The notes beneath the pieces were generated by a model. It was given only the letters and a program-made list of their open reading frames with translations, had not been told where the DNA came from and ran no database searches. The translations under genes were made by a program, and so were the position numbers. A stretch of DNA of 64,000 nt, taken from positions 4,960,001 to 5,024,000 of the forward strand of contig NZ_CP107845.1 of the NCBI RefSeq assembly GCF_041431415.1. Reading direction: 5' to 3'. The stretch's first letter is position 1. The number at the start of each line of letters is the position of its first letter. This DNA is from Streptomyces sp. NBC_00513 (GTDB taxonomy: Bacteria; Actinomycetota; Actinomycetes; Streptomycetales; Streptomycetaceae). Shown here piece after piece: positions 1 to 64,000 of the stretch.

Positions 1-176
1 ACGGCACCGGCCTGATCCTGTGGAACTGCCACGGCGGCGCCAACCAGCAGTTCGTCCGCGACGGCGCCACCCTGCGCCCCGCGGCCGCGCCCGGCATGTG
101 CCTGACCGTGGCCGCCGCCCACGAGCAGCTGCGCCTGCGGACCTGCGACGGCTCGGCGAACCAGCGCTTCGCGTAA
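1..176 (+). CDS. C-terminal end of a ricin-type beta-trefoil lectin domain protein (partial)
   Basis: Only the last 58 codons are present, read from base 3 to the TAA at 174-176; the gene begins outside the window. The fragment has the repeating signature of a ricin B (carbohydrate-binding beta-trefoil) domain: LILWNC followed by NQQF, then a second unit LRLRTC followed by NQRF at the very C-terminus. These are the QxW/QxF-type motifs and the Cys pairs that close each trefoil lobe. In streptomycetes such domains usually sit at the C-terminus of secreted glycosidases, so the missing part is probably an extracellular enzyme, but this cannot be seen here. Confidence 0.75.
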   Translation, partial: GTGLILWNCHGGANQQFVRDGATLRPAAAPGMCLTVAAAHEQLRLRTCDGSANQRFA

Positions 177-237
177 CCGCCCCGCACCACCCACCCCGTT
201 CACCCCCCACACCCGGCCGGCGCACCCCGGCCGGGTG

Positions 238-999
238 TCACATGTCCCGCAGCAGCTTGCGCACGTCCCGCGGCCGGTTGGTGATGAGCGCGTCCACGCC
301 GAGCCGCACGCACAGCTCCACGTCCTCCGGCTCGTCCACGGTCCACACCCGTACCGACAGCCCCTTCTCCTTCAACCGCCCCACCAGCCACGGGGAGCGG
401 CGTACCAGCTCGATGCCCGGGCCCGCGTGCGTGGCGTACGGCGGGCGCACCGGCCGCAGCCGGCGTTCCATCAGGTACACGGCGGGCAGCCCCGGGGCCA
501 GCCGGTGCAGCCGGGTCAGCGCGGTGCGGGAGAAGCTCATCACCTCGACGCGGCCGGCGGACCCGTCGGCCAGCCCGTACTCCCGGAGCACGCGCACCAG
601 CTCGGCCTCCAGCCGGCCGCCCGCGCGCGACGGGTGCTTCGTCTCGACCGCGAGCCCTACCGGCCGCGGCGCGGCCAGGGCCTCCCTCAGCAGGTCCTCG
701 AAGAGCAGCACCCGGGCGCCGGCGTGCCCGGACCCCTTCCACGCCCCGAAGTCGAGGGCGAGCAGCTCCTCGTACGTCATAGCGGAGACCACCCCGCGCC
801 CGTCGGAGGTCCGCTCCACGCGCCGGTCGTGCACACAGACCAGCCTGTGGTCGGCGGTGAGCCGGACATCGCATTCGAGCGCGTCCGCGCCGTCCTCCAC
901 GGCCTGCCGGTAGGCGGCCAGGGTGTGCTCGGGGTGCTCGTGGGAGGCCCCGCGGTGGGCGATCACGCGTACGGCGCGGGGCGAGGGTGTCGCGGTCAT
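238..999 (-). CDS. Glycerophosphodiester phosphodiesterase
   Basis: The product is a 253-residue single-domain GDPD-family protein without signal peptide, so cytoplasmic. It would hydrolyse glycerophosphodiesters (phospholipid head groups) to sn-glycerol-3-phosphate and an alcohol. Visible family marks are HRGAS at 15-19 (general acid/base His), the metal-binding LECDV (Glu42, Asp44), VHD with the second His at 57, and a C-terminal VRVWTVDEPEDVELCVRLG stretch typical of the last TIM-barrel strands. The ATG at 999 is preceded by AAGG at about 8 bases. It stands alone, between the lectin gene and the fumarase terminator. The exact substrate is not known. Confidence 0.9.
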   Translation of the reverse strand: MTATPSPRAVRVIAHRGASHEHPEHTLAAYRQAVEDGADALECDVRLTADHRLVCVHDRRVERTSDGRGVVSAMTYEELLALDFGAWKGSGHAGARVLLFEDLLREALAAPRPVGLAVETKHPSRAGGRLEAELVRVLREYGLADGSAGRVEVMSFSRTALTRLHRLAPGLPAVYLMERRLRPVRPPYATHAGPGIELVRRSPWLVGRLKEKGLSVRVWTVDEPEDVELCVRLGVDALITNRPRDVRKLLRDM

Positions 1000-1196
1000 G
1001 CGGAGATCCTTGCGAACCGGGGTGAACGGGGCGGTGCGTCCCTGTCACCCCGACGTTAACCGGACGCGCCGGCTCAGGGCCTGATCGGCGGCAGCGGCGG
1101 GCGAGTGACGTCGAACCCGCCCGGCGCGACCGATGCGAAGGGGGCCGGGGGCCGTGCACGGGCCCCCGGGCGCCCTTCCGCGGTCGGCGGACACGC

Positions 1197-1234
1197 GTGA
1201 GGGCCCCTCCACCGGGCGGCGGAAGGGCCCTCAC
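1197..1234. terminator. Hairpin terminator downstream of the fumarase gene
   Basis: GTGAGGGCCC (1197-1206) pairs perfectly with GGGCCCTCAC (1225-1234), and the stem can extend inward with one mismatch. There is no T tract, as is common in Streptomyces. A second hairpin (CGGGGGCC/GGCCCCCG, 1146-1168) follows in the direction of fumarase transcription. Both lie between fumarase and the glycerophosphodiesterase gene. Confidence 0.6.
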
Positions 1235-1286
1235 GGGGCGTCACGAACCGGTGCGCGTCCCGGTCCGGGTCACGTGGACCGGCGTG

Positions 1287-2963
<1,677 letters not shown>

Positions 2964-3043
2964 TCCTCACTCGGCAGACGGCGCTGGCGACCAATTGGCA
3001 GCGCGGCTTACCAGCGTAGGACCTCCGTCCCGGGCGGCGCTTG

Positions 3044-3062
3044 TGAGGTAAGGCTCACTGGA
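3044..3062. promoter_or_regulatory. Candidate DmdR/IdeR-type iron box
   Basis: TGAGGTAAGGCTCACTGGA matches 13 of 19 positions of the actinobacterial iron box TTAGGTTAGGCTAACCTAA (consensus from memory), including the AGGTnAGGCT core. The outer arms GTGAG/CTCAC form an inverted repeat (3043-3047 and 3054-3058). It sits between divergent fumarase and the DUF1707 gene, 39 bp before the latter's start. Binding is inferred. Confidence 0.4.
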
Positions 3063-3100
3063 CGGGTGACGGGGAGTATCGCGATCTATCGTGTCTCGCT

Positions 3101-3781
3101 ATGCTGGTCCGCGTGGACCTGGAAAAGCACACCGCCGCCCCCGCCGCATCCGCTGCCGCCCCGGCCGCCGAGCTGCGCGCCTCCGACGCCGACCGGGACC
3201 GGATCGCGCAGATCCTCGCCGACGCCGTGGCCGAGGGCCGACTGACCGCCGAGGAGCACTCCGACCGCCTGGACACCCTCTACGCCGTCAAGACGGTCGG
3301 GGAACTGGACGTGCTCGTGAGGGACCTTCCCGCGGTCGCCGGCTCCGGCCCCGCGAGCGCCACCCCCGTCGCCGCGCCGGCGTCCGGGCCGGTCGAGACG
3401 GTCGTCGCCGTGTTCAGCAGCTCCTCCCGCCGGGGCCGTTGGCGCCCGGGCGCGCACACCCGCGCCGTGTCGGTCTTCGGGGACATCACCATCGACCTCA
3501 CCGAGGCCGTCTTCGAGCAGCAGGTCACCGAGATCAACGTCACCGCCGTCCTCGGCAACGTCGAGGTCCTGGTACCGGAGAACGTCACCCTCCGTGGCTA
3601 CGGCAGCGGGGTCCTCGGCAACTTCGAGGTACACGGCCGCAGTCGCGGGGAGACCGACCCCCAGGCCCCGGTGGTGATCGTCCGGGGCTTCGCGCTGCTG
3701 GCCAACATCGAGGCCAGGCCCAGGCTCGGCGCCCGTCTCGTCGACCTCGCGGACCGGATGCGCAAGCGCTTCGACCGCTGA
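3101..3781 (+). CDS. DUF1707 domain protein with LiaF-like C-terminal domain
   Basis: The 226-residue protein has an N-terminal DUF1707 (SHOCT-like) helical module at about residues 25-80, recognisable by LRASDADRDRIAQILADA, then AEGRLTAEEHSDRLD and TVGELDVLVRDLP. An Ala/Pro linker follows, then a beta-rich C-terminal domain resembling the LiaF/cell-wall-active-antibiotic-response domain (VSVFGDITIDLTEAVF, GNVEVLVPENV). No transmembrane segment or signal peptide is apparent. The function of such proteins is unknown; LiaF homologues tune envelope-stress histidine kinases in Firmicutes, but no kinase is adjacent here. The start may be ATG 3101 or GTG 3113. Confidence 0.8.
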   Translation: MLVRVDLEKHTAAPAASAAAPAAELRASDADRDRIAQILADAVAEGRLTAEEHSDRLDTLYAVKTVGELDVLVRDLPAVAGSGPASATPVAAPASGPVETVVAVFSSSSRRGRWRPGAHTRAVSVFGDITIDLTEAVFEQQVTEINVTAVLGNVEVLVPENVTLRGYGSGVLGNFEVHGRSRGETDPQAPVVIVRGFALLANIEARPRLGARLVDLADRMRKRFDR

Positions 3782-3997
3782 CGGCAGAGCCGGCGGCGGC
3801 GCTCCGGTCGGGCCCCGAGCGGCCTCCGACCGGACCGCGAACGGACTTTGACCGGCGTGCGCGTGGTGCGGGGGGCGCGTTTCGGTCGAACTTCGCCGGA
3901 GCGGCCGACGCGCGGCACGCAGTGCATAGGGGGGCGTACAGCGGGTAGGGACAGGTGCATCGTCTCTCGCTCGCGTATACGTCGTCAGGAGTAGACC

Positions 3998-4396
3998 GTG
4001 CCGCATCCGCCGCATCAGTCCCTGCAGGTAGCCGCCGTCAAGAGTCTTCAGGCGCGTCCGACCGCCGTGCCGAGGCCGCGGGTGCCGGCAAGGGAAGAGG
4101 ACGGCCCCTGGCACGCGGAGGCGGTGTGCCGCAGGGACGAGGCGGGCCTGTTCTTCGCGCCCTCCAAGGAGCCCACCGCGGCCCGTCTGGCCCGCGAGGA
4201 GGCCGCCAAGCGGGTCTGCGCACGCTGCCCCGTGATGGTCGCCTGTCGGGAGCACGCGCTGCTCCAGCCCGAGCCCTACGGGGTATGGGGCGGACTCACC
4301 GCCGCCGAGCGGCGCGTCGTACTGGCCCGCCGGCGCCGGCGGGCCGCGGAACTGCGCCCCGGCAGCGGCGCCGGCACGATCGCCGCAGCGGGCTGA
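3998..4396 (+). CDS. wblI: WhiB-family [4Fe-4S] regulator (WblI-like)
   Basis: The 132-residue WhiB-like protein carries the four cluster Cys, Cys44, Cys74, Cys77 and Cys83 (VCARCPVMVAC), the turn motif GVWGG at 95-99 and a basic RRRRRAAE tail suited to DNA contact. The roughly 35-residue N-terminal extension before the Wbl core is longer than in the smallest members. GTG 3998 is preceded by AGGAG at 6 bases. Wbl proteins bind sigma factors and respond to redox or NO. Position between fumarase and glpX matches my memory of wblI in S. coelicolor; the family is certain, the letter less so. Confidence 0.85.
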   Translation: MPHPPHQSLQVAAVKSLQARPTAVPRPRVPAREEDGPWHAEAVCRRDEAGLFFAPSKEPTAARLAREEAAKRVCARCPVMVACREHALLQPEPYGVWGGLTAAERRVVLARRRRRAAELRPGSGAGTIAAAG

Positions 4397-4405
4397 GCCC
4401 CGGAG

Positions 4406-4447
4406 CGCGAGAGCTCGTACGGGGCAACGCGAGAGCTCGTACGGGGC
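4406..4447 (+). repeat. Tandem 22-bp repeat (two copies)
   Basis: CGCGAGAGCTCGTACGGGGC occurs at 4406-4425 and again, identical, at 4428-4447, separated by AA. The unit contains the GAGCTC palindrome. It lies between the stop of the WhiB-like gene and the bidirectional terminator, so it would be in the 3' UTR. Confidence 0.85.
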
Positions 4448-4461
4448 GAACCGGCACGTAC

Positions 4462-4504
4462 GCGAGAGGGGCGGGCCCGCCGCACACGGGACCGCCCCTC
4501 TCGC
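4462..4504. terminator. Bidirectional terminator between wblI and glpX
   Basis: GCGAGAGGGGCGG (4462-4474) pairs perfectly over 13 bp with CCGCCCCTCTCGC (4492-4504) around a 17-base loop. It lies between convergent genes, so it can serve both strands. Confidence 0.75.
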
Positions 4505-4531
4505 CGCGCCGTTGCGCCGGCCCGTCCGCTC

Positions 4532-5563
4532 CTACTGGGCGCGGTCGAAGTCGATCGCGCTGTACGCGCGCAGCTTCGACAACCGGTGGGTGGAGTCGAT
4601 CTGGCGGATCGTCCCCGACTTGGACCGCATGACCAGCGAGGACGTGGTCGCGGTCGCCGAGCGGTAGTGGACACCGCGCAGCAGCTCGCCGTCCGTGATG
4701 CCGGTGGCGACGAAGAAGACGTTGTCGCCGGACACCAGGTCGTTCGTGTGCAGGACCCGGTCCAGGTCGTGGCCCGCGTCGATGGCCTTCTGGCGCTCCG
4801 CCTCGTCCTTGGGCCACAGCTTGCCCTGGATGGTGCCGCCGAGGCACTTGATGGCGCACGCCGAGATGATGCCCTCGGGAGTGCCGCCGATGCCGAGGAG
4901 CAGGTCCACGCCGGTGCCCTCGCGCACCGCCATGACCGAGCCCGCGACGTCGCCGTCGGAGATGAACTTGATCCGCGCGCCGGTCTCGCGGATCTCCTTG
5001 ACGATGCCCTCGTGTCGGGGGCGGTCGAGGATGACCACGGTGACGTCCTCGACGGCCATCTGCTTGGCCTTGGCGACGCGACGGATGTTCACCGAGGCGG
5101 GGGCGTTGATGTCGACGAAGTCGGCGGCCTCGGGGCCCGTGACCAGCTTCTCCATGTAGAAGACGGCCGACGGGTCGAACATGGTGCCGCGGTCGGCGGC
5201 GGCCAGGACGGCGATGGCGTTCGGCATGCCCTTGGCGTTCAGGGTGGTGCCGTCGATCGGGTCGACGGCGATGTCGACCTCGGCGCCGGTGCCGTCGCCG
5301 ACCCGCTCGCCGTTGAAGAGCATGGGGGCTTCGTCCTTCTCCCCCTCGCCGATGACGACGACGCCGTTCATCGACACGGTGGAGATGAGGGTCCGCATCG
5401 CGTTGACCGCGGCGCCGTCCGCGCCGAGCTTGTCACCGCGGCCGACCCACCGGCCCGCGGCCATGGCTGCGGCCTCGGTCACCCGGACGAGCTCCAGGGC
5501 GAGGTTGCGGTCGGGGGCTTCGGGAGAGACTTCGAGCTGGGGCGGCAGGTTGTGCTCGGTCAT
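4532..5563 (-). CDS. glpX: Fructose-1,6-bisphosphatase, class II
   Basis: The 343-residue GlpX-type FBPase removes the 1-phosphate from fructose-1,6-bisphosphate, the committed step of gluconeogenesis, and is usually the sole FBPase in actinobacteria. Signatures are [19 protein letters not shown] near the N-terminus, the metal-binding [14 protein letters not shown] and [12 protein letters not shown], and the [20 protein letters not shown] stretch. The frame stays open far upstream, but ATG 5563 begins the family-typical [36 protein letters not shown] N-terminus and has AAAGGTG 7 bases before it. It is monocistronic and convergent with wblI. Confidence 0.95.
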
Positions 5564-5779
5564 CGGAGCGCACCTTTCTGTACGGCGACGGCCGGGATGT
5601 GAGGGTGCTGGAACTCTATCGGTACGTCGACATATTGAGCAGAGCGGGTCACGAATGAGCGGAATATCGGTCAGCCGTTTGGCCTGAGCGGACGCCTTGC
5701 GCCGGCGGGGCCTCCCGGCGGGTGTCACGACGCCCCACCCCGGGGGTGATCGCCCCGGCCGATGGGGGACCATGGAGCC

Positions 5780-6307
5780 GTGGCAGGTATGAAGGGCAAG
5801 CAGACGGTTTGGGACATGGTCCGATCGCTGGCGGTGATCGGTGTCGTCGTCGCGGGGATATACATGTTCATCCCGCACGACGAGAAGGCGGACCCGACAC
5901 GGGTGGTCGACTACCGGGTGGAGACGGCCACGGCCCGCCGCGCGGCGCCGTACCCGGTCGCCGCGCCCGCGGGGCTCCCCGCGCAGTGGCGCGCGACCTC
6001 GGTCACCTTCGACCGGAAGGACGACAACGCCTGGCACCTGGGCTTCCTGGACCCGCAGAAGCAGTACGTGGCCGTGGAGCAGAGCACCGACGCCTCGGCC
6101 AAGCGCCTCGCGAAGCTGACACAGCAGGCGAAGGCCACGGGGGAGACCCGGCAGATCGGCGACCGGTCCTGGGAGCTGTGGGACGGCGAGAAGTACGACG
6201 CCCTCGTCCGCCAGGAGCAGGGATACGTCACCGTGGTGACCGGGACGGCCTCCTTCGACGGGCTCGGCGCGATGGTGTCGGCGCTGGAGTTCAAGCAGGG
6301 GAGCTGA
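5780..6307 (+). CDS. DUF4245 family membrane-anchored protein
   Basis: The protein of about 175 residues has a short basic N-terminus, one transmembrane segment ([16 protein letters not shown]) and an extracytoplasmic domain of the DUF4245 family. Typical stretches are [26 protein letters not shown] and a terminal region with WELW. Function is unknown, but it is conserved beside glpX in streptomycetes. GTG 5780 (VAGMKGKQT) is chosen because known family members begin close to the KGKQT-x-DM motif; ATG 5762 in frame is the alternative. It is divergent from glpX and followed by a strong terminator. Confidence 0.8.
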
Positions 6308-6352
6308 GTTCGGGCCGATCCGTGCCGTGACGCACGGGCTCGTGAACGACGG

Positions 6353-6393
6353 AAGAGGCCGCCCACCCCGGGATTCGGGGTGGGCGGCCTCTT
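6353..6393. terminator. Strong bidirectional terminator
   Basis: A perfect 17-bp stem, AAGAGGCCGCCCACCCC (6353-6369) with its complement at 6377-6393, closes a 7-base loop. It separates convergent DUF4245 and nitroreductase genes, and read leftward or rightward ends in a short pyrimidine run. Confidence 0.85.
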
Positions 6394-6441
6394 GTCGTGT
6401 CACGACTCGGCGCGCGCGAGTCGCGGCGGCCGGGTCTCGAC

Positions 6442-7032
6442 TCAGACGGTGGTGACGACCTGGTCGAACTCCAGGCGCGGGGAGCGACCGAAGGCGGCGG
6501 GCTCGCCCGGCTTGCCGATGTTGACGACCATCAGCGGGGTGTGGTCGGCGTCCAGGAACTCCTTCTGGACACCGGCGAAGTCAAGGCCGGTCATCGGGCC
6601 CGCGGCCAGGCCGGCGGCGCGGACGCCGAGGATGAAGTAGCCGGCCTGCAGCGAGGCGTTGACCAGGGCGGACTGCTCGCGGACCGGGCGCTCGGAGAAG
6701 AACGCGTCCTTGGCCTGCGGGAAGTGCGGGAAGAGCTGCGGGAGCTCCTCGTGGAACTCGTTGTCCGCCGACAGGATCGCGACCAGCGGGGCGGCGGCGG
6801 TCTTGGCCTGGTTGCCCTCGGCCATGTGCTTCACGAGGCGCTCGCGGGCCTCGGGGGAGCGGACGAGGGTGATGCGCAGCGGCGTCTGGTTGAACGCGGT
6901 GGGGCCGTACTTCACGAGGTCGTAGATCGCCTGGACCTGCTCCTCGGTCACCGGCTCGTCGGCGAACGAGTTGGCGGTGCGGGCCTCGCGGAACAGCAGG
7001 TCCTGAGCGGCGGCGTCGAGAACGAGAGACAT
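6442..7032 (-). CDS. Nitroreductase-family NAD(P)H:FMN oxidoreductase (RutE-like)
   Basis: The 196-residue protein belongs to the HadB/RutE branch of the nitroreductase superfamily, annotated in relatives as malonic semialdehyde reductase. Visible marks are [31 protein letters not shown] near the N-terminus (FMN-binding region), the PLRITLV strand and a late [13 protein letters not shown] with GVQKEFL. ATG 7032 ([14 protein letters not shown]) is preceded by AAGG at about 9 bases; an upstream in-frame ATG at 7104 lacks a good site. The rest of a pyrimidine (Rut) pathway is not nearby, so the physiological substrate is open. Confidence 0.8.
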
Positions 7033-7130
7033 CGAAAAGCCTTCTTCTGTACGGAGGTGTGGCGCGATGTCATCACCGTAGACCCGAGGTATGTGAACCT
7101 TCAACTAAATGGCTCCGGGGGTGACCGGGA

Positions 7131-7370
7131 TCACTCCCCGCGAGCGCCCTCCGCGTCCTCGGTCGCCCCGTCCCGGGCGGCCAGGGCCGAGTCCAGTCGA
7201 GCCCGGGCCCCCTCCAGCCAGTGCCGGCACACCGTCGCCAGCTCCTCGCCGCGCTCCCAGAGCGCGAGCGAGTCCTCCAGGGAGGTGCCACCCGCCTCCA
7301 GCTTGCGGACGACCTCGATCAGCTCGTCGCGGGCCTGCTCGTAACCCGGCGCCGTCTCGGTTTCAGCCAT
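7131..7370 (-). CDS. xseB: Exodeoxyribonuclease VII small subunit
   Basis: This 79-residue acidic protein has the XseB core [19 protein letters not shown], then [16 protein letters not shown] and a helical [13 protein letters not shown] tail. Several copies of XseB assemble along the XseA coiled coil to form exonuclease VII, which degrades single-stranded DNA in both directions during mismatch repair and recombination. It lies 66 bp downstream of xseA on the same strand, so it is likely co-transcribed. Confidence 0.95.
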
Positions 7371-7436
7371 TCCCGTGCCACCTTATATGTGTAGTACAAC
7401 GATTTTGTTGCCGGAACGTGTCGACGTCCCCCGGGC

Positions 7437-8711
7437 TCATCCGGCGTCGGCCACGCCCTCGGCCGGGCCCTCGCCGCCGTCCGGGGTGCCGTCCGGGGCC
7501 GCTTCGGCCTCGACCCGTACGTGGAACTCGCCCGCCGCCACCCGCGCGCGCAGCACCTCGTCCGGCGCGACGTCCCGCGGCGAACGCACCACGTGCCCGT
7601 CGGCCCGCTGGAGCACCGCGTACCCGCGCTCCAAGGTCGCCGCCGGCGACAGCGCCACCACCCGGGCCCGGGTGTGCGCCAGCTCGGAATCCGCCCGGTC
7701 CAGCAGGTGCCCCAGCGTCCGCCGACCGCGCGCCAGCAGCGCCTCCACCTCGGCCTCCCGGGTCTCCACCATCCGCTGCGGATGCACGAACACCGGCCGG
7801 GCCAGGGCGTGGGCGAGCCCCCGCTCCTCCCGGTCGAGCAGCCCGCGCACCGCGCGCAGCCCGCGCGCCTGGAGCTGGCTCACGCGCTCCAGCTCCTCCC
7901 CGACGTCCGGGACCACCTTCTTCGCCGCGTCCGTGGGCGTCGACGCCCGCAGGTCCGCGACCAGGTCCAGCAGCGGGGAGTCCGGCTCGTGCCCGATCGC
8001 CGAGACCACCGGGGTACGGGCGGCCGCGACCGTCCGCACGACCTCCTCGTCGGAGAACGGCAGCAGGTCCTCCACGCTGCCCCCGCCGCGCGCCACGATG
8101 ATCACGTCGACCTCCGGCAGCGCGTCGAGCTCCTTGACCGCCTCGATCACCTGGGGCACCGCGTGCACCCCCTGCACGGCCACGTTGCGCACCTCGAAAC
8201 GGACCGCCGGCCAGCGCCGCCGGGCGTTCTCCAACACGTCCCGCTCGGCCGCCGAGGCCCGCCCCACCACCAGCCCGATCAGCTGCGGCAGGAACGGCAA
8301 CGACTTCTTGCGGTCCGCCGCGAACAGGCCCTCGGAGGCCAACGACCGCTTGAGCTTCTCCAGGCGGGCCAGCAACTCCCCGATGCCGACGGGCCGTATC
8401 TCCGTGGCCCGCAGCGACAACTGCCCGCGCGGGGCGTACCACTCCGGCTTGGCCAGGACGACGACCCGCGCGCCCTCCGTCACCGCGTCCGCGACCTCGT
8501 CGAACACCTGGCGGAAACAGGTCACGCTGAGCGAGATGTCGTGCGACGGGTCGCGCAGCGTCAGGAAGACCACCCCCGCCCCCGGCCGCCGGGACAACTG
8601 GGTGATCTGCCCCTCCACCCACACCTGACCGAGCTTGTCGATCCAGCCCCCGATGAGTCGGGACACCCGACCGACCGGCAGCGGCGCGTCAGCCGACGTA
8701 TTCAGACCCAT
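7437..8711 (-). CDS. xseA: Exodeoxyribonuclease VII large subunit
   Basis: The 424-residue catalytic subunit has an N-terminal OB-fold ([24 protein letters not shown]), the nuclease core with [20 protein letters not shown] and [31 protein letters not shown], and a Leu/Arg-rich coiled-coil region that receives XseB. The C-terminus ends in an acidic Gly/Pro tail beyond the usual [14 protein letters not shown] domain. It is the first gene of the xseA-xseB pair. Confidence 0.95.
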
Positions 8712-8720
8712 GCAGGCAGG

Positions 8721-10124
8721 CTAACCGCCAGAACCGACACCGTCCCCGGGCCCGGCGACCCGATCCCCGGCGCGTCGGCCCCGCTGGACCACCCACACCC
8801 CCAACCCCACCACCAGCCACACGGCACCCACCAGCTGCGCCGCCCGCGAGGCCTCGACGATCACCGCGACGGTCACGGCCGCACCCAGCACCGGGATCAC
8901 CAGGTGCTTGAACCAGTTCGGCGGCCCCTCCCGCCGCTGCACCACGAACCAGCCCACCACCGACGCGTGCAGCAGCGTGAACGCCACCAGCGCCCCGATG
9001 TCCACCACCGACACCAGATGGTCCAGCCCGTCGTCGCGCCGCGCCGCCCACACCGCCGCGACCAGCGTCACCGTCGCCGCCACCAGCAGCGCCGCCCGCG
9101 GGGTCCCGCCCCAGGTCCGCGACAGGACGTGCGGGAGCCGCCGCTCCCGGGCCATGGCGAACAGCAGCCGACCCGCCGCCGCCTGCCCGGCCAACGCCGC
9201 GAACGCCGCCCCGATCGCCTTGCTCACCGCCACCAGGTCGTGCAACCAGGACCCGACCGCCGACTCCACCGTGTTGTAGAACGCCGGTCCCTGCGCACCC
9301 GGATCGGCCGCCAGCTCCGCCGCCGTCATCGGGCTCAGCAGCGCCGCCAGATAGGTCTGCGCGATGAACAGCACCCCCGTCAGCGCCAGACAGAACAGCA
9401 CCGCCCGCGCCACCTTCGCACTGCCGCCCGTCACCTCCTCCGCGAAGGAGGCGATGGCGTCGAAGCCCAGGTACGACAGCACGGCCACCGACACCGCCCC
9501 CAGCACGGCCGCCGTCGAGAAGTCCAGCGAACCGTCCCCCGTCAACGGCGACAGCCAGCCGCGCCGCGCCCCGCCCTCGGCCAGCGCCACCACCGCCGCG
9601 ACCAGGAACACCAGCAGCACCACGATCTCCATGGCCAGCACCGCGAAACCCACCCGCGCGGCCGCCCGTACGCCCCACAGGTTCAGCAGGGTGGTCACCA
9701 CCACCGCCAGCGCCGTCCACACCCACCGGGACACCTCCGGCACCAAGGCGTTCATCGCGATGCCGGAGAACAGGTACGCCACCGCGGGGATCAGCAGGTA
9801 GTCCAGCATCGCCATCCACCCGGCGATCAGCCCCGGCCCCTCGCCGAGCCCCTTGCGGGCGTACGTGAAGACCGAACCGGCCTGCGGGGCCACCCGGACC
9901 ATCTGCGCGTACGAGAACGCCGTGAACGCCATCGCGACGGTCGCGCAGAGGTAGACGAGGGCCACCGCGCCGTGCGACTTGGCGTCGAGGGTGCCGAAGA
10001 TCCCGACCGGGGCCATCGGGGCGATGAACAGCAGCCCGTAGACCACCAGATCGCGAAAGCCGAGGCTGCGCCGCAACGTCGCGGGAGCCTCGGAGGCCGA
10101 ACCGGAATCCGTCACGGACGCCAT
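8721..10124 (-). CDS. APC-superfamily amino acid permease
   Basis: The 467-residue integral membrane protein has about 12 predicted transmembrane helices. The first, [21 protein letters not shown], is the typical APC start, followed by [23 protein letters not shown] and the conserved [16 protein letters not shown] segment in TM6. It would import an amino acid or amine by proton symport; the substrate cannot be read off. ATG 10124 has GGAGGAAC 4-7 bases upstream; the frame continues upstream but without better sites. It ends 9 bp before xseA on the same strand, so it probably heads a permease-xseA-xseB transcript, divergent from ispH. Confidence 0.85.
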
Positions 10125-10210
10125 CGTTCCTCCGGGGGAGCAGCAGGACAGAGGTTCGACCCAGTTTGTGCCGAACGGGCGACGACCGGCCTGCTGGAGA
10201 CCCCCGTACG

Positions 10211-11317
10211 ATGGAGCGTATGACTGCTCCCTCCTCTGCTCCCGCTTCCCGCCGCGTCCTGCTCGCCGCCCCGCGCGGATACTGCGCGGGCGTCGACCGA
10301 GCCGTGATCGCCGTCGAGAAAGCCCTTGAGCAGTACGGTGCGCCGGTCTACGTACGCCACGAGATCGTCCACAACAAGTACGTCGTCCAGACGCTGGAGA
10401 AGAAGGGCGCCATCTTCGTCGAGCGGACGGAGGAGGTCCCCGAGGGCTCCATCGTGATGTTCTCCGCGCACGGCGTGGCACCCGTGGTCCACGAGGAGGC
10501 GGCCCGCGGCCGGCTCGCGACGATCGACGCGACCTGCCCGCTGGTCACCAAGGTCCACAAGGAAGCCATCCGCTACGCCAACGACGACTTCGACATCCTC
10601 CTCATCGGCCACGAGGGCCACGAGGAGGTCATCGGCACCTCCGGCGAGGCCCCCGACCACATCACCATCGTGGACGGCCCCGACGACGTCGCCAACGTGC
10701 GGGTCCGCGACGAGTCGAAGGTCGTCTGGCTCTCCCAGACCACCCTCTCCGTCGACGAGACCATGGAGACGGTCGACGCCCTGAAGACCAAGTTCCCGCT
10801 GCTGGTCTCGCCGCCGAGCGACGACATCTGCTACGCCACCTCGAACCGCCAGGCCGCGGTCAAGGTGATGGGCGCCGACTCCGACCTGGTCATCGTCGTC
10901 GGCTCCAAGAACTCCTCGAACTCGATCCGCCTCGTCGAGGTGGCCCTGGACGCCGGCGCGCGCGCCGCCCACCTGGTCGACTTCGCGAGCGAGATCGACG
11001 AGGCCTGGCTGGAGGGCGTCACCACCGTCGGCCTGACCTCGGGCGCCTCGGTGCCGGAGGTCCTGGTCGAGGAAGTACTGGAGTGGCTGACGCAGCGCGG
11101 CTACGCCGACGTGGAGATCGTCAAGACGGCCGAGGAGTCGATCGTCTTCTCGCTGCCCAAGGAACTCCGCCGCGACCTGCGCGCCGAGGCGGCGGGACTC
11201 GTCGCGGGGGCGGGCGACACCGAGGCGGGCGCTGCCGGGGCGACGGGTGCGACGGGAACGGCCGGGGCTACGGGTGCGACCGGCGCTACGGGTACGACCG
11301 GCGCGACCGAGAAGTAG
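10211..11317 (+). CDS. ispH: 4-hydroxy-3-methylbut-2-enyl diphosphate reductase with collagen-like tail
   Basis: IspH (LytB) is the last enzyme of the MEP pathway, reducing HMBPP to IPP and DMAPP with a [4Fe-4S] cluster. Cluster Cys lie in RGYCAGV (Cys25), [11 protein letters not shown] and DDICYAT; the substrate-binding [15 protein letters not shown] and [11 protein letters not shown] are all present. About 368 residues from ATG 10211 (GGAG 11 bases upstream); ATG 10220 is an alternative. The catalytic part ends near [17 protein letters not shown], after which a tail of nine consecutive Gly-X-X triplets, mostly Gly-Ala-Thr, runs to the C-terminus. This tail is not part of the enzyme fold and is unusual. 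Confidence 0.95.
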
Positions 11318-11350
11318 GCCCTTCGCCGCCGTTTTCTCTACGGTGGTCCC

Positions 11351-12097
11351 ATGCAGATCTTCGGCGTGGACATCGGCGGATCCGGTATCAAGGGCGCTCC
11401 CGTGGACCTGGAGCGCGGCGAGTTGGCGCAAGAGCGCCACAAGGAACTGACACCACAGCCGGCCACCCCCGACGGGGTGGCCGACCGTGTCGTCGACGTG
11501 GTCCGCCACTTCGACTGGAAGGGCCCGGTGGGAGTCACCTTCCCGGGCGTCGTCACCGGCGGGGTCACCCGTACGGCCGCCAACATGGACAAGGCCTGGA
11601 TCGGGGTCGACACGGCGGCCCTGCTGTCGGAGCGCCTGGACGGCCAAGCGGTGACCGTCCTGAACGACGCCGACGCGGCCGGGGTCGCGGAGATGACGTA
11701 CGGCGCCGGCAAAGGGGTCTCCGGCACCGTCATCCTGCTCACCCTGGGCACCGGCATCGGCAGCGCGCTCTTCACGGACGGCCGACTCGTCCCCAACACC
11801 GAACTGGGCCACCTGGAACTGCACGGCCACGACGCGGAGAAGCGCGCGTCGGTCAAGGCCAAGGAGGACCACGACCTCACCTGGGAGCGCTGGGCGCACC
11901 GGCTCCAGAAGTACCTGGAACACGTGGAGATGCTCTTCTCCCCGGAACTCTTCATCCTCGGGGGCGGCGTCAGCCGCAAGCCGGAGAAGTTCCTGCCCTT
12001 GATCGAGGGGATCCGCGCGGAGATCGTGCCGGCGAAGCTCCAGAACAACGCGGGCATCGTCGGAGCGGCGATGGCGGCCCGCGGCCCGTCGGCCTAG
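11351..12097 (+). CDS. ppgK: Polyphosphate glucokinase
   Basis: The 248-residue ROK-family kinase phosphorylates glucose using inorganic polyphosphate (and often ATP). It shows [13 protein letters not shown] at the N-terminus (phosphate loop), the [12 protein letters not shown] motif, the catalytic/substrate [19 protein letters not shown] and the C-terminal [16 protein letters not shown]. Length is typical for PpgK. It starts 33 bp after ispH on the same strand, so read-through or coupling is possible, although the two pathways are unrelated; the adjacency is conserved in streptomycetes. Confidence 0.95.
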
Positions 12098-12170
12098 GCC
12101 TGGCGGCGGGGTCGGGGGGCGGCCGTCAGGTCACGGGCGGGGTGGCTGCGACCACCCGGCCCGGGTGGGC

Positions 12171-12668
12171 TCAGACCACCCGGCGGGGCATGCGGCGCTT
12201 CCCGATCAGCACGGCCTTGCGCACCAGCGCGATCAGGGCCGCGACGACCGTTCCCGCGTACAGCCAGCCGGCGTGCAGGGACAACGCCGACACGATCCCC
12301 ATCAGCTGCCCGCCGATGCCACCGGAACCCCCGGAGACGGGCCAGACCCCGACCGCGAACGCGATCGGGGCACTGATGGGGGCGGTGATCAGGTCGGCGG
12401 GACGCACCCAGAGCGCGGTCGTGGCGGCCACGGGCAGGAAGAGCAGCCCGTAAGCGAACAGCGACGCGTCGAACAGCAGCCAGACGATCCCCGCGACCAC
12501 CGCCATCGCCACACACGCGAAGAGCCCGCCACCGAGGCCGGTCAGCCGCGGCCGGGGCAGCCGCCGCCGGGCAGGGGCCGGCTTCGTCGGGCGAGCCGCC
12601 CCCGGGGTCTGCTGCCTCGGGATCTGCTCCCGCGGGTGACGTACTGAACGCGCCCTGTAGTGCTCCAC
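12171..12668 (-). CDS. DUF6542 family membrane protein
   Basis: The 165-residue protein has a basic Arg/Pro-rich cytoplasmic N-terminus of about 40 residues, then four hydrophobic segments (GGGLFACVAMAVVAGIVWLL, YGLLFLPVAATTALWV, a Gly-Ser-rich turn with VGVWPV, and LYAGTVVAALIALV) and a basic end KRRMPRRVV. This is the DUF6542 pattern common between ppgK and ychF in Streptomyces. No function is known. It is convergent with ppgK and divergent from ychF. A GC-rich hairpin at about 12152-12168 lies between the ppgK stop and this stop and may terminate both. Confidence 0.75.
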   Translation of the reverse strand: MEHYRARSVRHPREQIPRQQTPGAARPTKPAPARRRLPRPRLTGLGGGLFACVAMAVVAGIVWLLFDASLFAYGLLFLPVAATTALWVRPADLITAPISAPIAFAVGVWPVSGGSGGIGGQLMGIVSALSLHAGWLYAGTVVAALIALVRKAVLIGKRRMPRRVV

Positions 12669-12802
12669 CCCACCAAACTAGGCGGGGAGGCCCCTGTCCG
12701 AGGGCCCGGACACGCGTACAACGAGCGCCACTCATCGGAAAGTAAACTGTCCGACGGCCCATCCCGGGCCGCCGCCCCCTCCAGCTACGGGAAGTCGCCA
12801 AC

Positions 12803-13891
<1,089 letters not shown>

Positions 13892-13940
13892 GCGGATGAA
13901 ATAACACCACGTCGCTGACGTGGCAAACATGCAGGTCAGG

Positions 13941-13970
13941 AGGGGTCGGGCTCTGTTGAGCCCGACCCCT
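13941..13970. terminator. Terminator after ychF
   Basis: AGGGGTCGGGCTC (13941-13953) pairs perfectly with GAGCCCGACCCCT (13958-13970) around TGTT, followed by TCGTCG. A 13-bp stem with a tetraloop is a textbook hairpin. It ends ychF transcription and, in reverse, the toxin-antitoxin operon. Confidence 0.85.
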
Positions 13971-13977
13971 TCGTCGT

Positions 13978-14001
13978 CACCGTGCTGGATTGGTGCTGGA
14001 T
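13978..14001 (+). repeat. 24-bp repeat, copy 1 (CACCGTGCTGGAT type)
   Basis: CACCGTGCTGGAT followed by TGGTGCTGGAT; the second copy at 14620-14643 differs at one base. The two copies bracket the toxin-antitoxin pair. Confidence 0.8.
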
Positions 14002-14025
14002 ATTCTGACGCGGGGTCAGCGGCGA

Positions 14026-14289
14026 TCAGGCCTCGTAAACGGTGGACCGGTGTCCGACGTGAACGACCCAGACCACCAATTCCCCGTTGTCGATCGTGTA
14101 GACGACGCGGTAGTCGCCGACGCGGAGGCGGCGACGTTCGGGCTGGGACGCGAGTGCGGTGGTGTTGAAGCCGAGAGGGTCGGTTTCCAGCTCGGTCAGC
14201 TTGGCCAGGATGCGCAGCGCCACGTCGCGAGGGATCTTCCGGAGCTCGGCCTGCGCCTCGGGCCGGAAGACGGTCCGGTACTCACTCAC
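14026..14289 (-). CDS. RelE/ParE-superfamily toxin
   Basis: The 87-residue protein has the RelE fold signature: YRTVFRPEAQAELRKIP helix-strand start, a central helix region, then the beta-strands PERRRLRVGDYRVVYTIDNGELVVWVVHVGHRSTVYE. The Arg-rich RRLRVGDYRVVY segment and HVGHRSTVY end are the usual catalytic/ribosome-contact region of mRNA interferases of this family. The start overlaps the antitoxin stop by 8 bases (14282-14289), so translation is coupled. Type II toxin that would cut mRNA on ribosomes and be neutralised by the antitoxin. Confidence 0.85.
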   Translation of the reverse strand: MSEYRTVFRPEAQAELRKIPRDVALRILAKLTELETDPLGFNTTALASQPERRRLRVGDYRVVYTIDNGELVVWVVHVGHRSTVYEA

Positions 14290-14548
14290 TGCGCGCCAGC
14301 GTCTCCCTCATGATGTCCTCGATCGGGATTCCGGGCGCCGGGTTGGCCATGCGCTCGTCGATGATCCGGTTGATCTCGCGCTCTTCCCACTCCTGATACT
14401 TGCGCAGCACGTCGATGGAGACGACGGCGGCGACTTCCTTGCCTCGGCGCGTGATCACCGTGGGCACGTCGTCGCGGTCCGCGCGCTCCACGACCTCGGC
14501 CAGGTGTGCGCGCACGTCGCGGATGGACTCTATGGGCATCTGACTCAT
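14282..14548 (-). CDS. Phd/YefM-family antitoxin
   Basis: The 88-residue protein begins MSQMPIESIRDVRAHLAEVV, the swapped-hairpin DNA-binding start of Phd/YefM antitoxins, followed by VPTVITRRGKEVAAVVSIDVLRKYQ. Its acidic C-terminal tail (EWEEREINRIIDERMANP onward) would wrap the toxin. ATG 14548 is chosen; an upstream in-frame ATG at 14584 would put the operator-like sequence inside the gene and lacks a ribosome site. It is the first gene of the antitoxin-toxin operon, presumably autorepressed through the site just upstream. Confidence 0.85.
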   Translation of the reverse strand: MSQMPIESIRDVRAHLAEVVERADRDDVPTVITRRGKEVAAVVSIDVLRKYQEWEEREINRIIDERMANPAPGIPIEDIMRETLARSE

Positions 14549-14551
14549 GCG

Positions 14552-14585
14552 CCCAAGCGTACAGAGTGTGCCATATGTACACAAC
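14552..14585 (-). promoter_or_regulatory. Candidate operator/promoter of the toxin-antitoxin operon
   Basis: Immediately upstream of the antitoxin start is an AT-rich stretch with GTGT and ACAC half sites around CATATG (14567-14583 region), the kind of imperfect palindrome Phd/YefM proteins bind. No convincing -35/-10 pair can be fixed. Inferred from position and symmetry. Confidence 0.35.
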
Positions 14586-14619
14586 GCGGGGGGTGTGCTG
14601 GACGTGCTGGATGAACTCG

Positions 14620-14643
14620 CACCGTGCTGGATCGGTGCTGGAT
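14620..14643 (+). repeat. 24-bp repeat, copy 2 (CACCGTGCTGGAT type)
   Basis: Identical to 13978-14001 in 23 of 24 bases. It is followed 9 bases later by the first copy of another repeat, so the segment is a mosaic of short duplications. Confidence 0.8.
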
Positions 14644-14652
14644 GACCACGTT

Positions 14653-14683
14653 CAGAACCGCGTTTCTGCAGGTCGGAGCCCTG
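14653..14683 (+). repeat. 31-bp repeat, copy 1 (CAGAACCGCGTTT type)
   Basis: CAGAACCGCGTTT, then CTGCAGGT and GAGCCCTG. Copy 2 lies at 14969-14999 with 28 of 31 bases identical. The CAGG...CCTG arms around 7 bases recall a tRNA T-arm but lack the TTCRA loop. Confidence 0.75.
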
Positions 14684-14732
14684 TGCCGAACGTGTAGGTA
14701 GTTTCGTCAGATGCGCACTTCAGAAGGGGCCG

Positions 14733-14885
14733 GGCTCTGGCGAGTCCGACCCGCGCAACGAGGTCGAGTACCGGTCGTCGGACGCCCCCACCGTGACGCC
14801 GGAAGAGGTCACGGCCGACTTGGCGAAGGTGGAGGCGCTCATCGGACTCGCGGAGAAGGCGATCCCGAACATGCCGCGTTACTGA
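14733..14885 (+). pseudogene. 3' remnant of an unidentified gene
   Basis: The frame ending at TGA 14883-14885 reads as protein-like: RNEVEYRSSDAPTVTPEEV followed by an amphipathic helix ADLAKVEALIGLAEKAIP and the end NMPRY. Codon third positions are G/C-rich as in real genes. The frame is open upstream but has no start codon or ribosome site before the flanking repeats, so only a C-terminal fragment survives. I do not recognise the family. Confidence 0.4.
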
Positions 14886-14968
14886 AGCTCTGATCCGCCG
14901 GCTCGGCCTCGGGGGTGGGAGCGTCGACCTTGTTTTCCCGTGCTGATTCCGTGCTGGCTTGGCCCGCC

Positions 14969-14999
14969 CAGAACCGCGTTTCCGCAGGTGAGAGCCCTG
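14969..14999 (+). repeat. 31-bp repeat, copy 2 (CAGAACCGCGTTT type)
   Basis: Second copy of 14653-14683 with three mismatches. It ends 9 bases before copy 2 of the ychF 3'-end repeat. Together with copy 1 it brackets the gene remnant. Confidence 0.75.
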
Positions 15000-15008
15000 C
15001 GCTGCACA

Positions 15009-15040
15009 TTCTGCTTCAACGTCTGAGCGGATGAGATAAC
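15009..15040 (+). repeat. Direct repeat copy 2: ychF 3' end (putative att-like site)
   Basis: Second copy of 13874-13905 (30/32 identical). Its right edge at 15040 coincides with the point at which Uma2-like coding sequence on the minus strand breaks off. Confidence 0.85.
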
Positions 15041-15208
15041 GGCTCCGTCGATCAGCTCGGTGTGGCGTGGTGCCTCGGGGAGGCGGGCCAGGTCCTCCGC
15101 GAACCAGTCCTCCGCGAACCAGCCCTCCGCGAACCAGCCTTCCGCGCGTGGCGGGCGCATCCGGTCGGGCAGTGCGGTCACGGCTTCACATAGCGGCCCG
15201 CGGCTCAT
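15041..15208 (-). pseudogene. Uma2-family (DUF820) endonuclease, N-terminal fragment
   Basis: Reading leftward from ATG 15208, 56 codons end in EDLARLPEAPRHTELIDGA. This is the opening of Uma2 proteins (a D-L-x-x-LP-x-x-P-x-HTELIDG block before the first nuclease strand). Coding similarity stops exactly where the duplicated ychF 3' end begins, and the remaining two thirds of the gene, including the PD-(D/E)XK catalytic residues, are missing. The fragment also carries a tandem WFAE(G/D) repeat. No clear Shine-Dalgarno precedes the ATG. Likely inactivated by the same event that duplicated the ychF end. Confidence 0.65.
15092..15146 (+). repeat. 15-bp tandem repeat, three copies plus a partial
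   Basis: GTCCTCCGCGAACCA repeats at 15092, 15107 and 15122 (two substitutions or fewer per copy), with a partial fourth unit to 15146. On the minus strand it encodes WFAEG/WFAED units in frame in the Uma2 remnant, so the expansion arose in coding sequence. Confidence 0.85.
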
Positions 15209-15293
15209 GCCGGGAGGGCCGATGGTGTCTCCTTCTGCTGATCGAGGAGGTCGACGATGGTCGTGGGGCGGCCGGGGTCGGGGTGGCTGGGTG

Positions 15294-16280
15294 TCACAGG
15301 GCTCGGGTCGAGGCGATCGTGAAGGTGGTCGGGGTGCCGTGGCCCGGGTTCATGGGGCCGCCCTGGTCGAACTGGGAGCGGACGATCAGGGTGCGGCCGG
15401 CCGTACGGGTCAGGGTCGTGGGGATCTGGAGGCCCGGGTCCGTCAGGGTGCGGGTCAGGCGGGCACGGGTGCCGTCGGGGGTGAGCTGCCAGCGGGTCAG
15501 GGTGTTGGTGGTGTTGTGGGCCACGCGCAGGACGCCGCCGGGGGAGAGGTGCAGGCCGTCGGCGGCCTTGAGGTCGCCGCCGCTGAGGGCGACGCGGGAG
15601 AGGGCGCCCGTGCGCAGGTCGATGCGGTGGAGGTCGCCCGCGGTCATGTCGACGGTGAGCAGGTAGCGGCCGGCCGGGTCCGCGACGATGCCGTTGAGGG
15701 AGAAGCTGCCGGCCGGTGACGGGGTCAGCCGGTCGCTCAGGTCGTACGCCGCTTCCAATGGGCCGGAGCCGGTGGCCAGTTGGGCGGGCGTGACGCGGTA
15801 GACGACGGCGCGGACGCTGTCGCTCAGGTAGGCCGTGCCGTCCGGGGTGACGGTCAGGTCGTTGACGAAGGACGGTTCGCCGCCGGTGACCTCGAAGTGG
15901 GCGAGGCGGGTGCCGGTGCGGGTGTCGTACACCGCCACGCCCGTGGTGGAGTCGGTGACCCACAGGCGGCCCCGGTCGTCGACGAAGAGGCCGTTCGCGG
16001 TGTCGCGGCCGTCGGTGCCCGCGGGCAGGAAGACCTCGGCGGTGCGGTGGCCGGGGCGGGTGCGGTAGACGGTGCCGTCGGCGTACGAGCCGACGTAGAC
16101 CGTGCCCGTGCGGGCGTCCGCCGCGATGCCCTCCGGGTAGATCTTGGCGCCCGGGAGGGAGAAGGCGGTGGAGACGCGGGTGTCCGAGGCCTGGGCGGGC
16201 GCGGTGCCCAGGGCGAGAACGCCGGCGAGGGCAGCGGTCAGGGGCAGGGTCAGGAGCTTGGTGGCAGGTGCGAGCTTCAT
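15294..16280 (-). CDS. Secreted SMP-30/gluconolactonase-like beta-propeller protein
   Basis: The 328-residue protein starts with a Sec-type signal peptide (MKLAPATKLLTLPLTAALAGVLALGTAPAQAS, cleavage after AQA). The mature part has repeated propeller blades: EGIAADARTGTVYVGSY, NGLFVDDRGRLWVTDS, VNDLTVTPDGTAYLSDS, NGIVADPAGRYLLTV and DGLHLSPGGVLRVAH. That matches the SMP-30/LRE or superoxide-dismutase-like propeller families found extracellularly in actinobacteria; enzymatic activity is not certain. ATG 16280 is chosen for the signal peptide; ATG 16313 lies inside a 10-bp repeat array. It is divergent from a MarR regulator with a palindrome between them, which suggests regulation by that protein. 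Confidence 0.75.
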   Translation of the reverse strand: MKLAPATKLLTLPLTAALAGVLALGTAPAQASDTRVSTAFSLPGAKIYPEGIAADARTGTVYVGSYADGTVYRTRPGHRTAEVFLPAGTDGRDTANGLFVDDRGRLWVTDSTTGVAVYDTRTGTRLAHFEVTGGEPSFVNDLTVTPDGTAYLSDSVRAVVYRVTPAQLATGSGPLEAAYDLSDRLTPSPAGSFSLNGIVADPAGRYLLTVDMTAGDLHRIDLRTGALSRVALSGGDLKAADGLHLSPGGVLRVAHNTTNTLTRWQLTPDGTRARLTRTLTDPGLQIPTTLTRTAGRTLIVRSQFDQGGPMNPGHGTPTTFTIASTRAL

Positions 16281-16298
16281 CGTCGGTTTCCCGTTCTC

Positions 16299-16338
16299 GG
16301 CATCAGTCGGCATCAGTGGGCGTCAGTGGGCATCGGTC
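16299..16338. repeat. 10-bp tandem repeat in the leader of the SMP-30-like gene
   Basis: Four units of GGCATCAGT(C/G), with one or two substitutions, run from 16299 to 16338, about 20 bp upstream of the ATG at 16280. On the mRNA they read as (C/G)ACTGATGCC units and include in-frame ATGs, so they could influence translation initiation. Confidence 0.8.
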
Positions 16339-16426
16339 ATCGGGCAAGGGGCGTGGCGCGCGGGCATGGCTGATCGGATGCATGGCATCGTGAGGGGGCA
16401 TTCGATCAGGTGAGTGCGAATCTATG

Positions 16427-16438
16427 TTAGAGGTCTAA
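16427..16438. promoter_or_regulatory. Candidate MarR operator in the divergent promoter region
   Basis: TTAGAGGTCTAA is a palindrome with 5-bp arms TTAGA/TCTAA; flanking bases ATG...ATG keep partial symmetry. The sequence is strikingly AT-rich against its surroundings and lies 28 bp before the MarR start, in the space shared with the divergent SMP-30-like gene. MarR proteins typically bind such sites to repress both genes. Confidence 0.5.
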
Positions 16439-16466
16439 TGATTGGCAAGGGTCGTAGGATGCCGGA

Positions 16467-16904
16467 ATGACTTCCATGCCCGCCGAGGAGCGCATCGGTT
16501 CTCACCTCAAGCGCGCCGAGCAGGCCCTCCTCGCGGCGAAGAACACCGCGTGCAAGCCGGCGGCGGTGACGGTTCCGCAGTACGCCGCCCTGCTCTGGCT
16601 CGCCGAGAAGCCCGGTATCTCCGCCGCGGCGCTCTCCCGGCTGTGCGGAGTCACCCCGCCGACGATGAACACCGTCCTGAAGAACCTCCAGGAGCGCGGC
16701 CTCGTCGAGCGGACCGCGCATGAATGGCACGGCAACGTCCTGGAGACGCGGCTCACGATCGAGGGGCGGGCCGTGATGGAGCTGGCCGACGCGGGTGCGG
16801 TACGGGTGGAGCGGGCGCTGGCCGCGGAGTTCACGGATGAGGAGCGCGAGCGGCTCGTCGAGCTGCTGGGCCGGTGTACACGGGTGCTCGGCACCCTGAA
16901 GTGA
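16467..16904 (+). CDS. MarR-family transcriptional regulator
   Basis: The 145-residue protein has the MarR layout: N-terminal dimer helix, then the winged helix-turn-helix (VPQYAALLWLAEKPGISAAALSRLCGVTPPTMNTVLKNLQERGLVER), the wing with ETRLTIEGRAVMELADAG, and a C-terminal dimerisation helix ending CTRVLGTLK. It has Cys at several places, including the recognition region (RLCGV), but no obvious OhrR-type Cys near the N-terminus. It is divergent from the secreted propeller gene and probably controls that gene and itself; the ligand is unknown. Confidence 0.9.
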   Translation: MTSMPAEERIGSHLKRAEQALLAAKNTACKPAAVTVPQYAALLWLAEKPGISAAALSRLCGVTPPTMNTVLKNLQERGLVERTAHEWHGNVLETRLTIEGRAVMELADAGAVRVERALAAEFTDEERERLVELLGRCTRVLGTLK

Positions 16905-17083
16905 GTGAGGGCGACCCGGGGCGCACCCCGGTCCCCGCCTGCTGACCCCGTGCTCCCGCGGTGAGATCCGTGTCATGTTTTTGTCTGGTTTGGAACTCCC
17001 GGCAGTTCTCGTGCATCAGGACTGAAGGGATGCCCAGCCGTTCTGTCCCGCTGGGGCAGCCATGACCGTTCGGAGCGAAGTTC

Positions 17084-18301
17084 GTGCACCAGTACCCGCA
17101 GCGCCCGCGGCCTGATGACCAGCCGTACGATCCCGATCGGTCGTACCACGGTCCGGACCGGTCGTACGGTCCGGACCGGTCGTACCAGCCGCCCGAGGGG
17201 GATCGGCCGTCGCCCGAGCCGCGCGGGCCCAGGCGTTCCCGGCGCGCCCTGTGGGTCGGCGTGCCCCTGGTGCTCGTGGTGGTGCTCGGCGCCGGCGGGT
17301 TCGCCGCCTGGAAGAACGAGTGGTTCTCCGGCAACGGGGAGAGCGTGAGCTTCGGCAAGGACGTCCCGGCGGCGGTGGGGTCCGACGACCCGAAGCCGGG
17401 CGGTTCCTCCCCGGCGGCGCCGGCGCCGCCGACCGGTGATCCGGACGTGTCGCTGCCCGTCGGACCGAAGTCCGACTTCAAGCAGACCGCCAAGCTCGAC
17501 GACGGCACGATCATCGCCAAGACCCGCCTCGCCGGCGCCAAGTCCGGCTTCGAGGGGGACGTCTGGGTGTGGACGCCGAAGGAGTACGGCGAGAAGGAGT
17601 ACGAGAAGAGCGCCTTCCCGGTGCTCATCGCGCTCCCCGGGGGCAACGGCTTCCCGGCGAACTACTGGGCCGACCGCAGCCTGGGTCTGCAGAAGGCCGT
17701 CAGTGAGGGCGTCCGCGCCGGCACCAGCCTGCCGTTCATCCTGGTCATGCCCGTACTCAACCCGGACAACAAGTACTACTACGACGGCGCGGACATCCCG
17801 GGCCGGCCCAAGATGGGCACGTGGCTCGCCGAGGACATACCGGACTTCGCCCGCGCCAACTTCCGTACGTACAAATCCCGCGACGGCTGGGCCTTCATGG
17901 GCTCCTCCTCCGGCGCCTTCGTCGGGATGAAGCAGGTCCTCCAGCACCCGGACAGGTTCAAAGCCGTGATCGCCAGTGGTGGCGAGATCGTTCCCGACTC
18001 CCCGCTCTGGAAGGGTCACCAGGCGGAGATGGACGCGAACGATCCCGAGAAGCTCGCCAAGAAGCTGATCGACGCCAACGGTCCGGAGGTCTACATCAAC
18101 TTTCAGGTCGGGACGAAGGAGACGGGCAAGGACCGGATGCTCCAGTTCCAGCGGGAGTACGGCAAGGGTCCCGTCAAGATCACCATCCGGGACATACAGA
18201 ACGGCGAGCACAACGGCTGGCACTACGTGCGCGGCATGAAGGAAGGCTCGCTGGAATGGATCAGCAAGGTGTTGAAGGGCCCGAAGCCGGAAGCCGGGTG
18301 A
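17084..18301 (+). CDS. Membrane-anchored esterase (alpha/beta hydrolase), paralogue 1
   Basis: The 405-residue protein has a 50-residue Pro/Arg/Tyr-rich cytoplasmic tail with three DRSY repeats (PDRSYHG, PDRSYG, PDRSYQ), one transmembrane anchor (ALWVGVPLVLVVVLGAGGFAAW), a Pro-rich spacer and an extracellular hydrolase domain of the esterase D/antigen-85-like fold (PF00756 type). The nucleophile elbow is GSSSG (273-277, Ser275), and the likely catalytic His is in GEHNGWH near 376-380. WxW-like DVWVWTPKEY and FPVLIALPGGNG are shared with the next gene. GTG 17084 has GGAG 8 bases upstream. The substrate is unknown. Confidence 0.8.
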   Translation: MHQYPQRPRPDDQPYDPDRSYHGPDRSYGPDRSYQPPEGDRPSPEPRGPRRSRRALWVGVPLVLVVVLGAGGFAAWKNEWFSGNGESVSFGKDVPAAVGSDDPKPGGSSPAAPAPPTGDPDVSLPVGPKSDFKQTAKLDDGTIIAKTRLAGAKSGFEGDVWVWTPKEYGEKEYEKSAFPVLIALPGGNGFPANYWADRSLGLQKAVSEGVRAGTSLPFILVMPVLNPDNKYYYDGADIPGRPKMGTWLAEDIPDFARANFRTYKSRDGWAFMGSSSGAFVGMKQVLQHPDRFKAVIASGGEIVPDSPLWKGHQAEMDANDPEKLAKKLIDANGPEVYINFQVGTKETGKDRMLQFQREYGKGPVKITIRDIQNGEHNGWHYVRGMKEGSLEWISKVLKGPKPEAG

Positions 18302-18324
18302 CCCACCCCGAGACCCCCCTGACA

Positions 18325-18385
18325 GGCCCCGACCCCGACAGGTCCCCCGACGGGCCCCGACCCCGACAGACCACGGCCCCGACAG
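18325..18385 (+). repeat. 17-bp repeat GGCCCCGACCCCGACAG, two full copies plus a partial
   Basis: Exact copies lie at 18325-18341 and 18353-18369, with a shorter GGCCCCGACAG at 18375-18385. They fill the gap between the two esterase genes. An inverted repeat GACAGGT/ACCTGTC (18482-18488, 18502-18508) follows upstream of the second esterase. Confidence 0.7.
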
Positions 18386-18560
18386 AGCCCGCCCCGCGCC
18401 CGAGCGGTCCGCACACCGGTCCGGGTGGCGCGCGCCACGTCGCCCCGCTCCCAGGCAACCCATCACGTCGTTCACAACTCTGACAGGTGTGCACAGGGGG
18501 GACCTGTCGGTCCGACCCGCGCTCGGTGCGAGCGCAGGAGAAGGAACGGGAAAAGAAGTC

Positions 18561-19673
18561 GTGCTGCAAGAACAACAACGTGACGCCGACCATGCGACCG
18601 ATGGACGGCATCTCGCGACCGACGGACGACGTCGCCCAAGGAGGCGCCCGGCCCTGATCGGCGGAGCCCTCGCCGTGGCCCTCGCGGGGGGCGGCGCGGC
18701 GGCCTACGCGTTCGGCGTCTTCTCGGACATAGGGGATCCGGTGTCCTTCGGCGCGTCCCACGAGCCGGCCGCGGCCACCGGGGACGTCACACCGGGCGTG
18801 CGCATGCCCACCGGTCCGAAGGCCTCGTTCGTCCGTAGCTCCCGGCTGCCGGACGGCACCCAGATCGCCCAGACGACCATCACCGGCGCGAAGTCGGGAT
18901 TCAAGGGCGACGTGTGGGTGTGGGCGCCGAAGGAGTACGACGACCCGCGGTACGCCAAGAGCGCCTTCCCGGTCCTGATCTCGCTCCCCGGGGGTCGCGG
19001 CTACCCCAAGAACTACTGGGGGACGGGTCCCGGCCTCGGTCTGCAGCAGGCCGTGAGCAACGGGGTGAAGACCGGTACCAGCCTGCCCTTCATCCTCGTC
19101 ATGCCGGTGATCAACGCGGACACCAAGCACCACTTCGACGGCTCGGACATTCCCGGCCAGCCGAAGATGGGCACCTGGATGGCCGAGGACATCCCCGCTT
19201 TCACCCGGGCCAATTTCCGCACCTTCGACTCGCGTGACGGCTGGGCCTTCATGGGCTCCTCCTCCGGCGGCTTCGGTGCCCTCAAGCACGTCCTGAAGTT
19301 CCCCCACCGCTTCAAGGCGGTCATCGCCAGCGGAGTGGACATGGTCCCCGATTCCCCGCTGTGGAAGGGGAACAGGCAGGCCATGGACGCGAACAACCCG
19401 GAGAGGCTGGCCGCGAAGTTGATCAAGGAGGGTGGCCCGGACGTATACGTCAACTTCCAGATCGGCACCAAGGAGAGCGGTCGCGCTCTCGCCGAGAAGT
19501 TCATGAAGAGCTACGGGAAGGGCCCCGTGCACACCCGCCTCCAGGTGATCCAGGATGGTGAGCACAACGGAAAGTCGTACGTACGCGGCATGAAGGAGGG
19601 CTCCCTCGCGTGGATCAGCAAGGTGATGGCCGCGCCGACCCCGACCAGCGTGGGCGCGCCCGAGGCGAGATGA
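18561..19673 (+). CDS. Membrane-anchored esterase (alpha/beta hydrolase), paralogue 2
   Basis: The 370-residue paralogue of the preceding gene: short Arg-rich cytoplasmic N-terminus, one transmembrane segment (ALIGGALAVALAGGGAAAYAF), then the same hydrolase domain with DVWVWAPKEYDD, FPVLISLPGGRGY, the nucleophile elbow GSSSG (Ser234), FKAVIASGVDMVPDSPLWKG and GEHNGKSYVRGMKEGSLAWISKV. The DRSY tail of paralogue 1 is absent. GTG 18561 is preferred because it starts just before the basic/TM segment; an earlier in-frame ATG at 18489 sits inside an inverted repeat. Tandem duplication is evident from sequence and order. The stop overlaps the protease start (ATGA). Confidence 0.8.
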   Translation: MLQEQQRDADHATDGRHLATDGRRRPRRRPALIGGALAVALAGGGAAAYAFGVFSDIGDPVSFGASHEPAAATGDVTPGVRMPTGPKASFVRSSRLPDGTQIAQTTITGAKSGFKGDVWVWAPKEYDDPRYAKSAFPVLISLPGGRGYPKNYWGTGPGLGLQQAVSNGVKTGTSLPFILVMPVINADTKHHFDGSDIPGQPKMGTWMAEDIPAFTRANFRTFDSRDGWAFMGSSSGGFGALKHVLKFPHRFKAVIASGVDMVPDSPLWKGNRQAMDANNPERLAAKLIKEGGPDVYVNFQIGTKESGRALAEKFMKSYGKGPVHTRLQVIQDGEHNGKSYVRGMKEGSLAWISKVMAAPTPTSVGAPEAR

Positions 19674-20470
19674 GCACGAGGGCGAAGGGCGTGTCCGCGG
19701 CCGCGGCCGCCGGGATCGCCGCGGTGTTCGCCGCCGTGTTCGCCCTCGGATTCCTCAAGCCGTTCCAGGAGCGGCCGGTGCACCCCTTCCCCACCGTAGG
19801 GGTGCTCACGGCCAACGGGGAGCACTGGTGCACGGCGAGCGTCGTCGACAGCCCCGAGGGGAACGTCGTCGCCACCGCCGCGCACTGCGTGGTCCCCGCC
19901 GGCGAGGACGGGGTGCCCGGCCAGGTCGCGCACGACGGCCTCGCCATCGGCGCGCTCGCCTTCGCACCCGCCTTCTCCGGCGAGGGCGACGGCCATCCGC
20001 CCCTCGGCGTGTGGAAGGTCCGCTCGGTCCACGTCGACGACCGCTGGAGGAAGTGGGGCGACGACACCGTCGACTTCGCCTTCCTCACCGTCGAGCCGGA
20101 CGAGAACGGGCGCAGCCTCCAGGACCGGGTCGGCCGCGGCGAGGCACCGAAGGCCGACTGGACCTCCGGGTACGAACGGGACGTCACCGTCGTCGGCTAC
20201 CCGGAGTCCGGGCACAACCCGCGGAACCAGCCCGTCTCCTGCACCACCCAGACCCGGCACGACGAGAACGACCCCGACATGCTGTACATCGCCTGCTCGG
20301 GCTTCTGGACGGGGACGAGCGGCAGCCCCTGGATCGCCGACCGGGGCGGGTCGGGGCAGCCGGGCCGGTTGATCGGGGTGCTGAGCGGCGGGGACACGGA
20401 CGTGGACTCCACGGCGGCGCTGTACGACGAGCGTGCCAAGGCGCTGTACGAGAGCGCCGCGCGCGGCTGA
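19670..20470 (+). CDS. Trypsin-like serine protease, membrane-anchored or secreted
   Basis: The 266-residue protein has an N-terminal hydrophobic segment (VSAAAAAGIAAVFAAVFALGFL) acting as anchor or uncleaved signal, then a chymotrypsin-fold protease. The triad is visible: His72 in ATAAHCV, Asp135 in TVDFAFL and Ser219 in GTSGSPW, with VVGYPES and CTTQT strands between. Cys54/Cys73 and two later Cys would form disulfides outside the cell. ATG 19670 overlaps the esterase 2 stop, so the two are translationally coupled, pointing to a joint extracellular role. Confidence 0.85.
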   Translation: MSTRAKGVSAAAAAGIAAVFAAVFALGFLKPFQERPVHPFPTVGVLTANGEHWCTASVVDSPEGNVVATAAHCVVPAGEDGVPGQVAHDGLAIGALAFAPAFSGEGDGHPPLGVWKVRSVHVDDRWRKWGDDTVDFAFLTVEPDENGRSLQDRVGRGEAPKADWTSGYERDVTVVGYPESGHNPRNQPVSCTTQTRHDENDPDMLYIACSGFWTGTSGSPWIADRGGSGQPGRLIGVLSGGDTDVDSTAALYDERAKALYESAARG

Positions 20471-20553
20471 CCCGCCCGGGCCCCGGGCCGAACCCGGCTG
20501 CTGACCTGCCCCCGATCTCCGATCCCCCCCGACCCTCACCCCCGGCCCGGTGC

Positions 20554-21390
20554 TCAGCCCTTGAGCAGGGCGTTCAACTCGCCGTAGGGGAGGGACCCGG
20601 CGAGGGAGGTGTACGTGCCCTCCCGGAGCATCTCCTCCGTGGCCCGGCGGACGACGGCGTACGCGGCCTCGGCCATCCACGATCCGAGGGAGACCCGGGC
20701 GACGCCGAGGGCGCCGAGCTCCGCCACCGTGGGGGCGCCCGGGCCGACGAGGACGTTGAGCGGGGCGTCGATGCCCTTGGCGAGCTCGGCGACGGTGGCG
20801 GGATCGGTGACTCCGGGGACGAAGATTCCGGTGGCGCCGGCCTCCAGGTAGGCGGCGGCACGCCTCAGGGTCTCGTCGAGCCGGCCACCCGGCTCCCCGA
20901 GGCCGAAGAGGTACGTGTCCACGCGGGCGTTGACGTAGAGCGGGACGCCGGCCGTCTCGGCGACGGCGCGGGCCGCGGCCAGCCGCTCCGCGTGATCGGC
21001 GGGCGCCCGGTTGCCGTCCTCGATGTTGATCCCGGCCGCGCCGGCGGCCAGTACCCCGGCCACGGTCTCCGCCACCCCGGCGGCGTCGGCGCCGAAGCCG
21101 CCCTCGATGTCCGCGGTGACGGGCACCGACACGGCGGCGGCCACCCGGGCGACGAGGTCCAGGGCGCGGTCCCGGGCCAGGGCGTCCCCGTCGGGCGCGC
21201 CGAGGGACCAGGCGACCCCGGCGCTGGTGGTGGCGACGGCGGCCCCGCCGGCCGCCTCGACGAGACGGGCACCGGCCACGTCCCAGGCGTTGGCCAGGGC
21301 GAGTGGGGAGGCGGGGGTGTGCAGGCCGGCGAAGGCGGTGGCACGGGCGACCTGGGCGGCCCGGCGGGCTGGATCGAGGATGTCGTTCAC
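20554..21390 (-). CDS. Isocitrate lyase/PEP mutase-family protein
   Basis: The 278-residue TIM-barrel protein belongs to the ICL/PEP-mutase superfamily. Visible marks are PLALANAWDVAGARLVEAAG, VATTSAGVAWSLG, VTADIEGGFG (metal/substrate loop), GINIEDGN and VNARVDTYLFG. These proteins cleave or form C-C/C-P bonds of 2-oxo acids or act as oxaloacetate decarboxylases; the lysine-cysteine motif of true isocitrate lyases is not present. No phosphonate genes lie nearby, so a phosphonate role is not supported. GTG 21390 gives the family-typical start; the frame continues upstream into GC-rich non-coding sequence. Confidence 0.8.
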   Translation of the reverse strand: MNDILDPARRAAQVARATAFAGLHTPASPLALANAWDVAGARLVEAAGGAAVATTSAGVAWSLGAPDGDALARDRALDLVARVAAAVSVPVTADIEGGFGADAAGVAETVAGVLAAGAAGINIEDGNRAPADHAERLAAARAVAETAGVPLYVNARVDTYLFGLGEPGGRLDETLRRAAAYLEAGATGIFVPGVTDPATVAELAKGIDAPLNVLVGPGAPTVAELGALGVARVSLGSWMAEAAYAVVRRATEEMLREGTYTSLAGSLPYGELNALLKG

Positions 21391-21559
21391 GGGGTCAGTC
21401 CAGCAGCCGGGGCGGCCGGCGGCCGGCGAATTTCCGTCACGATGCCCGGCAGGCACGGTGTCCGCCCGTTCCCTGCCCGGCCGTTCCGCCGCCCGGCCGC
21501 CCCCGGGCGGGCCCCGCGGGGCTCCGGGCGGGCGGGCAGGCGGTCAGCCGGCCGGGCGG

Positions 21560-22672
21560 TCAGGGTGCGAGCCCCGTCTTGGCGCCCGCGCCGCACAGGG
21601 GGACGACCGCCGTCCGACCCTGGAGCGGGTCCGAGGGGGCGCCCGGCGCGACCGCCGCCCAGCAGGCCGCCGCCGTCGGCTCGACGAACAGGCCCCGCGC
21701 CGCCAGGTCCCGCTGGGCCGCCCGCAGCCGGTCCTCCGACACCGTCACGAAGGTCCCGCCGGACTTGCGGACCGCCGCGAGGATCTGCCGGGCGCGCGGC
21801 GGCGCCGGGATGGCGATCCCCTCGGCCAGGGTGGGCCGTTGCGGCACCGGGGCGGCGTCCTCGGCGCCCGCGTGGAAGGCCGCCGCCAGCGGGGACACCT
21901 CCCGCGCCTGCACCGCGATGAGCGCGGGCGGCCGTACCCCGCGCCGGGCCAGCTCCTCCGCCGCCAGCGCGGCCCCGAGCAGCAGGGTGCCGTTGCCCAC
22001 GGGGACCACCAGGGCTTCCGGCAGCCGCCCGCCCAGTTCCTCCCAGACCTCGTACGCGTACGTCTTGGTGCCCTGGAGGAAGTACGGGTTGAAGACGTGG
22101 CTCGCGTAGAAGACCCCCGGCTCGTCCGCCACCGCCCGGGCGGCCGCGGCGGTGGCCTCGCGGCCGCCCGGCACCACCCGGACGGTCGCCCCGTGCGCCC
22201 GCATCTGCGCGGTCTTCTTCTCCGAGGTGCCCTCGGGCACGAAAACTTCACAACTCAGGCCGGCGCGGGCGCAGTAGGCCGCGACGGACGTTCCGGCGTT
22301 GCCGCTGCTGTCGGCGACGACCCGCTCCGGGCCCAGTCGCCGGGCCAGTTCCACGAGCATGACCGCGCCCCGGTCCTTGAAGGACAGCGTGGGCATCAGG
22401 AAGTCGAGCTTGGCGTGAATCCGCTCCACGAGCGGAACGAGCGGAGTGTTGCCCTCCGCGAGGGTTACGGAGAACGCCCCCGGCAGGGGGAGCGCGGCGC
22501 CGTAGCGCCACAGCGAGTTGGGTCCGGCCGACGGTTCCAGCGGGCCGGCCGGATCGGGTGTGAAGTCGAGGTCCCAGGGTCCGGCGCACACCGGGCAGCA
22601 CCACGGCGCCGTGCGGACGTCGGCACGGGTGCCGTCCTCGGGGCAGACGTAGCCAGGCAGTGCGTGCGTCAT
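21560..22672 (-). CDS. Threonine-synthase-like PLP-dependent enzyme
   Basis: The 370-residue fold-type II PLP enzyme begins with a rubredoxin-like metal knuckle (YVCPEDG, then CCPVCAG), as in zinc-ribbon threonine synthases. The PLP lysine is in TLSFKDRG, the phosphate-binding region in SSGNAGTSVAAYCARAG, and the glycine loop in VPVGNGTLLLGA. It could be threonine synthase or a related lyase/beta-replacement enzyme (cysteate synthase, diaminopropionate-type). A primary thrC is probably elsewhere, beside hom and thrB, so a side role is likely. It is divergent from the subtilase gene. Confidence 0.75.
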   Translation of the reverse strand: MTHALPGYVCPEDGTRADVRTAPWCCPVCAGPWDLDFTPDPAGPLEPSAGPNSLWRYGAALPLPGAFSVTLAEGNTPLVPLVERIHAKLDFLMPTLSFKDRGAVMLVELARRLGPERVVADSSGNAGTSVAAYCARAGLSCEVFVPEGTSEKKTAQMRAHGATVRVVPGGREATAAAARAVADEPGVFYASHVFNPYFLQGTKTYAYEVWEELGGRLPEALVVPVGNGTLLLGAALAAEELARRGVRPPALIAVQAREVSPLAAAFHAGAEDAAPVPQRPTLAEGIAIPAPPRARQILAAVRKSGGTFVTVSEDRLRAAQRDLAARGLFVEPTAAACWAAVAPGAPSDPLQGRTAVVPLCGAGAKTGLAP

Positions 22673-22936
22673 GTGCGGATCGCCTTTGCTCTTTCATGGC
22701 CGTTGTATGGCACGGATGTTACGCGTCCGTTGTCCTCTTGTGGGATGGCGAGAGGGTGGGTCAACCTTTCGTAGGCGAGGGCCCGTTGGATCCGACGGCT
22801 TGTCATGGCCATGTCTTTTCGGGTCCCGTTCCCGTGCGCCCCGCCACACCCGCCACACCCGCCGCACCACACGGCATCGCACCCACCCACGCACCGCACC
22901 CCCCGCAGCGCACCACCTATGAGGAGGACCCCTCAC

Positions 22937-24508
22937 ATGTCCGTGATGCGTCACACCCGCCGGAAGATCGCCGGCGTCAGCGCCACCGCCGGCGTGGCCC
23001 TCGTGCTCGCCGCCGCCGCCGCGTTACCCGCCTCGGCGGCGGACGGCCCGCAGGGCGTCATCGAGAACGCCGGCGCCTCGGGCGCCGTCCCCGGCAGCTA
23101 CATCGTGACCTTGAACGACTCGGCCGCCCGCTCCACCGCGGACAGCGGGAAGGCCGTCGCCAAGCGGTACGGGGCCAGGATCGACCGGACCTACAGCGCC
23201 GCCCTCAACGGCTACTCCGTCGAGGTCTCCGAGGCGCAGGCCAGAAAGCTCGCCGCCGACCCGGCCGTCAAGTCCGTCGTGCAGAACCGCACCTTCACCG
23301 TCGACGCCACCCAGCCCAACCCGCCGTCGTGGGGCCTGGACCGCATCGATCAGCGGGCACTCCCGCTCGACAACAGCTACACGTACCCGGACAAGGCCGG
23401 TGAGGGCGTCACGGCGTACATCATCGACACCGGCGTCCGGATCTCGCACACCGACTTCGGCACCCGCGCCTCCTACGGCTACGACGCCATCGACAACGAC
23501 AACACCGCCCAGGACGGCCACGGCCACGGCACCCACGTCGCCGGCACCGTCGGCGGCACGGCGTACGGGGTGGCCAAGAAGGCCAAGATCGTCGGCGTTC
23601 GCGTCCTCAACAACCAGGGCTCGGGCACCACGGCCCAGGTCGTCGCCGGCATCGACTGGGTGACCCGCAACGCCGTCAAGCCGGCCGTGGCCAACATGTC
23701 GCTCGGCGGCGGCGCCGACTCCGCCCTCGACACCGCCGTCCGCAACTCGATCGCGGCCGGCATCACCTACGCCGTCGCGGCGGGCAACGAGTCCACCGAC
23801 GCGAGCACCAAGTCCCCGGCGCGCGTCCCCGAGGCGATCACGGTCGGCGCCACCACCAACACCGACGCGAAGGCGAGCTACTCCAACTACGGCTCCATCC
23901 TCGACCTCTTCGCGCCGGGCTCCTCGATCACCTCCTCGTGGGGCACCGGGGACACCGCCACGAACACCATCTCCGGTACCTCGATGGCCTCGCCGCACGT
24001 GGCGGGCGCCGCCGCCCTGTACCTGTCGCAGAACCCGACGAGCACCCCGGCGCAGGTCTCGGCCGGCCTGGTGGCCGCCGCCACCCCGAACGTGGTCACC
24101 GGCGCCGGCACCGGCTCCCCGAACCGCCTGCTGAACGTGGGGAACTCCACCACCCCGCCGAACCCGGGCACCCGCTTCGAGAACCTGACCGACTACGCGA
24201 TCAACGACAACTCCACCGTCGAGTCGCCGATCACGGTCAGCGGGATCTCCGGCAACGCCCCGGCCACCCTCAGCGTGCCGGTGGACATCAAGCACACCTA
24301 CGTCGGTGACCTGAAGGTCGACCTGGTCGCCCCCGACGGCACCCTGTACAACCTGCGCAACCGCACCGGCGGCAGCGCGGACAACATCGTCCAGACCTTC
24401 ACCGTGAACGCCTCCTCCGAGGTCGCCAACGGCGTCTGGAAGCTCCGCGTCGCGGACCTCGCGGGCGCGGACACCGGAAAGATCGACTCCTGGGCGCTGC
24501 AGTTCTGA
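22937..24508 (+). CDS. Secreted subtilisin-family serine protease with P domain
   Basis: The 523-residue preproprotease has a signal peptide with basic start (MRHTRRK) ending at ASAA, an I9-type inhibitor prodomain ([12 protein letters not shown] to VVQNRTFTV), an S8 catalytic domain with Asp164 (IIDTGV), His197 ([11 protein letters not shown]) and Ser349 (GTSMASPH), oxyanion Asn in AAGNES, and a C-terminal proprotein-convertase P domain. ATG 22937 has GAGGAGG 9 bases upstream. Leu30, in the signal peptide, is encoded by the rare TTA, the only TTA codon I found in this gene, which would make it dependent on the bldA tRNA. A 12-bp hairpin terminator follows. Confidence 0.9.
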
Positions 24509-24569
24509 CCGGGCGCCCCTGAGGAGGGGCAGGCGGTGCGGGGAGACCCGTACGGCCGGGCGATGAACC

Positions 24570-24600
24570 GCGGGGGCGACCACAGGGCGGTCGCCCCCGC
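24570..24600. terminator. Terminator after the subtilase gene
   Basis: GCGGGGGCGACC (24570-24581) pairs perfectly with GGTCGCCCCCGC (24589-24600) around a 7-base loop. It lies 60 bp after the stop and before the next gene on the same strand. Confidence 0.75.
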
Positions 24601-24652
24601 TGCGTACTATTCGCGCATTCGTTCGCGCCCTTGTGATGGAGCACCACGCCTC

Positions 24653-25804
24653 GTGACCTACCCGCCCCCGCCGACCCCTCCCACCGGTCCGGCCAATCCG
24701 TGGGCCCCGCCCTCCTCGCAGGCCCTGTGGGCCCCGCCCCCGCCCCAGGGGCCGCCGGCGCTGAACGGTTTCGCCCTCGCCTCGCTGCTGGTCGGCCTGC
24801 TCTGCCTGCCGCCGCTGGGCATCGTCTTCGGCGTCGTGGCGCTGGTGCAGATCGCGCGGAAGCGGGAGCGCGGCAGGGCGCTGGCCGTCGTGGGCCTGGT
24901 CGTCTCCGTGGTGATGACCGTGGTCGCGGCGTACGTCACGCAGCAGTACGCGGACTCCTTCTCCCGGTACCTCGACTCCTCGGTGGTCGCGCGCGACGAC
25001 GTGGAGGGCTCCCGGACCGCCATCGACGACATGGCGCCGGGCGACTGCTTCAACGTTCCGGGCGGCGACCTCATGAAGCAGTCGACCTTCGTCCACGCGG
25101 TCGACTGCACGGAGGTGCACCACGCCGAGGTGACCTCCTCGACCCTCCTGGACGACGGACCCTTCCCGGGCGACGACGGGTTGGAGTCCACCGCGACGGA
25201 CGTCTGCTGGGAGGCGCAGGACGCGTACGCGATGGACACGTGGGCGGTGCCCGCCTACGCGGAGATGTACTACTTCGTCCCCACGCGCGCGCTGTGGCGC
25301 GAGGGCGACCGGCGTCTGCTGTGCGTCATCGGCACGTCGAGTGAGGAACACCGGGGCAGCCTGCGCAAGGATGCCGGGATGCTGAAACCGGAGCAGGCGG
25401 AGTTCCTGCGGGCGATGAACGGGGTCGACAAGGCCTTCGCGCGCCAACCGGAGGGCGGTCCCGAGGAGGCACTGTCCGAGTGCCGCACATGGGCCCGGGA
25501 GGTCGACACGGCGCTCGCCGTGCAGGCCGCGCTGTTGCGACGCGTCTCGGGGCGGCCCGGGATCGGCGCCGCGGCGGGCGCGCAGCTGGGCGAGGTCGAG
25601 GCGGCGCGCAAGGAGTGGCAGCGCGCGGCGAGGGCGACGAAGCCGGCCGAATTCGACGAGGCGTGGGACCGGGCGGTGTGGTCGCTCGACGTCGACACGG
25701 AGAAGGAACTGCGCGGGGCGTACGGGCTTTCGACGCGGGTTCCGGACTGGCTGGCGGACCCGGGGGACGAGCCCTCGCGCGGTCCGCGGATGGAGTCGAC
25801 CTGA
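24653..25804 (+). CDS. DUF4190/septum-formation domain membrane protein
   Basis: The 383-residue protein has a Pro-rich cytoplasmic start (about 45 residues), a DUF4190 double transmembrane region (LASLLVGLLCLPPLGIVFGVVALVQIARKRERGRALAVVGLVVSVVMTVVAAYV), then an extracytoplasmic Septum_form-like domain with MAPGDCFNVPGGDLMKQSTFVHAVDC and paired Cys. The C-terminal third is helical and lacks Cys. In relatives this domain is linked to cell division or septation by name only. GTG 24653 (VTYPPPP) with GGAG at 11 bases is preferred over an in-frame start at 24536 lying within the terminator. Confidence 0.75.
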   Translation: MTYPPPPTPPTGPANPWAPPSSQALWAPPPPQGPPALNGFALASLLVGLLCLPPLGIVFGVVALVQIARKRERGRALAVVGLVVSVVMTVVAAYVTQQYADSFSRYLDSSVVARDDVEGSRTAIDDMAPGDCFNVPGGDLMKQSTFVHAVDCTEVHHAEVTSSTLLDDGPFPGDDGLESTATDVCWEAQDAYAMDTWAVPAYAEMYYFVPTRALWREGDRRLLCVIGTSSEEHRGSLRKDAGMLKPEQAEFLRAMNGVDKAFARQPEGGPEEALSECRTWAREVDTALAVQAALLRRVSGRPGIGAAAGAQLGEVEAARKEWQRAARATKPAEFDEAWDRAVWSLDVDTEKELRGAYGLSTRVPDWLADPGDEPSRGPRMEST

Positions 25805-25851
25805 GGGCTTCCGTGTAACGCGCGGTAACGGGTTTGAGTGACCTGGCTTCA

Positions 25852-25864
25852 TCACTTCGAGTGA
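25852..25864. promoter_or_regulatory. Candidate GntR autoregulatory operator
   Basis: TCACTTCGAGTGA is a perfect inverted repeat (TCACT/AGTGA with TCG between), with a further GAGTGA half site at 25836-25841. It lies 78 bp upstream of the GntR start. GntR proteins often bind short palindromes of this type near their own promoter; inferred. Confidence 0.45.
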
Positions 25865-25941
25865 AACTCTGGCCCTTGCTTGCGGTGCACAACCGTCGGT
25901 TGCCAGGGTGTAGCTGTCTGTCAACCTGATGGGAGTGGCCA

Positions 25942-26694
25942 GTGACTTTCGGTGAGCAGCCGGCCTATCTGCGCGTCGCCGGGGATCTGCGACAAAAGAT
26001 CGTCGATGGGTCCCTGCCCCCGCACGCCCGGCTCCCCTCGCAAGCCCGGATCCGCGAGGAGTACGGGGTCTCCGACACCGTGGCGCTGGAGGCGCGCAAG
26101 GTCCTCATGGCGGAGGGGCTCGTCGAGGGCCGGTCCGGGTCCGGCACGTACGTCCGCGAACAGCCCGTGCCCCGGCGGGTCGCCCGCTCCGGCTACCGCA
26201 CGGGGGGCGCCTCCACGCCCTTCCGGCAGGAGCAGGCGGAGTCGGGCGCCCGCGGCACCTGGGAGTCCGGCAGCGAGCAGACGGAGGCCTCGGCCGACAT
26301 CGCGGCGCGGCTGGGCATCGAGCCGGGGGACCGGGTCATGCGCACCCGGTACGTCTTCCGCGACGCGGGGGAGGCGATGATGCTGTCGACCTCCTGGGAG
26401 CCGCTGGCCGTCACCGGTCGGACGCCCGTGATGCTGCCGGAGGAGGGCCCGTTGGGCGGGTCCGGGGTGGTGGACCGGATGGCCGCGATCGACGTCGTCG
26501 TGGACAACGTGGTGGAGGAGGTCGGGGCGCGGCCCGGTCTCGCGGAGGAGATCCTCTCCCTGGGCGGGGTGCCCGGGCACGTGGTGCTGGTGGTGAGCCG
26601 CACCTACTTCGCCTCCGGGCTGGCCGTGGAGACCGCCGACGTCGTGGTCCCGGCGGACCGCTACCGCCTGGCCTACCACCTGCCGGTGCGGTGA
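25942..26694 (+). CDS. GntR-family regulator (HutC/UTRA type)
   Basis: The 250-residue protein has an N-terminal GntR winged helix-turn-helix (YLRVAGDLRQKIVDGSLPPHARLPSQARIREEYGVSDTVALEARKVLMAEGLVEGRSGSGTYV) and a C-terminal UTRA effector domain (DRVMRTRYVFRDAGEAMMLSTSW, VVLVVSRTYFASGLAVETADVVVPADRYRLAYHLPV). GTG 25942 has GGGAG 7-8 bases upstream. UTRA members sense small ligands such as sugars or amino acids; no transport or catabolic operon is directly attached, though a permease gene lies 190 bp downstream on the same strand and may be the target. Confidence 0.9.
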   Translation: MTFGEQPAYLRVAGDLRQKIVDGSLPPHARLPSQARIREEYGVSDTVALEARKVLMAEGLVEGRSGSGTYVREQPVPRRVARSGYRTGGASTPFRQEQAESGARGTWESGSEQTEASADIAARLGIEPGDRVMRTRYVFRDAGEAMMLSTSWEPLAVTGRTPVMLPEEGPLGGSGVVDRMAAIDVVVDNVVEEVGARPGLAEEILSLGGVPGHVVLVVSRTYFASGLAVETADVVVPADRYRLAYHLPVR

Positions 26695-26885
26695 CCGGCC
26701 GGATCGGCGGCCGGGCCCGGGGTGGCGCCCGACGCCGCCGGGCGGGGGGCCCGGAGGCCGCACCGGAAGGCGGACAGCCCGTACCGGACCGTTAACCGGG
26801 CGGTGACCTGACGGCCCGGGGCGTAACCCCCGGGCAACGCCACCGTGTGACGGGGGGTCACATCCCGGCCCTACCGTCCGGCGGT

Positions 26886-28577
26886 ATGACCGAGACCGCC
26901 GCGCCCCCGCAGTCGCCGCCCCGTCGGAGCTACGCCAAACTCGCCGCCGACGAGAGCCGCGAGGACTACTCCCTCCGCTACGCCCCCCACGCGTTCCGCC
27001 GCTGGAGCCCCGGCACCGTCGCCGGCACGGCGCTCGGCGGGATCGCGTACCTCGCCGACTTCGCCATCGGCGCCTCCATCGTCTTCGCCTACGGATTCAC
27101 CAGCGGACTCGCCGCGATCCTGGCCGCCGCCACCATCATCTTCCTCACCGGCATCCCGATCGCCCGCGCCTGCGCCAAGTACGGCCTGGACATGGACCTG
27201 GTGACGCGCGGCGCCGGCTTCGGGTACTTCGGATCCACCCTCACCTCGCTCATCTACGCCTCCTTCACCTTCATCTTCTTCGCCCTCGAAGGCTCGATCA
27301 TGGCCCAGGCCATGCACCAGGCCGTCGGCCTGCCGCTCCAGGTCGGGTACCTGATCACCACGCTCATCGTGATCCCGATCGTCTTCAAGGGCATGGGCGC
27401 CCTCGCCAAGGTCCAGGCCTGGACCCAGCCGATCTGGTTGATCGGGCTCGTGCTGCCCTTCCTCGTGCTCGCCTTCCACGCCCCCGGCTCCTGGGGCGCC
27501 TTCGCCGACTTCGGCGGCACCGAGGGCGCCGGCTCCGGCTTCTCCTGGATCGGCTTCGGCTTCGGGACGGGCATCGCGCTCTCCCTCATCGCGCAGATCG
27601 GGGAACAGGCCGACTACCTGCGGTTCATGCCCGCCAAGACCCCGGCCAACAGCCGCCGGTGGAACCTCGCCGTACTCGCCGCCGGTCCCGGCTGGGTGAT
27701 CATCGGCGCGGCCAAGCAGCTCGGCGGCGCGTTCCTCGCCTTCGTCGCGCTCGAAGCGGTCGGCACGACGCACGCCCTGGAGCCGATCGCCCCGCAGATC
27801 GAGGCCCTGCGGCCCTGGCTCGGCGGATTCGCCCTGCCGGCCGCCGCGCTGTTCGTGATCGTCTCCCAGATCAAGATCAACGTCACCAACGCCTACAGCG
27901 GTTCGCTGTCCTGGTCCAACTTCTTCTCCCGCGTCACCCACCGCCACCCGGGCCGCGTCTGGTACATCTTCCTCAACCTCGGCATCGCGCTGACGCTGAT
28001 GGAGCTGAACATGTTCTCCATGCTCGGCAAGCTGCTGGGCTTCTACTCCAACGTCGGCATCGCCTGGATCGCCGCCGTGGCGGCCGACCTCGTCATCAAC
28101 AAGCGACTCGGACTCAGCCCGCCCTACATCGAGTTCAAGCGCGCCTATCTGTACGCGGTCAACCCGGCGGGTTTCGGCGCGATGGTGATCGCCTCGACCG
28201 TCTCGATCCTTGCGTTCTTCGGGCTCTTCGGGACCGGCCCCGAGGCCTTCTCGACCTTCATCGCCGCCGGACTGTCCCTCGTGCTCTGCCCGTTGATCGC
28301 CTGGGCGACCAAGGGCAAGTACTACCTGGCCAGGCCGAACGGGGTGAACGGCCCCGGTGTCGAGGTCCCGGACATCACCGCCACGCACACCTGCTCCGTC
28401 TGTGAGACGGCGTACGAACTCCCCGACATCGCCGATTGTCCCGTCCAATCCGGGCCGATCTGCTCGCTCTGCTGCTCCCTCGACGCGACCTGCGGGGACG
28501 CCTGCCGCAAGGGCGCGAAGGAGGGCGCGGCCGGGGGCGCGGTGGTGCTTCCGATGCCGGTCGTGCGCCGGTTCTGA
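26886..28577 (+). CDS. Purine/cytosine permease-family (NCS1) transporter with cysteine-rich tail
   Basis: The 563-residue protein has 12 predicted transmembrane helices of the NCS1/CodB type; YSLRYAPHAFRRWSPGTVAGTALGGIAYLADFAIG is the typical N-terminus, and SFTFIFFALEGSIMAQA and KINVTNAYSGSLSWSNFFSR are conserved. It would co-transport a nucleobase or related ring with Na+ or H+. Unusually, the cytoplasmic C-terminus carries eight Cys in 38 residues (503, 506, 518, 526, 529, 530, 536, 540; CSVC, CSLCC, CGDAC), as in transporter-linked sensor kinases where the same block precedes a kinase domain; here nothing follows. The ATG at 26886 is chosen over GTG 26847. Confidence 0.8.
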   Translation: MTETAAPPQSPPRRSYAKLAADESREDYSLRYAPHAFRRWSPGTVAGTALGGIAYLADFAIGASIVFAYGFTSGLAAILAAATIIFLTGIPIARACAKYGLDMDLVTRGAGFGYFGSTLTSLIYASFTFIFFALEGSIMAQAMHQAVGLPLQVGYLITTLIVIPIVFKGMGALAKVQAWTQPIWLIGLVLPFLVLAFHAPGSWGAFADFGGTEGAGSGFSWIGFGFGTGIALSLIAQIGEQADYLRFMPAKTPANSRRWNLAVLAAGPGWVIIGAAKQLGGAFLAFVALEAVGTTHALEPIAPQIEALRPWLGGFALPAAALFVIVSQIKINVTNAYSGSLSWSNFFSRVTHRHPGRVWYIFLNLGIALTLMELNMFSMLGKLLGFYSNVGIAWIAAVAADLVINKRLGLSPPYIEFKRAYLYAVNPAGFGAMVIASTVSILAFFGLFGTGPEAFSTFIAAGLSLVLCPLIAWATKGKYYLARPNGVNGPGVEVPDITATHTCSVCETAYELPDIADCPVQSGPICSLCCSLDATCGDACRKGAKEGAAGGAVVLPMPVVRRF

Positions 28578-28597
28578 GCCGGGTCGCACGGCGCACC

Positions 28598-28621
28598 CGT
28601 ACGCATGGCCGGATGCGTACG
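28598..28621. terminator. Terminator after the permease gene
   Basis: CGTACGCAT (28598-28606) pairs with ATGCGTACG (28613-28621) around GGCCGG; a perfect 9-bp stem 20 bp after the stop. Confidence 0.6.
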
Positions 28622-28737
28622 CCTGCGAGGTACCTCTTCGTGAAAAACCGTATCCGCTCAGTAAAGGTCGGGCGTAAGCTCGGGCATATGCGCAATGCGG
28701 TTTCCCGGGCAGGTACATCGGCGGAGGGTGAAACGCG

Positions 28738-28932
28738 ATGAACGACAGCGGTGCCCTGCTCCCATGGCTGGTCATACGTCAGGACGACAACGGCAACCGC
28801 TACCGGGTGGGCCGGTACCCCACCCGGGCCGAGGCCCAGAAGGTCATCGACAGTCTCGACGACCGAGCACACAAGCAGCTCTACTGGGTCGAGCGGGTGG
28901 CTCAGGGCAGCCAGGCCGCCACGAGGAACTGA
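28738..28932 (+). CDS. Small SPOR-domain-like protein
   Basis: The 64-residue protein begins MNDSGALLPWLVIRQDDNGN and continues YRVGRYPTRAEAQKVIDSLDDR, the pattern of a small SPOR-like module (beta-strand, Gly-Arg, Tyr, then helix with Ala-Gln). No signal peptide is present, so it is cytoplasmic, unlike typical SPOR proteins that bind septal peptidoglycan. ATG 28738 has GGAGGGTG 7-10 bases upstream. It is common as a stand-alone gene in Streptomyces; its role is unknown. Confidence 0.7.
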   Translation: MNDSGALLPWLVIRQDDNGNRYRVGRYPTRAEAQKVIDSLDDRAHKQLYWVERVAQGSQAATRN

Positions 28933-28969
28933 GCGTCGGGCCGTCGACGCACTGGCATAGGCTCCGTCC

Positions 28970-29452
28970 ATGACTGTACGAGTGGTCGTGGGCGGAGCCC
29001 TTTGTCGTGACGGGCGCCTGCTGGCCGCCCGCCGCAGCGCGCCGCCCGAGCTGGCCGGCCGGTGGGAGCTCCCGGGCGGCAAGGCCGAACCGGGCGAGTC
29101 CGTCCCCGAGGCCCTGGTGCGCGAACTGCGCGAGGAGCTCGGCGTGGAGACCGAGGCCCTGGAGCGCCTCCCGGGGGAGTGGCCGTTGCGCCCCGACCTG
29201 GTCCTGCACGTGTGGACCGCCGGACTGCTGTCCGGGGAGCCGGCCCCGCTGGAGGACCACGACGAACTGCGCTGGCTCCGGCCGGACGAGCTGGACTCCG
29301 TGGACTGGCTCGACCAGGACCGCCCGGCGGTCGAGGAGATCGGACGCCGACTGCGCTCGTCCCCCGATCAGGCGGACGGACCGGCGCGCGGACCGGCGGA
29401 CGGGACGGCGAACGGACCGGCGGACGGACCCACCGGCGCACGCGCGCTTTGA
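28970..29452 (+). CDS. NUDIX hydrolase (MutT-like)
   Basis: The 160-residue protein carries the complete Nudix box GGKAEPGESVPEALVRELREELG, with upstream VVVGGALCRDGRLLAARRSAPPELAGRWELPGG. This is the (deoxy)nucleoside-triphosphate diphosphohydrolase branch that cleans oxidised dNTPs. After residue 130 the C-terminus turns into a GPADG-type low-complexity tail encoded by repeats of GACGGAC and GGCGGAC; the catalytic part is complete without it. It starts 37 bp after the SPOR-like gene on the same strand. Confidence 0.9.
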   Translation: MTVRVVVGGALCRDGRLLAARRSAPPELAGRWELPGGKAEPGESVPEALVRELREELGVETEALERLPGEWPLRPDLVLHVWTAGLLSGEPAPLEDHDELRWLRPDELDSVDWLDQDRPAVEEIGRRLRSSPDQADGPARGPADGTANGPADGPTGARAL

Positions 29453-29579
29453 TCAGGCGGGCGCGCGCGGACGGCTCGCCGGGCGACCGGGTCCCCGGTC
29501 TGTGAGGCTTGAGCTGTAGGCCGTATGCGCCACGGCGGGCCGGCGCATGGGGAAGGAGTGGTACGAGGTCCTGAATATC

Positions 29580-29585
29580 GGGTAT
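29580..29585 (+). promoter_or_regulatory. Possible SigB-type -10 element (GGGTAT)
   Basis: GGGTAT lies 84 bp upstream of the RsbW-like ATPase start within an AT-rich stretch, followed by TATTAAT and two CATCTCAT repeats. GGGTAT/C is the -10 of the Streptomyces SigB family, from memory. A GNNT -35 at the expected spacing is not found, so the call is weak. Confidence 0.3.
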
Positions 29586-29668
29586 GTCGCTATTAATCAC
29601 CATCTCATCTTCATCTCATCCCCCTATCGTCCCTGCTGAATCCGACTGGGGTCGTCGCGGCCCGGGAA

Positions 29669-30097
29669 GTGATCGGCGTGATCGACACAGACGGTGAATG
29701 CGCCGAGTGGGCCTTTCCCGCCGAGCCCGGCAGCGTGCGCACCGCCCGTCACGCCGTGCGGGGCAAGCTCCGGGCCTGGGGCCTGGACTCCGTCGGAGAC
29801 GTGACCGTCCTGCTGGTCAGCGAGCTCGTCACCAATTCCCTGCGCTACGCCTCCGGCCCCATCGGGGTCCGGCTCGAACGACGTGATTCGGCCGTCGAGG
29901 ACGCGGCCGCGAGTCCGGCACTTCTCGTGGAGGTTTCCGATCCGCTTCCGGATCCACCCCGGGAACGCGTCGCCACGCCGGACGACGAAGGGGGGCGTGG
30001 GCTGCACCTGGTGTCCGTCTCGGCGCAGCGTTGGGGGACCCGGCACGGGAAGTCGGGCAAGACTGTGTGGTTCGAGTTGGCACTTCCTGGTGAGTAA
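29669..30097 (+). CDS. RsbW-like ATP-binding protein (anti-sigma factor kinase type)
   Basis: The 142-residue GHKL ATPase has the N box VSELVTNSLRYA, the G1 box LVEVSDPLPDPP and the G2 loop DDEGGRGLHLVSVSAQRWG, with GKTVWFELALPG at the end. This is the small Ser/Thr kinase fold used by anti-sigma factors of the RsbW/SpoIIAB class; it could sequester a sigma-B-type factor or phosphorylate an antagonist. Start is GTG 29669, with GGGAA upstream; a second in-frame GTG lies 2 codons on. Its C-terminal block is very similar to that of the next gene, so the two probably act in the same pathway. Confidence 0.85.
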   Translation: MIGVIDTDGECAEWAFPAEPGSVRTARHAVRGKLRAWGLDSVGDVTVLLVSELVTNSLRYASGPIGVRLERRDSAVEDAAASPALLVEVSDPLPDPPRERVATPDDEGGRGLHLVSVSAQRWGTRHGKSGKTVWFELALPGE

Positions 30098-30246
30098 CAA
30101 GGGGAAGGGTGGCCGGCGATCACCGGGGGTGGCTCGAAACAGTCGGGACCTTTTTGTGATCGTGAACGCCATGCGGGCCGGGGCCGTGGTGCTGAATACT
30201 TCGGTCATGGCCGGTCCGGTTGCGGTGAGCTGGAGGGGACGGTCGC

Positions 30247-32865
30247 GTGAGCGAGATACCTGCGCAGGCACATCAGGCCCGAGTGTCCGGGGCGACGTGG
30301 CACGACGCCCTGTGGCACAGCAGCCCGCCTGGCTCGATATATGACTACATAAAGGTCGCGTCCTTCTCGATCGGCCCGGACGGGCTCATCGATCAGTGGA
30401 GCCTGCGCGCCGAGGAACTGTTCGGGCTGACACCCGCCCAGGCGGTGGGCCGCGACCCGGTCGACGCCTTCATGCCGCCCGAGCTGCGCGCCGGGGGACA
30501 CCGCAAGGTCGCGGAGATCCTCGACGGCGAGGAATGGACGGGCCTCATCCCCTTCCGCATCCCCGGCGGCGACGGCGCGCACGGCGTCGCCGAGATCTAC
30601 GTGATGCCCACACGGACCGAGACCGCCGAGCGGGCCGCGCTGTGCGTCGTCGTCGACGTGCGCGCGCTGCGACGCATCGAATCCGATCTGGCGGCCTCAC
30701 AGGCGATATTCGGTCAATCTCCTTTCGGCTTCCTGCTCTTCGGTACCGACCTCACCGTGCAGCGCGCCAATCGCCGCTTCGCGACCGTCTTCGGCGGCGC
30801 CGTCGAGGAACACCGCGGCCGGACGGTCCACGACTACCTCCCGGCCCATGAGGCGGACCGGATGTCCGACGCCCTGCGTCGCGTGCTGGAGACCGGCGAA
30901 TCCGTCACCGACCTGCGGATCACCGGAGCCACCCCGCGCAGCCGGGACAACCGCCACTGGGCCATCAACCTCTACCGCGTCCACGGCGGCACCGGACGAC
31001 CCGTCGGTGTCGCCGGCATCGGCATCGACGTCACCCGTCGGCACCTCGCCGCCCGCGAGGCCGCCGGCGTACGGCGCAACCTGGCCCTGCTCAACGAGGC
31101 CGGACACCGCATCGGGAACTCCCTGGACCTGGAGACCACCGCCCGGGAACTCCTCGACGTCACCGTCCCCGGTTTCTGCGACCTCGCCTCCGTCGACCTC
31201 TACCAGGGGCTGCTGCTCGGCGACGACGACCGCCCCGCCCGGCCGCAGGGACCGGGGGTGCCCTCCCTGCCCGGGCAGGGGACCGGACGGGCGCCGTCGG
31301 CACCCCTGCGCCGGGTGGCGTTCGCCTCGGCCGTGTCCGACGCCCTGGGGTCGGGGTCGGGCGCGTCGGTCGCCGTGGGGGAGATCCACCGCTATCCGGC
31401 GGCCTCGCCCGGGGCACTGGCCCTGCGGACGGCGCGCACGCGCCTCATCGAGGGCGGCGGCTCCGACGACCTGGTGCAGTCCACGCTGGTCGTGCCGCTG
31501 GTCGCGCACGACACGGTGGTCGGCCTGGCCCAGTTCTCCCGTACCAAGGGCAGCGAACCGTTCGGCGAACGGGATCGGGCGGTGGCCGTGGAACTGACCG
31601 CGCGGGCCGCCGTGTGCATCGACAACGCCCGGCTCTACCGGCGCGAGCACGAACGGGCGCTGATACTGCAACGCAGCCTGCTGCCCCCCGGCGACCCGGA
31701 GGCGGCCGGCCTGGACATCGCCTGCCGCTACCTGCCCGGCAACGCGGCCACCGAGGTCGGCGGCGACTGGTTCGACGTCATCGAACTGCCCGGCCACCGC
31801 ACCGCGCTGGTCGTCGGCGACGTCATGGGCCGGGGGCTGCGGGCCGCCGTGGCCATGGGCGAACTGCGCACCGCCGTACGGACCCTGGCCCTCCTGGACC
31901 TCGAACCGGCCGAGGTGCTCAGCGCCTTGGACGAGGTCGCGCGCGGACTCGGGGCGCCCGGCGGATCCCAGCAGGCCTCCCGGGCCGCCCTGCACTCGCG
32001 GGACGCGGACCGCTCGGAGGTCTACCTGGCCACCTGCGTCTACGCCGTCTACGACCCGGTCACGCGGCGCTGCACCATCGCCAACGCCGGCCACATGCCG
32101 CCGGTGCTGGTGGAACCGGCCGAGGAAGGCGCGCCGCCACGCCCCGGGCTGCTGCTGGAGATCCCCCCGGGGATGCCCCTGGGCGTCGGCGGCGAACCCT
32201 TCGAGGAGGTGGAGATCGAACTCCCCGAGGGCGCCATGCTGGCCCTCTACACGGACGGACTCGTCGAGTCCCGGGACCATCCGCTGGAGGAGGGCCTGCG
32301 GGGGCTGCGGGAGGCCGTCGCGGACCCGTCGCGGCCCCTGGAGGAGGTCTGCGACCACGTGCTGAACACGCTGCACACCCGGCACGGGGAGGACGACATC
32401 GCGCTGTTGATGGCCCGGGTCCAGGGACTGCCCGTGGACGCGGTCGGTGACTGGCAGCTCCCGAGGGAGGCCCGCTCGGTGGGCCGCGCACGGGAACTCG
32501 CGCGGGCGAAGTTGCCCGCCTGGGGGCTGGAAGGGCTCCTGGACACCACGGAACTCCTCGTGAGCGAACTCGTCACGAACGCCCTGCGGTACGGGGAGGG
32601 GGAGATCCGGCTGCGGCTGCTGCTGGACCGCACCCTGGTCTGCGAGGTGTGGGACGCCAACCTCGCCCAGCCGCGCCGCCGTCGCGCCCGGGACACCGAC
32701 GAGGGCGGTCGCGGTCTGCAACTGGTCGGCCTGCTGTCGGCCGGCTGGGGCACCCGCCGCACCCACCGCGGCAAGACGGTGTGGTTCGAGCTGCCCCTGC
32801 CGGGCGGCGGAACCGGTGGGCCGGCGGAACTGTCCGCGGAACAGCTGCTGGGCATGTACGGCTGA
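30247..32865 (+). CDS. SpoIIE-type PP2C phosphatase with PAS, GAF and ATPase domains
   Basis: The 872-residue multidomain signalling protein has two PAS-type regions (about 35-135 and 150-265, the first starting IGPDGLIDQWSLRAEELFG), a GAF domain (about 280-470), a SpoIIE/PP2C phosphatase (about 473-720: LLPPGDPEAAGLDIACRYLPG, GGDWFDV, VVGDVMGRGLRAAVAMGEL, GEDDIALLMARV) and a C-terminal RsbW-like ATPase (about 735-865: VSELVTNALRYG, DTDEGGRGLQLVGLL). The kinase and phosphatase in one chain resemble Streptomyces partner-switching sensors. GTG 30247 has GGAGGGG 8 bases upstream. The ligand is unknown; it is the main sensory protein of the window. Confidence 0.9.
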   Translation: MSEIPAQAHQARVSGATWHDALWHSSPPGSIYDYIKVASFSIGPDGLIDQWSLRAEELFGLTPAQAVGRDPVDAFMPPELRAGGHRKVAEILDGEEWTGLIPFRIPGGDGAHGVAEIYVMPTRTETAERAALCVVVDVRALRRIESDLAASQAIFGQSPFGFLLFGTDLTVQRANRRFATVFGGAVEEHRGRTVHDYLPAHEADRMSDALRRVLETGESVTDLRITGATPRSRDNRHWAINLYRVHGGTGRPVGVAGIGIDVTRRHLAAREAAGVRRNLALLNEAGHRIGNSLDLETTARELLDVTVPGFCDLASVDLYQGLLLGDDDRPARPQGPGVPSLPGQGTGRAPSAPLRRVAFASAVSDALGSGSGASVAVGEIHRYPAASPGALALRTARTRLIEGGGSDDLVQSTLVVPLVAHDTVVGLAQFSRTKGSEPFGERDRAVAVELTARAAVCIDNARLYRREHERALILQRSLLPPGDPEAAGLDIACRYLPGNAATEVGGDWFDVIELPGHRTALVVGDVMGRGLRAAVAMGELRTAVRTLALLDLEPAEVLSALDEVARGLGAPGGSQQASRAALHSRDADRSEVYLATCVYAVYDPVTRRCTIANAGHMPPVLVEPAEEGAPPRPGLLLEIPPGMPLGVGGEPFEEVEIELPEGAMLALYTDGLVESRDHPLEEGLRGLREAVADPSRPLEEVCDHVLNTLHTRHGEDDIALLMARVQGLPVDAVGDWQLPREARSVGRARELARAKLPAWGLEGLLDTTELLVSELVTNALRYGEGEIRLRLLLDRTLVCEVWDANLAQPRRRRARDTDEGGRGLQLVGLLSAGWGTRRTHRGKTVWFELPLPGGGTGGPAELSAEQLLGMYG

Positions 32866-32876
32866 TCCCGCGCCCG

Positions 32877-32905
32877 GGCCCGGGCCGCCCGGCCGGGCCC
32901 GGGCC
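32877..32905. terminator. Hairpin between convergent SpoIIE-type and PspA genes
   Basis: GGCCCGGGCC (32877-32886) pairs with its copy at 32896-32905 around a 9-base loop inside a very GC-rich gap. Likely terminates both genes; the pure G/C run makes exact edges uncertain. Confidence 0.5.
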
Positions 32906-32933
32906 GGCCGCCCCGCCCCGGGCCAGACAGGGC

Positions 32934-33653
32934 CTAGGCCGCCCGGCCGGCCTTGAGCGCGGCCAGGCGGGCCTCGATCTCCGAGGTCTTGCCGAGGTCG
33001 TCCAGGGACTCGAACTGGGCGTCCAGCGAGGACGCGGCCAGTTCCTGCTTGCCCAGCGCCATGGCCTCCTCGCGCCTGACCTTGTCCTCGAACCGGTTCA
33101 GGTCACTGGTGGGGTCCATGACGTCGATGTTCTTCACCGCGTCCATCATCGTGTTCTGCGCCTGCGCGGTCTTGGCGCGGGCCACCAGCTCGTCGCGCTT
33201 CGACGTCAGCTCGGTCAGCTTGTTCCGCATCGAGTCCAGGCCGGACTTCAGCTTGCCGACGACCTCCGTCTGGGCGGCGATCGTCGGCTCCGCCGTCTTC
33301 GCCTCCCTCTCCGACTGCAACTGCCGGCCGAGGGCGACCTTGGCGAGGTTGTCGAACCGGTCCGCGTCGGCCGCCGAACCGGCCGCGCGCAGTTCGTCCG
33401 CCTTCCGGCTCGCCGCGAGCGCCTTGCCGCCCCACTCCGAGGCCGCCTCCACGTCCTCCTTGTGGTCCGCCTCCAACATCCGCAGGTTGCCGATCGTGGT
33501 GGCGACGGCCTGTTCCGCCTCCGAGATGTTGTTCGTGTAGTCCCGGATCAGCTGGTCCAGCATCTTCTGCGGGTCCTCCGCCTGATCCAGCAGCGCGTTG
33601 ATGTTCGCCTTGGCGAGCTGGGTGACACGGCCGAGGATGGTCTGCTTGCTCAT
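32934..33653 (-). CDS. PspA/IM30-family envelope-stress protein
   Basis: The 239-residue, almost fully helical protein has the PspA start SKQTILGRVTQLAKANINALLDQAEDPQKMLDQLIRDY and a long coiled coil with EQAVATTIGNLRMLEADH. Such ESCRT-III-like proteins polymerise on damaged inner membrane and stop proton leakage. It lies 47 bp downstream of the TPM-domain gene on the same strand, a conserved actinobacterial pair. ATG 33653 has GGGAG about 9 bases upstream. Confidence 0.9.
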   Translation of the reverse strand: MSKQTILGRVTQLAKANINALLDQAEDPQKMLDQLIRDYTNNISEAEQAVATTIGNLRMLEADHKEDVEAASEWGGKALAASRKADELRAAGSAADADRFDNLAKVALGRQLQSEREAKTAEPTIAAQTEVVGKLKSGLDSMRNKLTELTSKRDELVARAKTAQAQNTMMDAVKNIDVMDPTSDLNRFEDKVRREEAMALGKQELAASSLDAQFESLDDLGKTSEIEARLAALKAGRAA

Positions 33654-33700
33654 GTGCCTGTACTCCCGGGTAGAGGTGGGATGACGGAGGTGGGATGACG

Positions 33701-35830
33701 TCAGAAGCGGCCGCCGCCGCCCATGCGGCCGCGGGTGCCGCCGCCACCGAAGGAGCCCGGCCCGCGGCCGCCGCCCCCGCCGAAGGAACCCCCGCCGCCC
33801 CCGAAACCGCCCCCGAATCCTCCGCCCCGGTTCCGGCCGCCGCCGAGGATCTCGCCGAGGATGATCCCGCCGAGCACAGCGCCGCCCATGCCGCCCTGCC
33901 GCGGCCGGCCGCCGCCGTACGGGTCCTGGTAGGCCCGTACGTCCTGCTCGGCCAGCTGCTGGGCCTGCCGCGCGAGCGAGTCCGCCTGCTGGGCCTCCGC
34001 CAGCGCGCCCGCCGGATCCGTGCCGGTCAGGGCGAGGGAGCGCTCCAGGTGGCGCTGCGCCTCCGCCAGCCTGGTCCGGGCCTGGCTGCCGACCGCGCCC
34101 CGACTGGTGGTGACGTAGTCCGTCGCCGCGCCGATCGCGCTGCGGGCCGACAGCAGCGCCTGGTCCAGCAGGCCCGCCGCCCGCTGCCGGCCGCTCTCCC
34201 GTTCACGGGCCCCCGCGAGGGCCTCGTCGAGGGCCGCGTCGGCCTCCTCGACCCGGCGCAAGGCGTCGATCGGGTCGTACCGGCCGGCCGCCTGCTCCCG
34301 CCGCACGTCCGCCAGGACCGACTCGGCGCGGCCGATCCGCCCGCGCAGGTCCGCCGTCGAGGTCCCCTGCGCGGTACCCGTCAGCAGACCGCGGGCGTCC
34401 GCGAGGTCCGTGTCGGTCTCGCTCAGCGCCACGGGCAGCTTCCCGGCCGCCTCCGCGAGTTCCCGCGCCCGCCGCTCCACCGCGTCCACCAGGGTCGTCG
34501 CCTGGTCGACGGCGCTCTCGGCGGCCCGGACGTGGACGGCGGCCCTGCCGTTGTCGCCGGCGTCGATCGCGGCCCGCGCCTCGCCGAGGCTGGTCGTCGC
34601 GAACAGCAGCCGGTCCTTGGCCTGTTCCGGGTTGGAGGCGACCGGGGCGGCCGCGGAGTCCGCGTACCGACCCGTCAGCGCCGTCAGGGTGGCCACGGCC
34701 GTGGTCGTCCGGCCGGTCAGCGCGCGGAAGTGCGCCTCGACGGTCTCCAGTGCCTGCGGGGCGTTCTTCTCCAGGTCCCGCAACCGGTCGAAGTCGGCCG
34801 TCTCGGCGTCGAGCCGTCGGTTCGCCTCCGTGCAGCGGGCCACGATCTCGTCCAGCATCCGGCGGCGGGTCGCGTCGTCCTCCGGGTAGGCGTCGTCCAA
34901 CTGCTGACGCAGCCGGAAAGCGTGCGTCAGCTCGCCCTTGGCGTACTCCACGGCCCCGGTGAAGGCCCCCACGGCCTCCTCGCCGAACTGCGCCGAGGCG
35001 AAACCGAGTTCCTCGGTGCTGGTGCGGACCGCGTCGTCGGTCTCCACGAGCAGCGCCCTCGCCCGCGCGTCGAGGTCCGGCAGGGCGAGGGGCGCCGCCG
35101 CACCGCCCTGACCGCCCCAGCCCGGCCCGGTCGTCGTCCCGCGCCCGGCGCCGGCGCCCTTGCCGCGCTTGCGGCGGCTGTACGCGTACGCGCCGAGCGC
35201 GCCCGCCGCGCCGACGACGACCACCGGCAGGACGAAGTCCCCGGCGCCCTCGTCGCTCGTGGACCCGCCCGGATCGGCCTCGCCGGGGGTGAGCGTGGGC
35301 ACGGGCACGGGCAGGCCGCCCAGGACGGCGTTGTAGCCGTTGGCCGCGCCGATCGCGGCGCCCGCCCAGTCGTTCTCCCGCAGGGCGGGCTCGATGGCGG
35401 TGCTCGCGACGGAGGTCAGCTGTTGTTCGGTGAAGCCGGAGTCCACGTCGGCCGAGTAGGCGTACTGCCGGTCGCCGGTCGCCACGGCCAGCAGGACGTC
35501 GTTCTGACCGAGCCCGTTCTTCTGCGCCGTGGCGTCCGCCCAGCTCTGGGGGGAACGCCCGGAGAAGTCGCGCACGTACGTGACGAAGAGCTGGATCCTG
35601 CGGTCGGCGTACAGCTTGTCCAGCGCGGAGACGACGGCCGGCGCGCGGTCGCCCAGCGCCCCGACCCGGTCGGTGATCTGCCCCTGCTTGGACAGCGTCA
35701 CGGGATCGTCGGCGCGGGCGGGCGGCGCCGACGACACCCCCCACCCGCCGACCGCCAGCAGCGCGGCGCAGAGCGCGAGTGCGGCCCGTACTGCCGGCCC
35801 GGCGGTGGTGCGTCTCTTCGGCGGAGTCAC
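33701..35830 (-). CDS. TPM-domain membrane protein with glycine-rich C-terminus
   Basis: The 709-residue protein has a signal peptide (RAALALCAALLAVGGWGVSSAPPARA), an extracytoplasmic TPM domain (about 40-165; LSKQGQITDRVGALGDRAPAVVSALDKLYADRRIQLFVTYV), one transmembrane segment (LPVVVVGAAGALGAYAYSRR) and a long cytoplasmic helical part rich in Ala/Glu/Arg that looks coiled coil. It ends in a Gly/Phe/Arg-rich tail (GGGFGGG and SFGGGG units). TPM proteins occur with PspA and are thought to help manage membrane or photosystem/envelope damage. GTG 35830 starts just before the signal peptide; a GTG at 35866 is an alternative. It is upstream of pspA in an operon. Confidence 0.85.
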   Translation of the reverse strand: MTPPKRRTTAGPAVRAALALCAALLAVGGWGVSSAPPARADDPVTLSKQGQITDRVGALGDRAPAVVSALDKLYADRRIQLFVTYVRDFSGRSPQSWADATAQKNGLGQNDVLLAVATGDRQYAYSADVDSGFTEQQLTSVASTAIEPALRENDWAGAAIGAANGYNAVLGGLPVPVPTLTPGEADPGGSTSDEGAGDFVLPVVVVGAAGALGAYAYSRRKRGKGAGAGRGTTTGPGWGGQGGAAAPLALPDLDARARALLVETDDAVRTSTEELGFASAQFGEEAVGAFTGAVEYAKGELTHAFRLRQQLDDAYPEDDATRRRMLDEIVARCTEANRRLDAETADFDRLRDLEKNAPQALETVEAHFRALTGRTTTAVATLTALTGRYADSAAAPVASNPEQAKDRLLFATTSLGEARAAIDAGDNGRAAVHVRAAESAVDQATTLVDAVERRARELAEAAGKLPVALSETDTDLADARGLLTGTAQGTSTADLRGRIGRAESVLADVRREQAAGRYDPIDALRRVEEADAALDEALAGARERESGRQRAAGLLDQALLSARSAIGAATDYVTTSRGAVGSQARTRLAEAQRHLERSLALTGTDPAGALAEAQQADSLARQAQQLAEQDVRAYQDPYGGGRPRQGGMGGAVLGGIILGEILGGGRNRGGGFGGGFGGGGGSFGGGGGRGPGSFGGGGTRGRMGGGGRF

Positions 35831-35900
35831 ATTTCGGAGCGTATGGGCGGTTTCCTGCCCCCGCACCCGGAGTGATCACCGGATCGCACGCACGCGACCG

Positions 35901-36674
35901 CTACCGGTTCGAACGCCGGCCGATCTTGTTCCCGAGCCAGACCAGGGGATCGTAGGAGCGGTCCACCACGCGTTCCTTCAGCGGGATCAGCGCGTTGTCC
36001 GTGATCTTGATGCCCTCGGGGCAGACCTCCGTACAGCACTTGGTGATGTTGCAGTAGCCCAGCCCGTGTTCCTCCTGGGCCGTGCGCTTGCGGTCCAGGC
36101 CCGCCTCGGCGGCCGCGTCCAACGGGTGCATGTCCAGCTCCGCCACCCGCATGAGGAAGCGCGGACCGGCGAAGGAGGTCTTGTTCTCCTCGTGGTCGCG
36201 CACCACGTGACAGGTGTCCTGGCACAGGAAGCACTCGATGCACTTGCGGAACTCCTGCGAGCGCTCCACGTCCACCTGCCGCATCCGGTACGCGCCGGGG
36301 GCCACCCCCTCCGGCGGCACGAAGGCCGGCACCTCGCGCGCCTTCTCGTAGTTGAACGACACGTCCGTGACCAGGTCCCGGATCACCGGGAAGGCCCGCA
36401 GCGGGGTGACCGTGATCGTCTCCTCGCGGTCGAAGACGGACATGCGGGTCATGCACATCAGTCGCGGCCGGCCGTTGACCTCCGCGCTGCACGAGCCGCA
36501 CTTGCCCGCCTTGCAGTTCCAGCGGACCGCGAGGTCGGACGCCTGGGTGGCCTGGAGCCGGTGCACGATGTCCAGGACCACCTCCCCGTCGTGCACCTCC
36601 ACGGTGAAGTCCCGCAGCTCCCCGCCCTCCGCGTCGCCCCGCCAGATCCGGAAGTGGGCGTCGTAGTCAGTCAC
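35901..36674 (-). CDS. sdhB: Succinate dehydrogenase iron-sulfur subunit
   Basis: The 257-residue subunit has the plant-type [2Fe-2S] site (WNCKAGKCGSCSAEVNGRPRLMC), the [4Fe-4S] motif KCIECFLCQDTC and the [3Fe-4S] region CNITKCCTEVCPEG. It passes electrons from the flavoprotein to quinone via the membrane anchor. GTG 36674 overlaps the sdhA stop by 4 bases (GTGA), so translation is coupled. It is the last gene of the anchor-sdhA-sdhB operon, reading leftward. A second sdh operon (sdhCDAB) is expected elsewhere in Streptomyces genomes. Confidence 0.93.
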   Translation of the reverse strand: MTDYDAHFRIWRGDAEGGELRDFTVEVHDGEVVLDIVHRLQATQASDLAVRWNCKAGKCGSCSAEVNGRPRLMCMTRMSVFDREETITVTPLRAFPVIRDLVTDVSFNYEKAREVPAFVPPEGVAPGAYRMRQVDVERSQEFRKCIECFLCQDTCHVVRDHEENKTSFAGPRFLMRVAELDMHPLDAAAEAGLDRKRTAQEEHGLGYCNITKCCTEVCPEGIKITDNALIPLKERVVDRSYDPLVWLGNKIGRRSNR

Positions 36675-38587
36675 TCGTAGAGCTCCTCTTCGGCGAGGTA
36701 CTTGACCAGCTCGTCCTTCTCGAACAGGGCGAGCAGGTCGGGACGGATGGGTTCGGTGCGGACCCGCGTCAGCTCGATCCGGTCGGCCGCGGGATCGGCG
36801 GGAGCCGGCTCCACCGGCCGGCACAGCAGGTTCACCGGCCGCCAGTCCCGCTCTATCGACGGGCAGTCCTCGCGGGTGTGCCCGCCGCGGCTCTCGGTGC
36901 GTTCCAGGGCCGCCCGGGCCACGCACTCGCTGACCAGCAGCATGTTCCGCAGGTCCAGCGCCAGGTGCCAGCCCGGGTTGAACTGCCGGTGGCCCTCGAC
37001 CCCGGCCCGCGCCGCCCGCGCCCGCAGACCCGCGAGCCGCTCCAGGGCCTCGGCCATCTCGCCGGCCCGGCGGATGATCCCGACCAGGTCGTTCATGGTC
37101 GTCTGGAGCTCCTGGTGGAGCGTGTACGGGTTCTCCGCGCCCTCCGCGGCGTGGAACGGGGCCAGCGCCTCCCGCGCCGCCGCGTCGATCTCCGCCTGGG
37201 AGACGGCCGGGCGCTCGGCGCACGAGGCGGCGTGCGCCGCCGCGTGCAGCCCGGCCCGCCGGCCGAAGACCAGCAGGTCGGAGAGGGAGTTGCCGCCCAG
37301 CCGGTTCGAGCCGTGCATGCCGCCCGCGACCTCGCCGGCGGCGAACAGGCCCGGCACCCCCAGGGTGGCCGCGGTGTCGGACTCGACCGCGATCCCGCCC
37401 ATCACGTAGTGACAGGTCGGGCCGACCTCCATCGCCTCGGCCGTGATGTCCACGTCCGCCAGCTCCTTGAACTGGTGGTACATCGACGGCAGTCGCCGCC
37501 TGATCCGCTCGGCGGGCATCCGGGTGGACACGTCCAGGAACACCCCGCCGTGCGGGGAGCCGCGGCCCGCCTTGACCTCGGAGTTGATGGCCCGCGCCAC
37601 CTCGTCGCGGGGCAGCAGTTCCGGCGGGCGCCGGTTGTGGTCCGGGTCCTCGTACCAGCGGTCGCCCTCCTCCTCGGACTCCGCGTACTTCTCCTTGAAG
37701 ACGTCCGGGACGTAGTCGAACATGAACCGTTCGCCCTCGCTGTTGCGCAGCACCCCGCCGTCGCCGCGCACCGACTCGGTGACGAGGATCCCCTTCACCG
37801 AGGGCGGCCAGACCATACCGGTCGGGTGGAACTGCACGAACTCCATGTTCAGCAGCGGCGCGCCCGCGAGGAGGGCCAGCGCGTGACCGTCGCCCGTGTA
37901 CTCCCAGGAGTTCGAGGTGGTCTTGAAGGACTTCCCGATCCCGCCCGTGGCCAGTACCACGGCCGGCGCCTCCAGGACGAAGAAGCGTCCGCTCTCGCGC
38001 TCGTAGCAGAAGGTCCCCGAGACCTTCCCGCCGTCCTTCAGGCTGCGATCCTTCAACACGCGGGTGACCGTGCACTCCTGGAAGACCTTGAGCCGGGCCT
38101 CGTGGTCACCGAACTCCTTGAAGTCCTCCTGCTGGAGCTGGACGATCTTCTGCTGGAGGGTGCGGATCAGCTCCAGGCCGGTACGGTCGCCGACGTGCGC
38201 GAGGCGCGGGTACTCGTGTCCTCCGAAGTTGCGCTGGGAGATCCTCCCGTCGGGCGTCCGGTCGAACAACGCGCCCCAGGTCTCCAACTCCCACACCCGG
38301 TCTGGTGCTTCCTTCGCGTGCAGTTCGGCCATGCGCCACTGGTTGAGGAACTTGCCGCCGCGCAGGGTGTCACGGAAGTGCACCTGCCAGTTGTCGCCCT
38401 CGTTCACGTTGCCCATGGAGGCGGCGATCCCGCCCTCCGCCATCACCGTGTGGGCCTTGCCGAAGAGGGACTTGCAGATCACGGCCGTACGGGCGCCCCG
38501 TTCGCGGGCCTCGATCGCGGCCCGCAGCCCGGCGCCGCCCGCACCGACCACGACCACGTCCCACTGCTGTCGGTCGACTTGAGCCAT
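36671..38587 (-). CDS. sdhA: Succinate dehydrogenase/fumarate reductase flavoprotein subunit
   Basis: The 638-residue FAD subunit has the dinucleotide-binding start VVVVGAGGAGLRAAIEARERGARTAV, the FAD-linking region LFGKAHTVMAEGGIAASMG (His linkage as in SdhA), the active-site region FVQFHPTGMVWPPSVKGILVTESVRGDGGVLRNSEGERFMFDY and GNSLSDLLVFGRRAG near the FAD end. It oxidises succinate to fumarate, feeding fumarase. It is the middle gene, one base after the membrane-anchor gene's stop codon and overlapping sdhB. Confidence 0.95.
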   Translation of the reverse strand: MAQVDRQQWDVVVVGAGGAGLRAAIEARERGARTAVICKSLFGKAHTVMAEGGIAASMGNVNEGDNWQVHFRDTLRGGKFLNQWRMAELHAKEAPDRVWELETWGALFDRTPDGRISQRNFGGHEYPRLAHVGDRTGLELIRTLQQKIVQLQQEDFKEFGDHEARLKVFQECTVTRVLKDRSLKDGGKVSGTFCYERESGRFFVLEAPAVVLATGGIGKSFKTTSNSWEYTGDGHALALLAGAPLLNMEFVQFHPTGMVWPPSVKGILVTESVRGDGGVLRNSEGERFMFDYVPDVFKEKYAESEEEGDRWYEDPDHNRRPPELLPRDEVARAINSEVKAGRGSPHGGVFLDVSTRMPAERIRRRLPSMYHQFKELADVDITAEAMEVGPTCHYVMGGIAVESDTAATLGVPGLFAAGEVAGGMHGSNRLGGNSLSDLLVFGRRAGLHAAAHAASCAERPAVSQAEIDAAAREALAPFHAAEGAENPYTLHQELQTTMNDLVGIIRRAGEMAEALERLAGLRARAARAGVEGHRQFNPGWHLALDLRNMLLVSECVARAALERTESRGGHTREDCPSIERDWRPVNLLCRPVEPAPADPAADRIELTRVRTEPIRPDLLALFEKDELVKYLAEEELYE

Positions 38588-38588
38588 G

Positions 38589-39455
38589 TCAGAAGATCCT
38601 CGGGTCGGTGAAGGCGCCGCCGGCGACCAGGTAGACGTAGAAATCGCACGCGGCGACGCTGATCAGCGAGGCCCACGCGAGCTGCATGTGACGGGTGTTG
38701 AGCCGGCTCACCCACCCCCAGAGCCGGTAGCGCACGGGGTGCTTGGAGAAGTGCTTCAGGCGGCCGCCCATGATGTGCCGGCAGGAGTGGCACGACAGGG
38801 TGTAGGCCCAGATCAGCACGATGTTGACCAGGAACAACAGCGTTCCGAGGCCCATGTGGCCCCACTCGTAACGGTCGTCGCGGAAGGTCAGCACGGTGTC
38901 GTAGGTGAGGATCCCCGCGACCGGCACCGCCGCGTAGAAGAAGTACCGGTGCACGTTCTGGAGGATCAGCGGGAAGCGGGTCTCACCGGTGTACGTCGCG
39001 TGCGGCTCGGCGACGGCGCAGGCGGGCGGCGAGGCCCAGAAGCCCCGGTAATAGGCCTTGCGGTAGTAGTAGCAGGTCAGCCGGAAGCCGAGCGGGAAGA
39101 TCAGGATCAGCAGGGCGGGGGACAGGACCCACCAGCTGCCGAAGAGGTCCGCGTTGGGGCCGCCGCGCATCGTCGCGCAGTTCTCCGCCAGACAGGGGGA
39201 GTAGAAGGGCGAGACGTACGGGGCCGCGTAGTAGTCGGCGTTCGAGAAGGCCCGCCAGGTCGAGTAGACGATGAAGGCGAGCAGTCCCGCCGCGGTGCCG
39301 GCGGGCGACAGCCACCACCGGTCGGTCCGCAGATGTCGGGCGGCGATCGAAGCCCGGGAGGGCCCGTGGACCCCGCCGGTCCGCTGTCGGGATGGTTCCG
39401 TGCCTGTGGCCAAGGGGGACTCCGGGTGGAGTGATGAGGGAGTGGTCGTCGCCAC
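38589..39455 (-). CDS. Succinate dehydrogenase membrane anchor (Sdh1-type)
   Basis: The 288-residue protein has a short cytoplasmic start and about five transmembrane segments (AGTAAGLLAFIVYST; SWWVLSPALLILIFPLGFRL; FFYAAVPVAGILTYDTVL; MGLGTLLFLVNIVLIWAYTLSC; LAWASLISVAACDFYVYLVAGG). Position and size match the single fused anchor of mycobacterial Sdh1 (Rv0249c type), which replaces separate SdhC and SdhD. Conserved His (HRYFF, HSCRHIM) could bind heme or quinone. It is the first gene of the operon, just before sdhA. Confidence 0.75.
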   Translation of the reverse strand: MATTTPSSLHPESPLATGTEPSRQRTGGVHGPSRASIAARHLRTDRWWLSPAGTAAGLLAFIVYSTWRAFSNADYYAAPYVSPFYSPCLAENCATMRGGPNADLFGSWWVLSPALLILIFPLGFRLTCYYYRKAYYRGFWASPPACAVAEPHATYTGETRFPLILQNVHRYFFYAAVPVAGILTYDTVLTFRDDRYEWGHMGLGTLLFLVNIVLIWAYTLSCHSCRHIMGGRLKHFSKHPVRYRLWGWVSRLNTRHMQLAWASLISVAACDFYVYLVAGGAFTDPRIF

Positions 39456-39536
39456 GGCGTGCGCCGGTGCTACGCGGGTGGTGCGGGACGCGCGTGCGGC
39501 GGGGAAAGCGCCGGGGGCGGCGCGGTACCGGGTCGG

Positions 39537-39764
39537 TCAGGGGGCACGCCGGTCGCGGGCGCCGAGACCCTCGTCGTCGGTGTCCGTCCACAGCGTGCTG
39601 TCGTACGGCGCGTCCGGGATGGTCACCATCCGGGACGGGTCGGGGGCCGCGGGCCGGCGGCCCCCCGGATCCTGACGCCCCACCGTGCGCTCCAGCCGCT
39701 CGACCTTGCGGGCAAGCTCGTCGAGATCGCGTCGTACGGCGGTCAAATCATCGTGCAGGGACAT
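39537..39764 (-). CDS. Small hypothetical coiled-coil protein
   Basis: The 75-residue protein begins MSLHDDLTAVRRDLDELARKVERLERTVG, a Leu/Arg heptad helix, followed by an Arg/Pro-rich middle and an acidic end (DSTLWTDTDDEG). ATG has GAGGGCAAGTC upstream, so it is probably translated. It lies 81 bp upstream of the sdh anchor gene on the same strand. Homologues of this size are common in Streptomyces; function unknown. Confidence 0.6.
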   Translation of the reverse strand: MSLHDDLTAVRRDLDELARKVERLERTVGRQDPGGRRPAAPDPSRMVTIPDAPYDSTLWTDTDDEGLGARDRRAP

Positions 39765-40121
39765 GACTTGCCCTCACTTCCGCAGGTGCGGTGGCCGTGC
39801 TCACGGGCGCCTGAGAGTGTCGCCCCTCCCGTCCCCGGTTGTGAAGGCACGTGCACCGATTGCGGGCGCGAGGGCTTGATCCGTGCGCCCCCGCACCCCC
39901 GCCCCCGTCCCCCTTCCGGGGGAACGCGCGCCCGCCGCGCCGAGGCGATTGGTCCGCACGGGTGGGGTTCGCGGCGTGGCGAGGGTGTGGTGCGGGAGAC
40001 CCGGGGGGCCGTGGATTTCAGTGGGCTTCGGCACCCAGTGTGATCAGCTCCATATACCGCCGAACGTGATCAATTCCCCCCTGCTCACGCACCCCCACGC
40101 CCCGCCCCGGAGGTACCACCC
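39765..40121. other. Intergenic region upstream of the orphan binding protein
   Basis: The 357 bp hold no convincing gene. A short hairpin TCCCCC-TTCC-GGGGGA (39908-39923) and a very C-rich run lie in the middle. Close to the binding-protein gene there are two GTGATCA repeats (about 40039 and 40068) flanking an AT-rich CCATATACC, a plausible promoter or regulator site. GGAGG (40109-40113) is the ribosome-binding site for the ATG at 40122. Confidence 0.4.
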
Positions 40122-42542
40122 ATGACCCAGAGAAGGCGCAGGTCCTTGGCGCTCCTGACCTCGGGAGTCCTCGCACTGCCGCTGCTCGCGGGATGCGGCG
40201 CGGGTGAGGACGACGGCGGCCCGGCCGCCGCGGGCCAGGACATCGCGACGACCACCCGCGACCGGGTCGTCGACGGCGGTGTCCTGCGCTGGGCCGTGGA
40301 CAACCTCCCGAACACCCTGAACACCTTCCAGGCCGACGCCGACGCCACCACCGGCCGGATCGCCGGGGCGGTACTGCCCCAACTGTTCGTCATGGACGCC
40401 AAGGGACGGCCGGTGGTCAACCCGGACTACCTGGAGAAGGCCGAGGTCACGGAGCGCGAGCCCAAGCAGGTCGTGCTGTACAAGCTGAACCAGCAGGCGG
40501 TGTGGAGCGACGGCCGGGAGATCGGGGCCGCCGACTTCGTGGCCCAGTGGAGGTCCCTGAACGGCAAGGACTCGGCGTACTGGACCGCCCGCAACGCCGG
40601 CTACGAGCGCATCGAGAAGATCGAGCGGGGCAAGACCGACCTGGAGGTCAAGGTCACCTTCGCCAAGCCCTACGCCGACTGGCGCTCCCTCTTCAGCCCG
40701 CTCTATCCGAAGCAGGTCACGGGCACCCCCGAGGCCTTCAACGAAGGCGCCCGCGGCGCCCTCAAGGTGACCGCCGGACCCTTCAACCTCGGAGCCGTCG
40801 ACAAGAAGACCGGCACGGTGGCGCTCACCCGCAACGCCCGCTGGTGGGGTCGCCCCGCCAAGCTGGACACACTGGTCCTCACGGCCGTGCCCCGCGCCGA
40901 ACGCCCGGCCGCCCTGGCCGCCGGCCGCCTCGACATGGCGGAGATCGACCGCGCCGGCGCCGACCGGATCGCCCTCGCCCTGCGCGACGGGGGCCGCGCC
41001 TCGGGCGCCAAGGGCGCGCACGGCCCGGGCACCTCCGAGACGGCCGCCCAGGCGACCCTGTCCTGGGCGGTGGCGTACGGGCAGGACGAGAGCAAGGCCG
41101 CCGCCGAACAGGAGACCCGCCGCAAGGACGCGGAGGCGGTCACGAAGTACGCGGACGAGCAGGTGGCCCTGCGCTCCTTCACGGTGCGCAAGTCGCTGGA
41201 GCCCGCCTACACGCAGCTCGCGATGAACGGCGCCTCCGGCCCCCTCGCCGACGAGCGGGTCCGACGGGCCGTGGCCCGCGCCCTGGACCGCAAGGCGCTG
41301 GCCGAGATCGTGCTGAAGCCGCTCGGCCTGCCCGCGAAGCCGGTGGGCAGCCACCTGGCGCTCGCGGGGCAGCGCGCGTACGCCGACAACAGCGACGCGC
41401 TCGGCGGCCAGGACACCCGGGCCGCACAGGCCCTGCTCGCCGACGCCGGGTGGCGCCCGGGCGGCAAGCTCACCGCGCCGCTGGGCACCAAGGCCGGCCC
41501 CGAGAGCGACAAGACGGCCCCCGGGCAGGACGACGGCAAGACCCCCTCGGGCCCGGGCACCGGCAACGACGGCCTCTACATCGTCGGCCAGGACGACGGG
41601 AAGGCCGGCGACGCCAAGGCGCCGGCGCGCGCGCCCGGCGACCACGAGGACGCCGACGGCGACCACGAGGGGGACCTGCCCGAGGGTCGGTTGCCGGACG
41701 GCGAGATCGTCGACGCGGACGCCTCCGCACCCGACGCCGAGGAGCGGCCCTCCCCGGTGCTGGCCCCGGCCCCGTTCGCGGCCGCGCAGGAGAAGACCCT
41801 GCTCGGTCAGGCGCAGGCCCAGGCCCGGGCCCAGGAGGAAGCCGGGACCGAGGACCAGGCGCAGGACGACGGGAAGCGCGGCCCGACCCTCGACGGCGAG
41901 GAGGGCGAGGACGACAAGGAGCCCGCCAAGGCCAGCCCGGCCCCGGCCAAGCAGGCCCACACCTCGGGCAGCGTGCTCGCCAAGGACGGCAAGCCGCTCA
42001 CCCTGCGCTTCGTCCTTCCCTCCGGCCCCGGCTCGGAGGCCCTGCGGGCGGTCGGCGAGCGGATCTCGCAGATGCTGCGCAAGCTCGGCGTGAACACCGA
42101 GCTGACCAAGGTGGCGGACGAGAGCTTCTTCAAGGACCACATCGCCTCGGGCCAGTACGACCTGGCCCTGTACTCCTGGCCGGCGACGGCCTACCCGGCC
42201 ACCGACGCCCGGCCCATCTTCGCGAAGCCGGAACCCGCCGCCGACGGATCCCTCCTCGTCGAACAGAACTACACCCGGGTCGGCACGGACCACATCGACC
42301 AGCTCTTCGACCAGGCGGTCGGCGAACTGGACGAGGACCAGTCCCGCGAGCTGATGCGCAAGGCCGACGCCCGGATCTGGGCCGCGGCCGGCTCCGTCCC
42401 GCTGTACCAGCGCCCCGAGCTGGTCGCCGTCAAACCGAACCTGGTGAACGCGGGCGCCTTCGGCCTGGGCGCCCCCCGCTTCCAGGACATCGGCTGGAAG
42501 AAGGCCGCCCCGGCCAAGGGCGACGAGAACAAGAAGAAGTAG
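40122..42542 (+). CDS. ABC-transporter peptide-binding lipoprotein with acidic insert
   Basis: The 806-residue solute-binding protein of family 5 (oligopeptide/dipeptide type) has a lipobox LLAGC (Cys25), so it is a lipoprotein. The fold is recognised by LRWAVDNLPNTLNTFQADA, NPDYLEKAEVTEREPKQVVLYKLNQQAVWSDGREIGAADFVAQW and, at the end, FKDHIASGQYDLALYSWPATAYPATDARPIF. Between about 455 and 620 a Gly/Asp/Glu/Gln-rich, low-complexity stretch (QDDGK repeats, GDHEDADGDHEGD, QAQAQARAQEEAG) is inserted within the C-terminal lobe; relatives are about 550-600 residues. No permease genes are adjacent, so it is an orphan, possibly using one of the opp systems downstream. Confidence 0.8.
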   Translation: MTQRRRRSLALLTSGVLALPLLAGCGAGEDDGGPAAAGQDIATTTRDRVVDGGVLRWAVDNLPNTLNTFQADADATTGRIAGAVLPQLFVMDAKGRPVVNPDYLEKAEVTEREPKQVVLYKLNQQAVWSDGREIGAADFVAQWRSLNGKDSAYWTARNAGYERIEKIERGKTDLEVKVTFAKPYADWRSLFSPLYPKQVTGTPEAFNEGARGALKVTAGPFNLGAVDKKTGTVALTRNARWWGRPAKLDTLVLTAVPRAERPAALAAGRLDMAEIDRAGADRIALALRDGGRASGAKGAHGPGTSETAAQATLSWAVAYGQDESKAAAEQETRRKDAEAVTKYADEQVALRSFTVRKSLEPAYTQLAMNGASGPLADERVRRAVARALDRKALAEIVLKPLGLPAKPVGSHLALAGQRAYADNSDALGGQDTRAAQALLADAGWRPGGKLTAPLGTKAGPESDKTAPGQDDGKTPSGPGTGNDGLYIVGQDDGKAGDAKAPARAPGDHEDADGDHEGDLPEGRLPDGEIVDADASAPDAEERPSPVLAPAPFAAAQEKTLLGQAQAQARAQEEAGTEDQAQDDGKRGPTLDGEEGEDDKEPAKASPAPAKQAHTSGSVLAKDGKPLTLRFVLPSGPGSEALRAVGERISQMLRKLGVNTELTKVADESFFKDHIASGQYDLALYSWPATAYPATDARPIFAKPEPAADGSLLVEQNYTRVGTDHIDQLFDQAVGELDEDQSRELMRKADARIWAAAGSVPLYQRPELVAVKPNLVNAGAFGLGAPRFQDIGWKKAAPAKGDENKKK

Positions 42543-42622
42543 GACGCGGGGAGAAGAAGTGGTGACAAAGGGGGGTTCGGAAGGTTGACCCACGGGTCAC
42601 AAGCTCAGAAGTGACTCAAGTC

Positions 42623-42652
42623 CCTTGCCCGCCGGACACCCGGCGGGCAAGG
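42623..42652. terminator. Terminator after the orphan binding protein
   Basis: CCTTGCCCGCCGG (42623-42635) pairs perfectly with CCGGCGGGCAAGG (42640-42652) around ACAC: a 13-bp stem with tetraloop, 80 bp after the stop. Confidence 0.85.
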
Positions 42653-42924
42653 TCGTCGATACCCGTTGACCCGCGTGAACACCCTGTAGAACACCTTGTG
42701 GACCTGCGTGAATCCCCAGTGGACACAGGCGTCGGGCGCGACCGAGACACCCCACCTCATCCTCGGTCCCGCTCAGTCGTCCGGCCTCTTGACAGACCCC
42801 CCGGCAGCCGGTTCCCGCCATCCGACGTACGATGGGGTAAGGCCGTGGCAGGTTTTCCGCCCGGTCGAGGCTCGCGTGCCGGACCGTACGCGCCGCCATC
42901 CACGATCCCGGGAGAAGCGCCGAA
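42653..42924 (+). promoter_or_regulatory. Upstream region of typA
   Basis: The gap of 382 bp between the binding-protein and typA genes contains the terminator above and, after it, imperfect repeats of ACC(C/T)GCGTGAA (about 42669 and 42702). TTGACA stands at 42789-42794 and TACGAT at 42828-42833; they are too far apart to be one promoter, so at most one is used. GGAG at 42911-42914 precedes GTG 42925. Confidence 0.35.
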
Positions 42925-44829
42925 GTGCCCACGCGCCACGACATCCGTAACGTCGCCATCGTCGCCCACGTCGACCATGGCAAGACGACCATCGTCGATG
43001 CCATGCTCAAGCAGGCCGGTGCCTTCGCCGCCCACCAGCACCTCGACGACCGCATGATGGACTCGAACGACCTGGAGCGTGAGAAGGGCATCACGATCCT
43101 CGCCAAGAACACGGCGGTGAAGTACCACCCCAAGGACGGCGGGGCGCCCATCACGATCAACATCATCGACACCCCCGGCCACGCCGACTTCGGTGGCGAG
43201 GTCGAGCGCGGTCTGTCGATGGTGGACGCGGTCGTCCTGCTGGTGGACGCGTCGGAGGGCCCGCTGCCCCAGACCCGCTTCGTCCTGCGCAAGGCCCTGC
43301 AGGCGAAGATGCCGGTCATCCTCTGCATCAACAAGACGGACCGTCCGGACTCCCGGATCGACGAGGTCGTCAACGAGACGTACGACCTCTTCCTCGACCT
43401 GGACGCCGACGAGGAGCAGATCGAGTTCCCGATCGTCTACGCCTGTGGCCGTGACGGCGTCGCCTCGCTGACCAAGCCGGAGGACGGCACCGTCCCCGCG
43501 GACAGCGACAGCCTGGAGCCGTTCTTCTCCACCATCCTGGAGCACGTCCCCGCCCCGGTGTTCGACGAGGAGGCCCCCCTCCAGGCCCACGTCACCAACC
43601 TGGACGCCGACAACTTCCTCGGCCGCATCGCCCTGGTGCGCGTCGAGCAGGGTGAGCTCCGCAAGGGTCAGACCGTCGCGTGGATCAAGCGTGACGGCAC
43701 GATCTCCAACGTCCGCATCACCGAGCTGATGATGACCGAGGCGCTCACCCGCAAGCCGGCCGAGGTGGCGGGCCCGGGTGACATCTGCGCCGTCGCCGGT
43801 TTCCCCGACATCATGATCGGCGAGACCCTCGCCGACCCGGAGAACCCGATCGCGCTCCCGCTGATCTCGGTCGACGAGCCGGCGATCTCCATGACCATCG
43901 GCACGAACACCTCCCCGATGGTCGGCCGCGGCGGCAGCGGCAAGGGCGCGGACGCCAAGGCCGCGGTCAAGGACCGCAAGGTCACCGCCCGCCAGGTCAA
44001 GGACCGCCTCGACCGCGAACTCATCGGCAACGTCTCGCTCCGCGTCCTCGACACCGAGCGCCCCGACGCCTGGGAGGTCCAGGGCCGCGGTGAGCTCGCG
44101 CTGGCCATCCTGGTCGAGCAGATGCGCCGCGAGGGCTTCGAGCTGACCATCGGCAAGCCGCAGGTGGTCACGCAGGAGATCGACGGCAAGGTGCACGAGC
44201 CGGTCGAGCGCATGACCGTCGACGTCCCCGAGGAGCACATGGGCGCGGTCACGCAGCTCATGGGCGTCCGCAAGGGCCGTATGGACAACATGTCGAACCA
44301 CGGCTCCGGTTGGGTCCGCATGGAGTTCGTCGTCCCGTCGCGCGGCCTCATCGGCTTCCGTACGGAGTTCCTGACCGGCACGCGCGGCACCGGCATCGCC
44401 CACTCGATCCACGAGGGCCACGAGCCGTGGTTCGGCCAGCTGGTTACCCGTAACAACGGTTCCCTGGTCGCCGACCGCGCCGGCTCCGTGACGCCGTTCG
44501 CGATGATCAACCTCCAGGAGCGCGGTGTCCTGTTCACCGAGCCCGGCACCGAGGTGTACGAGGGCATGATCGTCGGTGAGAACTCGCGTTCCGACGACAT
44601 GGACGTGAACATCACCAAGGAGAAGAAGCTCACCAACATGCGTGCGGCTTCCGCGGACAACACCGAGAACGTGGTGCCGCCCCGCAGGCTCTCCCTGGAG
44701 CAGTCCCTGGAGTTCTGCCGCGACGACGAGTGCGTCGAGGTGACCCCGGAGGCCGTCCGCATCCGCAAGGTCGTCCTGGACCAGAAGGACCGCTCGCGCA
44801 CCGCTTCGCGCGCCAAGTCCGGCAAGTAG
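42925..44829 (+). CDS. typA: Ribosome-associated translational GTPase TypA/BipA
   Basis: The 634-residue GTPase has G1 AHVDHGKTTIVDAML, G3 DTPGHADFGGEVERG, G4 NKTDRPD and the long EF-G-like C-terminal domains ending with RGEVRKGRMDNM-type sequences and VRIRKVVLDQKDRSR. TypA/BipA binds the ribosome under stress and aids 50S assembly. GTG 42925 gives the conserved RHDIRNVAIVAHVDHGK start and has GGAG 10 bases upstream. It is followed by two hairpins. Confidence 0.95.
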   Translation: MPTRHDIRNVAIVAHVDHGKTTIVDAMLKQAGAFAAHQHLDDRMMDSNDLEREKGITILAKNTAVKYHPKDGGAPITINIIDTPGHADFGGEVERGLSMVDAVVLLVDASEGPLPQTRFVLRKALQAKMPVILCINKTDRPDSRIDEVVNETYDLFLDLDADEEQIEFPIVYACGRDGVASLTKPEDGTVPADSDSLEPFFSTILEHVPAPVFDEEAPLQAHVTNLDADNFLGRIALVRVEQGELRKGQTVAWIKRDGTISNVRITELMMTEALTRKPAEVAGPGDICAVAGFPDIMIGETLADPENPIALPLISVDEPAISMTIGTNTSPMVGRGGSGKGADAKAAVKDRKVTARQVKDRLDRELIGNVSLRVLDTERPDAWEVQGRGELALAILVEQMRREGFELTIGKPQVVTQEIDGKVHEPVERMTVDVPEEHMGAVTQLMGVRKGRMDNMSNHGSGWVRMEFVVPSRGLIGFRTEFLTGTRGTGIAHSIHEGHEPWFGQLVTRNNGSLVADRAGSVTPFAMINLQERGVLFTEPGTEVYEGMIVGENSRSDDMDVNITKEKKLTNMRAASADNTENVVPPRRLSLEQSLEFCRDDECVEVTPEAVRIRKVVLDQKDRSRTASRAKSGK

Positions 44830-44836
44830 GAACGTA

Positions 44837-44933
44837 GCCACAGGGCTTGTCGGCCGCCGCCCCGCGGCCGGCCGAAACCCGTCCCTGTGGCACGGCCCCG
44901 CCCCTCACGGATCATCGTGAGGGGCGGGGCCGT
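44837..44933. terminator. Two tandem hairpins after typA
   Basis: The first stem (GCCACAGGG 44837-44845 with CCCTGTGGC 44883-44891) encloses a smaller GC-rich hairpin. The second is a perfect 18-bp stem (44892-44909 with 44916-44933) around GATCAT. Strong terminator of typA. Confidence 0.85.
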
Positions 44934-44940
44934 TCGCGTT

Positions 44941-45276
44941 TGTCAACCGGATTATTTCGTTCTGGTGTCCGGATACCGACCGTGACACTCCGGATGATGA
45001 GCTAACCGTCCGTTTCGCACGTGTCTGTCTCCTATCCGTTTGTCCGGATTTCGGGTTTTCGCCATGCGGTGATGTTGTGAAAACGAGACCACTTAAGTGT
45101 GGTTTACGGTCTGGCAGTCCCCGAGGATGGCTCCATTGAGCTCGGGTCAATGGGTCACACGCTGTGGGGAGCGTCGACTCACGAGCACACACGATGGGAC
45201 CGGATTTCGCTGTCAGGGGTGTCAGCGAGCCGGGTCCTTCACGAATCGACAGTGACTCCTGAGGAGGCAATTACCC
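44941..45276 (+). promoter_or_regulatory. Upstream regulatory region of the first opp operon
   Basis: About 336 bp, notably less GC-rich, between typA and the first binding-protein gene. It contains a 10-bp palindrome CACTTAAGTG (45090-45099) inside ACCAC/GTGGT arms (45088-45103), a G+C-poor stretch around 45040-45085 suited to a promoter, and several GTCAG/GTCACA repeats. GAGGAGG (45260-45266) is the ribosome-binding site for ATG 45277. No coding potential is seen. Confidence 0.5.
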
Positions 45277-46896
45277 ATGCGCGGAGCAACGAGCGCCAAG
45301 TGGGTCGCGGGTGCCGTCATCGTGGCGATGGCTGCCACGGCTTGCAGCACCAGCAAGGACAACGCAGGCGAGGGTGGCGGCAACATCACCGTTCAGCTTG
45401 GTGAGCCGCAGCACGGCCTGGTCGGTCAGAACACCGCCGAGTCCGAAGGTGCCGAGGTCCTCAACGCGCTCTTCACCGGTCTGGTCAAGTACGACAACAA
45501 GACCAACGAGCCGAAGCTCGCGGTCGCCGAGTCCATCGAGACCACGGACTCGAAGACCTGGACGATCAAGATCAAGGACGGCTTCACCTTCCACAACGGC
45601 GAGAAGGTCGACGCCCAGTCGTTCGTCCGCGCCTGGAACTGGGGTGCCAACCAGGACAACGCCGCCGAGGGCCTGCCGTTCTTCTCGAAGATCGACGGTT
45701 CCGACGAGCTGGCCCCGGGCAAGGACAAGAAGCCCACCGCCAAGGAGCTCAAGGGCCTCAAGGTCGTTGACGAGAAGACCTTCACCGTCACGCTGAAGGA
45801 GTCCTTCTCCCAGTTCAAGACGATGCTGGGTTACAACGCCTTCTACCCGCTGCCGAAGGCCTTCGAGGCCGACCCGAAGAAGTTCGGCGAGGCCCCCATC
45901 GGCAACGGTGCCTTCCAGATGGACGGCGTCTGGGACCACAACAAGCAGATCAAGGTCAAGCGGTACGACAAGTACCCGGCCGAGGGTCGCGCCAAGCTGT
46001 CCGGCGTCACCTTCAAGATCTACGACAACCTGGACACGGCGTACAACGACCTGCGCGCCGACAACATCCAGATCCTGGACAAGCTCCCCATCTCGGCGAT
46101 GGCCACCGTCTCCCAGGAGTTCGGCGAGCGCTACATCTACAAGCCCGAGTCCGGTGTCGGCTACGTCGGCCTGCCGCTCGAGCAGAACCCCGAGACCTTC
46201 GGCAAGCTGGAGATCCGTCAGGCGATCTCCATGGCCATCGACCGGGACGCCATCGGCAAGAGCATCTTCAACGGCACCCGCAAGCCGGCCGACGACTTCA
46301 TCAGCCCGATCGTCCCCGGCTACCGCAAGGGCGCGCTCGGCGAGTTCGGCACGTACAACCCGGCCAAGGCGAAGGAGATCTTCGAGAAGGCCGGCGGCAT
46401 CCCGGGCAACAAGATGGAGCTCGGCTACAACGCCGACGGCGGCCACAAGGAGTGGATCGAGGCCGTCGCGAACCAGCTGAAGCAGAACCTCGGCATCGAG
46501 GTCACCGCCAAGCCGTACGCCAAGTTCGGCGACATGCTGGACGACCTGGGCGCCTCGAAGTACAAGGGCGCGTTCCGCATGGCGTGGTCCATGGACTACC
46601 CGGCGGCCGAGAACTACCTCCGTCCGATCTTCTCGAAGGTCGCGATCGAGAACGGCTCCAACTACGGCCACTACAAGAACGACGAGTTCGAGGCCGTCAT
46701 GAAGCAGGCGGACGAGGCGAAGGACCCCGCGGAGGGCCTGAAGCTGTACCAGAAGGCCGATGACATCATCATCCGCGACCTTCCGTACATCCCCGTCTTC
46801 ACGTACATGTCTTCTTCGGCCTACTCCAAGTCCGTGAAGAACGTCGAGGTCGACGCCCAGGGCCGCATGGACCTGGCGAACGTCGAACTCAGCTGA
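45277..46896 (+). CDS. Oligopeptide ABC transporter binding lipoprotein, operon 1 (BldK-like)
   Basis: The 539-residue family 5 binding protein has the lipobox AATAC (Cys23) after MRGATSAKWVAGAVIVAM. SBP motifs are visible: GLVGQNTAESEGAEVLNALFTGLVKYDNKTNEPKLAVAESIETTDSKTWTIKIKDGFTFHNGEKVDAQSFVRAW and the C-terminal IIIRDLPYIPVFTYMSSSAYSKSV. It captures oligopeptides outside the membrane for the permease pair that follows. Its opening MRGATxAKW is shared with the second operon's protein. In S. coelicolor this gene neighbourhood includes bldK, which imports a signalling peptide for aerial growth; identity with BldKB is plausible but not proven. Confidence 0.85.
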   Translation: MRGATSAKWVAGAVIVAMAATACSTSKDNAGEGGGNITVQLGEPQHGLVGQNTAESEGAEVLNALFTGLVKYDNKTNEPKLAVAESIETTDSKTWTIKIKDGFTFHNGEKVDAQSFVRAWNWGANQDNAAEGLPFFSKIDGSDELAPGKDKKPTAKELKGLKVVDEKTFTVTLKESFSQFKTMLGYNAFYPLPKAFEADPKKFGEAPIGNGAFQMDGVWDHNKQIKVKRYDKYPAEGRAKLSGVTFKIYDNLDTAYNDLRADNIQILDKLPISAMATVSQEFGERYIYKPESGVGYVGLPLEQNPETFGKLEIRQAISMAIDRDAIGKSIFNGTRKPADDFISPIVPGYRKGALGEFGTYNPAKAKEIFEKAGGIPGNKMELGYNADGGHKEWIEAVANQLKQNLGIEVTAKPYAKFGDMLDDLGASKYKGAFRMAWSMDYPAAENYLRPIFSKVAIENGSNYGHYKNDEFEAVMKQADEAKDPAEGLKLYQKADDIIIRDLPYIPVFTYMSSSAYSKSVKNVEVDAQGRMDLANVELS

Positions 46897-46990
46897 CACC
46901 CCTCTTCACCAAGGGGACCGCGGGGGCGGGCAGGCGGAATCAGGTTTCCGCCAGCCCGCCCTTTCCCCCTGCTCTTCCGTTGGAGGTCTG

Positions 46991-47935
46991 ATGGGCCGCT
47001 ACCTCATCCGCCGACTCATACAGGCGATCCCTGTACTGCTCGGTGCCACGTTCCTCATTTACTACCTCGCCTTCAGCCTGCCCGGCGACCCCGTTTCGGC
47101 GCTGGCCGGCGACAAGAAGGCCGACCCCACCGTCGCGGCCATGCTGCGGGCGAAGTACAACCTGGACGATCCGTTCCTGCTCCAGTACTGGCACTACATC
47201 ACCAACCTGTTCCAGGGGAACTTCGGTGAGACCCTGCAGGGTCGTCAGGTCATCGACCTGATCACCGAGGCGTTCCCGTACACGGTCAACCTGGCCGTCG
47301 TCGCCTTCGTCATCGAAGCCCTCGTCGGCATCACCGCCGGTGTCATGTCGGCCCTGCGCCGCGGCAAGTTCATCGACCAGCTGGTGCTGATCACCACGCT
47401 GCTCGTGATCTCGATCCCGGTCTTCGTCTTCGGTTTCGTGCTCCAGCTCGTCCTCGGCGTCGAGTTGAAGGAAGCCTGGGGAATCGACTTCTTCCCCGTC
47501 TCCTTCAACGAGAACGACGGTCTCCGCGCCTATCTCCTGCCCGGGTTCGTGCTCGCCACGACCTCACTGGCGTACGTGGCCCGACTGACCCGTACCAGCC
47601 TCATGGAGACCATGCGCGCGGACTACGTCCGCACCGCCACGGCCAAGGGCCTGCCCCGCCGCCGCGTCGTCGTGCGTCACGCGCTGCGCAACGCGCTGAT
47701 CCCGATCATCACCTTCCTCGGTGCGGACCTCGGCTCCCTCATGGGTGGCGCGGTCATCACCGAGAGGATCTTCAACATTCACGGTATCGGCGGCACGCTG
47801 GCGATGTACGTCTGGCAGAAGCAGGGCGTGGTGGTGGTGGGCATCGTCACCATCCTGGTTCTCGTCTACATGCTCGCCAACCTGATCGTGGACCTGCTGT
47901 ACGCCGTGCTCGACCCGAGGATCCGTTATGCGTGA
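46991..47935 (+). CDS. Oligopeptide ABC permease (OppB type), operon 1
   Basis: The 314-residue inner membrane protein has the OppB/DppB N-terminus MGRYLIRRLIQAIPVLLGATFLIYYLAFSLPGDPV and the cytoplasmic EAA-loop LTRTSLMETMRADYVRTATAKGLPRRRVVVRHALRNALIPIITFLG, the contact for the ATPase. About six transmembrane helices. GGAGG at about 7 bases precedes the ATG. The last bases overlap the next permease by 8 bases (ATG inside the ARIRYA end), so translation is coupled. Confidence 0.92.
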   Translation: MGRYLIRRLIQAIPVLLGATFLIYYLAFSLPGDPVSALAGDKKADPTVAAMLRAKYNLDDPFLLQYWHYITNLFQGNFGETLQGRQVIDLITEAFPYTVNLAVVAFVIEALVGITAGVMSALRRGKFIDQLVLITTLLVISIPVFVFGFVLQLVLGVELKEAWGIDFFPVSFNENDGLRAYLLPGFVLATTSLAYVARLTRTSLMETMRADYVRTATAKGLPRRRVVVRHALRNALIPIITFLGADLGSLMGGAVITERIFNIHGIGGTLAMYVWQKQGVVVVGIVTILVLVYMLANLIVDLLYAVLDPRIRYA

Positions 47936-48884
47936 CACAACCACGGTGGGGGACGAGTTGACCGAGACCCAGACCGTCGGCGCCCCTTCCACCGACGTCA
48001 AGAGCCCCAAGGAGGGCGGGAAGCGGAAGAAGGAGCGCGAGGCCAGTCTCTGGTCGGACGCGTTCTACGACCTCCGCCGCAACCCCGTCTTCCTCATAGG
48101 CGGCGCGCTGGTGCTGTTCATGGCAGTGGTCTCGCTGCTGCCCGGCATCTTCACCGGCGTCGACGCGTACGCGGCCTGCAACCTGCGCGACTCGATGATG
48201 AAGCCCAGCGGCGACCACATCTTCGGGACCGACGTGCAGGGTTGTGACGTCTACGCGAAGACCGTCTACGCGGCCAGCAACTCGATCATCGTCGGCATCG
48301 CCACGACCGCCATGGTGGTCCTGGTAGGCGTCACGTCGGGTCTGCTCGCGGGCTGGTTCGGCGGCTTCGTCGACACCGTGCTCTCCCGCTTCGCCGAGGT
48401 CTTCTTCGCCATCCCGCTGATGCTCGGTGGCATGCTGATCATGTCGGGCCTCGGCAAGGGCAACGCCTGGACCGTCTCGTTGGTCCTCGCGACCCTCGGT
48501 TGGCCGCAGATCTTCCGCATCATGCGGTCTTCGGTGCTGGCCAACAAGCACAACGACTACGTGATGGCGGCCCGCGCCCTCGGCGCGGGCACCTGGCGCA
48601 TCACGCTCCGGCACATCCTGCCGAACGCCATCGCCCCCGTCATCGTGGTCGGCGCGATCAGCCTGGGTGTGTACATCTCCGCCGAGGCGGCCCTGTCCTA
48701 CCTGGGTGTCGGCGTCCAGGCGCCGGAGATCTCGTGGGGCCTCATGGTGAGCGACGCCCAGGCGCGCTTCCTCCAGGCTCCCTACATGCTGCTGTTCCCG
48801 GCCGCAGCGCTGAGCATCACCGTGCTCGCGTTCATCATGGTCGGCGACGCGGTGCGCGACGCCCTCGACCCGAAGCTGCGCTGA
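47928..48884 (+). CDS. Oligopeptide ABC permease (OppC type), operon 1
   Basis: The 318-residue second membrane subunit has an N-terminal cytoplasmic tail (about 45 residues, Lys/Glu-rich), then LWSDAFYDLRRNPVFLIGGALVLFMAVVSLLPGIF, the periplasmic Cys-containing FGTDVQGCDVYAKTVYAASNSIIVGI and the EAA loop SVLANKHNDYVMAARALGAGTWRITLRHILPNAIAPVIV. Overlaps the upstream gene by 8 bases and ends 13 bp before the ATPase gene. Confidence 0.92.
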   Translation: MRDTTTVGDELTETQTVGAPSTDVKSPKEGGKRKKEREASLWSDAFYDLRRNPVFLIGGALVLFMAVVSLLPGIFTGVDAYAACNLRDSMMKPSGDHIFGTDVQGCDVYAKTVYAASNSIIVGIATTAMVVLVGVTSGLLAGWFGGFVDTVLSRFAEVFFAIPLMLGGMLIMSGLGKGNAWTVSLVLATLGWPQIFRIMRSSVLANKHNDYVMAARALGAGTWRITLRHILPNAIAPVIVVGAISLGVYISAEAALSYLGVGVQAPEISWGLMVSDAQARFLQAPYMLLFPAAALSITVLAFIMVGDAVRDALDPKLR

Positions 48885-48897
48885 GGAAGGGCGTACG

Positions 48898-49953
48898 TTG
48901 ACCATCATCGACAAGACCTCGAACGTCCCCGCGCCCCGTTCGGCGCCGGAGGGCACCCCCCTTCTCGAAGTGCGCGACCTGCACGTCGAGTTCCACACCC
49001 GCGACGGTGTCGCCAAGGCCGTGAACGGTGTCTCGTACTCCGTGAACGCGGGCGAGACCCTCGCCGTCCTCGGCGAGTCCGGCTCCGGCAAGTCCGTGAC
49101 GGCGCAGGCCATCATGGGCATCCTGGACATGCCTCCGGGCAAGATCCCGCACGGCGAGATCCTGTTCCAGGGCACCGACCTGCTGAAGCTGCCCGCCGAG
49201 GAGTTCCGCAAGGTCCGCGGCCAGAAGATCGCCATGATCTTCCAGGACGCGCTGTCCTCGCTGAACCCGGTGCACACCGTCGGCGCCCAGCTCGGCGAGA
49301 TGTTCCGCGTCCACCGCGGGATGTCCAAGAAGGACGCCACGGCCAAGGCCGTCGAGCTCATGGACCGGGTCAAGATCCCCGCCGCCAAGGCGCGCGTGGG
49401 CGACTACCCGCACCAGTTCTCCGGCGGTATGCGCCAGCGCATCATGATCGCCATGGCGATGGCCCTGGAGCCCGACCTGATCATCGCCGACGAGCCCACC
49501 ACGGCTCTCGACGTGACGGTCCAGGCCCAGGTCATGGACCTGCTCGCGGAACTCCAGCGCGAGATGAACATGGGCCTCATCCTGATCACCCACGACCTCG
49601 GCGTCGTCGCCGACGTCGCGGACAAGATCGCCGTCATGTACGGCGGTCGGATCGTGGAGAACGCCCCGGTCCACGAGATCTACAAGCGTCCCGCGCACCC
49701 GTACACCCGCGGCCTGCTGGACTCGATCCCGCGCCTGGACCAGAAGGGCCAGGAGCTCTACGCGATCAAGGGCCTCCCGCCCAACCTGCTGAACATCCCC
49801 TCGGGCTGCGCCTTCAACCCGCGCTGCCCCAAGGCGCAGGACATCTGCCGCACCGAGGTACCGACCCTGCAGCAGGTGACCGAGCAGGACGGCGCCGTGC
49901 TGCCCGGCCGCGGCAGCGCGTGCCACTTCTGGAAGGAGCAGATCCATGGCTGA
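48898..49953 (+). CDS. Oligopeptide ABC ATP-binding protein (OppD type), operon 1
   Basis: The 351-residue ATPase has Walker [10 protein letters not shown] (59-66), the signature [14 protein letters not shown], Walker [13 protein letters not shown] and the C-terminal oligopeptide-permease domain ([24 protein letters not shown]), which in relatives may bind a [4Fe-4S] cluster. Start is TTG 48898 with GAGGAAGG 7 bases upstream. It overlaps the OppF-type gene by 8 bases. Nearly the same sequence recurs in the second operon. Confidence 0.93.
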
Positions 49954-50998
49954 GCTCACCAAGAACGCCCCCGAGCGCGAGCCGATCCTCCAGGTGCGCA
50001 ACCTGGTCAAGCACTTCCCGCTGACCCAGGGAATCCTGTTCAAGAAGCAGGTCGGAGCGGTCAAGGCCGTGGACGGGGTCTCCTTCGACCTCTACCGCGG
50101 CGAGACGCTCGGCATCGTCGGCGAGTCCGGCTGTGGCAAGTCCACCGTCGCCAAGCTCCTGATGAACCTGGAGAAGGCCACCGCGGGCGAGGTCTTCTAC
50201 AAGGGCCAGGACATCACCAAGCTGTCCGGGCGCGCCCTGAAGGCCGTCCGACGCAACATCCAGATGGTGTTCCAGGACCCGTACACCTCGCTGAACCCGC
50301 GCATGACGGTCGGCGACATCATCGGGGAGCCCTTCGAGATCCACCCCGAGGTGGCTCCCAAGGGCGACCGGCGCCGCAAGGTCCAGGACCTGCTGGACGT
50401 GGTCGGCCTCAACCCCGAGTACATCAACCGCTACCCGCACCAGTTCTCCGGCGGTCAGCGCCAGCGCATCGGCATCGCCCGCGGCCTCGCGCTCAACCCG
50501 GAGATCATCATCTGCGACGAGCCGGTCTCCGCGCTCGACGTGTCGGTGCAGGCGCAGGTCATCAACCTGATGGAGAAGCTCCAGGACGAGTTCAACCTGT
50601 CCTACCTCTTCATCGCGCACGACCTGTCGATCGTCCGGCACATCTCGGACCGCGTGGGCGTCATGTACCTCGGCAAGATGGCCGAGATCGGCAGCGACGG
50701 CCAGATCTACGAGCACCCGACGCACCCCTACACCCAGGCGCTGCTGTCGGCGGTCCCGGTCCCCGACCCGGACGCCCGCGAGGGCCGTGATCGCATCATC
50801 CTCACCGGTGACGTCCCGTCCCCGGCCAACCCGCCGTCGGGCTGCCGCTTCCGCACCCGCTGCTGGAAGGCCCAGGACAAGTGCGCCACCGAGGAGCCGC
50901 TGCTGGCGATCCCGGAGCGCTTCAAGGGCCTGGACACCCTGGCCGCGCACGAGTCGGCGTGCCACTTCGCGGAGGAGAAGGCCGTCCTGGCCGTCTGA
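49946..50998 (+). CDS. Oligopeptide ABC ATP-binding protein (OppF type), operon 1
   Basis: The 350-residue second ATPase has Walker [12 protein letters not shown], signature [17 protein letters not shown], Walker [15 protein letters not shown] and the C-terminal [17 protein letters not shown] region. It pairs with OppD to energise uptake. A 19-bp terminator hairpin follows 24 bp after the stop, so the five genes form one operon. Two stretches of 77 and 98 bp are identical to the second operon's OppF gene. Confidence 0.93.
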
Positions 50999-51021
50999 TC
51001 TCCCGCGGGACGCACGTCTTT

Positions 51022-51065
51022 TCAGGGCGCCCGGTACCGGATCCTTCCGGTACCGGGCGCCCTGA
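51022..51065. terminator. Terminator at the end of opp operon 1
   Basis: A perfect 19-bp stem (TCAGGGCGCCCGGTACCGG 51022-51040 with its complement 51047-51065) closes ATCCTT. It is among the longest perfect stems in the window. Confidence 0.88.
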
Positions 51066-51125
51066 CGTGTGGGCGGGAACGGAAGCCGGTTGCCTTCGGG
51101 GCCCGCCGCCACCGACAGTGGGCCG

Positions 51126-52064
51126 ATGACCGACATGCTGACCGTCCGACCCGCCGGGCCCGGGGACGCGTCCGACATCTGCGCACTGCTCAACGCCGTC
51201 GACGTCATCGAGATCGGCAGACCGGAAACGGACCTCGGCACGGTCAAGGCCGACCTGCACCACCCCGGCGTCGACCTGGCGAGGGACTCCTGGCTCGCCT
51301 TCCGGGCCGGAAGGCTCGTCGCCTACGCGCTGGTCTGGGCCGACGCCCGGCCGGGGCGGGTCGACGGCGACCACTACGTGCTGCCCGGCGACCCCGAGGC
51401 CGCCGTACGACTCCTGGAGCTGATGGAGGTCCGGGCCCGCAGGATGGCCGGCGCGACCCGCGCCGCCGCACTGCGGCTCCAGCTCAACGTGAACCCCACC
51501 CTCGACACCGGCCTCCTGACCCGCCGCGGCTACCGCTCCGTGCGCCGGTACCAGGTGATGACCCGTCGGCTCGACGCCGCCCGCGAACGGTCGCCGCAGC
51601 CCCCCGACGGGCTGACCCTGCGGCACTGCGCCGCCGACGCGGCCGACCCCCGCCGGGCCCACGCCCTGATCGAGGAGACCTTCGCGGCGCACTACGGGCA
51701 CGTGGAGCGCGCGTACGAACCCTGGCTCGACCACCTCGACGCCCGCCGGCTCGACTGGTCCCTGGTCTGGATCGCCGCCCTGCCGGCGCGGGGCGACGTG
51801 GCCGTCCTGCTCACCCGGGACGACCGCATCAGCATGGGTTGGATCAGCCACATCGGCGTGCGCGGGGACGTCCGCGGCCGGGGCATCGGCGGATTCCTGC
51901 TGCGCCACGCCTTCGCCGCCTACGCGGAACGAGGCCGGGACACCGTGGGACTGGGCGTGGACACCCACAACGAGAGCGGCGCACTGGCGCTGTACGAGGC
52001 GCACGGAATGGGCCTGCACTACGCCGTGGACACATGGGAGCTGCCTTTGCACTCGCAGGGGTGA
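51126..52064 (+). CDS. Double-GNAT acetyltransferase-family protein
   Basis: The 312-residue protein is built of two GNAT domains in tandem. The N-terminal part (LTVRPAGPGDASDICALLNAVD) lacks a clear acetyl-CoA loop; the C-terminal one has it intact (ISMGWISHIGVRGDVRGRGIGGFLLRHAFAAY, with THNESGALALYEAHGM). This layout is that of MshD-like enzymes and of many uncharacterised actinobacterial acetyltransferases; a mycothiol synthase role is not shown. ATG 51126 is chosen, as MLTVRP at 51135 lies 3 codons later. It sits between the two opp operons. Confidence 0.75.
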   Translation: MTDMLTVRPAGPGDASDICALLNAVDVIEIGRPETDLGTVKADLHHPGVDLARDSWLAFRAGRLVAYALVWADARPGRVDGDHYVLPGDPEAAVRLLELMEVRARRMAGATRAAALRLQLNVNPTLDTGLLTRRGYRSVRRYQVMTRRLDAARERSPQPPDGLTLRHCAADAADPRRAHALIEETFAAHYGHVERAYEPWLDHLDARRLDWSLVWIAALPARGDVAVLLTRDDRISMGWISHIGVRGDVRGRGIGGFLLRHAFAAYAERGRDTVGLGVDTHNESGALALYEAHGMGLHYAVDTWELPLHSQG

Positions 52065-52171
52065 CAGGCGGGTGACGCGAGGGTGCAATCGGTCCAACCG
52101 GAGGTGTATGGGACCCCTCATAGGGTGACATTGGCCCCTAAGTGAGACTTGGGATCCCTAGGAGGCACTCC

Positions 52172-53800
52172 ATGCGCGGAGCCACCCACGCCAAGTGGGC
52201 CGCATGTGCGGTGGCCGTCGCCCTCGCGGCGACGGCCTGCGGCGGCGGCGGAAGCGACGGTGGCGGAGGCGAATCGGGGATCGTCAGCTCCTCGTGGGGT
52301 GACCCGCAGAACCCGCTGGAACCCGCCAACACCAACGAGGTGCAGGGCGGCAAGGTCCTCGACATGATCTTCCGGGGCCTCAAGCGCTACGACCCGAAGA
52401 CCGGCGCGGCCGTCAACATGGTCGCGGAGAAGATCGACACGACGGACAGTCAGAACTTCACGGTCACACTGAAGGACGGCTGGAAGTTCAGCAACGACGA
52501 GCCGGTCACCGCGCAGTCCTTCGTCGACGCCTGGAACTACGGCGCGGACGTGCGCAACAAGCAGAACAACTCGCCGTTCTTCTCCGACATCGTCGGCTAC
52601 GAGAACCTGCACCCGGCCTCCGGCGAACCCAAGACCAAGACGATGTCCGGACTCGTCGTCAAGGACGCCAAGACCTTCACGGTCGCCCTGAAGTCGAAGT
52701 TCTCCACCTGGCCCGAGACCCTCGGCTACCAGGCGTTCTCCCCGCTGCCCAAGGCCTTCTTCACCGACCACGCCGGCTGGCTCTCCAAGCCGATCGGCAA
52801 CGGCCCCTACACGGTGGACTCGTACACCAAGGGCACCGCGATGAACCTGCGCAAGTGGGACGGGTACACCGGTGAGGACAAGGCGCAGAACGGCGGGGTG
52901 GACCTGAGGGTCTACACCGACAACAACACCGCCTACACGGACCTGATCTCCGGAAACCTCGACCTCGTCGACGACATTCCGGCGCAGCAGCTGAAGAACG
53001 TCGCCAACGACCTCGGCGACCGTTACATCAACCAGCCCGCCCTGATCATCCAGACCCTCACCTTCCCGCTGTACGACCCGCAGTGGGGCAAGGAGGGCAT
53101 GGAGAAGGTCCGCCGGGGCATCTCGATGGCGATCAACCGCGACGAGATCACCAAGCAGATCTTCCGCGACACCCGCACCCCGGCCAAGGACTGGACCTCG
53201 CCGGCCCTCGGCGAGGACGGCGGCTTCAACGCCACCCTCTGCGGCGACGCCTGCGTCTTCAACCCCACCGAGGCCAAGAAGCTCATCCAGGAGGCCGGCG
53301 GCCTGCCCGGCGGCAAGATGACGCTCACCTCCAACGTGGACACCGGTTCGCACCGCGACTGGATGGACGCCGTCTGCAACAGCGTCAACAACGCCCTCGG
53401 CGAGGGCCCGGTCTGCACGGTCAACCCGGTCGGCACCTTCGCGGACTTCCGCAACCAGCAGAGCGCCTTCAAGCTCACCGGCCCCTTCCGCTCGGGCTGG
53501 CAGGCCGACTACCCGCTCATCCAGAACTTCCTGGAGCCGCTGTACTACACCGGCGCCTCCTCCAACTACGGCAAGTTCTCCAACCCGGAGTTCGACAAGC
53601 TCGTCGACCAGGCCAACCAGGAGAGCGACACGGCCAAGGCCACGGCCACCTTCCAGGACGCCGAGAAGATCCTCGCCGAGCAGATGCCCGCCATCCCGCT
53701 CTGGTACCAGAACGGCAGCGCCGGCCACTCCGAGCGGATCTCCGACGTGGCCCTCAACCAGTTCAGCGTCCCGGTCTACAACGCGATCAAGGTCAGCTGA
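52172..53800 (+). CDS. Oligopeptide ABC transporter binding lipoprotein, operon 2
   Basis: The 542-residue family 5 binding protein has the lipobox AATAC (Cys23) after MRGATHAKWAACAVAVAL, near-identical to the start of operon 1's protein, and a Gly-rich linker. SBP landmarks: NPLEPANTNEVQGGKVLDMIFRGLKRYDPKTGAAVNMVAEKIDTTDSQNFTVTLKDGWKFSNDEPV and the end ILAEQMPAIPLWYQNGSAGHS. ATG 52172 has GGAGG 6 bases upstream. The binding-cleft residues differ widely from operon 1, so it is likely to take a different peptide. Confidence 0.85.
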   Translation: MRGATHAKWAACAVAVALAATACGGGGSDGGGGESGIVSSSWGDPQNPLEPANTNEVQGGKVLDMIFRGLKRYDPKTGAAVNMVAEKIDTTDSQNFTVTLKDGWKFSNDEPVTAQSFVDAWNYGADVRNKQNNSPFFSDIVGYENLHPASGEPKTKTMSGLVVKDAKTFTVALKSKFSTWPETLGYQAFSPLPKAFFTDHAGWLSKPIGNGPYTVDSYTKGTAMNLRKWDGYTGEDKAQNGGVDLRVYTDNNTAYTDLISGNLDLVDDIPAQQLKNVANDLGDRYINQPALIIQTLTFPLYDPQWGKEGMEKVRRGISMAINRDEITKQIFRDTRTPAKDWTSPALGEDGGFNATLCGDACVFNPTEAKKLIQEAGGLPGGKMTLTSNVDTGSHRDWMDAVCNSVNNALGEGPVCTVNPVGTFADFRNQQSAFKLTGPFRSGWQADYPLIQNFLEPLYYTGASSNYGKFSNPEFDKLVDQANQESDTAKATATFQDAEKILAEQMPAIPLWYQNGSAGHSERISDVALNQFSVPVYNAIKVS

Positions 53801-53872
53801 CCCCCACACGGATCCCGCGCCCTCCGGCACCCCCTCGGTTCCGGAGGGCCCACCGACACCCCGGAGCACTCC

Positions 53873-54796
53873 TTGGGACGCTACGTGATCCGGCGGCTGC
53901 TCCAGATGATCCCCGTGTTCATCGGCAGCACGTTCCTGATCTTCTTCATGGTGTACGCGCTGGGCGACCCGGTCGCCGCCCTCTTCGGCGACAAGGCGCC
54001 CGACCCCGCCACCGCCGCGCGCATCCGCAAGGACCTCTACCTCGACCAGCCCCTGTGGAAGCAGTACCTGCACTACATGGGGCAGATCTTCCAGGGCGAC
54101 TTCGGTACCGCCTTCAACGGCCAGCCGGTCACCGAGCTGATGGCGTCCGCCTTCCCCGTGACCCTGCGCCTGACCCTGGTCGCCATCGTCATCGAGGTCA
54201 TCGTCGGGATCACCCTCGGCGTGATCAGCGGCCTGCGCCGGGGCAGGACCGTCGACACCACCGTCCTGGTGCTCACCCTCGTCGTGATCTCGGTGCCCAC
54301 CTTCGTGACGGGGTACCTGCTCCAGTTCCTCTTCGGCGTCAAATGGGGCTGGGTCCGGCCCACCGTCTCCGGGGAGGTCGCCTTCGGGGAGCTGATCCTG
54401 CCCGGCATCGTGCTCGCGCTGGTCTCCCTCGCGTACGTCACCCGGCTCTCGCGCACCTCCATCGCGGAGAACGTCAAGGCCGACTACGTCCGCACCGCCG
54501 TCGCCAAGGGACTGCCGCGCCGCCGGGTCATCACCCGGCACCTGCTGCGCAACTCGCTGATCCCCGTGGTCACCTTCATCGGCACCGACATCGGCGCCCT
54601 CATGGGCGGCGCCATCGTCACCGAGCGGATCTTCAACATCCACGGCGTCGGCTACCAGCTCTACCAGGGCATCCTGCGCAACAACTCCCCGACGGTGGTC
54701 GGCTTCGTGACCATCCTCGTCATCGTCTTCCTCCTGGCGAACCTGCTCGTCGACCTGCTCTACGCGGTCCTGGACCCGAGGATCCGTTATGCCTGA
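53873..54796 (+). CDS. Oligopeptide ABC permease (OppB type), operon 2
   Basis: The 307-residue protein parallels operon 1's OppB: MGRYVIRRLLQMIPVFIGSTFLIFFMVYALGDPVAALFG and the EAA loop LSRTSIAENVKADYVRTAVAKGLPRRRVITRHLLRNSLIPVVTFIG. Start is TTG 53873 with GGAG 6 bases upstream. The end overlaps the OppC gene by 8 bases in exactly the same way as in operon 1 (RIRYA, with the ATG inside), pointing to duplication of the whole cassette. Confidence 0.92.
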   Translation: MGRYVIRRLLQMIPVFIGSTFLIFFMVYALGDPVAALFGDKAPDPATAARIRKDLYLDQPLWKQYLHYMGQIFQGDFGTAFNGQPVTELMASAFPVTLRLTLVAIVIEVIVGITLGVISGLRRGRTVDTTVLVLTLVVISVPTFVTGYLLQFLFGVKWGWVRPTVSGEVAFGELILPGIVLALVSLAYVTRLSRTSIAENVKADYVRTAVAKGLPRRRVITRHLLRNSLIPVVTFIGTDIGALMGGAIVTERIFNIHGVGYQLYQGILRNNSPTVVGFVTILVIVFLLANLLVDLLYAVLDPRIRYA

Positions 54797-55790
54797 GCCG
54801 GAGCATCCCGCCTACGACCCGCTGCAACCCGGAGAGGGGGAAGCCATCGCCCCGACCGGACAGGGCGGACCCATGGATCTCGCGCTGGAGGAGGCCGAGA
54901 GCCTGGAGAAGCCACTCGGCGACGCACCCTCCGGCCCGGGGGAGAAGGCCCGCTCACTGTGGTCCGACGCCTGGTACCAGCTGCGTCGCAACCCCGTCTT
55001 CATCGTCTCCTCGCTGCTGATCCTCTTCCTCGTGATCATCTCCATCTGGCCGCAGCTCATCGCGAGCGGCGACCCGCTGCACTGCGAGCTGTCGAAGTCC
55101 CAACAGGGAGCCTCGCCCGGCCACCCCTTCGGCTACGACACCCAGGGCTGCGACGTCTACACCCGCACCGTCTACGGCGCCCGCGCCTCCATCACGGTCG
55201 GCATCTGCGCCACCCTCGGCGCCGCCCTGCTCGGCTCCCTGCTCGGCGGGCTCGCCGGATTCTTCGGCGGCTGGGGCGACTCGCTGCTCTCCCGGGTCGC
55301 GGACATCTTCTTCGGCATCCCGGTCGTCCTCGGCGGCCTGGTCTTCCTGTCCGTGGTCACCAGCACCACCGTCTGGCCCGTGGTCGGCTTCATCGTGCTG
55401 CTCGGCTGGCCGCAGATCGCCCGCATCTCCCGCGGCTCGGTGATCACCGCCAAACAGAACGACTACGTACAGGCCGCCCGCGCCCTCGGCGCCGGCAACG
55501 GCCGGATGATGCTGCGACACGTCGCGCCCAACGCCGTCGCGCCCGTCATCGTCGTCGCCACCATCGCCCTGGGCACCTACATCGCCCTGGAGGCCACCCT
55601 GTCGTTCCTCGGCGTGGGTCTGCGCCCGCCGACGGTCTCCTGGGGGATCGACATCTCCAACGCCGCCTCCCAGATCCGCAACGCCCCGCACATGCTGCTC
55701 TATCCGGCCGGCGCGCTGAGCATCACCGTGCTCGCCTTCATCATGCTCGGCGACGCGGTGCGCGACGCCCTCGACCCCAAGCTGCGCTGA
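54789..55790 (+). CDS. Oligopeptide ABC permease (OppC type), operon 2
   Basis: The 333-residue counterpart of operon 1's OppC has a longer acidic cytoplasmic N-terminus, the LWSDAWYQLRRNPVFIVSSLLILFLVII membrane start, the periplasmic FGYDTQGCDVYTRTVYGARASITVGI with the same Cys, and the EAA loop SVITAKQNDYVQAARALGAGNGRMMLRHVAPNAVAPVIV. Ends 12 bp before the chosen OppD ATG. Confidence 0.92.
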   Translation: MPEPEHPAYDPLQPGEGEAIAPTGQGGPMDLALEEAESLEKPLGDAPSGPGEKARSLWSDAWYQLRRNPVFIVSSLLILFLVIISIWPQLIASGDPLHCELSKSQQGASPGHPFGYDTQGCDVYTRTVYGARASITVGICATLGAALLGSLLGGLAGFFGGWGDSLLSRVADIFFGIPVVLGGLVFLSVVTSTTVWPVVGFIVLLGWPQIARISRGSVITAKQNDYVQAARALGAGNGRMMLRHVAPNAVAPVIVVATIALGTYIALEATLSFLGVGLRPPTVSWGIDISNAASQIRNAPHMLLYPAGALSITVLAFIMLGDAVRDALDPKLR

Positions 55791-55802
55791 GGAGTGGGCA
55801 CC

Positions 55803-56777
55803 ATGCTGCTCGAAGTCCGCGACCTCCACGTGGAGTTCCACACGAGGGACGGAGTCGCCAAGGCCGTCAACGGCGTCAGCTACTCGGTGGACGAGGGCGA
55901 GACCCTCGCCGTGCTCGGCGAGTCCGGCTCCGGCAAGTCCGTCACCGCCCAGGCCGTCATGGGCATCCTGGACATGCCGCCGGGCAGGATCTCCCACGGC
56001 GAGATCCTGTTCAAGGGCAAGGACCTCCTGAAGACCAAGGAGGAGGAACGCCGGAGGATCCGCGGCGCCGAGATGGCCATGATCTTCCAGGACGCCCTGT
56101 CCTCCCTGAACCCCGTCCTCAGCGTGGGCGCGCAGCTCGGCGAGATGTACGAGGTCCACCGCGGGATGTCCCGCAAGGACGCCAAGGCCAGGGCGATCGA
56201 GCTGATGGACCGGGTGCGGATCCCCGCCGCCCGGCAGCGGGTGGGGGACTACCCGCACCAGTTCTCCGGCGGCATGCGCCAACGCATCATGATCGCGATG
56301 GCGCTGGCCCTCGAACCCTCCCTGATCATCGCCGACGAGCCGACCACCGCCCTCGACGTCACCGTCCAGGCCCAGGTCATGGACCTGCTCGCGGAACTCC
56401 AGCACGAGCTGAACATGGGACTCATCCTGATCACCCACGACCTCGGCGTCGTCGCCGACGTCGCCGACAAGATCGCCGTCATGTACGCGGGCCGGATCGT
56501 CGAGGCGGCCCCCGTGCACGAGATCTACAAGCGTCCGGCGCACCCGTACACCCGCGGCCTGCTGGACTCGATTCCGCGCCTGGACCAGAAGGGCCAGGAG
56601 CTCTACGCCATCAAGGGCCTGCCGCCCAACCTGCTCGCCATCCCGCCCGGTTGCGCCTTCAACCCCCGCTGTCCGATGGCCCGGCCGGCCTGCCGGGCCG
56701 AGGTCCCACCGCTCGCCGACGTCGCCCCGGACCGCACCAGCGCGTGCTTCTTCTGGAAGGAGTGCATCGGTGCCTGA
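55803..56777 (+). CDS. Oligopeptide ABC ATP-binding protein (OppD type), operon 2
   Basis: The 324-residue ATPase lacks the 20-residue leader of its operon 1 paralogue and begins at [29 protein letters not shown]. Walker [10 protein letters not shown], signature [15 protein letters not shown] and Walker [13 protein letters not shown] are intact, as is the [18 protein letters not shown] end. ATG 55803 has GGAG 9 bases upstream, better than the GTG at 55794. It overlaps the OppF-type gene by 8 bases. Confidence 0.93.
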
Positions 56778-57891
56778 ACCCATCCTGGAAGTGCGGGACC
56801 TGGTCAAGCACTACCCGCTGACCTGCGGCGTCCTCTTCAAGAAGAGGATCGGCGCCGTCAAGGCCGTCGACGGCGTCTCCTTCGACCTCGCCGCCGGCGA
56901 GACGCTCGGCATCGTCGGCGAGTCCGGTTGCGGCAAGTCCACCGTCGCGAAGATGCTGGTCAACCTGGAGCGCCCGACCTCCGGGGCCATCTCCTACAAG
57001 GGCGAGGACATCACCAGGCTGTCCGGGCGGGCCCTGAAGTCCGTACGGCGCAACATCCAGATGGTGTTCCAGGACCCGTACACCTCGCTGAACCCGCGCA
57101 TGACGGTCGGCGACATCATCGGGGAACCGTACGAGATCCACCCCGAGGTGGCCCCCAAGGGGGACCGGCGCCGCAAGGTCCAGGACCTGCTGGACGTGGT
57201 CGGCCTCAACCCCGAGTACATCAACCGCTACCCGCACCAGTTCTCCGGCGGTCAGCGCCAACGCATCGGCATCGCCCGCGGCCTGGCCCTGCGCCCCGAG
57301 GTCATCGTCGCCGACGAACCGGTCTCCGCGCTCGACGTCTCCGTCCAGGCACAGGTGATCAACCTGCTGGCCCGGCTCCAGGACGAGTTCGAGCTGTCCT
57401 ACGTGTTCATCGCGCACGACCTCTCGATCGTCCGGCACATCTCCGACCGGGTCGGCGTGATGTACCTGGGCCGGATCGTCGAGATCGGCAGCGACATCCA
57501 GATCTACGACCACCCCACCCACCCCTACACCCAGGCGCTGCTCTCGGCCGTGCCCGTTCCCGACCCCGACGCCCGCGCCCACCGGGACCGGATCATCCTC
57601 TCCGGGGACGTCCCCTCCCCGGCCGATCCGCCCTCGGGCTGCCCCTTCCGCACCCGCTGCTGGAAGGCCGAGGCGCGGTGCGCGGCGGAGGTGCCGCTGC
57701 TCGCGATCCCGCGGGTCTTCCCCTCGGGCCCGGCGGCGCACCCGTCGGCCTGCCACTTCGCGGCCGAGAAGCGGGTGGTCCCGGGACCGGGCGAACTCCC
57801 GCCGCCGCCGGACCCGCCACCCGCCGGCCCACCAGCCCCGGAGCCTCCGTCAGCCGGTCCGTCACCCGGAGACCCCCCGTCCGAGGAGTAG
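56770..57891 (+). CDS. Oligopeptide ABC ATP-binding protein (OppF type), operon 2
   Basis: The 373-residue ATPase has Walker [12 protein letters not shown], signature [17 protein letters not shown], Walker [15 protein letters not shown] and the [17 protein letters not shown] end. Beyond the usual C-terminus it adds about 40 residues of Pro/Gly/Glu ([34 protein letters not shown]) that the operon 1 copy lacks. GTG 56770 overlaps the preceding gene. No clear terminator hairpin follows the stop. Confidence 0.93.
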
Positions 57892-58272
57892 CCGATCGGG
57901 CCGGTGGCAGCACGGGGGCTCACACCCGGCGATCATTTCCAGCCACCCCCGAATATGCGGAGAGCCTGGCCCAGGGTGACGACAACTCGGTTTACCTGGT
58001 GGCAACTTGACCGTTTCTGGCCCGAGATGTGAACCGGGCAGCCTGGGTCGGGTGCGGCCGTGCGGGTGCCGACAGCCGGCCGGGCAGGCGTACGGCCTCC
58101 CCGGCCGGCCTCCCCCGTGACCCTGCGCATGCACGGCGTGCGCCCCTTGTGCTGCCGGAATTCGATCGATGCGCTGGTACGGATAGTTATGATCCGTAGC
58201 GCACGGTGGGTATGAGTCCGCCGAGGCACGAATGCGCGTACCGATGTCCGCTCGACGTGGAGGTGAAACGCC
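57892..58272 (+). promoter_or_regulatory. Intergenic region between opp operon 2 and the small membrane protein gene
   Basis: 381 bp without a convincing gene. TATGAT at 58188-58193 is the best -10 candidate, 80 bp before the next start; a matching -35 is not clear. GGAGG (58258-58262) is the ribosome-binding site for GTG 58273. GCCGGCC/GGCCGGC inverted stretches around 58077-58110 could form a hairpin that ends the opp operon. Confidence 0.4.
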
Positions 58273-58467
58273 GTGGCACTCTCGATCTCGGCCGTGGTGC
58301 TGCTGGCGATCGTCGTCTTCCTGCTGGTTCGGAGGTCGGGACTGAAGGCAGGACACGCCGTCGTGTGTGTGCTGCTCGGCTTCTATCTGGCGAGTTCGAC
58401 CATCGCGCCGACGCTCAGCCAGCTGACGTCCAACGTGGCCAGCATGATCAGTGGCCTCAAGTTCTAG
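58273..58467 (+). CDS. Small membrane protein of unknown function
   Basis: The 64-residue protein has two hydrophobic segments (SISAVVLLAIVVFLLV and AVVCVLLGFYLASSTIAP) separated by the basic RRSGLKAG turn, and a hydrophobic tail. GTG 58273 has GGAGG 10 bases upstream. It ends 23 bp before mshB on the same strand, so it may share its transcript. Conserved beside mshB in streptomycetes by memory; function not known. Confidence 0.65.
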   Translation: MALSISAVVLLAIVVFLLVRRSGLKAGHAVVCVLLGFYLASSTIAPTLSQLTSNVASMISGLKF

Positions 58468-58490
58468 GACTCAGCTCGTAGGCTGACCCC

Positions 58491-59396
58491 ATGAACGGTC
58501 TTCCCGCTCGTCGTCTGCTCCTCGTGCACGCGCACCCGGACGACGAGTCCATCAACAACGGCGTCACCATGGCCAAGTACGCGGCCGAGGGCGCCCACGT
58601 CGCGTTGGTGACCTGCACGCTGGGCGAGGAGGGCGAGGTCATCCCGCCCGACCTCGCCCATCTCGCGGCCGACCGCGACGACACCCTCGGCCCCCATCGC
58701 ATCGGCGAGCTCGCCGCGGCCATGGGGGAACTGGGCGTCACCGACCACCGGTTCCTCGGCGGCCCCGGTCGCTTCCGCGACTCCGGGATGATGGGCGCCG
58801 AGCAGAACCACCGCCCCGGCGCCTTCTGGTCCGCCGACGTGGACGAGGCCGCCGCGTACCTCGTCGAGGTCATCCGGGAGCTGCGCCCGCAGGTCCTCGT
58901 CACCTACGACCCCGACGGCGGCTACGGACACCCCGACCACATCCAGGCCCACCGCGTCGCCACGCGCGCGGCGGAACTCGCCGCGGAGGGCGCGTACCGG
59001 CGCGATCTCGGCACGGCGCACACGATCGGGAAGATCTACTGGAACCGGGTGCCGCGCTCGGTGGTCGAGGAAGGCTTCGCCCGACTGCGCGCCGCCGGCG
59101 GCAAGGCGCCCTTCCCCGGCCTCGCCGCGCCGGACGACGTGCCCGGAGTCGTCGCCGACGAGCGCATCACCGCCGAGATCGGCGACGGGGTCGCCGGCGA
59201 GGCGTTCGTCGCGGCCAAGGCCGCCGCGATGCGCGCGCACGCCACCCAGATCGCCGTGGACGGGCCCTTCTTCGCCCTGTCGAACGACCTGGCCCAGCCG
59301 CTCTTCGCCCGCGAGTACTACGAACTCGTCGCGGGCGAGCCGGGGGCACCGGCCGGCGAACGCGAGCGGGACCTCTTCGCGGGGGTGTCGGCATGA
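58491..59396 (+). CDS. mshB: Mycothiol biosynthesis deacetylase MshB
   Basis: The 301-residue zinc-dependent deacetylase removes the N-acetyl group of GlcNAc-inositol, the second step of mycothiol synthesis. Zinc ligands are in VHAHPDDES (His15, Asp17, Asp18) and HPDH (147-150). [16 protein letters not shown] is the family start, and the length is typical. It belongs to the PIG-L/LmbE superfamily; position beside the DUF6113 gene and the context favour MshB over the conjugate amidase Mca. Its TGA overlaps the next ATG. Confidence 0.92.
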
Positions 59397-59776
59397 CCAC
59401 CACCTGGACCCCCGGCCGGATCGCCGCCCTGCTCGGCCTGCTCGTCGCCGGCGCGGTGGCCGGCGCGGCGGGCTGGCTCGTGGTGGGCCTGTGGTTCCCG
59501 GGCGGACTGCTGCTCGCGCTGGCGGCGCTCTTCGGCGTGTTCCTCGCGGGCCGGATCGCCACCGGAACCGGCATCGGCGTGGGCGCCGCGGTGATCGGCT
59601 GGTTCCTGGCCTACGTACTCCTCAGCCTGCCGCGCCCCGAAGGGGACTTCCTGCTCGGTTCGTCCGGAATCGGCATGTACGCGTACCTATTGGGCGGGAC
59701 GGTGATCGCTGTGATCTGCGCCACGATGCGCGGCCCGGTCGACCGGCCGGTTTCGGCCGCGAAGCCCCGCCCGTGA
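59393..59776 (+). CDS. DUF6113 family membrane protein
   Basis: The 127-residue protein has about four transmembrane helices ([76 protein letters not shown]) with a Pro/Arg-rich end. ATG 59393 overlaps the mshB stop (ATGA), so the two are translationally coupled. Families of this type are found next to mshB; a role in the mycothiol pathway has not been shown. Confidence 0.75.
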
Positions 59777-59862
59777 CGTGCCGTTGAGCGTGGACGCGAT
59801 CCGATCGGGGACGGCTTGAGGGGGTTTGACGGATCGTTGAGTACCCTCTCGGAGCGGGTCAA

Positions 59863-59881
59863 GGGGAATCCCCGATTCCCC
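59863..59881. promoter_or_regulatory. Perfect inverted repeat upstream of the peptidoglycan-binding gene
   Basis: GGGGAATC-CCC-GATTCCCC is an 8-bp perfect inverted repeat lying between the DUF6113 stop and the next gene, about 100 bp upstream of its start. It may be an operator or the terminator of the mshB operon; the loop of 3 fits both. Confidence 0.45.
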
Positions 59882-59981
59882 GCGAACAGTTGCGCCCGGG
59901 CGACGGCCAGTATGGTGGACGGGCCGCCGAGCTGCCCGCGCACGGTATGACGGGCGGCGGAGCCAACCGGGAGAACCTGCC

Positions 59982-62063
59982 TTGAGCCGTGAAACCGACA
60001 GTCCGTCCCCCGGGCCCCAAGGGCGCGGTGGAGCCGCCTACCCCTCGGGTACGCCGCCGTATGGAACCGGCCAGTATCCGTCCACGGACGCTGCGGCGAC
60101 CACCCCGGAGGAGAACTCTGTGACTTCGAAGCCGTCCACGCCCGACTCCGACGGGCCGAAGACCGAGACCACCCTGACGACCCGGATCCGGATCAACATC
60201 CCGGGTTCGCGTCCGATCCCGCCCGTCGTCGTGCGCAAGCCCGTCAAGGACGCCGAGGGCGGCGCCGAGCATGCCGCGCCGGGCGCCGGCGAGTCCGCCG
60301 CGCCGCCCGCGCCGGCCCCTGCCCCGGCGCCCCTGCCCGTGCGCCCCCCGCAGTCGGCCCCGCCCTCCTCGGGGGGTTCGGAGGAGCCGGCCAGCAACTG
60401 GTTCGCGCCGCGCAAGTCGACCCCGCCGCCCCCGCCCGGCGACGGCGGCGCCCCCGCGGGCCCGCCGAGCGCCGGCCACGGCGCCGCGCCGGCCGGCCCC
60501 ACCCCGCCCCCCGCGGGCGGCGGCTTCGCCCCACCGCCCCCGGGCCCGCGCGGCAACGCCCCCGCGCCCGGTCAGGGCGGCGGCTTCCCGCCCGGCGCCG
60601 GCGGTGGAGCCCCCCAGGGCTACCCGGAGTACGACAACGGCCCCGTCACCGAGGCCTTCCCCGCCTTCACCGAGCCCACCGGTCCCGCCGGACCCACCGC
60701 CGGTCCCGCCATGGGCTCCGCGCCCGTACGCGGCGGCGAGGCTCCGCGCTGGCCCGGACCGGAGGCCCCGCCGGCCGGTGGACCGATGCCGGGCGCCCCG
60801 ATGCCCGGCGGGCCCCGCCCCGGCGTGCCGATGCCCGGCGCCCCGATGCCCGGCGCACCCATGCCCGGCTCACCCATGTCCGGCGCACCGATGTCCGGCG
60901 GTCCGCGCCCCGGCGCCCCGATGCCCGGCGCTCCCATGCCCGGCTCGCCGATGCCCGGTGGTCCGGTCGGCGGCCCGATGTCCGGCGCCCCGATGCCCGG
61001 CGGGCCCCGCCCCGGCGGCCCGGGCGGCGGACCCGGGGCCGGGCCGGTCGTCCCGACCCCCGCGGCGACGCAGCCGCCGAACCAGAACCGACCGGCCCCC
61101 AAGGCCCCGGCGGCGTCCTCGAAGAAGCCCCGCTCCAAGCTGGTCATCATCGCCGGCGGCATCATCGCCCTCGGATGCGTCGCCTACGGCGCGGGTCTGC
61201 TGCTGAACCACTCCGACGTCCCCAAGGGCACCACCGTCCTCGGCGTGGACATCGGCGGCACCCGCGACGACGCCGTCAACAAGGTCGAGACGGCCTTCGG
61301 CAGCCGCGCGAGCGCCCCGCTGCGGCTCACCGTCGGCGGCAAGCAGGTCGAGCTCAAGCCCGACAAGGCCGGCCTGACCCTCGACAGCCAGACGACCGTC
61401 CGCAACGCGTCGGGCAGCGACTACAACCCGATCACGGTCATCGGCTCCCTCCTCGGCAACGAGCGCAGGGCCGACGCCGTCATGCCGGTGGACGAGGAGA
61501 AGCTGCGGGTCGCCCTCACGGAGCTGGCCGGCACCGCCGACTCGGCCACCGAGGGCACCATCACGTTCGACACGGGCAAGGCCGTCGCCGTCCCCGGCAA
61601 GGCCGGCACCACCCTCGACGTGGACAGCTCCGTGGAACAGGTCACGAAGGCCTTCCGCGAACTGGTGGCCACCGGCGAGGCCAAGCCCGTCGAACTGCCC
61701 TCCGTCGCCAAGGAGCCGGTCATCGGCAAGGCCGAACTGGACAAGGCGATGAAGGAGTTCGCCGAACCGGCGATGTCCGGCATCGTCACCGTCAAGGCGG
61801 GCCCCAAGTCCATCGCCTTCGGCCAGCGGTCGCTGCCCAAGATCCTCAGCATGCAGGCCGTGGACGGCCACCTCGTCGAGAAGTACGACCTCGAAGCCCT
61901 GCAGGCGGCCTACACGAACACGTTCGACGGCGTCCTGATCACCCGGGGTACCGGCGCGAAGACCGCCGTCACCCCGAAGGACGTCGCGGGCGCCCTCATC
62001 AAGGGCCTGCGCGGCAAGACCCCCGCCGAGCGGACCGTGGTCATCGACACCAACCCGAGCTGA
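59982..62063 (+). CDS. Membrane protein with PMPGA repeats and peptidoglycan-binding domains
   Basis: The 693-residue protein has a cytoplasmic Pro/Gly/Ala-rich N-terminus of about 380 residues. Residues 268-350 are a tandem array of PMPGA/PMPGG/PMSGA and PRPG pentads. A transmembrane helix (KLVIIAGGIIALGCVAYGAGLLL, about 386-408) follows, then an extracytoplasmic part with two related putative peptidoglycan-binding (PG_binding_4, YoaR-like) modules, e.g. GTTVLGVDIGGTRDDAVNKV and LTVGGKQVELKPDKAGLTLD. TTG 59982 has GGAG 9 bases upstream. A VanW domain, often attached, is absent. It could anchor or sense the cell wall. Confidence 0.75.
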   Translation: MSRETDSPSPGPQGRGGAAYPSGTPPYGTGQYPSTDAAATTPEENSVTSKPSTPDSDGPKTETTLTTRIRINIPGSRPIPPVVVRKPVKDAEGGAEHAAPGAGESAAPPAPAPAPAPLPVRPPQSAPPSSGGSEEPASNWFAPRKSTPPPPPGDGGAPAGPPSAGHGAAPAGPTPPPAGGGFAPPPPGPRGNAPAPGQGGGFPPGAGGGAPQGYPEYDNGPVTEAFPAFTEPTGPAGPTAGPAMGSAPVRGGEAPRWPGPEAPPAGGPMPGAPMPGGPRPGVPMPGAPMPGAPMPGSPMSGAPMSGGPRPGAPMPGAPMPGSPMPGGPVGGPMSGAPMPGGPRPGGPGGGPGAGPVVPTPAATQPPNQNRPAPKAPAASSKKPRSKLVIIAGGIIALGCVAYGAGLLLNHSDVPKGTTVLGVDIGGTRDDAVNKVETAFGSRASAPLRLTVGGKQVELKPDKAGLTLDSQTTVRNASGSDYNPITVIGSLLGNERRADAVMPVDEEKLRVALTELAGTADSATEGTITFDTGKAVAVPGKAGTTLDVDSSVEQVTKAFRELVATGEAKPVELPSVAKEPVIGKAELDKAMKEFAEPAMSGIVTVKAGPKSIAFGQRSLPKILSMQAVDGHLVEKYDLEALQAAYTNTFDGVLITRGTGAKTAVTPKDVAGALIKGLRGKTPAERTVVIDTNPS

Positions 62064-62104
62064 CCCACCGAGGAACGCCGGACCACCGAGGAACACCGCA
62101 GGTC

Positions 62105-62137
62105 GGAGCCCCCGCCGGAGCATCGCGCGGGGGCTCC
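62105..62137. terminator. Terminator after the peptidoglycan-binding gene
   Basis: GGAGCCCCCGC (62105-62115) pairs perfectly with GCGGGGGCTCC (62127-62137) around 11 bases, 40 bp after the stop. Confidence 0.75.
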
Positions 62138-62145
62138 GTCATGCC

Positions 62146-62171
62146 CCCGACATGACAACCGTCATGTCGGG
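62146..62171. promoter_or_regulatory. Perfect 11-bp inverted repeat: candidate operator of the ABC exporter
   Basis: CCCGACATGAC and GTCATGTCGGG flank AACC, 54 bp upstream of the exporter ATPase start and immediately after a separate terminator hairpin. Symmetry, 26-bp length and position suggest a dimeric repressor or response-regulator site. It could also act as a second terminator stem, but there is no need for one. Confidence 0.55.
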
Positions 62172-62224
62172 ATCACGACCGGCGACACTGCCGCGCGACC
62201 CCCCTGCCCGGCGAACCTGGAGCC

Positions 62225-63181
62225 ATGACGACGACAACCGCGACGCAATCAGCCGCCGCCACGACATCCGCCGGCGGCCCGGTGGTGAGCTTCGAGGACG
62301 TGACCAAGAGCTACGGCGCGGTCCGCGCGGTCGACGGGCTCTCCCTCGTGCTCCACCCCGGGGAGACCGTCGCGCTCCTCGGCCCCAACGGAGCCGGCAA
62401 GTCCTCCACCCTCGACCTGCTGCTCGGCCTGCGCCCCGCCGACTCCGGCACCGTACGGCTCTTCGGCACCACCCCCCGCGAGGCCATCGCCGCCGGCCGG
62501 GTCGGCGCGATGCTCCAGAGCGGCGGCCTGATGGAGGACGTCACCGTGCGCGAGGTCGTCGCGCTGGGCTGCGCGCTGCACCCCCGCCCGCTCCCCGTCG
62601 ACGAGGTGCTCACCCGCGCCGGGGTCGACTCCATCGCCGACCGGCTCGTCAACAAACTCTCCGGCGGCCAGGAACAGCGGGTCCGCTTCGCCCTCGCCAC
62701 CGCCGGCCACAACGACCTGATCGTCCTCGACGAACCGACCACCGGCATGGACGTCACCTCCCGCCAGGCCTTCTGGGCCACGATGCGCGAGCAGGCCGCG
62801 CAGGGCCGCACGGTCCTGTTCGCCACCCACTACCTGGAAGAGGCGGACGCGATAGCCGACCGGGTGCTGGTCCTCAACAAGGGCCGGCTGCTCGCCGACG
62901 GCACCGCCGCCGAGATCAAGGCCAAGGCGGGCGCCCGCAAGATCGCCTTCGACCTCACCGACGACCCGGTCGACGAGGCGACGCTGCGCGCCCTCCCGCA
63001 CCTGACCGCCTACGAGCGCCACGGCGACACCGTCCGGCTCCAGTCGCGCGACGCCGACGCGACCGTGCACGCCGTCTACGCCCTGGGGCTCTACCCCCGG
63101 AACCTGGAAGTCGCCGGGCTGGGTCTCGAACAGGCCTTCATCGCCCTCACCGAGGCCGAGGAGGCCGACGCGTCATGCTGA
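62225..63181 (+). CDS. ABC transporter ATP-binding protein (drug-exporter type)
   Basis: The 318-residue ATPase of the DrrA/CcmA-like group has Walker A LLGPNGAGKSSTLDLLLGL, signature KLSGGQEQRVRFALATA, Walker B LIVLDEPTTGMDV and HYLEEADAIADRV. An extended C-terminal domain follows, as in exporters of antibiotics or lipids. ATG 62225 follows GGAG closely. It ends overlapping the permease by 7 bases. Confidence 0.9.
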   Translation: MTTTTATQSAAATTSAGGPVVSFEDVTKSYGAVRAVDGLSLVLHPGETVALLGPNGAGKSSTLDLLLGLRPADSGTVRLFGTTPREAIAAGRVGAMLQSGGLMEDVTVREVVALGCALHPRPLPVDEVLTRAGVDSIADRLVNKLSGGQEQRVRFALATAGHNDLIVLDEPTTGMDVTSRQAFWATMREQAAQGRTVLFATHYLEEADAIADRVLVLNKGRLLADGTAAEIKAKAGARKIAFDLTDDPVDEATLRALPHLTAYERHGDTVRLQSRDADATVHAVYALGLYPRNLEVAGLGLEQAFIALTEAEEADASC

Positions 63182-63930
63182 ACAACGGAACGACGAAGCT
63201 CGTCACGCTGGAGATCTCCCGCGCGCTGCGCAACAAGAAGTACCTGTTCTTCACCGTCCTCTATCCGGCCGCCCTCTTCCTGATGCTCGGCGGCACCCTG
63301 GACGGCACGACGAAGGTCATGGGCACCGAACTGACCATGCCCGCCTTCTACATGGTCGCCATGGCCTCCTTCGGCGCGCTGACCGCCGTCCTGATGGGCA
63401 ACAGCGAACGCATCGCCAAGGAACGCGAGAAGGGCTGGGTCCGCCAACTGCGGCTGACCGCCCTGCCCGGACGCGGCTACGTCCTCGCCAAGACCGCCAG
63501 TGCCGGCGTCCTCTCGCTGCCCGCGATCCTGGTCGTCTTCGCGGTCGCGGCCGGAGTCAAGGGCGTACGGTTCGAGCTCTGGCAGTGGCTGGCGCTGACC
63601 GGCTCCATCTGGGCCGGCAGTCTGGTCTTCGCCGCGCTCGGCGTGGCCATCGGCTACCTGGCCAGTGGGGACACGGTCCGACCCATCACGATGCTCTTCT
63701 ACTTCGGCCTGTCGATCCTCGGCGGCCTGTGGATGCCCACCGCGAACTTCCCGCAGTGGCTGCGGAACATCTGCGAGTGGCTGCCCACCCACGCCTACGC
63801 CGGCCTGGGCCAGGCCATCGAACTCGGCGGCGCGCCGCACGCCAAGGACGTGGCGATCCTCGCGGTGTACTTCGTACTGTTCACCGGTGCCGCCGCCTGG
63901 CTGTACCGCAAGGACTCACTGAAGGCATGA
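63175..63930 (+). CDS. ABC-2 type permease
   Basis: The 251-residue membrane subunit has about six transmembrane helices, beginning LEISRALRNKKYLFFTVLYPAALFLMLGG and with the ABC-2 motif GNSERIAKEREKGWVRQLRLTALPGRGYVLAK in the first cytoplasmic loop. It pairs with the ATPase gene it overlaps. The stop overlaps the next ATG (ATGA), so a third gene is coupled. The export substrate is unknown. Confidence 0.9.
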   Translation: MLNNGTTKLVTLEISRALRNKKYLFFTVLYPAALFLMLGGTLDGTTKVMGTELTMPAFYMVAMASFGALTAVLMGNSERIAKEREKGWVRQLRLTALPGRGYVLAKTASAGVLSLPAILVVFAVAAGVKGVRFELWQWLALTGSIWAGSLVFAALGVAIGYLASGDTVRPITMLFYFGLSILGGLWMPTANFPQWLRNICEWLPTHAYAGLGQAIELGGAPHAKDVAILAVYFVLFTGAAAWLYRKDSLKA

Positions 63931-64000
63931 CGGTGACCAGCGAGACGGACGCCCGGTACACGACCCCCGGGGAGGACATCCAGGGCGCCGGCGGCCCCCG
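63927..64000 (+). CDS. Start of the next gene (partial), possibly a sensor histidine kinase
   Basis: Only the first 24 codons are inside the window: MTVTSETDARYTTPGEDIQGAGG, continuing off the edge. The ATG overlaps the permease stop, so it belongs to the same operon. In Streptomyces an ABC exporter pair of this kind is often followed by a DesK-like histidine kinase and a NarL-type regulator; nothing in the fragment itself shows this. Confidence 0.4.
   Translation, partial: MTVTSETDARYTTPGEDIQGAGGP

Follow-up and report, generated by a model that had tools for sequence, protein, structure and literature searches.

The window, a stretch of 64,000 nt from Streptomyces sp. NBC_00513 (genome G000 in our set; all coordinates are window positions), carries ychF (12803-13891, plus strand, 362 aa), a gene matched in all 150 genus genomes searched. 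A sequence-only reading of this DNA had reported that the 32-bp 3' end of ychF recurs downstream, and this holds: 13874-13905, the ychF-proximal junction (att copy 1), and 15009-15040 (att copy 3), both on the plus strand, are identical at 30/32 positions, and the last ~18 bp of ychF including the stop form the att core. The 64-kb window has no other copy reaching 22/32 on either of its strands, and shuffling the 2.15-kb region 500 times gave 19/32 at best. The 20-bp core with at most two mismatches occurs in just two places in the whole 8.6-Mb genome (reversed-pattern control, 0), and neither this search nor the genus survey described below indicates the dispersed repeat that the same reading had considered as an objection. 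A further copy, att copy 2, which that reading did not list, lies at 14688-14701 on the plus strand and is eroded; where relatives have GAACGTTCCGCTTCAACGTGTGA or similar, the alignment shows GAACGTGTAG in the window. A tRNA or tmRNA gene was considered as the insertion target and rejected, there being none in the window.

Cassette 1, which contains a RelE/Phd pair, occupies ~0.8 kb between att copies 1 and 2 and has both arms. Its type A left arm (13931-13999, plus strand), whose spacing recurs at many other att copies, has GCAGGTCAG at 13931, position +39 after the ychF stop, a terminator-like inverted repeat at ~13942-13969 and GTGCTGG at 13982 and 13993. Next come two adjacent, overlapping minus-strand genes for an 87-aa RelE/ParE-type toxin (14026-14289; Pfam PF05016 ParE_toxin, E 1.9e-14, above cut-off; TIGR02385, E 4e-6, 0.7 bit below cut-off) and a Phd/YefM antitoxin (ORF 14282-14584; Pfam PF02604 PhdYeFM_antitox, E 1.9e-13, above cut-off; TIGR01552), for which ~14548 is a likelier start than that of the ORF. 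Domains and gene arrangement are those of a type II toxin-antitoxin system, and the Pfam matches bear out the pair named in the sequence-only reading. The right arm (14595-14687, plus strand) has GTGCTGG at 14595, 14604, 14624 and 14635 and GCAGGT at 14668, a layout matched in an IMG/VR contig (L055) between its integrase gene and att.

Cassette 2 begins with an eroded type A left arm (14692-14752, plus strand; 80% identical to the left arm of a HEPN cassette in genome G174). The C-terminal gene remnant noticed earlier proved to be the end of a HEPN-domain gene (14750-14885, plus strand; PADLOC PDC-M05B), of which ~43 codons are left and the rest is deleted; it corresponds by tblastn to residues 113-155 of the protein of G046, and 14750-14898 is 89% identical in DNA to G174, the gene being intact in both genomes. 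The right arm (14926-15008, plus strand; GTGCTGG at 14951, GCAGGT at 14984) lies in a region (14926-15024) 82% identical to G174, and cassette 2 is collinear with the intact HEPN/nucleotidyltransferase cassette of that genome. Both direct-repeat pairs reported within this locus were recovered, the 24-bp pair (13978 and 14620) at 96% identity and the 31-bp pair (14653 and 14969) as part of a 70-bp repeat (14622-14691 and 14938-15007, 77%); they are predicted integrase arm sites and not traces of illegitimate recombination, the alternative offered before.

Past att copy 3 lies the 5' part of a Uma2-family gene (15041-15208, minus strand), matched over residues 1-39 plus an expanded 15-bp repeat; the intact gene of G046 encodes 193 aa (Pfam PF05685, E 2e-27). 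As claimed, the gene is cut exactly at the edge of the repeat (15040/15041): past this junction the intact Uma2 gene of all five aligned relatives runs on in unrelated sequence. We considered a secondary att site within Uma2 and rejected it; judged by eye, the intact junction sequence is only weakly similar to the core, and for that reason deletion is preferred for the truncation. The right border of the array is an SMP-30-like gene (15294-16313, minus strand), with a MarR gene next (16467-16904), a gene order kept 3' of ychF in 11 other loci.

We surveyed 150 genomes of the genus Streptomyces with right-arm+att and att+left-arm patterns, admitting some att copies with up to 4 mismatches if an arm was present. 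The right-arm pattern gave 32 sites in 30 genomes, 30 of them on the ychF contig and strand 0.5-30 kb downstream and two on another contig of draft genome G085. The left-arm pattern gave 37 sites in 34 genomes, 35 of them on the ychF strand within 40 kb downstream (26 at ychF itself), the exceptions being a site far from ychF in G105 and one on another contig in G148. Fifty of the 150 genomes have an arm+att site near ychF, and in the 579 kb examined first (33 genomes plus virus contig G150) another 21 att copies lay on the ychF strand and none on the opposite one. Occurrence beyond the genus was considered and rejected: across the order the site was matched in 28/197 genomes and one of six genera, just 16 of the 197 lying outside the genus.

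Integrase-bearing elements, which the sequence-only reading had suggested looking for downstream of ychF, are present in some of the larger intervals. Seven of the 15 att-to-att intervals of at least 6 kb contain one of two classes of tyrosine integrase (A and B, both PF00589); in the other eight, none of the three integrases used as queries has a match, and when eight genomes (G049, G068, G103, G119, G092, G089, G094 and G126) were searched for PF00589, no match fell inside their ychF intervals. Class A adjoins the far att copy in L055 and G093 and is partial or broken in G007, G039, G072 and G085c92, while class B lies beside ychF or the near att copy in G024, G064, G129 and G085c92, with remnants in G046, G057 and G082. 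In 8/8 classifiable integrase intervals the right arm is of the type that matches the integrase class; among other intervals, mixed arms (A left, B right) occur in G126, G142 and G092. In the window's own genome, none of the 12 listed among 13 PF00589 matches lies at the window's site, and the best match to class A is 44% over 64 residues, which is not a close relative. A split ychF in G082 was considered and rejected: the gene, otherwise collinear, has a frame change that is most likely an indel, and the element there starts after the stop.

A third integrase group is found in MulchRoom (OQ784832.1), a published Streptomyces satellite phage (PMC10690885, in which the text searched does not name its attachment site), whose tyrosine integrase adjoins a 42-nt copy of the ychF 3' end. 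When compared by eye, two virus contigs (L118 and L120) lead from ychF into DNA resembling that of MulchRoom. MulchRoom is like the window cassettes in its copy of the ychF 3' end, but its flanks are without their arms. MulchRoom-type integrases were rejected as general users of the site, since just 2/392 genomes have a relative (G109, 60%; G171, 39%) and neither relative has an att copy beside it in the fetched 3.7-kb loci. As sources of the whole cassette, plasmids and phages were likewise rejected: three plasmid records match ychF only and 20 phage records match the RelE gene or the ychF end only.

The att copies, the arms clustered with them, the att-to-att differences between genomes, the integrase-bearing elements with integrase adjoining att, and the phage whose integrase adjoins the ychF 3' end can all be read from the sequences. 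They argue, as had been proposed, for the ychF 3' end as an attachment site; we consider it very probable that this is a chromosomal attB for tyrosine integrases and that three cassettes, arranged in tandem and now eroded, are present in the window. The attP of each element would carry a copy of the ychF 3' end, and insertion would for that reason restore ychF and leave a second copy at the far end; the identity block is indeed found at both ends, ychF reading to its own stop and the second copy lying downstream. Newcomers would land between ychF and older elements and thus pile up, a direction of growth that we infer. Three piled-up, eroded units would then be present: the RelE/Phd cassette, the HEPN/nucleotidyltransferase cassette with internal deletions, and the start of the Uma2 gene. 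The scar at the ychF 3' end is explained by this attachment-site model, and of the earlier proposal of one site-specifically integrated, later eroded element, site specificity and erosion stand, but the single element gives way to at least three separately inserted cassettes.

In the absence of site-specific integration, such repeats could in principle also arise by illegitimate recombination in series or by homologous exchange between ychF regions. The inner ends of the Uma2 truncation and of the cassette 2 deletions have no att, and repeats near ychF could recombine homologously. Against this, arms have fixed spacing, integrases adjoin att, phage and virus contigs carry the ychF end, and homology begins at or near the att edge; moreover, cassette and flanking ychF trees conflict (AU p <0.001 in 4/4 tests, with clades named after the trees were seen). 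For the site as a whole this explanation is contradicted and we regard it as very unlikely; it is still valid for the erosion steps, namely the erosion in cassette 2, the core loss in att copy 2 and the Uma2 truncation.

The newest point is the set of small toxin-antitoxin cassettes without an integrase. Among 49 att-to-att intervals examined, all 11 of 795-1135 bp contain a pair of toxin-antitoxin or VapBC-like genes and have no match to any of the three query integrases. With att at both ends they resemble CIMEs, with the reservation that the second att has 4 mismatches in G094 and in G019 no right arm that could be recognized, and that the nearer copy of the window is eroded. Three toxin-antitoxin types share a form of 0.8-1.0 kb. 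In the window and in G006 the RelE cassette starts at base 1 after the att at ychF; elsewhere it starts at base 1 after an att that follows a YefM-YoeB cassette of 830 bp (G051), a 29.9-kb interval (G068) or an integrase-bearing virus contig (L055). The left junction of RelE/Phd copies measures ~126-141 bp where the left arm is type A and 84-94 bp in G039 and G054; from antitoxin end to att there are 114-161 bp in 8/9 copies measured and 268 bp in G094. The VapC-like toxin has no Pfam match at 0.01 and no solved-structure match, a 50%-identical relative has one weak VapC match (E 0.01; 16 bits, the cut-off being 80), and among 120 listed homologues some are named VapC or PIN-domain protein and most DNA-binding or hypothetical protein; we therefore use the name VapBC-like.

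It seems extremely unlikely that the RelE/Phd genes are simply an ordinary toxin-antitoxin locus of the chromosome, passed down together with ychF, and that the repeats are incidental. The pair is present in 38/150 genomes and not in all relatives; its presence in all of them is what the sequence-only reading had said would count against insertion. Of 28 long copies, six do map to other contigs or to places distant from ychF, and the ~2 kb of flank fetched on either side of them shows no att, but the other 22, counting that of the window's genome, are found no more than 30 kb downstream of ychF. Nor does pair identity to the window track ychF identity (17 genomes, Spearman 0.13, p 0.61): the pair is 92-93% identical in G006, G068 and G094, where the ychF end is 86-87%, and 86-92% in G039, G054, G012, G078 and G046, where the ychF end is 93-95%.

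For the small cassettes, a reading about as likely as not is that they form integron-like arrays: units of ~0.8-1 kb comprising little more than a gene pair and arm sites would move into and out of the ychF 3' end, with prophages, satellites and islands that share this site providing the integrases in trans. Plausible as well, if rather doubtful, is that these cassettes were never mobile and are leftovers of larger integrase-bearing elements after internal deletion, the pair having been kept because antitoxin loss harms the cell. Remnants do exist at the site (class B remnants of 0.5 kb in G057 and 3 kb in G046, and cassette 2 of the window), the large intervals without PF00589 imply that integrase loss is common, and toxin-antitoxin genes are published as maintaining the integrated element SXT (PMC2654960, in the part of that source used here). 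Such leftovers would not be expected to have RelE/Phd junctions similar across many genomes or a 0.8-1.0 kb form common to three toxin-antitoxin types, and no RelE/Phd pair lies inside the att sites of a class A or B integrase interval. Integrases may act in trans on cassettes without their own, and the toxin-antitoxin genes may aid cassette persistence. Each cassette class may be tied to its own integrase class, type A right arms being found on RelE/Phd and YefM-YoeB cassettes and type B on one VapBC-like kind, and the cassettes could serve as guards of attB against loss or displacement by rivals.

Across the sampled genomes of the genus, at least one in three has this site in use, by tyrosine integrases of three groups, one of them in MulchRoom. 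The minimal integrase-less units at the site, with toxin-antitoxin and candidate defense genes, provide a testable case and may show one way in which such genes spread and gather in one spot. The integrases of the site could also become Streptomyces integration tools. In cis-mobilizable elements and ICE/IME accretion, integrase-less att-flanked units are stacked beside integrase-bearing relatives; the ychF array is alike in such units and in matching arms, but its smallest units hold only a gene pair. Integron arrays consist of small units, often toxin-antitoxin pairs, whose order varies at one site; ychF cassettes are likewise small, share one site and differ in order, but have arm-type sites on both sides.

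The closest parallel is provided by the Dehalococcoides ssrA islands, which are described, in the portion of the source consulted (PMC3146451), as tandem, 3' of one essential gene and bounded by a short repeat of the gene's end, some with an integration module and others without and suggested to be cis-mobilizable. Tandem units, target-3'-end repeats and a mixture of integrase-bearing and integrase-less units are common to both systems, whereas Dehalococcoides has serine recombinases (CcrB-like), a tmRNA gene and reductive dehalogenase genes and the ychF site has tyrosine integrases, a protein gene and units down to 0.8 kb with toxin-antitoxin pairs. In the open-access literature searched for ychF as an att target, the sole ychF-flanking site found was a pneumococcal prophage attB, and the words GTPase and GTP-binding are absent from the main text of a paper on AICEs (PMC3218068). 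The same text reports tandem AICEs in Streptomyces and Frankia, with separate and joint excision in Frankia; actinobacterial integrases and tandem insertion are thus shared with the ychF site, while most tyrosine-integrase AICEs lie in tRNA genes.

The 3′ end of ychF in the window (13874-13905) recurs at 15009-15040 with identity at 30 of 32 bases, as the sequence-only reading had noticed; no other site in the rest of the 64 kb reaches 22/32, and 500 shuffles of the region gave a best score of 19/32. A dispersed repeat was offered there as the contrary possibility, and against it the 20-bp core of the repeat, allowing up to two mismatches, is found at just these two sites in the 8.6-Mb genome. 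We refer to each copy of the ychF 3′ end as att, to the DNA just after it as the left arm and to the DNA just before it as the right arm. The interval between the two att copies holds a RelE/ParE-type toxin and a Phd/YefM antitoxin, the partners of the pair recognized earlier, together with a remnant reading frame and more repeats. The latter include the previously noted 24-bp and 31-bp pairs, which correspond to GTGCTGG and GCAGGT arm words plus their surroundings. Many att copies have GCAGGT 38-39 bases past the stop and ~43 before it, and GTGCTGG near +90 and +101 and also ~65-110 bases before the stop. This is how an integrase site is built, and the repeats in the window are its parts.

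The arm patterns were searched in 150 genomes of the genus (numbered G; fetched loci and contigs are numbered L). Right arm plus att occurs at 32 sites in 30 genomes, and 30 of these share the contig and strand of ychF, 0.5 to 30 kb downstream; the remaining two fall on a separate contig of the draft genome G085. The att plus left arm pattern occurs at 37 sites in 34 genomes, 35 of them no more than 40 kb downstream (26 of these at ychF), the two exceptions lying on a separate contig in G148 and elsewhere in G105. Reversed-pattern controls gave one match for the former (G085) and none for the latter, and 50/150 genomes have either or both patterns near ychF. Further att copies with up to three mismatches number 21 on the ychF strand and zero on the opposite strand in 579 kb of DNA downstream of ychF in 33 genomes and the virus contig G150. 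On this sequence evidence the attachment site is specific to the ychF 3′ end, and a ychF attachment site in Streptomyces is well supported at the site level. Some 8150-8375 bases past the ychF stop of G070 (L048), GTGCTGG recurs mostly at 30-bp steps, perhaps as a coding repeat with no relation to the arms.

A survey of 67 non-randomly chosen genome loci revealed two classes of tyrosine integrase at ychF. Class A occupies the right end, adjoining the far att copy (L055, G093), and is partial or broken in G007, G039, G072 and G085c92, a contig of G085; class B occupies the left end and is complete in G024, G064, G129 and G085c92, with remnants in G046, G057 and G082. For G129, 14.5 kb of sequence yielded no far att copy. 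Integrase-bearing elements downstream of ychF in relatives, which the earlier reading had proposed looking for, thus exist (e.g. G093, G024, G064, G085c92), and, where the integrase spans the entire query, interval lengths are 14.2 kb (G093), 16.3 kb (G085c92), 17.8 kb (G024) and 22.3 kb (G064). The 48.5-kb IMG/VR contig L055 places a right arm of the window's type between the end of its tyrosine integrase gene (PF00589, E 2e-13) and an att copy, past which comes a RelE/Phd cassette resembling that of the window. A type I restriction-modification methylase subunit is encoded in the G039 class A interval and has homologous proteins in G072, G093 and G119. Among 15 intervals of at least 6 kb, eight have no match to any of three query integrases. 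Eight genomes (G049, G068, G103, G119, G092, G089, G094, G126) were also searched for PF00589, with no match inside their ychF intervals; the PF00589-free, att-flanked intervals span 5.9-29.9 kb (G126 5.9, G049 15.5, G103 26.6, G068 29.9). Such large intervals may be composites, eroded, or dependent on another recombinase. The C-terminus of a class A-like integrase in L110 (G080:C1:4800000-4808000) abuts a RelE/Phd cassette almost directly, the left arm being absent.

Satellite phage MulchRoom (OQ784832.1, L056) carries 42 nt of the ychF 3′ end at 7338-7379, 68 bp from its tyrosine integrase gene. Six contigs matching the ychF C-terminus turned up in an IMG/VR scan: L116, L117 (60%) and L121 (95%) have the ychF end alone beside a MulchRoom-like integrase; L118 and L120 start in ychF and continue into DNA resembling, by eye, the MulchRoom att flank, a layout that would be expected of an integrated copy; and L119 has the whole ychF beside other DNA. 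The ychF 3′ end is a predicted integration site of MulchRoom; the words attP, attB, ychF and GTP-binding are absent from the main text of the MulchRoom paper. Relatives of this integrase (60% and 39%) occur in 2 of 392 genomes and have no adjoining att copy, which counts against a general rule.

Of 49 att-to-att intervals, 11 span 795-1135 bp, and a twelfth short one (495 bp) is a class B remnant. All 11 contain a toxin-antitoxin or VapBC-like pair and none matches the three query integrases: RelE/Phd in G045, G115, G071, G094 and the window, whose interval also contains a second cassette; VapBC-like in G019, G070, G029, G053 and G085c92; and YefM-YoeB in G051 (YoeB E 9e-41). RelE and Phd of G045 were located by tblastn, the ORF caller having taken another frame. 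The right arm is classifiable in eight of ten integrase-bearing intervals (G072 and G046 are unclassified), and is of type A in 4/4 with class A (G093, G007, G039, G085c92) and type B in 4/4 with class B (G024, G064, G085c92, G057). Small intervals have type A right arms in six cases (RelE/Phd or YefM-YoeB) and type B in four (VapBC-like), that of G019 being unclassified. This correspondence, read from sequence, is not strict: G126, G142 and G092 combine a type A left with a type B right arm, left arms of VapBC-like cassettes lack a type B score, and another VapBC-like pair lies within type A-armed intervals (G100, G066, G049, G068).

We propose that the attP of an element would recombine with the ychF end so that ychF is restored, that a newcomer would displace older elements outward from ychF, that integrase-less cassettes putatively enter this site if a matching integrase is available, and that deletions would subsequently erode the array. 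The small cassettes could instead be erosion products of larger elements that retained their toxin-antitoxin genes, a possibility we take seriously without favoring it. DNA following att in the RelE cassette at ychF (window, G006) aligns from base 1 with the DNA behind an 830-bp YefM-YoeB cassette (G051), behind 29.9 kb (G068) and behind the integrase-bearing contig L055; behind 7.8 kb (G092) and 2.2 kb (G045) the alignment starts only at bases 28-45. In G083 and G018, the Uma2 cassette adjoining ychF matches, from base 5, DNA behind the 857-bp RelE cassette of G071, and that of G046 and G004 from bases 28-32. Cassette order also varies, RelE preceding Uma2 in G071 and G039 and following it in G046 and G083.

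Read as successive cassettes, the window begins with cassette 1 (13892 to ~14687), which has both arms; its right core is short of bases, with GAACGTGTAG remaining (~14688), the outcome expected of a deletion between two AACGT words. Cassette 2 matches the first G174 cassette collinearly in its left arm (14692-14752), HEPN gene end (14750-14898) and right arm plus att (14926-15024), with ~1.8 kb and 0.43 kb absent; the C-terminal gene remnant seen earlier is this HEPN gene end. The start of the Uma2 gene, noted before as cut off at the second att copy, lies directly right of that copy. The single eroded element first envisaged keeps its integrase site and its erosion and becomes three cassettes. 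In G046 an HTH-nucleotidyltransferase gene precedes the HEPN gene, and PADLOC matches them to PDC-M05A (E 4e-53) and PDC-M05B (E 2e-16), a candidate defence pair; Pfam matches to HEPN and Polbeta are both sub-threshold. The two genes may form a HEPN/MNT toxin-antitoxin pair. Uma2 matches the PADLOC candidate PDC-S03, so all three cassettes carried toxin-antitoxin or candidate defence genes. Past the Uma2 fragment come SMP-30-like and MarR genes, in the same order as after ychF in 11 other loci. Inside the fragment (15094-15146) a 15-bp unit (CCTCCGCGAACCAG...) is present three times, with fewer copies in five aligned relatives. No close class A integrase is present in the window's own genome, so its array is probably at rest. 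Integrase genes at G000:C1:5529237-5531841 and 6075164-6077768 in this genome have identical scores, as if one element were present twice.

The nearest parallel is provided by the ssrA islands of Dehalococcoides, where repeated copies of a gene 3′ end mark the boundaries and some islands lack an integration module (PMC3146451). AICEs of Streptomyces and Frankia are known to insert in tandem (PMC3218068), and a pneumococcal prophage is known to have an attB flanking ychF (PMC8637289); our search of the open-access literature found no earlier report of the Streptomyces ychF site. Human-gut virus scaffolds from faeces also hold ychF 3′ ends, that of MT835996.1 (1-46) exactly at the scaffold edge, and in gut bacteria, too, ychF may serve as an attachment site.

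Occurrence of the RelE/Phd pair in all relatives would have spoken against insertion; it has matches in just 38/150 genomes. Long matches (at least 500 of 559 bases) number 28, of which 22, the window's own included, lie no more than 30 kb downstream of ychF, and the fetched flanks of the six others contain no att copy. Cassette identity to the window does not track ychF-end identity (Spearman 0.13, p 0.61, 17 genomes), and trees for 18 cassettes disagree with those for the corresponding ychF ends (AU p <0.001 in 4/4 tests, to be read with caution as the clades were chosen from the trees themselves). Together these indicate that the RelE cassette, or a stretch containing it, has moved between lineages. 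The ychF-distant pairs in L102 (G107), L104 (G026) and L105 (G139) have similar flanking coding sequence and no att copy. RelE-like toxin genes of Gordonia phages (e.g. MT521999.1, 30295-30378) share 52-84 bp at 78-87% DNA identity with the window toxin.
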